A stretch of DNA of 34,010 nucleotides from Lysobacterales bacterium (GTDB lineage: Bacteria; Pseudomonadota; Gammaproteobacteria; Xanthomonadales; SZUA-36), in the NCBI GenBank assembly GCA_021648125.1, contig JAKITK010000034.1, forward strand, positions 1 to 34,010. Reading direction: 5' to 3'. Below, one piece after another: positions 1 to 34,010 of this stretch. The notes beneath the pieces are model-generated. The model was not told the DNA's origin. It searched no databases and saw only the letters and a list, made by a program, of their open reading frames with translations. The translations under genes and the position numbers were made by a program. Positions within the stretch are counted from its first letter, which is position 1; each line of letters starts with the position of its first letter.

Positions 1-102
1 CTTGAAAGTAAGTCTTATATTTATGCACACCATTTCGATGTTTCTTTAGTAGTTGCTCGTCCTGTTTCATAAGTAATAGCACCACATTCCAGCAAAACCG
101 CG

Positions 103-152
103 ATGAATTTAATATTGAATTCATGGCAACTTTACGAAATAAATTAATAGGA
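103..152 (+). promoter_or_regulatory. 5' leader of cold-shock gene: small dyad plus RBS
   Basis: The 159 bases before the cold-shock gene hold no ORF. Near the gene there is an inverted repeat, ATGAATT (103-109) with AATTCAT (118-124), followed by an AGGA ribosome binding site at 149-152, seven bases before the ATG. A structured leader fits the known regulation of csp mRNAs, but thermosensing here is inference. I see no convincing -35/-10 pair in bases 1-102. Confidence 0.4.
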
Positions 153-159
153 TAATATT

Positions 160-366
160 ATGTCTACTACTACCGGTACAGTTAAATGGTTCAACGAAGC
201 TAAAGGCTTTGGTTTTATCGAACAAGAAAGTGGTCCTGATGTGTTTGCTCACTTCAGCGCTATCTCTGGTGACGGTTTCAAAACCCTCATCGAAGGCCAA
301 AAAGTTGAATTCACTGTTACTCAGGGTCAGAAAGGTCCTCAGGCAGAGAACATCGTAGCACTCTAA
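160..366 (+). CDS. CspA-family cold-shock protein
   Basis: This 68-residue single cold-shock domain protein is the usual length for the CspA family. The RNA-binding motifs are clear: RNP1 KGFGFI around residues 15-20 and RNP2 VFAHF around residues 28-32, with the family N-terminus GTVKWFN. Family members bind single-stranded nucleic acid and act as RNA chaperones in the cytoplasm. The ATG is supported by AGGA seven bases upstream. A strong hairpin terminator lies 65 bases after the stop, so it is probably monocistronic. Which paralogue it is, and whether it is cold-induced, cannot be told from the protein. Confidence 0.95.
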
Positions 367-430
367 GTATTAGCGTGTTACACGGCCTGTACTACAGGTC
401 ATTGTTCACCCGAAAGGGATAGCAAGTTAA

Positions 431-462
431 AGGGTAGAATCTAACGGTTCTGCCCTTTTTTA
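431..462 (+). terminator. Rho-independent terminator after cold-shock gene
   Basis: AGGGTAGAA (431-439) pairs with TTCTGCCCT (448-456) with one G-T wobble, an 8-base loop and a following T run. It ends just before the next gene's leader and separates the two units. Confidence 0.85.
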
Positions 463-492
463 TTATTGGTATTGAACACCTGGGAAGAAAAA

Positions 493-936
493 ATGAAAAT
501 ATGGGTTGATGCAGATGCCTGCCCGGTGGTGATAAAAGAAATTCTGTTCAGAGCAGCAGAGCGTACCGGTACCCAGCTTACTCTGGTTGCAAACCAGGCC
601 ATTGCGATTCCGGCATCGCGACATATTCATTTTATTCAGGTGGCATCCGGTTTTGATGTGGCAGATGATGAAATTGTTAAACACTTGAGTGCCGGCGACC
701 TGCTTATCACTGCAGATATCCCGTTGGCTGCTGAAGTCATAGAAAAAGGTGGTCTAGCTCTGAGCCCACGGGGCATGCTTTATACCACCGAGAATATCAA
801 AGCTCGCTTAAACATGCGCGATTTTATGGAAACTTTACGCGGTAGTGGCATCCACACCGGCGGGCCTGCGCCTTTAAACCAAAGCGACCGCAAAGCCTTT
901 GCAAATCAACTCGATAGAATTCTAGCGCGTCAATAA
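493..936 (+). CDS. yaiI: YaiI/YqxD family protein (DUF188, UPF0178)
   Basis: The 147-residue product belongs to the UPF0178/DUF188 family, which has a PIN-like nuclease fold but no well-established function. The N-terminal signature WVDADACP (residues 3-10) and the C-terminal HTGGPAP stretch are typical, and the length matches E. coli YaiI (about 150). I chose the ATG at 493 because the family starts with M-x-I-W-V-D-A-D; a longer frame opening with TTG at 466 would add nine residues the family lacks and would begin just past the upstream terminator. A GGGAAG ribosome binding site precedes the chosen ATG. The gene stands alone. Confidence 0.9.
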
Positions 937-990
937 AATCGAACTCATCAGCTATCGCAATAGCGGCCGCTTAGGAATATAAAGTTAAGC

Positions 991-1017
991 TATAATTACC
1001 AATTACGAAACAAAGGA
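991..1017 (+). promoter_or_regulatory. Probable promoter -10 and RBS for the MAPEG-carbonic anhydrase unit
   Basis: A perfect TATAAT sits at 991-996 and AAGGA at 1013-1017, nine bases before the ATG at 1026. No good -35 box is visible at the expected distance. It would drive the three tightly spaced genes that follow. Confidence 0.4.
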
Positions 1018-1025
1018 TAAGCGCT

Positions 1026-1445
1026 ATGTATGGGAATCTGATTTTATGGCCTGTTTTTTTACAAATCACACTGACTCTGGTGGTCTTTTTAATTTTAGGT
1101 AAACGCAAAGGACAGGCGATCAAAGCTGGTGATGTAGACCGAAAGAAAGCAGCGCTGGATAACTCAGCCTGGCCGGATGATGTGGTGAAAGCATCCAACA
1201 ACATCCAAAATCAATTTCAGACACCGGTTCTGTTTTATGTGCTGTGCTTTGCCTTTCTAGTACTCAATTCGGTCTCGGCGACAATATTAGCACTGGCTTG
1301 GGCTTTCGCTATTAGCCGCTTAATTCATGCCTATGTGCATATTAATAGTAATTATGTGCCGTTGCGTTTTAATATGTTTTTAATAGGCACCATTATCTTA
1401 ATTGCTATGACGGTTTTCCTAGCAATTGGCTTAACACATCTTTAA
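1026..1445 (+). CDS. MAPEG family membrane protein
   Basis: This 139-residue protein has about four hydrophobic segments (roughly residues 5-25, 66-85, 87-105 and 116-137) and the MAPEG-type motif NQFQTPVLFYVL around residues 62-73. MAPEG proteins (eicosanoid and glutathione metabolism) are integral membrane proteins. The bacterial ones are mostly uncharacterised, and some are glutathione S-transferase-like, so the reaction here is unknown. A TATAAT box lies upstream. The carbonic anhydrase begins only 12 bases downstream, so cotranscription is likely. Confidence 0.8.
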   Translation: MYGNLILWPVFLQITLTLVVFLILGKRKGQAIKAGDVDRKKAALDNSAWPDDVVKASNNIQNQFQTPVLFYVLCFAFLVLNSVSATILALAWAFAISRLIHAYVHINSNYVPLRFNMFLIGTIILIAMTVFLAIGLTHL

Positions 1446-1457
1446 GGATAAATTTCC

Positions 1458-2054
1458 ATGCGCCGACTAGACCATTTATTAAAACGAAACAAGGAGTGGG
1501 CTGCTGCTATTACAGCAGAAGATCCTGAGTTTTTTACACAGTTATCTAAGCAACAAAACCCCGAATATCTGTGGATCGGCTGTTCTGATAGCCGGGTTCC
1601 AGCTAATCAGATTATCGACTTGGCACCTGGAAGTGTCTTCGTCCACCGCAATATTGCCAATGTAGTTGTACATACCGACCTTAACTGTCTGTCAGTGATG
1701 CAATACGCTGTTGAAGTATTAAAGGTAAAGCATATTATTGTCTGCGGACACTATGGTTGCGGCGGGGTTCAGGCCGCTCTTGGAGATCAGAGTTTTGGCC
1801 TGATTGATAACTGGCTGCAGCATATTAAAGATGTAACACGAGTAAATGCCGATAAACTGAAAGGCCTAAATTCACAAGATCAACTCAACTTGATGTGTGA
1901 GTTGAATGTTATCCAACAGGTGAAAAATGTGTGTCGTTCCAGCATTGTTAAAAATGCTTGGGATAACGGTGCCGATTTATCCGTCCACGGATGGATATAC
2001 CACCTCGATAACGGCGTTCTGGATGAACTGGTTGAAGCAGTAACCTCAAACTAA
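1458..2054 (+). CDS. can: Beta-class carbonic anhydrase, allosteric type II
   Basis: The 198-residue enzyme interconverts CO2 and bicarbonate using zinc. The zinc ligands and catalytic pair are visible: Cys42 and Asp44 with Arg46 in CSDSR, and His98 and Cys101 in GHYGCGG, the numbering of E. coli Can. Trp39, Arg64 and Tyr83 are all present; in the H. influenzae and E. coli enzymes these form the bicarbonate-binding allosteric pocket, so a pH- and bicarbonate-gated type II enzyme is expected. AAGGA precedes the ATG by nine bases. The alpha/beta hydrolase gene starts nine bases after its stop. Confidence 0.95.
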   Translation: MRRLDHLLKRNKEWAAAITAEDPEFFTQLSKQQNPEYLWIGCSDSRVPANQIIDLAPGSVFVHRNIANVVVHTDLNCLSVMQYAVEVLKVKHIIVCGHYGCGGVQAALGDQSFGLIDNWLQHIKDVTRVNADKLKGLNSQDQLNLMCELNVIQQVKNVCRSSIVKNAWDNGADLSVHGWIYHLDNGVLDELVEAVTSN

Positions 2055-2063
2055 CAAACAAGC

Positions 2064-3287
2064 ATGCCCGAAAAACCTGATAAACCTAACAAGCTTTCCA
2101 GCGACCTTCGTGGCGCTAAAAGCCTAGCAGTCGATGCAGTTACCGGGGTAAGTGGCATTGTTGAGTCCTTGCATCAGACTATCGTCAGCTTTGCCGGACT
2201 GCTCGGTAAATCCGGCACGCAGCGAACACAAGGGCTTACTGGTGGGGTTTATAAAAGTATTAATCTGATTACTGAGCTGGTAGGCAGCGGGCTGGATGTC
2301 CTGTTGCTGCAGCTGGATAAAGTTTTGGCTGACAAGACAGCATCCACCCGCAAACGAGAAGCCGTGCTTGCTGCGGTAAATGGCGTTCTTGGAGACCATC
2401 TGCACGCTACAAACAATCCTCTGCAAATCCCTATGCAGTTTCGGATCGATGGCAAAGCCTTTAATCAACAAACATTAAATCAAGCTATTGAAAAAGCCGA
2501 TGGCAAGCTATTGATCCTGGTACACGGCTCCTGCATGAACGACCTGCAGTGGCATCGACAAGATCGCGACCATGGTGAAGCTCTGGCCGATGAACTAGGG
2601 TATGCGCGTCTGTACCTGCATTATAATTCCGGACTGCATATTTCCGAAAATGGTAGCAAATTTGCCGATTTACTGGACGAACTCCTCAGCGATACACCCG
2701 AGAATACCAAACTAACCCTACTGGCTCATAGCATGGGTGGACTGGTTTCGCGCAGTGCCTGCCATTATGCTGAGGATTCCGGCTACCGCTGGATAACGCA
2801 ATTGGATTCCATCATTTTCTTGGGAACACCCCACCACGGTGCGCCGCTAGAGAAAGGTGTAAATCTGATCGACCACATTCTTGAAATCAATGCCTATAGC
2901 AAACCATTTTCACGCTTGTTACAAATTCGCAGTTCCGGCATGACCGACCTGCGTTATGGCAATCTTCTAGCGCATGATTGGGAACAACAAAATCGCTTTA
3001 AGTTACAGGGCGACCAACGCACACCTCTACCCTTGCCGAAGGGTGTGGCCTGTTATGCCATTGCAGCTACTACCGATGAAACCGGAGGTAAACCAGTCAG
3101 CGATCACCTCATTGGTGATGGTCTGGTAACCGTAAGTAGCGCTTTGGGTGAACATAAAAATCCTGCTCTTAAGCTAAACATTCCTCAATCAAACCAATGG
3201 ATTGGACGAAAAATGGATCACTGGGATTTACTAAACCATAGCGAGGTTTATGCAAAGCTTAAAGGCTGGCTGACAGCGGCGGGATAA
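2064..3287 (+). CDS. Alpha/beta-hydrolase, lipase/esterase-like
   Basis: A 407-residue protein whose C-terminal two thirds is an alpha/beta-hydrolase: oxyanion-type strand LVHGS (152-156), nucleophile elbow AHSMGG with Ser223, GTPHHGAP at 254-261, probable acid Asp352 in IGDGLV, and a C-terminal His at 386 (MDHWDLL) or 392. This arrangement resembles triacylglycerol lipases and PGAP1-like esterases. The first 140 residues are helical without a clear signal peptide, with hydrophobic stretches around 35-48 and 68-83. The substrate is unknown. The start, nine bases after the carbonic anhydrase stop, suggests translation from the same message. Confidence 0.8.
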   Translation: MPEKPDKPNKLSSDLRGAKSLAVDAVTGVSGIVESLHQTIVSFAGLLGKSGTQRTQGLTGGVYKSINLITELVGSGLDVLLLQLDKVLADKTASTRKREAVLAAVNGVLGDHLHATNNPLQIPMQFRIDGKAFNQQTLNQAIEKADGKLLILVHGSCMNDLQWHRQDRDHGEALADELGYARLYLHYNSGLHISENGSKFADLLDELLSDTPENTKLTLLAHSMGGLVSRSACHYAEDSGYRWITQLDSIIFLGTPHHGAPLEKGVNLIDHILEINAYSKPFSRLLQIRSSGMTDLRYGNLLAHDWEQQNRFKLQGDQRTPLPLPKGVACYAIAATTDETGGKPVSDHLIGDGLVTVSSALGEHKNPALKLNIPQSNQWIGRKMDHWDLLNHSEVYAKLKGWLTAAG

Positions 3288-3303
3288 TTATAATTTATGT
3301 TGC

Positions 3304-3321
3304 GTGGGCATAAATGCCCAC
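3304..3321. repeat. REP-like palindrome in a convergent intergenic space
   Basis: GTGGGCA (3304-3310) and TGCCCAC (3315-3321) form a perfect 7-bp stem with a TAAA loop, followed by CCTAC. Short palindromes of this type are commonly dispersed in gammaproteobacterial genomes. It lies between the hydrolase and convergent rhlE, where it could also act as a bidirectional RNA stop. The rest of 3322-3464 holds nothing I recognise. Confidence 0.5.
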
Positions 3322-3464
3322 CCTACCAAAAAACTTGCAATACCCCGTCACAAAAAACACAACATCGCGTAAAAAACTAGCTAAGTAGAATTTGTTTCCG
3401 GGAGATGATAATCATACAAGGGTGCGTTAAGCTTGCGCGCCTTCACGGATTAGTCTCTTTGGTC

Positions 3465-4847
3465 TTATGTAGACTTTTTATTGCTACGACTCTTATTCCA
3501 ACGCCGAGGTTTAGTACCCGGTTTTGCCGCACCCTGATTTTGACCTGCAGAGCGTTTTTTCGAACCGGGCCGTTGTTTGCGAGATTTATGCGAAGACGGT
3601 TTATGCCCACGGGCGTTTTCACCGGAACGCTGGCCATCACGGTGGCCGGCTTTGGCTTTTTTCGGGCTTTTGGGTTTGCTTACCCGGCGACCTAATTGCG
3701 TCTCAGGCACGCTATGCACTGGCTCGAAACCATCTACCAATCGGCGCTCTAAAAGCTCATTAAGCACATGCTCAATATCTGAAAGTTGCTTGGTTTCATC
3801 GGCACTTACCAGAGAAATAGCCAGACCTGATGACCCGGCCCTGCCGGTTCGCCCAATACGATGGACATAATCTTCTGGCACATTGGGCAAATCAAAGTTA
3901 ATCACACAGGGCAGTTGGTCAATGTCCAAACCACGGGCCGCAATATCGGTGGCTACCAGCACCTGCATTTTGCCATCTTTAAAGTCCCGCAAAGCCCGGG
4001 TTCGCGCCGCCTGGCTTTTATTTCCGTGAATCGCGGTGGCACTGATGCCTCTAGCATCTAAATATTTTGTCAGGCGGTTAGCACCATGTTTTGTACGACT
4101 GAAAACCAACACCTGGTGCCAGCTATTTTCCCGAATTAACTCGGTTAACAACGCAGATTTCTTGCTTTTATCCACTGGATGAATCCAGTGTTTAATCGTC
4201 TTAACCGCCGTATTTCTCGGCGTCACCGATATTTCAACCGGGTTTTTCACCAGCCCTTTGGCCAGTTTGCGAATCTCATCGGAAAAGGTGGCCGAAAACA
4301 TCAATGTCTGGCGGTTTTGGGGTAGCAAAGCAATGATTTTTTTAATATCGTGGATAAAACCCATATCCAACATACGGTCGGCTTCATCCAGCACCAGCAC
4401 TTCAAGTTGCTTGAATTTCATTGCGTTCTGGTTGTATAAATCCAGTAACCGGCCCGGCGTTGCAACTAATACATCAACTCCTTTACGCAACTTCATCATT
4501 TGCGGGTTGATCTTAACCCCGCCAAAAACTACCGCCGATCGTAATGGCAGGTACTTGCCGTACACCCGTACACTTTCTTGTACTTGCGCTGCCAGTTCAC
4601 GCGTTGGCGTCAAAATCAGTGTGCGTACCTGATTACCCCGCGCATGCTGACCTTTTGACAAGCGATCGAGTATCGGTAAGGTAAAGCCTGCGGTCTTGCC
4701 GGTGCCGGTTTGTGCTGCCGCCATTACATCCTTGCCCTCCAGCACGGCAGGTATAGCCTGTGCCTGGATAGGTGTTGGTGTGTCATAGCCTTCATCGGCT
4801 ATAGCTTTAAGTATGGGCTCGGATAAGCCCAGGTCAGTAAAATGCAT
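3465..4847 (-). CDS. rhlE: DEAD-box RNA helicase RhlE
   Basis: This 460-residue ATP-dependent RNA helicase has all the DEAD-box motifs: a Q motif at GYDTPTPIQ (20-28), Walker A AQTGTGKT (45-52), PTREL (81-85), TPGR (130-133), DEAD (154-157), SAT (185-187) and [10 protein letters not shown] near residue 330. The N-terminus matches RhlE rather than SrmB or DbpA. After the helicase core comes a basic Lys/Arg/Ser-rich tail (about 375-460) of the kind that binds RNA without sequence specificity. Family members act in ribosome maturation and RNA decay. The ATG has AAGAAGAG upstream. The first 54 bases of the gene end and its upstream region recur at 25802-25930. Confidence 0.95.
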
Positions 4848-4931
4848 GGATTATTCTCTTCTTGAATGCTATGGACCTGTAAAAGGTCTCTGGAGGGCGT
4901 GTAGCTTACAGTATCTTGTTGTTTTTAGCTA
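4790..4931. repeat. rhlE 5' end plus upstream region, duplicated copy A (direct repeat)
   Basis: Bases 4790-4843 match 25802-25855 at 51 of 54 positions, and 4862-4931 match 25861-25930 at 67 of 70. Between these blocks copy A has 18 bases containing the rhlE start codon and RBS where copy B has only 5. Both copies run in the same direction. Similarity ends abruptly at 4932, where the palindromic repeat begins. Confidence 0.9.
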
Positions 4932-4934
4932 TAT

Positions 4935-4975
4935 ATATTGAAGGGGAGCGGGTTAGGTACCGTCCCCTTCAATAT
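4935..4975. repeat. Long palindromic repeat with GGTACCGTCCCC core
   Basis: Perfect 13-bp arms, ATATTGAAGGGGA (4935-4947) and its complement (4963-4975), enclose a 15-base loop containing GGTACCG. The GGTACCGTCCC word recurs in the palindrome at 28255-28280, so the two are probably members of one dispersed palindromic family. Confidence 0.7.
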
Positions 4976-5015
4976 CCCCCTGTGTCTGGACAGGTGGCCA
5001 AAGAATGGGGGCATT

Positions 5016-5279
5016 TCAAACGACTCGGTTAAATACTTGCACAAACACGAACTTTCTCCTCAATGCCTCGATGGCTTCTACAGTTTCTGCTTTCGGTAGT
5101 TCAGTAAAGACATGTCGCAGATAAGCATACGGTTCCAGGCCATTGGCCTTGGCTGTCTCGATTAGCGAGTACAGGTTGGCACTGGATTTAACGCCTTTAA
5201 CCGAGGTGCTAAACAACCAGTTTTTCCGACCCAGCACGAATGGTCGGATGGTATTTTCTGCACCGTTATCGCTAAGGCG
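5016..5279 (-). pseudogene. IS66-family transposase, C-terminal remnant
   Basis: Read on the minus strand, the last 86 or so codons give the conserved end of IS66 TnpC: DNGAENTIRPFVLGRKNWLF, followed by a YSLIETAKANGLEPYAYLRHV stretch. The usual catalytic N-terminal two thirds (the whole protein is about 500 residues) is absent. Upstream of codon RLSD the frame runs into unrelated sequence that belongs to an IS91-type remnant on the other strand. This is a dead fragment, not a functional gene. Confidence 0.85.
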
Positions 5280-5416
5280 CCTACTCTTGGCGAAACCTGC
5301 GTTGAGTGCGGTGGTGATGTCAAGATCACCGTTCCTGCGCATCCATGCGCCCGCGGCATTAGTGCTTCCTTGCACCTCATCGCTTGTATCGCCTAAGTGC
5401 GCCTACTCTTGGCGAA
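5277..5416. repeat. 18-bp direct repeats at the IS66/IS91 junction
   Basis: GCGCCTACTCTTGGCGAA occurs at 5277-5294 and again at 5399-5416, 122 bases apart. The first copy marks the junction of the IS66 and IS91 fragments and the second interrupts the IS91 reading frame, so the repeat probably records a duplication or insertion during decay. Confidence 0.75.
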
Positions 5417-5530
5417 GACCCAACAGTTATTCAGAAGCTGCTCGCCCACCTTGATGACAGAGCTAGTCCGACAGACTTGAGCTTGTTACCTGAATGTCGG
5501 GTTCCATCAGCAACGGGGTTGTTTGACTGA
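5292..5530 (+). pseudogene. IS91-family transposase, C-terminal remnant
   Basis: The plus strand encodes pieces of an IS91-like transposase tail. ETCVECGGDVKI (from 5292) resembles the Cys-rich segment near the end of these rolling-circle transposases. In another frame from 5411 the final segment begins EDPTVIQKLLAHLDD and ends PECRVPSATGLFD with a TGA at 5528-5530. A stop (TAA 5394-5396) and the second copy of the 18-bp repeat separate the parts, so the gene is broken. The assignment rests on my recollection of the family's C-terminal pattern. Confidence 0.6.
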
Positions 5531-5875
5531 AAGAGCGCGCCCGGAAAAACTAGCTGCTTACTGATCCCGAGAAGGGACCGGTAAGTTTTCTATCGCCCCA
5601 AGCGTGAGAATTGGTGTAAAACGCACATGAATCCGGTTAGAATTCGGTGCTTGCTACTCAAACAGGCTCAAATTACGTGATAGTCTGCCTAAAAACCTGA
5701 TACGAATGGCAGTTCAGTACAGTATTTTGAGTTTTCTGGCTTTTCTGGTAATGTAGCGTTTAAACTACTTATACGCTGACTCATAGCATTTTGATGATAT
5801 TCGGAATGCTGATAATAGTAGCATCATATTAAACGACTTGATTTTTCAAGTACATTTGAGTAAAGGAAGAGGAAA
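5531..5875. other. Non-coding stretch after the IS91 remnant
   Basis: No gene is seen. The first 120 bases may be the 3' end of the IS91-like element and contain a small TCCC-GAGAA-GGGA hairpin near 5565-5577. From about 5650 the composition turns AT-rich, matching the unknown genes that follow. Confidence 0.4.
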
Positions 5876-5977
5876 ATGAGAACGTATGTTTTTAAGCAAA
5901 AAAGTACTAATAACCGAACCTCTCAAAATAGTTGTGTTTATAAGCCCTATATGCTTTTTACAAAGATTTTAAATTAA
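5876..5977 (+). CDS. Possible small ORF, 33 residues
   Basis: An ATG at 5876 follows a very strong purine ribosome binding site (AAGGAAGAGGAAA) and opens a 33-codon frame, MRTYVFKQKSTNN..., ending in TAA at 5975-5977. It lies 38 bases before the next gene. The product is basic and polar with no recognisable motif. The strong RBS is the only support; it could be a leader peptide, a real small protein, or chance. Confidence 0.35.
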   Translation: MRTYVFKQKSTNNRTSQNSCVYKPYMLFTKILN

Positions 5978-6015
5978 AAAATTACCCTATTTAACTTACA
6001 AACTGGAGAACTAAA

Positions 6016-6828
6016 ATGAAAAATAAATTATTTTTCATCCTGGCACAAGTTGCAATCGCAACTGGTACTGTTGTTCCTGCTCAGTCAAAGGCTGTCGAAA
6101 CAATAGAACACTATGGCGTTTATGTAGCGGCTAAAAACGGGTATATTAAGCTTGAGCCTTATAAACACTCAGGTGATTTTGTTGATTTTAAACATTTAAG
6201 CGAGTTACCAAGCGTTGAACGAGCGGATGAAAGCTTAAAACTGGTTGTTTTTCAAAAAAGTTTCGATGAAGAATACTTGGCTATAAAATATAGACCGATC
6301 CAGACCACCATAGATATTAGAGAAATTAAGTTTAATATCAAGCCTTTGGAAAAAGAAGATATGTATGAACTGACTACTGAGCAACCTATTTCTACAGGAG
6401 CGATTCTACAAGTTCAATCTGGTTCTTGGGGAACGAATATGAATGTTATTGTACTGGGTGACACTCAAAAAGAGTTGGAAAAATATTTTTCTCGTAAAGA
6501 TCTTGATGATCCCTATGTCGTTAAACTTTATCTGGATGATGCTCTTATAGCCTATCCTGAAAACTCAACGTTAAATGGCCTTAGTAATTACTGGGGCAAA
6601 GAGGCCAAGAAACAAAAAGCAGCAAAGACATATGGTTACGTCCAAACCGAATGGGGAAAATATGAAGGAACAAAAAAAATCAATCTTCGGATTCGGTACC
6701 TTAAAAGTTTAATTGGAGAAATCAACGGATACCTGAATGACCACGCTGATGGCGAAAAAGCCGAAGAGGCCAAAGAAAGAAAACTTTATGCCGAAAAGAA
6801 GCTTCAAGAGCTTCAGGAACAGCTTTAG
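6016..6828 (+). CDS. Unknown exported protein, 270 residues
   Basis: I do not recognise this protein. It begins with a Sec-type signal (MKNK, hydrophobic residues 5-20, probable cleavage near AQSKA at 22-26), so it is probably periplasmic or outer-membrane associated. The middle is mixed beta-strand-like sequence without Cys. The last 50 residues are Lys/Glu-rich (KAEEAKERKLYAEKKLQEL) and should form a charged helix or coiled coil. GGAG sits nine bases before the ATG. The gene is AT-rich compared with the core genes and is flanked by IS remnants on one side and a MITE-like element on the other, so horizontal origin is likely. Confidence 0.75.
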   Translation: MKNKLFFILAQVAIATGTVVPAQSKAVETIEHYGVYVAAKNGYIKLEPYKHSGDFVDFKHLSELPSVERADESLKLVVFQKSFDEEYLAIKYRPIQTTIDIREIKFNIKPLEKEDMYELTTEQPISTGAILQVQSGSWGTNMNVIVLGDTQKELEKYFSRKDLDDPYVVKLYLDDALIAYPENSTLNGLSNYWGKEAKKQKAAKTYGYVQTEWGKYEGTKKINLRIRYLKSLIGEINGYLNDHADGEKAEEAKERKLYAEKKLQELQEQL

Positions 6829-6838
6829 AAACCAGGTT

Positions 6839-7026
6839 GTGTACAGGTTCTTAAGAGCCTATTACCCACAAATATTTTATGTAATAAAATCAATGATTTA
6901 AAGCTGTCAGTTTTTTCGTATATAAATTTTGAGAATATTTTTTATATGACAAAATCAATCATTTAGAGTTTAAATATTTTAGTTGTAAGATTTGTGGGTA
7001 ATAGGCAGTCTTAGGAGCCTGTACAC
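6839..7026. mobile_element. MITE-like element, 188 bp, with ~36-bp terminal inverted repeats
   Basis: The ends 6839-6873 and 6990-7026 are inverted copies of each other: GTGTACAGG and GCCTATTACCCACAAAT match exactly, and the middle differs by two substitutions and a 2-bp gap. The interior is AT-rich, non-coding, and holds an imperfect direct repeat (about 6871-6905 against 6934-6970). No flanking target duplication is evident. Ten bases after the upstream gene's stop, the long hairpin could also terminate transcription. The parent transposon is not identified. Confidence 0.75.
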
Positions 7027-7137
7027 GAATAGCAAATTTAGAGAGCAAAAACCAGCCGATTTCTATTTTCAGATAAGCTTCTGAAGAAGGCAATTAGTAT
7101 TTAATTAAAAAAAGACCAAAGAAAGGAAAGAAACCTG

Positions 7138-7287
7138 ATGATAAATAAGTTATATGCAAATATATCAAGGGTAATGGTGTATTTGCTTATTTTGATATAT
7201 TACATTTTACTTCTGTTGCTTTCCCCGATATGGTGGATTAAATACAGATTACTTCCTTATAAAAAAAACAGGTTGAAATTGAGTTAA
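7138..7287 (+). CDS. Small single-pass membrane protein, 49 residues
   Basis: The frame MINKLYANISRV... has one strongly hydrophobic segment (about residues 13-33, YLLILIYYILLLLL) followed by a basic tail (KYRLLPYKKNRLK), so it should sit in the inner membrane with the C-terminus inside. A GGAAAG purine stretch lies upstream of the ATG. Its TAA overlaps the next gene's ATG (TAATG at 7285-7289), implying translational coupling. The function is unknown. It is too short for standard ORF thresholds, but the overlap and RBS argue that it is real. Confidence 0.55.
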   Translation: MINKLYANISRVMVYLLILIYYILLLLLSPIWWIKYRLLPYKKNRLKLS

Positions 7288-7577
7288 TGCTTGTATATAT
7301 AGATATTCCACAAACTTCACAGAATATATTTGAACTTTTATTAGGCAATAAAAAAATATATAGAACAGGAGAAAAAGAAAAGAGGCTTCCAGCTGTTTTC
7401 TACATTTCAAAGAAAGACTTTTCCAAATTCTCAGAGCATATGAATTTTAAAAGTAAAAAAACAGTTCTAGCAACTTTAGAAGTATTATATTGGAAATACG
7501 GCTTCGGAAAATCACGATTGGTGAGGTATAAACCCCTGTGTGTCAACCTGATCCCATACACACTCTGTTTGGGGTAA
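7287..7577 (+). pseudogene. Unknown gene, 3' end replaced by IS3-family insertion
   Basis: The first 84 or so residues (MLVYIDIPQTSQN... to GFGKSRLVRYK) look like a genuine AT-rich coding sequence coupled to the small membrane protein upstream. The last dozen codons read into the left end of the IS element (from about 7541), so the natural C-terminus is lost. No family is recognised. The 8943-9209 fragment beyond the IS has similar composition and may be its missing 3' part, but no continuous frame or target duplication proves that. Confidence 0.6.
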
Positions 7578-7613
7578 CATAGATTTCAGGGTGAAGAATA
7601 CAGGATCCATGAA

Positions 7614-8018
7614 ATGCCAAAATCATCGAAAAAACGACTCAATACACAAGTTATTCCAGAACCTGCACTGGAAAAGCGTACCCGCCGACAGTTTAAACCA
7701 GAGTATAAGCTACGGATTATAGCTGCAGCTGATGCATGCCAACACGGAGAACTCGGTGCACTGCTTCGGCGTGAAAAACTATACAGCAATCAACTGTCTG
7801 CCTGGCGACGTGAATATGCGCAACATGGCATTGCCGGTCTGAGCAAAAGTGCGCCAGGCCCCATGCCTTCTAAAACACCAGATCAGCGTCGTATTGAGCA
7901 ACTCGAAAAAGAGACAAAGCGCCTGCAGCGAAAGTTGGAAATTGCCAATGACTGCCTGGATTTGCAAAAAAAAGCTTTGTCGATGTTAGATCATTTACGC
8001 AGTGGGAAAGATGTGTGA
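7614..8018 (+). CDS. IS3-family transposase OrfA
   Basis: This 134-residue DNA-binding subunit has the helix-turn-helix region typical of its IS3 subgroup: RRQFKPEYKLRII (residues 24-36), then GELGALLRREKLYSNQLSAWRRE. A C-terminal leucine-rich segment (about 90-125) should form the coiled coil used for OrfA/OrfAB contacts. In active elements OrfA is fused to OrfB by -1 frameshifting. OrfA itself looks intact, but its partner is dead. Confidence 0.85.
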   Translation: MPKSSKKRLNTQVIPEPALEKRTRRQFKPEYKLRIIAAADACQHGELGALLRREKLYSNQLSAWRREYAQHGIAGLSKSAPGPMPSKTPDQRRIEQLEKETKRLQRKLEIANDCLDLQKKALSMLDHLRSGKDV

Positions 8019-8023
8019 ATAAT

Positions 8024-8947
8024 GTGATAACACATCGACCGGAAAGGCTACCACTGACGCATGCATGTGTTGTGCTGGGGGGCTTAATCGAAGCACTGTG
8101 TATACACGCCGCAAGCGCACTGCCAACATAAAGCCACCTCAGCGCTCACGCAAGAAATCCATACAGCCTCGTGCCCTCAGCCCCCGAGAAAAAGCGGTAG
8201 TAATCGAGACATTACACAGTGAACCCTACTGTGATCAGCCGCCGGCTGAAGTGTATCAGTGTCTGCTTGAGAAAAACAAATATCTGTGTTCCGTCAGTAC
8301 GATGCACCGGATCCTCCGGGGTTTACACGAAAATGGTGAGCGTAGAAACCAGCGGCCAGCACAGCATCATGCCATTCCAAGACTGTTAGCCCGTGCGCCG
8401 AATGATGTTTGGACATGGGATATCACCAAGTTACCATTGTTTCGCCGTGGTATCTATTTATCCCTCTATGTGGTGCTTGACCTTTTTAGCCACTTTGTTG
8501 TTGCCTGGATGATCTCGCGCAAAGAAAACAGCGCATTGTCAAAATAGCTAATGGACGAAGCTACGGCCAAATATGAGATTACACCCGGGCAACTTACGCT
8601 GCATCAAGACCGCGGATCACCCATGACGGCTCACGGGTATCTGGATTTTATGCGTGAACTGGATGTGACCTGCAGTCACAGCAGGCCACGGGTGAGTAAT
8701 GACAACCCATTTAGTGAAAGCCAGTTCAAAACCCAAAAGTATCAACCGGATTATCCTGGGCGGTTCACAGATATTGTGCATACCAGACATTGGTGCAAAG
8801 CTTATTTTGGAGTGGTACAACTTTGAACATCATCACAGCGGCCTGGCGGGCTTTACCTCGAATCAGGTATTTGCCGGTGATTATCACAAAATTGCTGTAC
8901 AAAAACAAAGCGTGCTAGATACTCAATACAGAAATCACCAGATTTGA
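8024..8947 (+). pseudogene. IS3-family transposase OrfB, broken by two frameshifts and a stop
   Basis: The DDE integrase core is recognisable: first Asp in TWDIT, second in HQDRGSP, and Glu in NPFSESQFKT. Three lesions break it. The frame shifts at a G6 run (8077-8082), joining THACVVLG to LNRSTVYTRR. An in-frame TAG at 8545-8547 interrupts ENSALSK and MDEATAKYEI. A further shift near 8800-8815 moves the reading from WCKAYF to EWYNFEHHHSGL. The end YRNHQI is shorter than usual. No functional transposase can be made without recoding. Confidence 0.85.
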
Positions 8948-9209
8948 CTATAGCTCTGAATTTTCCTATGAATAGGATTTTGAAACAGGCTTTGAACTTA
9001 TCAATAATACTATTACCTACTATAACAGACCACTTTTAAATGTAGATATTAATTTGTTTAAAATATTAAATGCTAATTATGCTATAGATAAAAATACCGC
9101 TTCTTGTGGAGACAGCAAACTGCCAAATGTTGACATCGCTACCTTTGAAGTATTGGAAGTAATGGGCATGGTCGATCTCAAATTCCAACAAGCTACCCTA
9201 CTAGCCTAA
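8943..9209 (+). pseudogene. 3' fragment of an unknown gene after the IS
   Basis: After the IS a plus-strand frame reads FDYSSEFSYE, TAG (8973-8975), then DFETGFELINNTITYY... to LKFQQATLLA with TAA at 9207-9209. The composition is AT-rich like the truncated gene before the IS. No start codon and no known domain are visible. It may be the tail of the gene at 7287, now carrying a nonsense mutation. It ends 26 bases from the convergent gabT stop. Confidence 0.45.
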
Positions 9210-9235
9210 CAAACCACTAAAAATCTGTACCTGGA

Positions 9236-10528
9236 CTATTGGTTTGCTGCCGGTAGCTTGTTCAGACAGCTACCAAGTAGCGCCATACCCTCATCGATGA
9301 GCTCCATGGGAATGGTTAGTGCCGGTAAAAACCGGATAACATTGCCGCGGATGCCACAAGAAAGCAGGATAACGCCTTTTTCTGCCGCTGCTGCGACCAG
9401 TGCTTTGGTTAAGTCGGCATCGGGCTGGCTGGCATCACCGGCCTTAACCAGTTCCATTGCAATCATCGCGCCGCGATAACGAATATTTCCGATTCGATCA
9501 GGATGAGCCTGCTGTAGTTTACACAGGTGCTGGTTAAACCTTTCACCGACCTGGTTGGCACGCGCTATCAGGTTCTCTTCCTGTATAACCTCAAGCACAG
9601 CTAATGCAGCAGCACAACCCAGCGGCGAACCACCATAGGTTCCGCCAAGTCCACCGGGGTGCGGGGCATCCATAATTTCAGCCTTGCCAGTGACTGCCGC
9701 AATCGGAAAACCGCCGGCAATACCCTTGGCTTGAGTAATCAAGTCGGGTTCGACACCGGAATGCTGCATACAAAACATTTTTCCGCTACGACCAAAGCCA
9801 GTCTGGATTTCATCGGCGATAAACACAATGCCATAACGGTCACAAATATCCCGTAAGGCTTTAAGGAAATTATCCGGAGCCGCATAAAAGCCGCCCTCGC
9901 CTTGAACCGGCTCAATAATAATGGCAGCAATATCTTCGGGATCAATCTCCACCTTAAACAAAGTTTCAAGATCAGTAATGGCAGTTTCCACTGAAACCCC
10001 GTGATAATCAACAGGGAAGGGCGAGTGATAGATTTCCGCCGGAAACGGCCCAAATGATTTTTTATACGGCATAACTTTACCGGTTAAACCCATAGTCAAA
10101 TGGGTCCGCCCATGGAAGCCACCGTTAAATGCAATAACTCCACGACGACCGGTATAAGAACGGGCTATCTTAATCGTGTTCTCAACCGCCTCTGCACCGG
10201 TGGTAACAAAAATCGTCCGGCAATCAGCGGTGATAGGCGCGGCAGCATTAAGTTTTTCTGCCAGTTCAACCGCAGATTCATACGGTGTGACCATCACACA
10301 GGTATGGCTGAAACGCTCAAGCTGCTCTGCCACAGCAGCCTGTACTTTAGGGTGACTGTGGCCGGTATTTACCACAGCGATACCGGTACCAAAATCGATA
10401 TAACGCTTACCCTCTACATCCCATAGCTCGGCATTTTTGGCGCGCTCGATATAGATACCATTGGCGTTGCCCTGACCGCGCGCGAAGGCAGCCAGTTTGC
10501 GTTGTTGTAAATCCTGATTGTTAGCCAT
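9236..10528 (-). CDS. gabT: 4-aminobutyrate aminotransferase GabT
   Basis: The 430-residue PLP enzyme transfers the amino group of GABA to 2-oxoglutarate, giving succinic semialdehyde and glutamate. The PLP lysine is Lys268 in ITQAKGIAGG, the cofactor Asp is 239 in IADEIQTGFGR, and Glu211 (VQGEGG) is the residue that distinguishes GABA enzymes from ornithine enzymes, all in E. coli GabT numbering. TTGAHLTMGL-type residues near 140-150 also fit. Its ATG starts one base after the gabD stop, so the two are coupled and made in equal supply. Confidence 0.93.
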   Translation of the reverse strand: MANNQDLQQRKLAAFARGQGNANGIYIERAKNAELWDVEGKRYIDFGTGIAVVNTGHSHPKVQAAVAEQLERFSHTCVMVTPYESAVELAEKLNAAAPITADCRTIFVTTGAEAVENTIKIARSYTGRRGVIAFNGGFHGRTHLTMGLTGKVMPYKKSFGPFPAEIYHSPFPVDYHGVSVETAITDLETLFKVEIDPEDIAAIIIEPVQGEGGFYAAPDNFLKALRDICDRYGIVFIADEIQTGFGRSGKMFCMQHSGVEPDLITQAKGIAGGFPIAAVTGKAEIMDAPHPGGLGGTYGGSPLGCAAALAVLEVIQEENLIARANQVGERFNQHLCKLQQAHPDRIGNIRYRGAMIAMELVKAGDASQPDADLTKALVAAAAEKGVILLSCGIRGNVIRFLPALTIPMELIDEGMALLGSCLNKLPAANQ

Positions 10529-10529
10529 T

Positions 10530-11984
10530 TCAAATACCGCCCATGCACATGTATTTTATTTCCAGGTAATCATTAATCCCGTATTTCGAACCTTCACGCC
10601 CGGAACCGGATTCTTTTACCCCGCCGAACGGTGCCATTTCGTTAGAAATAACACCTTCATTAATACCCACAATGCCATATTCCAGGTCTTCACCGACACG
10701 CCAGACCCGGCCAATATCGCGAGTATAGAAATACGCCGCCAGACCAACATTAGTGTCGTTGGCAATGCGGATGGCATCAGCTTCAGTTTCAAAACGAATA
10801 ACCGGGGCAATGGGGCCGAAAATTTCCTCTTTGGCTATCGGCATATCGTTGGTAACATCCAGCATTACAGTAGGTTCATAGAAGCAACGGCCCAACTCAC
10901 TTCGCTTACCACCTAGGACAATGCGCGCACCCATAGCGATGGAGTCCTGCACCAGCCTGTCGACATCTGCTACCGCTTTTTCGTTGATTAACGGGCCTGT
11001 GGTTGCATTCTGATCAGTGCCTTCACCCAGCCTTAATTGCTTAGCTACTGCGGCAATTAACTTTTCAGTAAAGACTGAGTAAACACTCTCCTGCACCAGT
11101 ACCCTGTTGGTACACACACAGGTCTGGCCGCTGTTGCGATATTTGGAAACCATTAAACCATCGATTGCGGCATCCAGATCAGCATCATCAAAAACAATAA
11201 AGGGCGCATTTCCGCCGAGCTCCATTGAGGTCCTTTTCATGCTGCTTGCGCATTGTTCCGCCAGCAACTTTCCCACCGGCGTTGAACCGGTGAATGTCAG
11301 CTTACGGATACTCGGATGCGATGTCAGCACCGGGCCAATCTTTGATGATTTTCCGGTAACGATATTGATCACGCCTTTTGGAATGCCCGCCCGCAGGGCC
11401 AACTCGGCCAGGGCAAATGCCGACAAAGGGGTTTCGGATGCCGGTTTACAGACCACCGTACAACCGGCCGCTAATGCCGGGGCAATTTTGCGGGTCAGCA
11501 TGGCACTGGGGAAATTCCAGGGGGTGATACAGGCAACCACACCCACCGGTTGCTTAATCACCACCAGTCGACGGTCTTTGGCTGGTTCGGGAATGGTGTC
11601 ACCGTAAATCCTTTTGGCCTCTTCGGCAAACCATTCAATATAAGCGGCACCGTAGGCTATTTCACCCCGGGCCTCGGCCAACACTTTGCCCTGCTCTGCT
11701 GTAAGAATTTGCGCCAGATCTTCTTGGTTTTCCAGCACTAACTCAAACCAGCGGCGTAACAGCCCGGCGCGTTCTTTGGCGGTTTTCTGTTTCCATTCCA
11801 GCATTGCGGTACTGGCGGCTTCAACCGCAGCCACAGTTTCTGCAGCACCAGCATTGGCAACATTTGCAATCGTTTCGCCATTCGCGGGGTTATCCACACT
11901 AAAAGTTGTATCGGTTTTTAGCCACTCACCTGCAATCAGTATGCGCTCAATTAACAGCGATGGATCGTTGAGATTTAAATTCAT
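10530..11984 (-). CDS. gabD: Succinate-semialdehyde dehydrogenase GabD
   Basis: The 484-residue aldehyde dehydrogenase oxidises succinic semialdehyde to succinate, the step after GabT. Asn157 (TPWNFP), general base Glu255 (MELGGNAPF) and nucleophile Cys289 (SGQTCVC) are present, and the length equals E. coli GabD (482). The KPASETP motif at 180-186 fits NADP-using members; cofactor preference is inferred from that family resemblance. It is the first gene of a gabD-gabT operon transcribed away from the MocR-type regulator, with a 277-base divergent region holding the operator candidate. Confidence 0.93.
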   Translation of the reverse strand: MNLNLNDPSLLIERILIAGEWLKTDTTFSVDNPANGETIANVANAGAAETVAAVEAASTAMLEWKQKTAKERAGLLRRWFELVLENQEDLAQILTAEQGKVLAEARGEIAYGAAYIEWFAEEAKRIYGDTIPEPAKDRRLVVIKQPVGVVACITPWNFPSAMLTRKIAPALAAGCTVVCKPASETPLSAFALAELALRAGIPKGVINIVTGKSSKIGPVLTSHPSIRKLTFTGSTPVGKLLAEQCASSMKRTSMELGGNAPFIVFDDADLDAAIDGLMVSKYRNSGQTCVCTNRVLVQESVYSVFTEKLIAAVAKQLRLGEGTDQNATTGPLINEKAVADVDRLVQDSIAMGARIVLGGKRSELGRCFYEPTVMLDVTNDMPIAKEEIFGPIAPVIRFETEADAIRIANDTNVGLAAYFYTRDIGRVWRVGEDLEYGIVGINEGVISNEMAPFGGVKESGSGREGSKYGINDYLEIKYMCMGGI

Positions 11985-12181
11985 TATATGTTCCCGATAT
12001 CCACCTAATGATGGACTTAGTTCTTCAGCTTAAATAAGTTACACCGAATAATGCTTCAATTATGTAATAAATACGGCCACAAGAACAAATGTGATTTCAA
12101 CCACCCTGATTTCAACTATTCACTACTGCAGCCTGTTTAAGCTGTTCCAATGACGCCACCTTACGGCTTCACCCCTATAGG

Positions 12182-12242
12182 TTAATAGATCCAGATGTGT
12201 TAGTTTAATAGAGCCAGATAATACGCTATGTGTCTGACATAG
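12182..12242. promoter_or_regulatory. Direct-repeat operator and adjacent dyad between gabD and its regulator
   Basis: TTAATAGATCCAGAT (12182-12196) and TTAATAGAGCCAGAT (12205-12219) differ at one base and are 23 bp apart centre to centre, about two helical turns. GabR/MocR-type regulators are known to bind direct repeats in their divergent promoters. A separate dyad, CTATGT-GTCTG-ACATAG (12226-12242), lies 20 bases before the regulator start. A TAATAC -10 candidate overlaps the second repeat at 12219-12224. The remaining divergent bases (11985-12181) show nothing definite. Confidence 0.65.
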
Positions 12243-12261
12243 ATTTAAACTTGGAATTTCT

Positions 12262-14106
12262 ATGCAATTTTTAATCAGTCTTGATCCTGAGAGCAATCTT
12301 AGCCTACAACACCAAATTCGACAAAAACTGGTTGAAGCCATACTTTCAGGCGCACTACCAACCGGTGAACGCCTGATTTCTTCACGCAAGCTCTGCCAAC
12401 AGCTAAAAGTCTCTCGCAATACCGTAGTGCTGGCCTTCAGCCAGCTGGTTGACGAGGGCTATCTGCTCAGTCGCGAACGCAGCGGTTTGTTTGTGAACAG
12501 CCAAATCCTTGAAGGCAGAATTGGCTACAGCGTTAAACCCAGCGAGCCAAAAGCTGAACGCCAGCGGTGGCTGCAAAAGATTAAAATCAGCGGCCTCGGC
12601 AGACAACAACATAACTTCCCTGATGACTGGCAAAACCATCCATACCCCTTTATTGATGGTTATTTTGATGCACCCTTATACCCGGTATCGCAATGGCAGG
12701 AAGCCAGCCGACTGGCTTTCGGGGCACTGCAAACCCGTCAGATAGCTGCTGAAAGTACCGCAGATGACCCCATGTTGATTGACCAAATACGCACCAAAAT
12801 CTTGCCCAGACGCGGAATTTCTGCAAACCGAGATGAAATTCTCATCACTTCGGGCAGCCACCATGCACTCTACCTTTTGGCTAATTTATTGACCAATAAA
12901 CGCAGTCGCGTGGCCATGGAAGATCCGGGATCACCCGCGCTGAGGAGTTCGCTGGCACTGACCCGCAGCATACTGCAACCACAGCCGATTGATGAGCATG
13001 GCCTGATAGTCGATGAGCGACTAAATGATTGCGATCTGGTCTTTGTTACCCCCAGTCATCAACTCCCAACCGCGGTTACCATGCCTATGGCCAGACGCAA
13101 ACAACTCATTGCCCAGGCTCGTCGGCTTGACCAGCTGATTATTGAAGATGATTCTGAATGTGAAAGAAACTATCTGGCTGCCCCGCAACCGGCTATTCGT
13201 AGCCTGGATACTGAAAACCGGGTGATTTATCTATCCTCCCTGCCCAAAGCATTGGCTCCCGGCCTGGGTCTTGGCTTTATTGTCGCTGCACCTAGCCTGA
13301 TCAGGGGAGCCCGGCGCCTCAGGCGGCTGATGGTTGGCAACCCGCCTAAAAGCAATCAACGAACTGCCGCTTTCTTTATCTCTCTGGGACACTACGATGC
13401 ATTTATGTCACGCATCAATAAAATTTTCAGCCAGCGCTGGAATGCCCTGCGCGATGCCCTCAATCATTATTTACCGGACTCGATAAAAACCATTCCTAAT
13501 CAGGGTGGCACCGCGTTTTGGGTAAGCTGCCCGCCACAGTTGTCCGTTCAGGATTTGGTATCTGAGGCCGCAAAGTCAGGCATATTGATCGAGCCTGTTG
13601 CAGACTATTATGCTGATCCGGAATATTTCCAAAAACACGCTGATGAGCAATGTTTTCGCATGGGGGTAACCAGCCTTGATGAAACCAAAATTCGCCAGGG
13701 TGTTAAAAAGCTGGCCGAGCTGATCCGCGAGCTTTCCGGCAAACAATGGATCACCCTCGAAAATCATCCGCATAAACCCCTCAGTGGAAAACAAATACAC
13801 CAACAACTGGCAGGTGCAACGCTATTGACCAAAACGGTGTATGGCGCGCCCTGCACAATAGAGCTGAAGGCCAACGGATCGATGCTGGGTTGTGCAGGTC
13901 ATGCCGGGGAAGAACACGATGCAGGACGCTGGTGGATTGAGGACAACCGCTGGTTCCGCCAGTGGGACGACTGGGCCTATGGTGAAAAGTTAGGCTTTTA
14001 TGTTACTGTGCATGCCGGTCAAATTTCGTGGTTTAATCAAAACGGGCGGATTATCGATACCGCTGTAATCAAACAAAATGACAGCCTAAAACCGCAACTG
14101 GTCTAG
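12262..14106 (+). CDS. MocR/GabR-type regulator with extra C-terminal domain
   Basis: This 614-residue protein has an N-terminal GntR winged helix (about 8-80; SRKLCQQLKVSRNTV) and a fold-type I aminotransferase domain (about 125-490), with the PLP lysine probably Lys329 in SSLPKALAPG and Asp296/Asp297 in IIEDDSE. GabR-like proteins use PLP to sense GABA or related amines. Normal members end near 470-500 residues. Here about 110 further residues (505-614) add a small domain rich in Trp and Gly (MLGCAGHAGE, DAGRWWIEDNRW) resembling lipocalin-like or DUF995-type stress domains. Divergent gabDT is the likely target. Confidence 0.85.
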   Translation: MQFLISLDPESNLSLQHQIRQKLVEAILSGALPTGERLISSRKLCQQLKVSRNTVVLAFSQLVDEGYLLSRERSGLFVNSQILEGRIGYSVKPSEPKAERQRWLQKIKISGLGRQQHNFPDDWQNHPYPFIDGYFDAPLYPVSQWQEASRLAFGALQTRQIAAESTADDPMLIDQIRTKILPRRGISANRDEILITSGSHHALYLLANLLTNKRSRVAMEDPGSPALRSSLALTRSILQPQPIDEHGLIVDERLNDCDLVFVTPSHQLPTAVTMPMARRKQLIAQARRLDQLIIEDDSECERNYLAAPQPAIRSLDTENRVIYLSSLPKALAPGLGLGFIVAAPSLIRGARRLRRLMVGNPPKSNQRTAAFFISLGHYDAFMSRINKIFSQRWNALRDALNHYLPDSIKTIPNQGGTAFWVSCPPQLSVQDLVSEAAKSGILIEPVADYYADPEYFQKHADEQCFRMGVTSLDETKIRQGVKKLAELIRELSGKQWITLENHPHKPLSGKQIHQQLAGATLLTKTVYGAPCTIELKANGSMLGCAGHAGEEHDAGRWWIEDNRWFRQWDDWAYGEKLGFYVTVHAGQISWFNQNGRIIDTAVIKQNDSLKPQLV

Positions 14107-14118
14107 TCTTAACCTCTA

Positions 14119-14130
14119 ATCTGGATCTAT
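14119..14130. promoter_or_regulatory. Inverted copy of the gab operator upstream of the amidohydrolase
   Basis: ATCTGGATCTAT is an exact reverse complement of 12 bases of the first gab operator repeat. It lies 13 bases after the regulator stop and 69 bases before the amidohydrolase start. A weaker relative of the repeat (AACTGGGTAAATTAA, 14144-14158) follows 25 bases later. This supports control by the same regulator. Confidence 0.5.
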
Positions 14131-14198
14131 CATCTGCCGCTAAAACTGGGTAAATTAACCAAAAGGCCCTGATCGGCTGTATAAAGCTGAGGTAACCC

Positions 14199-15059
14199 AT
14201 GTCGAAATTTGCAATAGCCGGGCTCCAACTGGAGCTGGATAATAAAAACAATTTACCAATGCTGGCGAAAGAAATTGATACCGCCATGGCGCGCTTCCCA
14301 TGGATCGATATGCTGGTACTGGGTGAGCTATGTGCATACGGCACCAATACTGGTCACGCTCAGAAGAAGGGCGAAGAAATTGAGATTTTTTTCAGCAAGT
14401 TGGCAGCAAAACACAATGTTTGGCTAATTCCCGGCTCCTATTTTCAATCCATATCAGATCAAATCTATAACACCGCAATAGTGATTAATCCGGCAGGAGA
14501 AATTATCGAGCGATATCACAAATTTTACCCTTTTTATCCTTACGAAAAAGGCGTGAGTGCCGGCGATCACTTTGTAGTTTTTGAGGTGGCCGGTATCGGC
14601 AAATTCGGTGTGATGATTTGTTATGACCAGTGGTTTCCCGAGTTGACCCGTAATCTTTGCTGGATGGGTGCTGAAGTGATTATCTGCCCGACAATGACCA
14701 ATACTATTGACCGAAAAAACGAACTGGTGCTGGCGCAGGCAAATGCCATCAGCAACCAGTGTTATTTCATCAATATTAACTCTGTGGGCAAGCTCGGTTA
14801 TGGCGAATCTATTATTTTCGGACCTGAGGGAGAAACCATCCACAAAGCAGGTTTTGGCAGTGAATTGATCGCCGTTGAACTGAATCTAGAGCATGTCCGC
14901 AATGTGCGCGAACGCGGCATTCACGGTCTAGGGCAGGTATTAAAAAGCTTTCGTGATCACCCGGTTGAATACCCCGTATACCTGGACAGGAAGAACCCCG
15001 GGGCATTTGCTGAATTGGGTGAACTGGAGACACCAAAATCAAAATACAGGGGTTCCTGA
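14199..15059 (+). CDS. Nitrilase-superfamily carbon-nitrogen hydrolase
   Basis: The 286-residue enzyme has the Glu-Lys-Cys triad of the superfamily: Glu43 (LGELCAYG), Lys108 (RYHKFYP) and Cys141 (ICYDQWFPE). The CYDQWFPE block is closest to the CWDQWFPE of N-carbamoylputrescine amidohydrolases, but the rest diverges, so the exact amide substrate is unknown. GAGG at 14189-14192 supports the start. Position after the MocR-type regulator and the shared operator suggest a role in releasing GABA or a related amine from an amide or carbamoyl precursor, which is inference. No signal peptide is seen, so it should be cytoplasmic. Confidence 0.85.
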   Translation: MSKFAIAGLQLELDNKNNLPMLAKEIDTAMARFPWIDMLVLGELCAYGTNTGHAQKKGEEIEIFFSKLAAKHNVWLIPGSYFQSISDQIYNTAIVINPAGEIIERYHKFYPFYPYEKGVSAGDHFVVFEVAGIGKFGVMICYDQWFPELTRNLCWMGAEVIICPTMTNTIDRKNELVLAQANAISNQCYFININSVGKLGYGESIIFGPEGETIHKAGFGSELIAVELNLEHVRNVRERGIHGLGQVLKSFRDHPVEYPVYLDRKNPGAFAELGELETPKSKYRGS

Positions 15060-15061
15060 AA

Positions 15062-15135
15062 CAGCCCTAATCCCCAGATAGAGGCGCAAGGTGATGTGTA
15101 CCAACAGTCGATGTGTTTCTATCTGGGGATTGGGG
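15062..15135. repeat. Inverted repeat with CCCCAGATAGA arms
   Basis: Arms 15065-15082 and 15118-15135 match at 17 of 18 positions around a 35-base spacer. The 21-base word starting at 15062 (CAGCCCTAATCCCCAGATAG plus A) recurs with two differences at 22415-22435, so this is a dispersed repeat rather than only a terminator. It lies just after the amidohydrolase stop and could also end that transcript. Confidence 0.65.
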
Positions 15136-15200
15136 AACAGGGATATCCCGAACTGGACTCATGGTCACACAAGAACTGGTCCTACAAGATGACATACAGC

Positions 15201-15238
15201 TACTGTAGCTTAGACAGTAGACAACTATTTATATAACT
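15201..15238 (+). promoter_or_regulatory. Possible promoter and dyad operator for the TonB receptor
   Basis: CTACTGT (15201-15207) and ACAGTAG (15215-15221) form a perfect 7-bp dyad. TTAGAC (15211-15216) with TATAAC (15233-15238), 16 bases apart, is a plausible weak promoter overlapping it. No Fur box or other named site is recognised. Confidence 0.35.
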
Positions 15239-15254
15239 GGGTCGAGTCATAAAA

Positions 15255-17648
15255 ATGAAACCGCAAAAAGTTAATATATCCAATGTTTTACAGCGCACTA
15301 GCATCGCCAGCGCAATCTCAATAGCTCTACTTTCCAGCGCAAACATCTGGGCCGAAGAAACGGCGCAGGAACCCACGGCAATGGAAACTGTAACCGTCAC
15401 CGCTAACCGCCGGGAAGAGACCGTCTTGGAAATCCCCTATAACATCTCGGCCGTTACCGGCGACTTTATCAACAACGCGCAGATTAACGACAATGCAGAA
15501 CTGATGCGATATATTCCGGGGGTTACCGTTGTCGACCGCGGCCAGAGAAACTCTGGGGTCATTAACTCCATCATGATCCGCGGCTTGAATGTCGATGGTT
15601 CTGCATTTGGAGATTATGCTCTTTCCACGGTACCCACGGTTTCCACCTACATAAATGACACCCCAGTCTATGCAAACTTTGTACTCAAAGACCTTGACCG
15701 GGTTGAAGTATTGCGCGGGCCCCAGGGAACACTCTATGGTTCTGGTTCATTGGGCGGGACAGTTAAGTATATTCTCAACAAACCGGATATCTCTGAGTTT
15801 TTCGGTAAAGTCACTACCGACCTGAGCTCAACCGAAGGTTCCGACGGCCTCAGTTGGGCTGCCGACCTGATGCTTAACATTCCCCTCGGAGATACTATGG
15901 CGGTACGCTTTGTTGGCGGAAAGATTGATTATTCAGGTATTACCGACTATGTAAATATCTATGAGCTTGATGCAAACCGTATTCCGATTGCTCCCGATGG
16001 CCCGCTTGCCGGTACGGCGAAATACAAGAGTGTGAAAGATGCCGATACTGTCGATATTGATTATGGTCGGCTGTCTTTCCTGTTTGAGCCCAATGATTCA
16101 TTCTCCGTACTAGTTCTCTACCAGACCCAGTCCGATGACATTGGTGGTCGGCGCCAGCAAACAGTAGGTAAAGACGGCCGGGGTGAGGATTATAAAGATT
16201 ACCAGAATGGTTCCATCCAGCTCGAACCTTCATCTCGTGATGTTGATATGCTCAGTCTGGAAATGGACCTCGACCTCGGCTTTGCGACCCTCACCAGTAG
16301 CACATCCAGCTATGATCAGAACGGTGAGAGCATCAGTGAAAATACTGGGTTCTATGCCCAGAACAATTGGCTTGCCGGGTTTTACTATAACTACCCGCGA
16401 CCCATGGCAGAAGCCAGGCGCAGCTATGCTGATGAGGCATTTATCCAGGAACTGCGTCTGGTTTCAGATACCGGCGGAAAGTTTGACTACATTGTCGGCG
16501 CGTTTTACCTAGACCAGGATCTCGACGCCACACAGGAAAGCTACCTGCGCGGTTTTAAAATCTGGGCGGATAATGCTTTCGGCCCCGGGGTTGTGGTCAG
16601 CGACCGAGATTTCAACTACAACCGAAAACAAAGTTATACCGACCTTTCCTTATATGGCGAGCTTACCTGGCACTTTACAGACTCCTTCCGGATGACCTTC
16701 GGTGGCCGTTACTACGACACAAAATTTGTTAATACTACGGTTATGGCTGTTGGGCTATACGCAGGCTTTTCACCCGAAGATACCGCTTATTTCAAAGATA
16801 CCGATAGCGGCACCCTGTTTAAAGCGAATTTCTCTCTGGATCTGGGTGACAACCAGCTCCTGTATGGCACCATCTCCGAAGGCTATCGTCGCGGCGGTGC
16901 TAATGCAGTGCCTATAAGCGGCGTTTTTGCTGAAAATCCTGCTTGGCAATTCTATAAGCCTGACAGTGTGACCAACTACGAGTTTGGCATCAAGGGCCTC
17001 GCCGGTCGTATCCAGTATAATTTCGCTGCCTTCTATATGGACTGGGAAGACATTCAGATCAACACAGCAACAACCAACTGGGGGTTTTTTGCCGCTCAAA
17101 ACGGTGGCGGTGCCAGAAGCATGGGGTTGGAAGCAGAATTGTCCGGCTCTCTCGGTGATGAAGCACAGTGGCAGTACGGCCTCGGCTATGCTTATGTAAA
17201 TGCAGAGCTGACGGATGATGTATTCGCACCCAGCGATCCTGGTCAAATGTTCCCGGTTGCGAGCGACGGCACCCGCCTGCCGGGCACCCCTGAGCACTCA
17301 TTCAATGCCTTTATTGCCAATACCCAGGCATTCGCCAACGGCTGGTACTGGACCAATCGTGCCGGGCTTTATGCCCAATCAGATACTGAAAATGCTATTA
17401 GTTCTTCTGTCCGTTTTGCTGAAACCATGAATGGTTTTGCGCTGTTGGATCTTGCTTCCAGTCTTGTAATCCAAAACTGGACTACTACCTTATGGATCAA
17501 AAATGTGGCCAATGAAAAGGGCGTAACTGGCGTCTTCAAAGAAGAGTATATGGGAACATCGCCGGACCAAAATTATTTTGGTAATGGTTCCAAACAGTTT
17601 ATTGCGACCCCGAGAACTATTGGCATAACCGTCTCGTTTGACTTTTAA
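15255..17648 (+). CDS. TonB-dependent outer-membrane receptor
   Basis: A 797-residue receptor for energy-dependent uptake across the outer membrane. A signal peptide (about 1-33, ending ANIWAEE) is followed by a TonB-box-like ETVTVTANRR (44-53), a plug domain (about 55-170, with SIMIRGLNVDG and VEVLRGPQGTLYGSGSLGG) and a 22-strand-type barrel ending in SFDF, with the usual terminal aromatic. The length fits the family, and the sequence resembles the broad marine TonB receptor group rather than a defined siderophore receptor. A strong terminator follows, so it is its own transcript. The substrate is unknown; neighbours suggest an organic ligand. Confidence 0.92.
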   Translation: MKPQKVNISNVLQRTSIASAISIALLSSANIWAEETAQEPTAMETVTVTANRREETVLEIPYNISAVTGDFINNAQINDNAELMRYIPGVTVVDRGQRNSGVINSIMIRGLNVDGSAFGDYALSTVPTVSTYINDTPVYANFVLKDLDRVEVLRGPQGTLYGSGSLGGTVKYILNKPDISEFFGKVTTDLSSTEGSDGLSWAADLMLNIPLGDTMAVRFVGGKIDYSGITDYVNIYELDANRIPIAPDGPLAGTAKYKSVKDADTVDIDYGRLSFLFEPNDSFSVLVLYQTQSDDIGGRRQQTVGKDGRGEDYKDYQNGSIQLEPSSRDVDMLSLEMDLDLGFATLTSSTSSYDQNGESISENTGFYAQNNWLAGFYYNYPRPMAEARRSYADEAFIQELRLVSDTGGKFDYIVGAFYLDQDLDATQESYLRGFKIWADNAFGPGVVVSDRDFNYNRKQSYTDLSLYGELTWHFTDSFRMTFGGRYYDTKFVNTTVMAVGLYAGFSPEDTAYFKDTDSGTLFKANFSLDLGDNQLLYGTISEGYRRGGANAVPISGVFAENPAWQFYKPDSVTNYEFGIKGLAGRIQYNFAAFYMDWEDIQINTATTNWGFFAAQNGGGARSMGLEAELSGSLGDEAQWQYGLGYAYVNAELTDDVFAPSDPGQMFPVASDGTRLPGTPEHSFNAFIANTQAFANGWYWTNRAGLYAQSDTENAISSSVRFAETMNGFALLDLASSLVIQNWTTTLWIKNVANEKGVTGVFKEEYMGTSPDQNYFGNGSKQFIATPRTIGITVSFDF

Positions 17649-17672
17649 ATCTGCCGAAAAACCTTTCAAAAG

Positions 17673-17698
17673 GGCACAACTCGTTGTGCCTTTTTTTT
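17673..17698 (+). terminator. Strong Rho-independent terminator after TonB receptor
   Basis: GGCACAAC (17673-17680) and GTTGTGCC (17683-17690) pair perfectly across a 2-base TC gap and are followed by eight T. It lies 10 bases before the sulfotransferase start, separating receptor and downstream genes or lowering downstream expression. Confidence 0.93.
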
Positions 17699-17708
17699 AA
17701 TTGAAGTT

Positions 17709-19313
17709 ATGATAGAACCGTCCAAATTTATATATATGGCCCAACCTTTGCCCCACTCAAATAAAGCGACAGCATTGCAACAGGTAAAGCAGTTGATCCT
17801 AGATCGACAACTGCCCGCCGCCATTGCCCTGGCACGGGAATCTCTCAAGAAGAATCCAACATTTGTTGGCATGTGTATCCTGCTCAGCCAGGCGTATCAA
17901 CAAAACTCTGAATTTGACAAAATGCTGGCAAGTGCCCGGCGTGTGCACAAGCTACAATCACAGCACTTCAGCACCAATGTTCGGCTTATCGAGTGCCTGA
18001 TTTATTCCGGTGAAATCCGCGAGGCTATCCAGAGCCTCGATCATTTACATCAACATCTGCTCAACAATCCTGAAAAACTGGCGAAGCTGTCAGAACTCTA
18101 CCTGCATTGCGCCCAATTTTATAAAGTAGATATAACCCTGGAGGAAGCCGTTAAGCTGGCGCCAACAGAGCCACAATACCGCTATAACCTGGCTGCTGCC
18201 AAGGTGGCGCTAGGAGACTTTGCTGCAGCCGGTGAACTACTGCAGGGTGTAATCCAACAACACCCGCAAGATTTTGACGCCTACTATAGTCGCAGCACCC
18301 TGCAACAACAAACACCCGGGAACAATCACATAAAGGAGTTGGAAAATAATCTCCGGCGCTGGCGCTCAAAACCCGCTGCTACCATTACCTTAGGTTACGC
18401 CTTGGCAAAGGAGCTCGAAGACCTCGGCGAATACCAACGCGCGTTTAAATACCTTGAAATGGCCGCTGCTGCCCGCCGCAAGCAAATGCGCTATAAGGTA
18501 GAAAATGATACCCAGACTCTGGGGCAAATTGCCAAAACTTTTTCAACCGACCTAAGCAGCCGAGCTTCGAAATCAGTAGAAAGGCCTGTTTTCATACTCG
18601 GTTTACCCCGTAGCGGCACTACCCTGCTTGAACGGATGCTTTCCAGCCATTCCGAGGTTGGCAGCCTGGGCGAAGTTAACAGCTTTGCTTTCTCGCTGAT
18701 GCATTGCATCGGCACCAATAGCGGTAAAACAGACCTGATAAAACGCTCTACCACTGCTGATTTTAACCGACTTGCCGAAATTTACAGTCATGCTACCAAG
18801 GGCTATGGCGTTGACGGAAAACGCCTGATCGATAAAACACCACTTAATTTTCTCTATCTGGGACTAATTAAGCTGGCGTTCCCGCATGCCAGTATTATTC
18901 ATCTAAAACGCCACCCGCTGGATAGCTGCTTTGCCATTTATAAAACCCTGTTCCGCATGGGCTACCCCTTTTCCTACAGCCTTGATGACCTGGGTCAATA
19001 CTACATTGCCTATCATCGATTGATGGAGCACTGGCGAAACACTTTTCCCGGTGGTGGTTTTCTTGACATCGAATATGCGACGCTGGTGAACCAGCCTGAA
19101 GAGCAAGCACGTCGCCTAGTCGACTTCTGCGAACTGCGGTGGGAGGCAAAGATTATGGATTTCCACGCACAGCCATCACCATCAGCCACTGCCAGTGCCG
19201 CCCAGGTGCGCCAACCAGTTTACACCAGCTCGGTAGGCCGTTGGAAACAATACACACAACAGCTACAGCCTCTGCGGCAACAGTTGACAGTGGCTGGGAT
19301 CGATTGTGCCTAG
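17709..19313 (+). CDS. TPR-containing sulfotransferase
   Basis: The 534-residue protein joins TPR-like helical repeats (about 20-275) to a sulfotransferase domain. The PAPS 5'-phosphosulfate loop is GLPRSGTT (298-305), and the 3'-phosphate site is Arg401 and Ser406 in LKRHPLDSCF. Such enzymes transfer sulfate from PAPS to an acceptor; the TPR part probably binds a protein or peptide partner. There is no signal peptide, so it should be cytoplasmic. The start follows the terminator closely with a weak RBS; Met10 at 17736 is an alternative. TPR-sulfotransferases next to TonB receptors recur in marine gammaproteobacteria as I recall, but the acceptor is unknown. Confidence 0.88.
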   Translation: MIEPSKFIYMAQPLPHSNKATALQQVKQLILDRQLPAAIALARESLKKNPTFVGMCILLSQAYQQNSEFDKMLASARRVHKLQSQHFSTNVRLIECLIYSGEIREAIQSLDHLHQHLLNNPEKLAKLSELYLHCAQFYKVDITLEEAVKLAPTEPQYRYNLAAAKVALGDFAAAGELLQGVIQQHPQDFDAYYSRSTLQQQTPGNNHIKELENNLRRWRSKPAATITLGYALAKELEDLGEYQRAFKYLEMAAAARRKQMRYKVENDTQTLGQIAKTFSTDLSSRASKSVERPVFILGLPRSGTTLLERMLSSHSEVGSLGEVNSFAFSLMHCIGTNSGKTDLIKRSTTADFNRLAEIYSHATKGYGVDGKRLIDKTPLNFLYLGLIKLAFPHASIIHLKRHPLDSCFAIYKTLFRMGYPFSYSLDDLGQYYIAYHRLMEHWRNTFPGGGFLDIEYATLVNQPEEQARRLVDFCELRWEAKIMDFHAQPSPSATASAAQVRQPVYTSSVGRWKQYTQQLQPLRQQLTVAGIDCA

Positions 19314-21027
19314 CCGCATACAGGTCATCTTCAACCTGCTAATGTTCTTTGGCCTCGCTGGCACGCTTCAGGCAGAGGACTCACAAAATCAAATCAGCTT
19401 TGAATGGCTGAAACAAACGATAGCCCCTACCAGCCCGGTGAACACCTCCGCATTCGTCCGCCCGCCACAAGCGAAGCCAGCCGACAGCTCTTTCTCTGGA
19501 CAGCTGGAGCTTAGTACCGGAAAAACGCCCACATATTTCAAGTTGCTGAAAGATTCTTTCAAAACTACAAAATCACAATCTGCACGGATAGCCGAGTTAC
19601 CTCGTATCGCGTTTAATTTTGTTCAGACAGGCGATAATATTGTTCCTGAAATACGCTCGCTAATCACAGGAGACCACCCTTACTGGGAATGGTTGGTCGG
19701 ACCTGGAAAAATCTGGGTATATGCAGCCGACCCGGGGTTTTACCGTATCGCTCTACCGCTTAGCTTGCAGGAAAAAAACGCTAACTGCACACATAACGGT
19801 TACTTGCTGATTCTGCTTCAGAAGAACGGAGGAAGCGGGCCGGGATTGTTGCAAATTACGGCTGAAACCTGCGGATATTTACAGTTCGACATGGTCGCGA
19901 AAATGGATGTTGCCTTCACTCCGAAGGCTATCGCCCGGCAAGACGAGCTGATTAATGAGTTCAAACTAGAAAGGCAAAACCGGCTTCCGAGCTTTACCAT
20001 CAACGAACTCACCAAAGACTATCCACAGCTGGATATCAACACCCTGCTAGGCACAAAACAACGGCAAGCAATAACATCCGGCTTAGTGATTAATGGAAAA
20101 CATTATCGCCTGCACTGTGGCGGCCGTTATGGTCCTGAGCCTTATTGTGACGAGCTTGCCTTACCTTCTTATTCAACTGCGAAAAGTATTTTTGCCGGCA
20201 TCGCACTGATGCGTATGGAAGCAAAATACCCCGGGGTTGGCAATATCGCTGTGACCCGGGTTATCCCGGAGTGCGCTGATACGCTTTGGCGGGGAGTGAG
20301 CTTGAATCATTTACTGAATATGCGCAGCGGTAACTACCGTAGCCGTAAGGCCGAAGCTGATGAAGCCAGCGAGCGGATGGTGGATTTTTTTGTTGCTACA
20401 AGCCACGCCGAAAAACTTGAGCTTGCCTGCAACATGTTTCCGCGCAAAACCAAGCCCGGCAAACACTTTGTCTACCACACCTCCGATACCTACCTCGCAG
20501 GTGTGATGCTAAACCGCTTATACCAGCGCTTTGAGGGAAAAACGGATATTTATACCGATTGGTTTGCAGCAGACTTATGGAAAGACCTGGGGCTTTCACC
20601 CCTGCTGGCCACAACAAAGCGCACTTACGATAAAGTTAAACAACCTTTAACCGGTGTTGGTTTAACCTATAACATTGATGACATCATTAAAATCTCACAA
20701 TTTCTTTTTTCCCAGCTAGAAACCAGCACACCGATCCTCGACCGCAAGCTATTGGCTAACGCCTTGCAGCGCGATCCAGTGAGCTTGAATTTTGTCGGCG
20801 ACAGCCCCGAACTAGCTTACAATAGTGGCTTTTGGGCCTTGGAAGTCAGTAAAAGCTTGGGCTGTAAAAACCCTCGATGGATTCCCTTTATGTCTGGCTA
20901 TGGCGGAATAACCATAGCCCTAATTTCACCTGAGCTGATGTATTACAACTATGCCGATGACTATCAGTATCGCTGGCTGGCGGTAGTAAAAGAGCTCGGC
21001 CGCCAATTTGATCTTTGTGAGGAGTAA
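19306..21027 (+). CDS. Exported serine hydrolase, beta-lactamase/PBP fold
   Basis: This 573-residue protein starts with GTG inside the end of the sulfotransferase gene (8-base overlap), suggesting coupled translation. A signal peptide (about 1-23, ending LQAED) precedes an unassigned N-terminal region (about 24-240). The C-terminal half looks like a serine beta-lactamase family protein: Ser290 and Lys293 in SYSTAKS, a Tyr390 motif VYHTSDTYLAG, and GYGG (531-534) where the third motif would lie. This family includes class C beta-lactamases, esterases and D-peptidases. The substrate is not predictable. It should act in the periplasm. An ATG at 19342 would truncate the signal peptide, so GTG is preferred. 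Confidence 0.75.
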   Translation: MPSRIQVIFNLLMFFGLAGTLQAEDSQNQISFEWLKQTIAPTSPVNTSAFVRPPQAKPADSSFSGQLELSTGKTPTYFKLLKDSFKTTKSQSARIAELPRIAFNFVQTGDNIVPEIRSLITGDHPYWEWLVGPGKIWVYAADPGFYRIALPLSLQEKNANCTHNGYLLILLQKNGGSGPGLLQITAETCGYLQFDMVAKMDVAFTPKAIARQDELINEFKLERQNRLPSFTINELTKDYPQLDINTLLGTKQRQAITSGLVINGKHYRLHCGGRYGPEPYCDELALPSYSTAKSIFAGIALMRMEAKYPGVGNIAVTRVIPECADTLWRGVSLNHLLNMRSGNYRSRKAEADEASERMVDFFVATSHAEKLELACNMFPRKTKPGKHFVYHTSDTYLAGVMLNRLYQRFEGKTDIYTDWFAADLWKDLGLSPLLATTKRTYDKVKQPLTGVGLTYNIDDIIKISQFLFSQLETSTPILDRKLLANALQRDPVSLNFVGDSPELAYNSGFWALEVSKSLGCKNPRWIPFMSGYGGITIALISPELMYYNYADDYQYRWLAVVKELGRQFDLCEE

Positions 21028-21031
21028 TCTA

Positions 21032-22198
21032 TTGTTCACTTTCCCAAAAACCAAAGCCAATAGCATGGTGACCCGCGTATTGCTGGCATTCCTGACCACT
21101 GCCGGCCTGTTCTATGTCAACATCATGCCGGCCCTGGTTGACGGCCTTAAAGAAGCCCTGCACTTTAGTAACCAGCAAGCCGGATTAATAGGCTCGGCGA
21201 ATGTTTATGGTGCCGCCGTCGGAGCTTTTGCTGTGGTCTTTTTCGTACATAAAATCCAGTGGCGAAAAATTGCCATACTGTTCCTCTCCGGCCTGATAAT
21301 TATAGACCTGATATCGATTAATATAACTTCAGCAACACCACTAACTATCATCCGTTTTTTTCATGGCTGTATCGGCGGTGCATTGGTGGGTATCGGCTTT
21401 GCTACTATTGTTAAAACAAAGGCTCCTGATCGCACATTCGGCATGTTGTTGCTGGTGCAATTTGGTTTTGGTGGTCTGGGCATGTTATTAATACCGCAAC
21501 TGGTAGAACAATTCGGCATCAGCGTGCTGTATATCAGCCTGATACTTTTCAGCTTGGCTACCTTGCTGATGGTCCCGTTTATACCAGATTTCGATCATCT
21601 TGAAAGCAAAAAACCTTCTGGCTCAAGCTGGAAAATGCTAGCCAGCAAACCCCTCATCCTCGCCCTGATAGCTATCTTCCTGTTCCAGGCCGCCAATATG
21701 GGGCTCTACGCCTTCATTGTCGGCCTGGGAAAGCATTATGGTCTTAGCATTGAGTTTATTAGCGTTACCCTGGCATGGGCAGCCTGGGTTGGGATCGCCG
21801 GAGCCGTGTTGGTGATCTGGCTTTCAACCCGATACGGTCTATCAAAACCACTGATTTTTGGCATCAGCCTGACAGCTCTTGGTACATGGGCACTCATATA
21901 CAGCGGTAACCACACTATCTGGATTCTTGCCAATATGGGGGTTGGGATTACCTGGGCCTTTGTGATTCCTTATCTGTTTTCAATTTGCGCGAAACTGGAC
22001 ACCAACGGTCAAATTGCAGCCATGAGTGGAATGGCCTCAAAACTTGGGCTTGCATCAGGGCCTGTGGTCACCGGTATCCTTTTAGGCACAGATAACTATC
22101 AACGGGTGATTATTATAGCCACCGTTATTATATTACTGAGCCTGGTGGTGGCGCTGGCCGCTGTGAAGTCACTACCCGGAGGAGTAAAAACTATTTAA
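21032..22198 (+). CDS. Major facilitator superfamily transporter
   Basis: The roughly 388-residue protein has 12 predicted membrane helices and MFS features, including an N-terminal GLFYVNIMPALVDGLKEAL segment and a YbfB/YjiJ- or CynX-like small-MFS look. I chose TTG at 21032 because a perfect GAGGAG ribosome binding site (21019-21024) lies seven bases upstream. ATG at 21065 is possible; a frame from 21008 would place the RBS inside the gene. It begins four bases after the serine hydrolase stop, completing a three-gene operon. The substrate and direction are unknown. Confidence 0.82.
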   Translation: MFTFPKTKANSMVTRVLLAFLTTAGLFYVNIMPALVDGLKEALHFSNQQAGLIGSANVYGAAVGAFAVVFFVHKIQWRKIAILFLSGLIIIDLISINITSATPLTIIRFFHGCIGGALVGIGFATIVKTKAPDRTFGMLLLVQFGFGGLGMLLIPQLVEQFGISVLYISLILFSLATLLMVPFIPDFDHLESKKPSGSSWKMLASKPLILALIAIFLFQAANMGLYAFIVGLGKHYGLSIEFISVTLAWAAWVGIAGAVLVIWLSTRYGLSKPLIFGISLTALGTWALIYSGNHTIWILANMGVGITWAFVIPYLFSICAKLDTNGQIAAMSGMASKLGLASGPVVTGILLGTDNYQRVIIIATVIILLSLVVALAAVKSLPGGVKTI

Positions 22199-22805
22199 TA
22201 ACCCAGCCAGTAGTGCCACAAATATAAAGTGCGTCAGTTGTTTCATCAAATACCATGCGCCCGTAAGCTTCGGGAGATGAGCAATAGTAATCCAGAGGAA
22301 TACTACCATTTGTAGTGTGTAGTTTAATAAAACCCTCCTCAATGCTTATTTCTGGGAGAATCGGCGGAACTTCGCAATTGACTGTTATACTCCAGTCACT
22401 TAAGTCACCTTCAGCAGCCCCAACCCCCAGATAGAAACCTCTAAACCGCAGAAAGCCAGCGAGGGTTCAGGTGCTAAATCCAACAACAGTACAGATAAAA
22501 ACTGTAGGGTCATCTGGATCAAAACAGATGCCAACAAGTCAATTGAGCCTGAGCAAGAAAATAGGCACATTAAATGCTTGAACAGCAGGGGCTTGTGGGT
22601 CTCGTGGTTGCAGTGCAGAATCGTCTATGTCTGTTTTTCTACCGCTTAGAGTCACAATCAACTCTGTACCCCAACGGCCATTAGCAGAATCATAGCCCAA
22701 ACCTGCAACCAATGGCTTTGGCTGCACAGAGTTAATTGGTAAACCTGTAGTTGTGTCTTTGTCCCCGAGACTTTCCTCAGCAATGCTTGGGAATGCATCT
22801 CCCAT
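22191..22805 (-). pseudogene. Decayed minus-strand frame: TonB receptor fragment plus Cys-containing tail, two in-frame TGA
   Basis: One reading frame runs from 22805 to a TAG at 22191-22193, broken by TGA at 22539-22541 and again at 22467-22469. The first part (LVAGLGYDSANGRWGTELIV, SGRKTDIDDS) resembles the C-terminal barrel of heme/hemoglobin-type TonB receptors. The last part (VNCEVPPILPEISIEEG, MVFDETTDALYICGTTGWV) resembles the Cys-bearing C-termini of some pilin-like or secreted proteins. No start-proximal domain is present, so this is probably a mosaic remnant. It overlaps the MFS gene end by 8 bases, convergently. Confidence 0.6.
22415..22435. repeat. Second copy of the CCCCAGATAGA repeat
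   Basis: These 21 bases match 15062-15082 at 19 positions. Only one arm is present here; no inverted partner is seen nearby. It lies inside the decayed frame. Confidence 0.6.
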
Positions 22806-22957
22806 ATATGGACCATTCCATTAGCAGTGATATATCATGATTAAATTCTTCCGAAAGACTCCTATAAAGCCCTTTTTAATATAGATAAAAAGACAATAAT
22901 ATTGTGCTAGAATAGCAAATACTATATATATGTTGCTACTTAAATAATAAATTCACC

Positions 22958-24082
22958 ATGATTAAAAGAGCCCTTATTAAACAAATCACCAAGAAATTAA
23001 TGGACAAAAAAGTGATTGTATTGCTTGGACCCAGGCAAGTGGGTAAAACAACGCTGTTAAAAAACCACTTTGTCAATGATGAAACATTACTACTCAATGG
23101 AGACGATGCTGACGTGAGGTTACAGTTGTCCAACGCCTCAAGCACCTACCTCAAACAAATTATAGGAAAAAACAAAAGGCTTATTGTTGATGAAGCCCAA
23201 CGCATAGAAAATATAGGGCTGACCTTAAAAATATTGCACGATGAATTGCCCCAGGTAAAAGTCATAGCCACAGGATCATCGGCCTTTGAATTATCCAACA
23301 AAATCAACGAACCGCTAACAGGGAGGAAGTGGGAGTTTAAAATGTGGCCAATATCTATGCAAGAAATGATAGAGCACCGATCCTTGCTAGAAGAATCCCG
23401 ATTATTAGAACACCGCCTGATTTATGGCTGGTATCCCGATGTCATAAATAATCCTGGTGAAGAAATTGATATTTTAAAACAACTCTCTGACAGTTATTTG
23501 TACAAAGACTTGTTGACATGGGAAGACATAAAGAAACCGCAGAAATTAGAAACCTTGGTGCAAGCACTTGCATTTCAAATTGGACAACAGGTTTCTTATC
23601 ATGAATTGGGACAAACTGTCGGTCTCAATAATGAAACAGTTCTGCGTTATATTGGCTTATTGGAAAAAGCCTTTATTATCTTTAGGCTGCCATCATTCAG
23701 CAGAAACTTACGCAATGAGTTGAAAAAGAGCCGCAAAATCTATTTTTATGATGTGGGCATCCGCAATGCCGTTATCAAAAATTGGAACCCTGTGACACTG
23801 CGCCAGGACATTGGTGCCTTATGGGAAAATTTTCTGATAGTCGAACGATTGAAACATAAATCCTACCATGGACTTTATAGCAATGACTATTTCTGGCGCA
23901 ATCAAGCCCAACAGGAAATTGATTTTATCGAAGACTATGCAGGGGTTATTCATGCTTATGAATTCAAATGGAACCCAAAAAGTAAAGCAAAATTCAGTAA
24001 ATCCTTTACCCGTGCTTATGAGAACCATCAATTGATGACAGTCAATAAAAGCAACTATTTAGACTTCACCCAAAAGGAATAA
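22958..24082 (+). CDS. AAA ATPase with DUF4143 domain
   Basis: The 374-residue protein has an AAA_14 ATPase core with Walker A GPRQVGKTT (24-32), Walker B RLIVDEAQ (74-81), sensor-type TGSSAF (105-110) and EPLTGR (118-123), then the DUF4143 C-terminal domain with a nuclease-like fold. These proteins are widespread and often patchily distributed, commonly near mobile regions; their role is not established. The ATG follows an AT-rich region with TATATA boxes but a weak RBS. It stands alone between the decayed frame and the minus-strand unknown genes. Confidence 0.88.
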   Translation: MIKRALIKQITKKLMDKKVIVLLGPRQVGKTTLLKNHFVNDETLLLNGDDADVRLQLSNASSTYLKQIIGKNKRLIVDEAQRIENIGLTLKILHDELPQVKVIATGSSAFELSNKINEPLTGRKWEFKMWPISMQEMIEHRSLLEESRLLEHRLIYGWYPDVINNPGEEIDILKQLSDSYLYKDLLTWEDIKKPQKLETLVQALAFQIGQQVSYHELGQTVGLNNETVLRYIGLLEKAFIIFRLPSFSRNLRNELKKSRKIYFYDVGIRNAVIKNWNPVTLRQDIGALWENFLIVERLKHKSYHGLYSNDYFWRNQAQQEIDFIEDYAGVIHAYEFKWNPKSKAKFSKSFTRAYENHQLMTVNKSNYLDFTQKE

Positions 24083-24176
24083 CCATAACAGTGTTGCCCC
24101 GTTAAAGATAAAGCACTATGTTACAACTGACTGATTGTACAACTGTAATAATGGAACAAATTACAAACTTCTTTAT

Positions 24177-25025
24177 TCAGGGCCTAAGCGGTCTCAGGCC
24201 CTGCTCCAAAATCACATCTACTGCTGCGGCCAATAACATTAAGTCATCAAATTCATTAGCGCTCATTCCTGAAGCTGCCCAGTCGTAAAAGCTTATGCCA
24301 CAAGCAAGCTCCTGTGAATAACATAGATTCAACATCATAAGACTATCTTTTCCACACCCCCCTAAATTCATACAACTCCTGAGAGTCGCAATATTCAAGC
24401 CCGAATGCAGCCTTAATTTATCGTGATCAAAAGAGCCTATTGTCGCCAACAATTGTCTTCTGAATTCCACATCTCGCCTAAGTAACTGCCACAGAGCCAC
24501 TGTAGATATCGCATGTACGGGTGAATTAAGCCGGCTTCTGAAATACTCCAACATTTCATCATCTTTTGGGGGAGAACGAAAAACGTTTCGATCCCAAGGT
24601 GAAATTGCCAAGCCCCCAAGGCGATCCATGTCAAGTTTTATTTCTGCATACTTATGCGGGTCAGAATCTAACAGCCAAGCATCGCACTTGTTCTGAAAAA
24701 TCAAAGCTGCACTTAGCTGCTGCTGACTTTTACCTTCCATATCGTGGTTAACGGGTTCAGAACAATTACCAAAGTGCGTAATATAAGAATCCAGTGAGTA
24801 ACTCTTATTTACAGGATCTTTTATCTGATTATTCGAGGTATCATCGGTTGTAGTCACATTTGTAGTAGTTGCGACTCCTGTACCTACGACAGCGGGATTC
24901 TTAGGTGAGATACCCATTTCAACTTGTGCACCTGCAATATCACCTTTTTCGCTGTAGAAATTAAAGTAGCTAAAAACCATGCCAAAAATGATAACGATGC
25001 CTACTATAAACCTGTTAATTTTCAT
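24177..25025 (-). CDS. Unknown membrane-anchored or exported protein, 282 residues
   Basis: I do not recognise this protein. It opens with a hydrophobic anchor or signal (about 5-23, IVGIVIIFGMVFSYF), then a Thr/Asn-rich linker (about 45-65, TTTNVTTTDDTSNN) and a helical domain (about 75-282) with seven or so Cys, including CMNLGGCGKDS, suggesting an oxidised extracytoplasmic fold. Its ATG overlaps the stop of the upstream partner (TAATG at 25027-25023), so the two are coupled. A hairpin with 8-bp arms (24178-24203) overlaps the stop codon. The genes are lower in GC than the core region. Confidence 0.7.
   Translation of the reverse strand: MKINRFIVGIVIIFGMVFSYFNFYSEKGDIAGAQVEMGISPKNPAVVGTGVATTTNVTTTDDTSNNQIKDPVNKSYSLDSYITHFGNCSEPVNHDMEGKSQQQLSAALIFQNKCDAWLLDSDPHKYAEIKLDMDRLGGLAISPWDRNVFRSPPKDDEMLEYFRSRLNSPVHAISTVALWQLLRRDVEFRRQLLATIGSFDHDKLRLHSGLNIATLRSCMNLGGCGKDSLMMLNLCYSQELACGISFYDWAASGMSANEFDDLMLLAAAVDVILEQGLRPLRP
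24178..24203 (-). terminator. Hairpin at the end of the two-gene unknown operon
   Basis: CAGGGCCT (24178-24185) pairs with AGGCCCTG (24196-24203) and overlaps the last codons. The following bases on the minus strand are AATAAAG, not a T run, so terminator activity is uncertain. Confidence 0.4.
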
Positions 25026-25519
25026 TATCCATCACAACTTACCTCAATGACAGAGCTCGTCTTAACTAATATTGTCGTTATCTCAAATGTGCTTATAGAT
25101 CCATCAGGCCATGTATGCACAAATGGTTTGCCTGCTGCAAATTTGAGACCACAGAGAGGAAGTTTAAGCAGACTGCGACCAGCATCTGTAAGGCACTTAC
25201 CATATGCGGCACTTGCAGCTTTACTACCAGCGAGTTCACGACCAATATTGTCAGAAGTTGAACAGCCCTTAACGGTATCTTCTTCATCTTCTGAACCACT
25301 CCCAGATCCGCGAACATCGATCACATTGTCCCCGATCTGTAACCTCGCTATAAACAACTGCAAATCCTCCCAACTCATAGGAGGTAAGAGTTGGCCATTA
25401 ACCACCATCCGTGGAAGCTCTACAGCAGGCTCTTCATCACCATCAGCAAAAACAGCTCCCGTTGATAATAACATAAGAACAAACACCGCTGTGGTGGATA
25501 GAAGCTTAAATTTATTCAT
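25025..25519 (-). CDS. Unknown secreted protein, 164 residues
   Basis: No family recognised. A classic signal peptide (MNKFKLLSTTAVFVLMLLST, probable cleavage after AVFA) is followed by an acidic segment, a Gly/Ser-Glu/Asp linker (about 71-81, GSGSGSEDEED) and a C-terminal part with four Cys (CSTS, GKCLTD, PLCGL, VSCDG) that could form two disulfides. The ATG has an AGAAGAG ribosome binding site. Translation is coupled to the downstream 282-residue protein, with which it probably works outside the cytoplasm. A C14 tract lies about 50-60 bases upstream of the start. Confidence 0.7.
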   Translation of the reverse strand: MNKFKLLSTTAVFVLMLLSTGAVFADGDEEPAVELPRMVVNGQLLPPMSWEDLQLFIARLQIGDNVIDVRGSGSGSEDEEDTVKGCSTSDNIGRELAGSKAASAAYGKCLTDAGRSLLKLPLCGLKFAAGKPFVHTWPDGSISTFEITTILVKTSSVIEVSCDG

Positions 25520-25567
25520 GCACTTTCTCTTCTTTTTTATGAATTAAAGGCATTTAATAATAAACTA

Positions 25568-25581
25568 CCCCCCCCCCCCCC
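25568..25581. repeat. C14 homopolymer
   Basis: Fourteen consecutive C (G14 on the coding strand of the secreted-protein pair) lie 49-62 bases upstream of the ATG at 25519. Tracts like this can change length by slippage and can alter promoter spacing. The exact length may be a sequencing artefact. Confidence 0.8.
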
Positions 25582-25699
25582 TGCCCACGGCTAATTCGTT
25601 CTCGCTCTAAGTCATTGATTTTTATAGCTTGAGCCGAAAGCTAAAATGGTTTATTTCCTAGTGTTCCAGCTTAGCGTAAATTAGCCGTGCCCCCCTGCC
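25576..25699. mobile_element. MITE-like element, 104 bp, with TIRs and 10-bp target duplication
   Basis: CACGGCTAATT (25586-25596) and its complement (25679-25689) form perfect 11-bp terminal inverted repeats. CCCCCCTGCC directly abuts both outer edges (25576-25585 and 25690-25699), as expected of a 10-bp target duplication. The 104-base interior has no ORF. The parent family is unknown. Because the duplication is C-rich, part of the match could be low-complexity coincidence. Confidence 0.65.
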
Positions 25700-25801
25700 T
25701 GTCAAGTGCAAGTCTAGTCAACTCAAAAGATTCTGCTAAAGCGTTGGTAAAAAATGAGGTGCTGGGCGTATTCTTAACCCGGTATTGGAATAACCCACAG
25801 T

Positions 25802-25930
25802 CTTCATCGGCTATAGCTTTAAGTATGGGCTGGAATAAGCCCAGATCAGTAAAATTCTTTTTGAATGCTATGGACCTGCAAAAGGTCTCTGGAGGGCGTG
25901 TAACTTACAGTACCTTGTTGTTTTTAGCTA
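25802..25930. repeat. rhlE 5' end plus upstream region, duplicated copy B
   Basis: About 124 aligned bases match the rhlE start region at roughly 95 percent, in the same orientation as copy A. The bases that hold the rhlE RBS and ATG are reduced to five, so no helicase fragment can be translated. The plus-strand ORF that spans this stretch is therefore not taken as a gene. Nothing recognisable lies between 25931 and 26000. Confidence 0.9.
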
Positions 25931-26000
25931 TTAATTAAGCCATAGAAAACTTATGTATTGCTGAAGAAGTCGGCACTGTAGAATCTGCAATTTTTTCCTA

Positions 26001-26399
26001 CTAGCTATAGGTCACCTCTATTAATCCAAGGTGTTCAACAAATGGTATAAAATCACGATCACTAAAGAGCAGGGGTAGTTTATTTTCAATACAAAATGTA
26101 GCGATTATTACATCATTTGTTTTTCTTATAGTGATTCCCTTTTTGCGAAGAAAACGAAAGTTCTCTGCGCATTTCAATACCATAGTATTACCAAACATTT
26201 CATATTGCTCTAAAGTTGCCAGGGCAATCTTTGTTTGCTTGTAGTCTCGCTCTGTTTTAATACCTTGTAGAATTTCCAAAAGAATTAGGTCGCCGATAGC
26301 AACTGAGCCATCAATCAGAGCTTTGTCCAGAGCATGAGTTAGTGAGTTTTCACTACCGTTGAAATAGTCAATCCAAACGCTAGTATCAACTATTATCAT
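26001..26399 (-). CDS. vapC: VapC-type PIN-domain toxin
   Basis: The 132-residue ribonuclease toxin has the PIN acidic residues Asp5 (IIVDTSVW), Glu42 (LLEILQG), Asp96 (TNDVIIA) and Asp114 or Asp116 (FSDRDF), which hold magnesium. VapC toxins cleave tRNA or rRNA. Its ATG overlaps the vapB stop as TAATG, typical of such pairs. The length is normal and no lesion is seen, so it is probably active. The target RNA cannot be told. Confidence 0.93.
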   Translation of the reverse strand: MIIVDTSVWIDYFNGSENSLTHALDKALIDGSVAIGDLILLEILQGIKTERDYKQTKIALATLEQYEMFGNTMVLKCAENFRFLRKKGITIRKTNDVIIATFCIENKLPLLFSDRDFIPFVEHLGLIEVTYS

Positions 26400-26590
26400 T
26401 AATCAGTTCTCATTTCATCCAAATTTCCTTGCCATTTAATTTTTCCACGCAACCCGCGTATTACCTGTTGGTTTTGCCTAAGTATTATTAATTTTAGCCC
26501 TTGCTCTACAACATCTTTTTTTGTTTTTAATCCCGTAGCTTTAAGTGCATTAGCCATTAAATCATCATCTATTACAATGTTTGTTCTCAT
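26399..26590 (-). CDS. vapB: VapB-type antitoxin
   Basis: A 63-residue ribbon-helix-helix antitoxin: MRTNIVIDDDLM forms the DNA-binding strand, ALKATGLKTKKDVVEQGLKL the helices, and the C-terminal GLRGKIKWQGNLDEMRTD the toxin-binding tail. It matches the VapB subgroup that ends in D-x-MR. It precedes vapC with a one-base overlap and should autoregulate through the perfect palindrome just upstream of its start. Confidence 0.93.
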   Translation of the reverse strand: MRTNIVIDDDLMANALKATGLKTKKDVVEQGLKLIILRQNQQVIRGLRGKIKWQGNLDEMRTD

Positions 26591-26596
26591 AGCCTC

Positions 26597-26627
26597 AATG
26601 TGTATATTTATTTAGATTATACACATT
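26597..26627. promoter_or_regulatory. vapBC operator palindrome
   Basis: AATGTGTATA (26597-26606) and TATACACATT (26618-26627) are perfect 10-bp inverted arms with an 11-base spacer, starting six bases before the vapB ATG. VapB-VapC complexes are known to repress from such palindromes. The bases from 26628 to 26753 hold no gene, only a degenerate GGTGCGTTA-type repeat piece near 26710-26735. Confidence 0.75.
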
Positions 26628-26753
26628 AGCATATATGAAAAACCATAACAAGAGGCAGCCTTGCCCTGTTAGTAGCACATATATTCCGAAGCGGGCGGAA
26701 ACTGATGGTGCGTTAAGCACAACGAACGCAGCGCTTGCATGGTAAACACACAA

Positions 26754-27500
26754 TTATTTATGCGGTTTGAACCTGATATTGAATAGAAAGGCGAATAAAC
26801 CCGCCGAAATTAGCATTAGCCCCAAAATCGAAATAATGTTATTTTCTATTTTATTAAATACTGCGGGCTCATCATTGCTTTCGCCTTTGTTATAAAATTC
26901 TTTTCTGCGAATCTCATACAACCGCCGCCCACCTTCAACATCAACAACAAATCGATCCAGCCGGTCAAACCTGATAACTTCATCACGATCATAACGCGCT
27001 TTATTCGCACTCATTCTGTCTCTGGCATCATCACCTCTTTCACCTATTCTAATAATATAATTATCACTAAACTGATCAATAGGTTCGCCCGCCTTAACTA
27101 CGCCGTAGGAATCATAGTAGAAGCCAGTTTCAGGAAAAAGCAAATCTTCAAAACCAACCAGAAACACCCCAATTCCAATAACAACTGCCATTGAGGCTGC
27201 AATAAAGCGTTTTTTCATTGTGGTTTCGCGTTTTTGTTTAATCAGCGCGTACTCTGCCGCTACTTCTGGAATATGGGCTAAATGATCTTCTACATAAGAT
27301 TGGCTCAAACTATCAATCAAACCCATTCCGCTTAAGCCAAGCGCCATTGATATGCGATTGATGATATCGAATGAAGGCACCGCTTTATCATTTTCCAATT
27401 TGGATAAATACGATTGCTCGATCCCGGCCTTGTCTGCCAGTTCCGGCTGGGTCAGTGACTTTTCGGTTCGCAACAGCTTTATTTTTTCACCCAGTTTCAT
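26754..27500 (-). CDS. XRE-family regulator anchored in the membrane
   Basis: The 248-residue protein has an N-terminal Cro/CI helix-turn-helix (about 5-60; LTQPELADKAGIEQSYLSKL), a short linker, a membrane helix (about 98-117), an extracytoplasmic region of about 100 residues rich in Arg and Asp (120-220), and a second membrane helix (about 222-242). This fits a one-component sensor that keeps its DNA-binding end in the cytoplasm. No known ligand domain is recognised. The upstream 156 bases contain a small dyad, ATTCT-TATAG-AGAAT, near 27531-27545, a possible autoregulatory site. It is transcribed alone. Confidence 0.82.
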   Translation of the reverse strand: MKLGEKIKLLRTEKSLTQPELADKAGIEQSYLSKLENDKAVPSFDIINRISMALGLSGMGLIDSLSQSYVEDHLAHIPEVAAEYALIKQKRETTMKKRFIAASMAVVIGIGVFLVGFEDLLFPETGFYYDSYGVVKAGEPIDQFSDNYIIRIGERGDDARDRMSANKARYDRDEVIRFDRLDRFVVDVEGGRRLYEIRRKEFYNKGESNDEPAVFNKIENNIISILGLMLISAGLFAFLFNIRFKPHK

Positions 27501-27656
27501 TTCAATTCCTCGTTCACATTATCGACAATACTATTCTTATAGAGAATATCAGGAATAGCCAGTGGAATAATGAACCATACAAAGGAATTTATGGGGATAT
27601 TTGAAAAAAACAAGGTTTAACTAATTAACCGCAGCAAGCGGTCACAGTAAATGCTG

Positions 27657-27995
27657 TTATAAGCCGACCTGATGGCGTAATGTTTTTACACAGTATGAAT
27701 TAAGACTTTCACCACTTTTAAGGGATTCAATATTTAATCGCTCATGAAGTTCTTCACCCACGCGAAGGTTAAATTTGCCCGAATAATGCTTGCCACTCGT
27801 TCCTTCTGGCAAAGTGAGCCCTTCTTTCTCGTAAAGCTGAATCCATGCGTCTACTACCTCACAAAGCTCGGAATATACAAGCTCCTCCTTATCCCCGTGA
27901 ACACCACCAAGAGATAACCCCGGAACTCTTCCAATGTAGCATTGGTCTTCATCCGACCACTCGACAATCTTCAAGAATCGATCTCGATTACGCAT
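27657..27995 (-). CDS. hicB: HicB-type antitoxin
   Basis: The 112-residue protein has the HicB N-terminal partial RNase H fold (about 5-62; WSDEDQCYIGRVPGLSLGGVHG) and a C-terminal ribbon-helix-helix (about 72-110; KFNLRVGEELHERLNIES, SLNSYCVKTL) that should bind DNA. HicB neutralises HicA and represses the pair. Its start lies eight bases inside the hicA gene, in the usual toxin-first order. The length and parts look intact. Confidence 0.92.
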   Translation of the reverse strand: MRNRDRFLKIVEWSDEDQCYIGRVPGLSLGGVHGDKEELVYSELCEVVDAWIQLYEKEGLTLPEGTSGKHYSGKFNLRVGEELHERLNIESLKSGESLNSYCVKTLRHQVGL

Positions 27996-28188
27996 TTTTT
28001 GTCACCTTTTTAAGTGCACTATTAACTTCACGAACTTGGTAATGCTTGGCATCAGCACCAGCTTTTCCGCTGATGACAATGTTTACACCATTCTTGTGTC
28101 TGAATTTCCGATAGCTGCCTTTACCCCCATGGTTAGTGAAACCCGCAGACTCTAGCTGACTAATTAATTCTCTAATTTTGGGCGGCAT
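27988..28188 (-). CDS. hicA: HicA-type toxin with Tyr in place of the usual His
   Basis: A 66-residue double-stranded-RNA-binding-fold mRNA interferase: KIRELISQLESAGF, then GGKGSYRKFRHKNG, then IVISGKAGADAKHYQVREV. In HicA proteins the catalytic His sits in the GSH-R-K/x motif; here residue 26 is Tyr (GSYRKF). His20 and His31 flank it and might compensate, but the usual residue is missing, so RNase activity is doubtful. It overlaps hicB by eight bases, and a palindromic operator candidate is upstream. Confidence 0.85.
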   Translation of the reverse strand: MPPKIRELISQLESAGFTNHGGKGSYRKFRHKNGVNIVISGKAGADAKHYQVREVNSALKKVTKNA

Positions 28189-28194
28189 TTCATT

Positions 28195-28216
28195 ATGGTA
28201 CCATAGTGGTACTACT
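28195..28216. promoter_or_regulatory. hicAB operator candidate
   Basis: A perfect palindrome ATGGTACCAT (28195-28204) is followed by an imperfect one, AGTGGTACTACT (28205-28216). The two GGTAC cores are 12 bases apart and start seven bases before the hicA ATG, as expected of a HicB-bound autoregulatory site. Confidence 0.55.
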
Positions 28217-28254
28217 CGTCAAGCATTACCCTTGTCCAATACGAGAGGAAAGAG

Positions 28255-28280
28255 GGGACGGTACCTGAGGGTACCGTCCC
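28255..28280. repeat. GGGACGGTACC palindrome
   Basis: GGGACGGTACC (28255-28265) and GGTACCGTCCC (28270-28280) form a perfect 11-bp stem with a TGAG loop, 20 bases after the sppA stop. It shares its core with the palindrome at 4935-4975 and could end sppA transcription. Confidence 0.7.
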
Positions 28281-28299
28281 TGGTGTGTTCCAGTGTGTT

Positions 28300-30165
28300 T
28301 TATTCAACCTCACACATAAGGCAACGGGCATAGGTTGCGAAGCCGGGTTCAGAGTTGGCTAAAAACTCAAGTCGTGCAAAAAAGTCGCGTACCAGTGGGC
28401 GCTGCAAAAAATCAGAAGTAACAAATAGCTCGGCAGGTAAGTAAGCGATAGCCTGGCTTGTCATTCCAAGTAAAAACTCTTCGAATGGACTTAGTTTTGG
28501 TTCCTGATAGTCAATCTCAAGACTGGTGCTATCCGCATCTACTAGTGCAGCTGCAGTGCCAATAGCAGTACTTAAGCCGCCTAATTGATCGATTAATCCG
28601 CGTTCCAGCGCTTGCTCACCAGTCCAAACCCTACCTTGTGCGACTTCGTTGACTTCCTCAACCGTCATATTTCTTGCCGTGGCAACCCGTTGTAAAAAAT
28701 CATCATAACCGCGCTCAGTTGCGCGTTGAAATATCTCAGCAACTTTTGGATTTAATTCACGATCAAGCCGCAGCCCGCCCGCCAATGATGTAGTACCGAA
28801 ACCATCGGTGTAGATGCCCATACGTGCCAAAGTATCGGGGAAAGTAGGAATCATTCCAAAAATCCCGATCGAGCCGGTAATCGTTGCTGGATCGGCAATG
28901 ATCTTATCGGCCGTTGTTGCTATCCAGTAACCCCCTGATGCGGCAACATCACCCATGGAAATAACCACCGGCTTGCCGCGGTCACGGACCACCTGTATTT
29001 CACGCCGAATAATTTCTGATGCATAGGCACTACCACCCGGTGAATTCACCCTGATAACCAATGCGTCCAGGTTTTTATCCGCCGCGACTTTGCGAATCTG
29101 TTGCGCCATCACTTCAGAGGAAATAAGACCGGCAGGTTTTTTACCGTCGACAATTTCACCTTCGGCAACGATAACTGCCACCCGGGTAATATCACTGGCT
29201 GGCTTGGGTATGTTGCTTAACTTAAACGCCGCCAGGTAATCTTTGAAATTTACTTGCCGGAAGCTGTCACCGCTGCCCTTTTTGCCGCGCGAAATCATTT
29301 CCGCGCGAAACTCCGGACGGGAGAGTAAACGGTCTACCAAATTCATATCTACTGCAGCTTGTGCCATATCACCATTTGCAGCTTGTAATATTTGTGCAAA
29401 GTTATTGATATCAGCCTCAATCTTCTCAGCGCTAATATCACGCACCACCGAGATACCGTCCAAGTATTGTTCCCACAAAGAGTTCAGCCAATAGCGTCCA
29501 GCTTCTTTGGCTTCTGGGGACATATCATTACGAATATACGGTTCCATTGCCGATTTATAAGTACCAACCCGGAACAGATTGATCTGCACAGACAGCTTAT
29601 CCAGCGCTTCCTTATAGAAATTTCGATAACTGGCGTAGCCATCAATCAATACAGAACCGGTAGGACTCAACCAAACCTCATCAGCTTGGGCAGCAAAATA
29701 ATATTGATGCTGGGATAAATTTTCCGCATAGGTAATCACGGGTTTACCACTGGTCTTAAATTGAATAATAGCATTTTCTAATTCATGTAAAGATGCCAAA
29801 CCAATACCGCGCATGCCATCTGGAATTAATAACAAACTGCTGATTCGGGAGTCTCCAGCCGCTTTGTTTATAGCACCCACAAGATCTCTAAGTCTGGTTT
29901 CTGGGTCTTCCCGCTCCATTGCTTCATCAATCAACCGTTGTGCTGGTTGACCGGAGAAAGCTTCCACCACAACCCCTTTAGGGTTAATCACCAGGGTGCT
30001 ATCGCTGGCGATTTTAAAGCTTTCGGTACCAGAGAAAATAGCTATCATTATGATAAAGAAAATTAAGAAAAACACTAGGTTCAGGATGATCTTCCTGAAC
30101 ATATCTAGACTCCGCCAAAAGCCTCTCCAGGCACGCCCTAAAAATGAAGTTTCACCCGTTGACAT
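28300..30165 (-). CDS. sppA: Signal peptide peptidase SppA, 67-kDa type (protease IV)
   Basis: The 621-residue inner-membrane serine protease degrades cleaved signal peptides. A membrane helix (about 26-46) anchors a periplasmic body of two S49 domains. The Ser-Lys dyad is Lys204 (FRVGTYKSAMEPY) and Ser410 (DVAASGGYWIA), the E. coli positions within a few residues. I start at ATG 30165 with GGAG six bases upstream; a GTG at 30177 would put the RBS inside the coding sequence. It diverges from pspA, an envelope-stress pair, across a 236-base region. Confidence 0.95.
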   Translation of the reverse strand: MSTGETSFLGRAWRGFWRSLDMFRKIILNLVFFLIFFIIMIAIFSGTESFKIASDSTLVINPKGVVVEAFSGQPAQRLIDEAMEREDPETRLRDLVGAINKAAGDSRISSLLLIPDGMRGIGLASLHELENAIIQFKTSGKPVITYAENLSQHQYYFAAQADEVWLSPTGSVLIDGYASYRNFYKEALDKLSVQINLFRVGTYKSAMEPYIRNDMSPEAKEAGRYWLNSLWEQYLDGISVVRDISAEKIEADINNFAQILQAANGDMAQAAVDMNLVDRLLSRPEFRAEMISRGKKGSGDSFRQVNFKDYLAAFKLSNIPKPASDITRVAVIVAEGEIVDGKKPAGLISSEVMAQQIRKVAADKNLDALVIRVNSPGGSAYASEIIRREIQVVRDRGKPVVISMGDVAASGGYWIATTADKIIADPATITGSIGIFGMIPTFPDTLARMGIYTDGFGTTSLAGGLRLDRELNPKVAEIFQRATERGYDDFLQRVATARNMTVEEVNEVAQGRVWTGEQALERGLIDQLGGLSTAIGTAAALVDADSTSLEIDYQEPKLSPFEEFLLGMTSQAIAYLPAELFVTSDFLQRPLVRDFFARLEFLANSEPGFATYARCLMCEVE

Positions 30166-30348
30166 TTTTCTCTCCACTAACTAAATTAAATAATTGACTT
30201 ATTTTAAGCAACTTGGCTGGTTTCGACAATGCGCCATTTGTCATGCCGTTATCCGTATAGTGTTAGAAACTCGTCAAATTCGCCATTTTTTCTTTCTCAG
30301 GTACGAATTTATTTTTATAAGCTATTGTTTTATAATGTATATTACATA

Positions 30349-30364
30349 TGGCATAGAAAATGCA
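30349..30364 (+). promoter_or_regulatory. Sigma-54 promoter for pspA-pspC
   Basis: TGGCATAGAAAATGCA carries the -24 GG (30350-30351) and -12 GC (30362-30363) with the exact sigma-54 spacing, compared with TGGCACG-N4-TTGCA. It lies 38 bases before the pspA ATG. Sigma-54 control by PspF is known for psp operons. The activator gene is not in this window. Confidence 0.7.
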
Positions 30365-30401
30365 TAAAGGTATATGAATCAATTCAAACCGGAGATACAA
30401 A

Positions 30402-31094
30402 ATGAGTGCATTTTCAAGATTACGCTATATTATTACTGCCAATGTAAATTCACTATTGGAAAAAGCCGAAGACCCGCAAAAATTACTCAAAGCATTAATT
30501 CGGGAAATGGAAGATGCGCGTCATGAAGCCCGTCAGGCACTGGCTGAAATGCTGGCGGAAGTTAAAGTGCTGGAAGCTGCACAAACCCGCCTTGGGACAA
30601 GTATAAAGTCACACCAGAATGAAGCTGAAAAACAGGTGCTGGCAGAAAATGAAACTGCTGCCCGCAAGGCACTGGCTGAGAAATCCATGCAACAAAAACA
30701 GTTGCAGGAACAACAACGCCAACTGGACAGCTTGCGCGAACGCATCAGCAGCATTGAAACAGATATCAACACATTGCAAAACAGCTACCAGTCGGCATTA
30801 GAATTACGCAAACACTGGCATACCAAAAACCACCCGGCTAAGCTGGATAGCAAAACTGCATCATTAACCCGCGGCCAGCAGCGCATGCGCAACACCCTCA
30901 ACCGTTTTGAACAGCTACAACAGCAGGTCGATAACCTTGAGGCCCGGGTACAAGCTGAAGATGAAGCTCAGCGTTATTTTGAAAGCGCGCATCCCAGCCG
31001 CCATACCAATGCTGATAATTTAGCCGTAGAGGCCGAGCTTGAAGCGCTGAATAATCGCCTGCATCCGACAGCAGCAGAGGCTAAAAGCGCCTGA
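30402..31094 (+). CDS. pspA: Phage shock protein PspA (IM30 family)
   Basis: The 230-residue protein is almost wholly coiled coil (about 15-225), as PspA/IM30 proteins are, with the N-terminal amphipathic start MSAFSRLRYIITANVNSLLEKAEDPQKLL. ESCRT-III-like PspA polymerises on damaged inner membrane and, in enterobacteria, inhibits the activator PspF. GGAG precedes the ATG. The stop overlaps the pspC start by one base. No pspB is present, which is common outside enterobacteria. Confidence 0.93.
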   Translation: MSAFSRLRYIITANVNSLLEKAEDPQKLLKALIREMEDARHEARQALAEMLAEVKVLEAAQTRLGTSIKSHQNEAEKQVLAENETAARKALAEKSMQQKQLQEQQRQLDSLRERISSIETDINTLQNSYQSALELRKHWHTKNHPAKLDSKTASLTRGQQRMRNTLNRFEQLQQQVDNLEARVQAEDEAQRYFESAHPSRHTNADNLAVEAELEALNNRLHPTAAEAKSA

Positions 31095-31381
31095 TGGACT
31101 TAAAAGACTTGAATAATCTCTATCGCCTACCCGATGAGGGTTATGTGGCCGGCGTTTGCGCCGGCCTGGCGCGGCGATTTGACTGGAATGTATGGGCTCT
31201 GCGGGCTGTATGTATGCTGGTTTTGTACTTCTTCGCAAAATTCGCAGCAGTAAGCTATATCCTCGCGAGTATATTTTTTAAGAAACGCTATAAAGCAGAC
31301 TTAGCATCACGACCGCAAGAATCCGCACTGGGAAATTTACAGGAAGAATTCAATCAACTGCGCGAACGTTTACAACGCTAA
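31094..31381 (+). CDS. pspC: PspC-domain membrane protein
   Basis: The 95-residue protein has the PspC domain: LYRLPDEGYVAGVCAGLARRF (split here as RLPDEGYVAGVCAGLA and RRFDWN), a membrane helix (about 35-60) and a short helical tail (about 75-95). PspC is an inner-membrane sensor of envelope stress that recruits PspA. Its ATG overlaps the pspA TGA by one base, coupling translation. It ends four bases from the convergent MATE gene. Confidence 0.92.
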   Translation: MDLKDLNNLYRLPDEGYVAGVCAGLARRFDWNVWALRAVCMLVLYFFAKFAAVSYILASIFFKKRYKADLASRPQESALGNLQEEFNQLRERLQR

Positions 31382-31385
31382 GTTA

Positions 31386-32747
31386 TTACCTGCTCTCAGC
31401 TATCAAGCGGCTGGCACTGCGCCAAAAACGCACACCTAACAGAACCGCGGCAACTGAGAGTCCGGCAATCATGCCTATCCACATTCCCGCCGGTCCCATT
31501 TGTTGAGTAAATGTCAGGTAATAGGCCAGGGTCATACCCACTGCCCAGTAGGCGATGACGGTATAGATCATTGGGATTTTTGTATCCTTCAAACCGCGTA
31601 GACCTCCGGCGGCACAGACTTGTACACCATCGGAAAGCTGGAATATTGCCGCCAGCCGAATTAATGACGCGGCCAACTGGCTTACTTCCGGATTGGTATT
31701 GCCATAAATTGCGACGATTTGCTCGGCAAACAGAAACATAATCGTGGCACTGATTACCTGAAAACCAAAGCCGAGAGCAAAGCCATTTATACCAACATAA
31801 CGAGCTGATAGGGGGTCACCCCGACCGATGGCGTTACCTACACGGGTGGTAATGGCGGCTGCCAGCCCCAGTGGAATCATAAACAATAGCGCTGAAAAGT
31901 TAATCGCTATGCCGTGTGCTGCTGTAGGAATAGTACCAAGCTTGCCAATCAGCAGTGCGGCGGCAACAAATAAACTGCCTTCGACCGATATCATCACTGC
32001 AATCGGCATGCCCACGCGTAGAAGTTCTTTGATTTCCGGCCAATTGGGTTTTTCAAAACCTGTATACAGTTTGAAACGGCGAAAGTGCGGGTGTTTGGCC
32101 GTGTAAACCCATAGAAGTAACAGCTGCAGCCAAAGCACAATGGCAGTTGCATAACCACAGCCAATAGCGCCAAGTTCTGGCATGCCCAGTTTGCCATACA
32201 TAAAAATGTAGTTTAGCGGGATATTAGCTGCTACCCCAAGAAAGCCAATATACATGGTGGGTTGGGTATGGCCGGTGCCTTCTGAAAAATAACGCAACAC
32301 CAATTGCAAACAAATAGCGGGTATACCCCAGGAAATAGCGTTCAGGTAACCCAGTGCAACCGGGCGTATTTCCGCATCAATACCAAACCATAAAACCAGC
32401 GGCTCAGCAAAACGCATAAACACAAACAACAAAACGCTCAAGCCAAGCGCTACCCAAACTGCCTGCCGGGTAACCGCCCCGACCCGCTCATGTTTGCCCG
32501 CCCCATCTAACTGAGCAACCGCAGGAGTAAGCGCGAGTAAAATACCAATGGCAAACATCACCCCGGTCATCCAGATAGCACCACCAATAGGTAGAGCTGC
32601 CAATGCCAGCGCACCTAAGCGCCCTGCCATTACCGTATCCACAAAGCTCATACCGACACCGGCAACCTGACCAATAATAATCGGCAAGGCTAGAAACAGC
32701 GTGCGCTGCATTTCCTGAATGGGCCGATGTGTACCAGTTTGGGACAT
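31386..32747 (-). CDS. MATE-family multidrug exporter (NorM-like)
   Basis: The roughly 453-residue protein has 12 membrane helices and MATE features: an N-terminal LALPIIIGQVAGVGMSFVDT and MAGRLGALALAALPIGG. Family members exchange sodium or protons for cationic drugs. I start at Met of MSQTGTHRP (32747) because the conserved region begins just after it and the length then equals NorM (about 456); the longer frame from 32825 has no family support and overlaps the divergent promoter region. The RBS is weak. The exported compound is unknown. Confidence 0.88.
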   Translation of the reverse strand: MSQTGTHRPIQEMQRTLFLALPIIIGQVAGVGMSFVDTVMAGRLGALALAALPIGGAIWMTGVMFAIGILLALTPAVAQLDGAGKHERVGAVTRQAVWVALGLSVLLFVFMRFAEPLVLWFGIDAEIRPVALGYLNAISWGIPAICLQLVLRYFSEGTGHTQPTMYIGFLGVAANIPLNYIFMYGKLGMPELGAIGCGYATAIVLWLQLLLLWVYTAKHPHFRRFKLYTGFEKPNWPEIKELLRVGMPIAVMISVEGSLFVAAALLIGKLGTIPTAAHGIAINFSALLFMIPLGLAAAITTRVGNAIGRGDPLSARYVGINGFALGFGFQVISATIMFLFAEQIVAIYGNTNPEVSQLAASLIRLAAIFQLSDGVQVCAAGGLRGLKDTKIPMIYTVIAYWAVGMTLAYYLTFTQQMGPAGMWIGMIAGLSVAAVLLGVRFWRSASRLIAESR

Positions 32748-32884
32748 ATATTTTATTTGAGTTATTATTTCTGGGTTATTATTTTTCTGGCATTGTAACC
32801 TGTTATACAATAGTTGGTACTGCAACTGGTACTGCGTTTCACAAATGTTCGGGCTATTTAAAAAGAGGTCGTATTACGAAAATT

Positions 32885-34006
32885 ATGAGCCCCGTCTCAA
32901 AAAAACTAAAAAAGAAATTAACCGTAGCAGAAAACCGCCTGAACCAATCCGGCGAGTGCCAAAACTGCGGCACTGAACTACAGGGTCCATACTGTCACTA
33001 TTGTGGCCAACCGGATAAAAACTTTTTCCGCTTTTTCCCCGCATTGCTTCGGGAAATGATGGGTGACTTGTTAGATCTTGATTCCCGTCTCACCCGCACC
33101 CTCAAACCACTATTGTTTCAACCCGGCAAACTCGCAGATGACTATATGCACGGGCGGCGTTTCCGCTACACCTCCCCGGTCAGGTTGTACCTTTTTTCCA
33201 GCATTATATTTTTCTTGCTGGCAGGTTTCATTACAAACTTTGAAATTCAGCGGGGGCTTGAAAGTCACAATACCGTTACCCATGAAAATGTGTCCACGGC
33301 GCCACAGACTGATAGCCCACACAAACATAGCGGGATCCACACGGAAATCACTGAAAGTGGAACACCCACAAAACCACCTGTCGAGGATGAAACTGAGCCG
33401 CCAACCGCAAGAGGCGGCGATAGTTTCTTTAAGATCGACCTAAATTCAGACTCCGGAAGTCATGATATTGATAGTATCAATCTACCCTTAGTTCCACAGA
33501 TGCTGAATGACTGGATTAATGTTGAGTTGGCAAAATCAGACGCCAAAAACGCGGCGATTGAGGCGGACCCGACCATCATCTCCGATAAAATCTTTGAAAT
33601 ACTACCAATAACCGTATTTGTTTTACTGCCGGCTTTCGCCCTAATCCTGAAAGGATTCTACATACGAAGCAAGCGCTATTACACCGAGCACCTGATTTTT
33701 GCACTCTATAATCACAGCTTTTTATTTGTACTGGCAACAGCGATGTTTCTGCTCGAAAGCGGTGGTTCGTTATTGGCAAGTCAGGGCTGGATCTCTAAAT
33801 CCGGATGGCTTTTTGCCATATTTGATTGGCCGTCCCAGCTTATGAAAATCTGGATGTTGGTGTATTTTTGGCTGGGCCTAAAACGCTTTTACCGTCAAGG
33901 CTGGCTGATGACCAGCGTAAAATTTGTCAGTATTGGTATTGCGTACACGATCCTGCTGGCAACAATCACCGTATTTGTTGCCATGCTAAGCTTTCTGTTG
34001 CTCTAA
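32885..34006 (+). CDS. DUF3667-like membrane protein with zinc ribbon
   Basis: The roughly 373-residue protein opens with a basic segment and a CxxC-x9-CxxC zinc ribbon (CQNCGTE and YCHYCGQ), then the DUF3667-type stretch LDSRLTRTLKPLLFQPGKLADDY (given in parts: LTRTLKPLLFQPG, YMHGRRFRYTSPVRLY), a membrane helix, an acidic and His-rich loop (about 125-215) and three or four C-terminal helices. The function is unknown. I start at MSPVSKK (32885); the upstream 52 codons contain no family sequence. The gene is complete, with a TAA at 34004-34006. Confidence 0.8.
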   Translation: MSPVSKKLKKKLTVAENRLNQSGECQNCGTELQGPYCHYCGQPDKNFFRFFPALLREMMGDLLDLDSRLTRTLKPLLFQPGKLADDYMHGRRFRYTSPVRLYLFSSIIFFLLAGFITNFEIQRGLESHNTVTHENVSTAPQTDSPHKHSGIHTEITESGTPTKPPVEDETEPPTARGGDSFFKIDLNSDSGSHDIDSINLPLVPQMLNDWINVELAKSDAKNAAIEADPTIISDKIFEILPITVFVLLPAFALILKGFYIRSKRYYTEHLIFALYNHSFLFVLATAMFLLESGGSLLASQGWISKSGWLFAIFDWPSQLMKIWMLVYFWLGLKRFYRQGWLMTSVKFVSIGIAYTILLATITVFVAMLSFLLL

Positions 34007-34010
34007 GCGA

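What the first reader, a model, noticed from the sequence alone, without database searches (positions are those of the whole stretch)
12262..14106. MocR/GabR regulator with an added ~110-residue C-terminal domain
Canonical MocR proteins end at the aminotransferase domain (about 470-500 residues). Here residues 505-614 form an extra domain with a Trp/Gly/Asp pattern (MLGCAGHAGE, DAGRWWIEDNRW) like lipocalin-like or DUF995 stress domains. It may add a second ligand sensor or control dimer contacts. I do not know a described regulator of this build.
Basis: partly seen in the sequence, partly recalled or inferred. Interest (0 to 1): 0.6.

Follow-up and report, generated by a model that had tools for sequence, protein, structure and literature searches.

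The report
MocR regulator with added barrel domain
This is a real three-part gene regulator: a DNA-binding head, an enzyme-like middle whose vitamin-B6 pocket has decayed, and an extra small beta-rich domain at the end, and it appears to control a neighbouring set of genes for importing and breaking down an unknown nitrogen compound.

Summary
ORF 12262-14106 encodes 614 aa: GntR wHTH (16-78), aminotransferase (AAT) domain (to ~490) and an extra domain at about 507-604. It is no frame error: the tail recurs in 22 MocR proteins that form one clade.

Two findings go further. (1) In tail-bearing proteins the PLP pocket has decayed: Schiff-base Lys, Asp279, Arg319 and an aromatic at 205 (GabR numbering) are all present in 0 of 22, against 49 of 49 tail-less MocRs. 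(2) The gene heads a conserved cluster (amidase, TonB receptor, TPR-sulfotransferase, serine hydrolase) with a 23-bp-period direct-repeat operator, CTGGNNNNAT-N13-CTGGNNCTAT, like TauR's. In the window three copies face gabDT, the amidase and the receptor.

Best reading: a TauR/GabR-type regulator that no longer uses PLP in the classical way, its ligand sensing moved to a rebuilt pocket and/or the tail. That the tail is the sensor is inferred. New variant of a known kind.

The parts
12262..14106 (+). MocR regulator with C-terminal extra domain, 614 aa
   Evidence: orthologues
12307..12495 (+). GntR winged helix-turn-helix, residues 16-78
   Evidence: Pfam PF00392 E 1.8e-12
12757..13713 (+). 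aminotransferase fold-type-I domain, residues 166-484, with degenerate PLP pocket: K329 kept (GabR K312), D296 kept (D279), but G336 (R319), S224 (Y205), L268 (F250), S298 (Y281), D448 (R430)
   Evidence: Pfam PF00155 E 1.1e-12; mapping by GabR alignment; states
13780..14073 (+). added C-terminal domain, residues about 507-604; predicted one helix and eight strands; remotely DUF995-related
12185..12217 (-). operator O1: direct repeat, 23-bp period, reading towards gabD; its other end is 44 bp from the regulator's start codon
14098..14130 (+). operator O2: direct repeat, 23-bp period, one mismatch in the first box, which overlaps the regulator's stop codon; reads towards the amidase gene
15153..15185 (+). 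operator O3: direct repeat, 23-bp period, one mismatch; in front of the TonB-dependent receptor
   Evidence: counterparts in other genomes
14199..15059 (+). carbon-nitrogen hydrolase (nitrilase-superfamily amidase), first gene of the conserved cluster
   Evidence: Pfam PF00795 E 9.6e-35
15255..17648 (+). TonB-dependent receptor
   Evidence: Pfam PF00593, PF07715
17709..19313 (+). TPR-sulfotransferase
   Evidence: Pfam PF13469
19306..21027 (+). beta-lactamase-fold serine hydrolase, weak match
   Evidence: Pfam PF00144 E 5.1e-5, 23 bits, below the cut-off of 27
21008..22198 (+). MFS transporter (start codon uncertain)
   Evidence: Pfam PF07690
10530..11984 (-). gabD, succinate-semialdehyde dehydrogenase, divergent from the regulator
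   Evidence: NCBIfam TIGR01780, above cut-off
9236..10528 (-). gabT, 4-aminobutyrate transaminase
   Evidence: NCBIfam TIGR00700, above cut-off

Best explanation
A DNA-binding regulator of the TauR/GabR branch of the MocR family whose lineage gained, once, a DUF995-related beta-rich domain at its C-terminus and lost the constraint to hold PLP in the classical way. It binds as a head-to-tail dimer to direct repeats with a 23-bp period in front of an amide-uptake and hydrolysis cluster (amidase, TonB-dependent receptor, sulfotransferase, serine hydrolase) and, in the window's genus, in front of the GABA-degradation genes gabDT and its own gene. Effector sensing has moved from PLP-aldimine chemistry to a rebuilt pocket and/or the added domain, which would bind the effector, probably an amine or amide linked to GABA, and change how the DNA-binding heads are set. 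Shown by sequence: architecture, one clade, pocket decay, conserved repeats, conserved neighbours. Inferred: that the repeats are this regulator's operators, the head-to-tail dimer (from GabR), activation, PLP independence, the tail as sensor, the effector class.
For: Tail-bearing MocRs form one clade (99/97; 94/87, in 92% of bootstrap trees, with more rows and the trait columns masked). K312+D279+R319+aromatic 205 complete in 0 of 22 tail-bearing and 49 of 49 tail-less. Lys is R/A/S in 9 of 22; the tree needs at least 5 changes at this site, all inside the tail clade. EnuR Lys302His cannot take up PLP and acts as a constitutive repressor (PMC8739950, passages), so a natural protein without this Lys needs another way of induction. 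Half-site CTGGNNCTAT in or at the regulator-amidase gap in 18 of 20 loci against 0.056 expected from shuffles, with a second box 23 bp away in 17 of the 18. At E 1e-30 the amidase gene occurs in the same 16 family genomes in which the MocR match reaches the tail. MocR-fused tails have near-invariant residues that are rare in the non-MocR copies (C531 19 of 22 against 0 of 27; Y573 19 against 0; D599 20 against 1; E575 19 against 1; E550 21 against 2; Y527 21 against 3), and 0 of 22 keep the Cys pair seen in 22 of 27.
Against: Lys is still present in 13 of 22, the window included. In 8 of 22 (L011, L012, L014-L019) Lys, Asp and Arg are all kept and only the aromatic 205 (and Tyr281 in 7) is missing, so such members may still hold PLP. 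The AAT Arg386-equivalent (window R466) is kept in 22 of 22, so the old pocket probably still binds something. 5 of 8 fetched regions with a tail-less relative show the same kind of repeat beside the MocR gene, under a looser rule, so the tail is not needed for DNA recognition. Two of 20 loci (L039, L048) lack the exact half-site. There is no confident structure, no ligand and no expression data. Whether tail gain or pocket decay came first is not resolved.
Confidence: 0.55

Rival explanations
1. The tail is a structural or protein-contact module (dimer, tetramer or RNA-polymerase contact), and the altered AAT pocket alone senses a new ligand without PLP.
For: Arg466 is kept in 22 of 22 and several pocket positions changed in a clade-specific way (N at 205 in 11 of 22, H at 430 in 11 of 22). 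The tail evolves faster than the core (84 and 87% against 92% identity within the genus).
Against: The tail has near-invariant polar and aromatic residues specific to the MocR-fused copies, as a binding site would, though an interface could too. It belongs to a family of small domains that often stand alone.
Confidence: 0.3
2. An ordinary PLP-dependent MocR of the GabR/TauR kind; PLP is still bound, covalently or not, and the tail is a minor accessory.
For: Lys in 13 of 22 and Asp279-equivalent in 19 of 22; Lys, Asp and Arg together in 8 of 22. gabDT next door and an operator facing gabD in the window genus.
Against: At least five changes at the Lys site; [quoted passage not shown] Asp279 is Asn in three.
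Confidence: 0.13
3. The tail is the normal end of the aminotransferase domain, or a frame error.
For: None found.
Against: GabR's match ends where the tail begins; the tail is conserved in 22 proteins and absent from 49 controls.
Confidence: 0.01

Closest known systems
TauR (MocR-type activator of taurine utilisation)
   Same: wHTH plus AAT; direct-repeat operator whose half-site CTGGACYTAA (PMC5320631, passages) resembles CTGGNNCTAT here; 6 of 8 fetched regions of tail-less relatives have a class-III aminotransferase homologue within the region.
   Different: Added domain, decayed PLP pocket, cluster of amidase, TonB receptor and sulfotransferase. No taurine gene was recognised among the window genes that I annotated; the rest of the genome was not searched for them.
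GabR of Bacillus subtilis
   Same: Same two-domain core (4mgr aligned over residues 4-489); gabT and gabD adjacent in the window genus.
   Different: In the window the Y205, R207, F250, Y281, R319 and R430 equivalents are changed; extra domain. GabR's operator repeats are known to me only from recall and the passages.
Pfam DUF995 and small secreted-looking alphaproteobacterial proteins
   Same: W/G pattern; one homologue of the tail is a Pfam DUF995 member.
   Different: Fused to a cytoplasmic regulator; the Cys pair of the others is lost; the window tail itself gives no DUF995 match.
EnuR (ectoine regulator)
   Same: MocR architecture.
   Different: EnuR's PLP Lys is conserved in all 278 members inspected (PMC8739950, passage); here it is replaced in 9 of 22.

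Membership tests
MocR/GabR subfamily of GntR regulators | N-terminal GntR wHTH joined to a fold-type-I aminotransferase domain | tested here: met
MocR/GabR subfamily of GntR regulators | PLP-binding core: Schiff-base Lys312 and Asp279, with stacking aromatic 205 (GabR numbering, PMC6677901) | tested here: not met
   Window: Lys and Asp kept, aromatic 205 lost (S224), and R319 lost (G336). Clade: all four in 0 of 22. So it is a MocR by architecture but departs from the PLP-binding core.
MocR/GabR subfamily of GntR regulators | binds PLP | not testable with these tools
   needs purified protein
TauR orthologous group | direct-repeat operator with CTGGACYTAA-like half-sites | tested here: met
   repeats; consensus from PMC5320631 (passages); that the protein binds them is not shown
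TauR orthologous group | controls taurine genes (tauABC, tauXY, tpa, xsc) | tested here: inconclusive
   credible repeats in the own genome only before gabD, the amidase and the TonB receptor; two one-mismatch hits were not examined and taurine genes were not searched for
TauR orthologous group | groups with characterised TauR proteins on a tree | not tested
   no named TauR sequence was fetched
Pfam DUF995 (PF06191) | score over the curated cut-off of 20 bits | tested here: not met
   window tail: no match at E 1 or 0.1. Relationship only through a bridging homologue; the second DUF995 protein does not bridge well
lipocalin-like fold | eight-stranded barrel | tested here: inconclusive
   one helix and eight strands predicted at pLDDT 65; best Z 4.3

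The most novel reading that the evidence does not exclude
A lineage of MocR regulators that replaced its PLP-based effector sensor: gain of a domain otherwise found mostly in envelope proteins freed the aminotransferase pocket from PLP, so that the PLP Lys, Asp, Arg and stacking aromatic were lost piecemeal, and the recruited domain now reads the effector. It would be a first case, as far as my searches show, of sensor replacement inside the PLP-dependent transcription-factor family.
Probability: 0.35. Interest if true: 0.8.

Novelty: new variant of a known kind. Interest (0 to 1): 0.6.

Why it matters
MocR factors are the standard example of regulators that keep an enzyme's cofactor chemistry to sense metabolites. 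A clade that gained a new domain and lost the cofactor pocket, while keeping its kind of operator and a conserved gene cluster, would show how such a regulator can change sensor. It also gives a testable regulon for an unknown TonB-imported nitrogen compound tied to GABA catabolism.

Tried and rejected
Frame error or normal end of the AAT domain: rejected.

Direct family assignment of the tail: no Pfam or NCBIfam hit for the window tail; other members gave only weak or below-cut-off hits. No PDB sequence relative (best E 0.4 for the tail and 0.049 for a profile, the latter a glutamyl-tRNA synthetase, judged chance). Foldseek with the tail model gave nothing below E 0.88; VIA-align gave Z at most 4.3 to assorted barrels. 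The full-length model is poor over the AAT domain (mean pLDDT 51.8, pTM 0.28), so where the tail packs was not read from it; its best Foldseek matches are GabR, PdxR and aminotransferases. DUF995 as a bridge family: only 2 of 190 alphaproteobacterial genomes hold a member over the cut-off.

Wider regulon in the window's genome: the strict repeat pattern hits once in 3.2 Mb, at O1. With one mismatch there are 9 hits, 3 of them O1, O2 and O3. I looked at four of the other six: the two C13 hits lie in one short tandem-repeat array that to my eye looks like a mobile-element end, and the C78 and C53 hits lie inside mechanical ORFs. The last two (C9, C85) were not looked at.

Rows dropped: L024 (cut by contig end) and L132 (its best ORF duplicates L129) from the residue counts; these and L115, L117-L120 from the first tree (43 of 50 rows used); the second tree used 56 of 71 rows. 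L007 (27-residue match, Halomonas) was not counted. L018 (in-frame stop) and L005 (frameshift) were counted with the part that is readable. For the comparison of fused and other tails I used 27 non-MocR copies and left out the proline-rich group (L077, L078, L080, L081, L083, L085, L087, L089, L091, L093), L068, L086, L092, L034, second copies or second readings of the same genes, and the 8 of 38 matches that came without a locus. The repeats were counted in 20 of 22 loci: L049 has no amidase gene nearby and G025's locus is split between contigs. Aromatic 205 and Arg319 were chosen as markers after seeing the alignment and PMC6677901, so the 0-of-22 figure is partly post hoc; Lys312 and Asp279 are named in that paper as conserved. 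The repeat consensus was read from these same loci before being counted in them.

Full report
The reading frame. Window 12262-14106 (+) is one open frame of 614 codons. Pfam finds GntR at residues 16-78 and Aminotran_1_2 at 166-484; the best NCBIfam model is the MocR-like PdxR (330 bits against a cut-off of 320, residues 15-484). The solved GabR chain 4mgr aligns with residues 4-489. The last 120 residues or so are therefore extra. In the window they match nothing in Pfam or NCBIfam.

Distribution. With the full protein, the match reaches the tail in 16 of 61 genomes (the window's and 60 relatives), all of them within the 37 genomes of the window's family; one of the 16 (G025) has an in-frame stop, and one further genome (G023) is cut by a contig end. 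With the tail alone, a phylum-wide draw gave 9 of 299 genomes: 3 are MocR fusions (window, G134, G298), 5 are small free-standing proteins of 127-155 aa whose N-terminus looks like a signal peptide by eye, 1 is a 64-aa fragment. A profile of the tail gave 7 of 369 gammaproteobacterial genomes, 2 of them MocR fusions including the window, and 29 of 385 alphaproteobacterial genomes with 38 matches, of which 30 came as loci and 1 of those is a MocR fusion. With the full protein, 46 of the same 385 genomes have a MocR at E 1e-80, and only G134's match runs into the tail (three candidates scored per genome). Relatives from named records are an Aliikangiella, an 'Oceanospirillales', a 'Proteobacteria', an 'Enterobacterales' and a Caulobacteraceae MAG (the second and third have the contig lengths of G003 and G001). 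The set of distinct tail-bearing MocRs used below has 22 members.

What the tail is. The other matches are mostly small secreted-looking proteins, or C-terminal modules of larger ones: by inspection, two tandem copies behind what looks like a nucleotide-cyclase domain (L058, L059), behind protein-kinase-like domains (L071, L074), and at the end of proline-rich proteins (L078, L080 and others; these domain names are read by eye and recalled, not searched). One of them, from G814, matches the tail profile at E 1.1e-6 and passes Pfam's DUF995 threshold (20.9 bits; a shorter piece scores 19.3). Against this link, the other DUF995 protein found (G809) does not match the tail profile and only weakly the broader profile. 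The tail is thus DUF995-related, remotely. AlphaFold on six sequences gives one helix and eight strands at mean pLDDT 65 and pTM 0.62; the full-length job repeats these elements with pLDDT about 60-85 in that stretch, though the whole model is poor. Structure comparison is weak. Of 27 non-MocR copies compared, 22 have a Cys pair at two fixed columns; 0 of 22 MocR-fused copies do, which fits a move from the envelope to the cytoplasm. The fused copies have their own near-invariant residues: Y527 (21 of 22 against 3 of 27), C531 (19 against 0), E550 (21 against 2), Y573 (19 against 0), E575 (19 against 1), D599 (20 against 1); others such as P530 (22 against 8) and R566 (21 against 4) are shared with a minority.

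The PLP pocket. PMC6677901 (discussion section read; passages) states that Lys312 and Asp279 of GabR are conserved across all MocR clusters and that an aromatic at 205 seems to be required. In 49 tail-less MocRs (26 distinct, 23 more; 32 in the sister groups, 17 more distant), Lys312, Arg319, Asp279 and an aromatic at 205 are present in 49 of 49. In the 22 tail-bearing ones the counts are 13, 15, 19 and 2; all four together 0 of 22. Eight of the 22 keep Lys, Arg and Asp and lack only the aromatic (and Tyr281 in seven); the two with the aromatic lack the Lys. The role of Arg319 in phosphate binding is recalled. The window keeps Lys329 and Asp296 but has Gly336, Ser224 and Ser298. In its sister L002 (91% identical) the Lys codon AAA is AGG, two base changes. 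On trees of the core, tail-bearing proteins are one clade (99/97; 94/87 with the trait columns masked), and the Lys site needs at least five changes, the Arg site three and the Asp site two, all inside it. In EnuR, Lys302His abolishes PLP uptake and makes the protein a constitutive repressor (PMC8739950, passages). Natural proteins without this Lys therefore probably work by another route, or are constitutive; their conserved cluster argues against simple decay.

Neighbourhood. Of 21 regions with a tail-MocR, the CN-hydrolase gene is beside it in 20, the TonB-dependent receptor follows in 20, the TPR-sulfotransferase in 19 and the serine hydrolase in 17, from the window's family to Aliikangiella, Caulobacteraceae and another alphaproteobacterium. 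L049 lacks all four and has gabT and gabD instead; the other gaps are in L040, L005 and L039, where the region ends early or the order is changed. The CN-hydrolase occurs at E 1e-30 in 17 of 61 genomes, the 16 in which the MocR match reaches the tail plus G050, where it sits beside a gabT homologue with no MocR in the region. That, and the gabDT neighbours in the window, L002, L003, L004 and L049, tie the cluster to GABA; the other tail-MocR regions show no gabDT. One tail-less relative (L148) also has a 55% identical CN-hydrolase about 3 kb away.

Operator. The stretch from the end of the regulator to the amidase holds CTGGNNCTAT exactly in 18 of 20 loci (0.056 expected from shuffles; not in L039 and L048), with a second CTGG box 23 bp upstream at no more than one mismatch in 17 of the 18 and 22 bp upstream in L006. 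Searching all 288,066 bases of these loci for the double box gave 22 hits: 17 there, 3 upstream of the regulator facing gabD (window, L002, L003) and 2 at +867 from the amidase start, before the receptor (L044, L046). In 39 family genomes exact double boxes occur in 12 of 16 with the tail-MocR, 0 of 21 without it (G023 counted here), and in 2 more whose MocR I did not examine; with one mismatch the pattern loses specificity (32 of 39). The half-site resembles TauR's CTGGACYTAA (PMC5320631, passages). Under a looser rule, 5 of 8 fetched regions of tail-less relatives (L149-L152, L154; not L148, L153, L155) have such a repeat beside the MocR gene, and L049 has one before gabD, so the operator probably predates the tail.

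Reading. The protein is a MocR by architecture and TauR-like by operator, but it does not meet the PLP-core part of the family's definition. The best-supported mechanism is control of the amidase and receptor cluster, and in this genus of gabDT, by a regulator whose sensing no longer rests on classical PLP chemistry. Whether the added domain or the rebuilt pocket binds the effector is open.

Literature. Searches for a MocR with an additional domain or without its Lys found none (listings; passages seen in PMC6677901, PMC5320631, PMC8739950, PMC4944035 and PMC6522883, and one section). The library lacks most subscription papers, so this is weak evidence of novelty. DUF995 occurs in one paper, listing only.

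Noticed in passing
window 14098-14107: The first operator box overlaps the regulator's last codons and stop; the same overlap is seen in L002, L003, L006, L041, L045 and L047 (positions).
   Followed up: partly
L146 (G050) 4194-6602: A gabT homologue (58%) directly followed by the amidase homologue (47%) with no MocR in the 16-kb region, suggesting the amidase releases GABA or a GABA-like product.
   Followed up: partly
L051, L052, L053, L054: Free-standing homologues of the tail lie near thymidylate kinase and DNA polymerase delta-prime genes, in three of the four also a D-Ala-D-Ala carboxypeptidase homologue, in three a DPBB lytic-transglycolase homologue.
   Followed up: partly
L058, L059, L071, L074: Homologues of the tail as C-terminal modules of what look like membrane-bound nucleotide cyclases (two tandem copies) and protein kinases.
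   Followed up: no
L018 and L005: The MocR frame is broken (in-frame TAA in L018, frame change in L005); pseudogene or assembly error.
   Followed up: no
L007 5965-6288: A Halomonas MAG has a short stretch like the tail (27 residues, 56% identity) in a 107-aa ORF, perhaps a decayed copy.
   Followed up: no
L182 about 3615-3670: Short 23-bp-period tandem repeats in the window's own genome (C13), also in G031; look like a mobile-element end, not an operator.
   Followed up: partly
window 22958-24082: DUF4143/AAA_14 ATPase beyond the conserved cluster.
   Followed up: no
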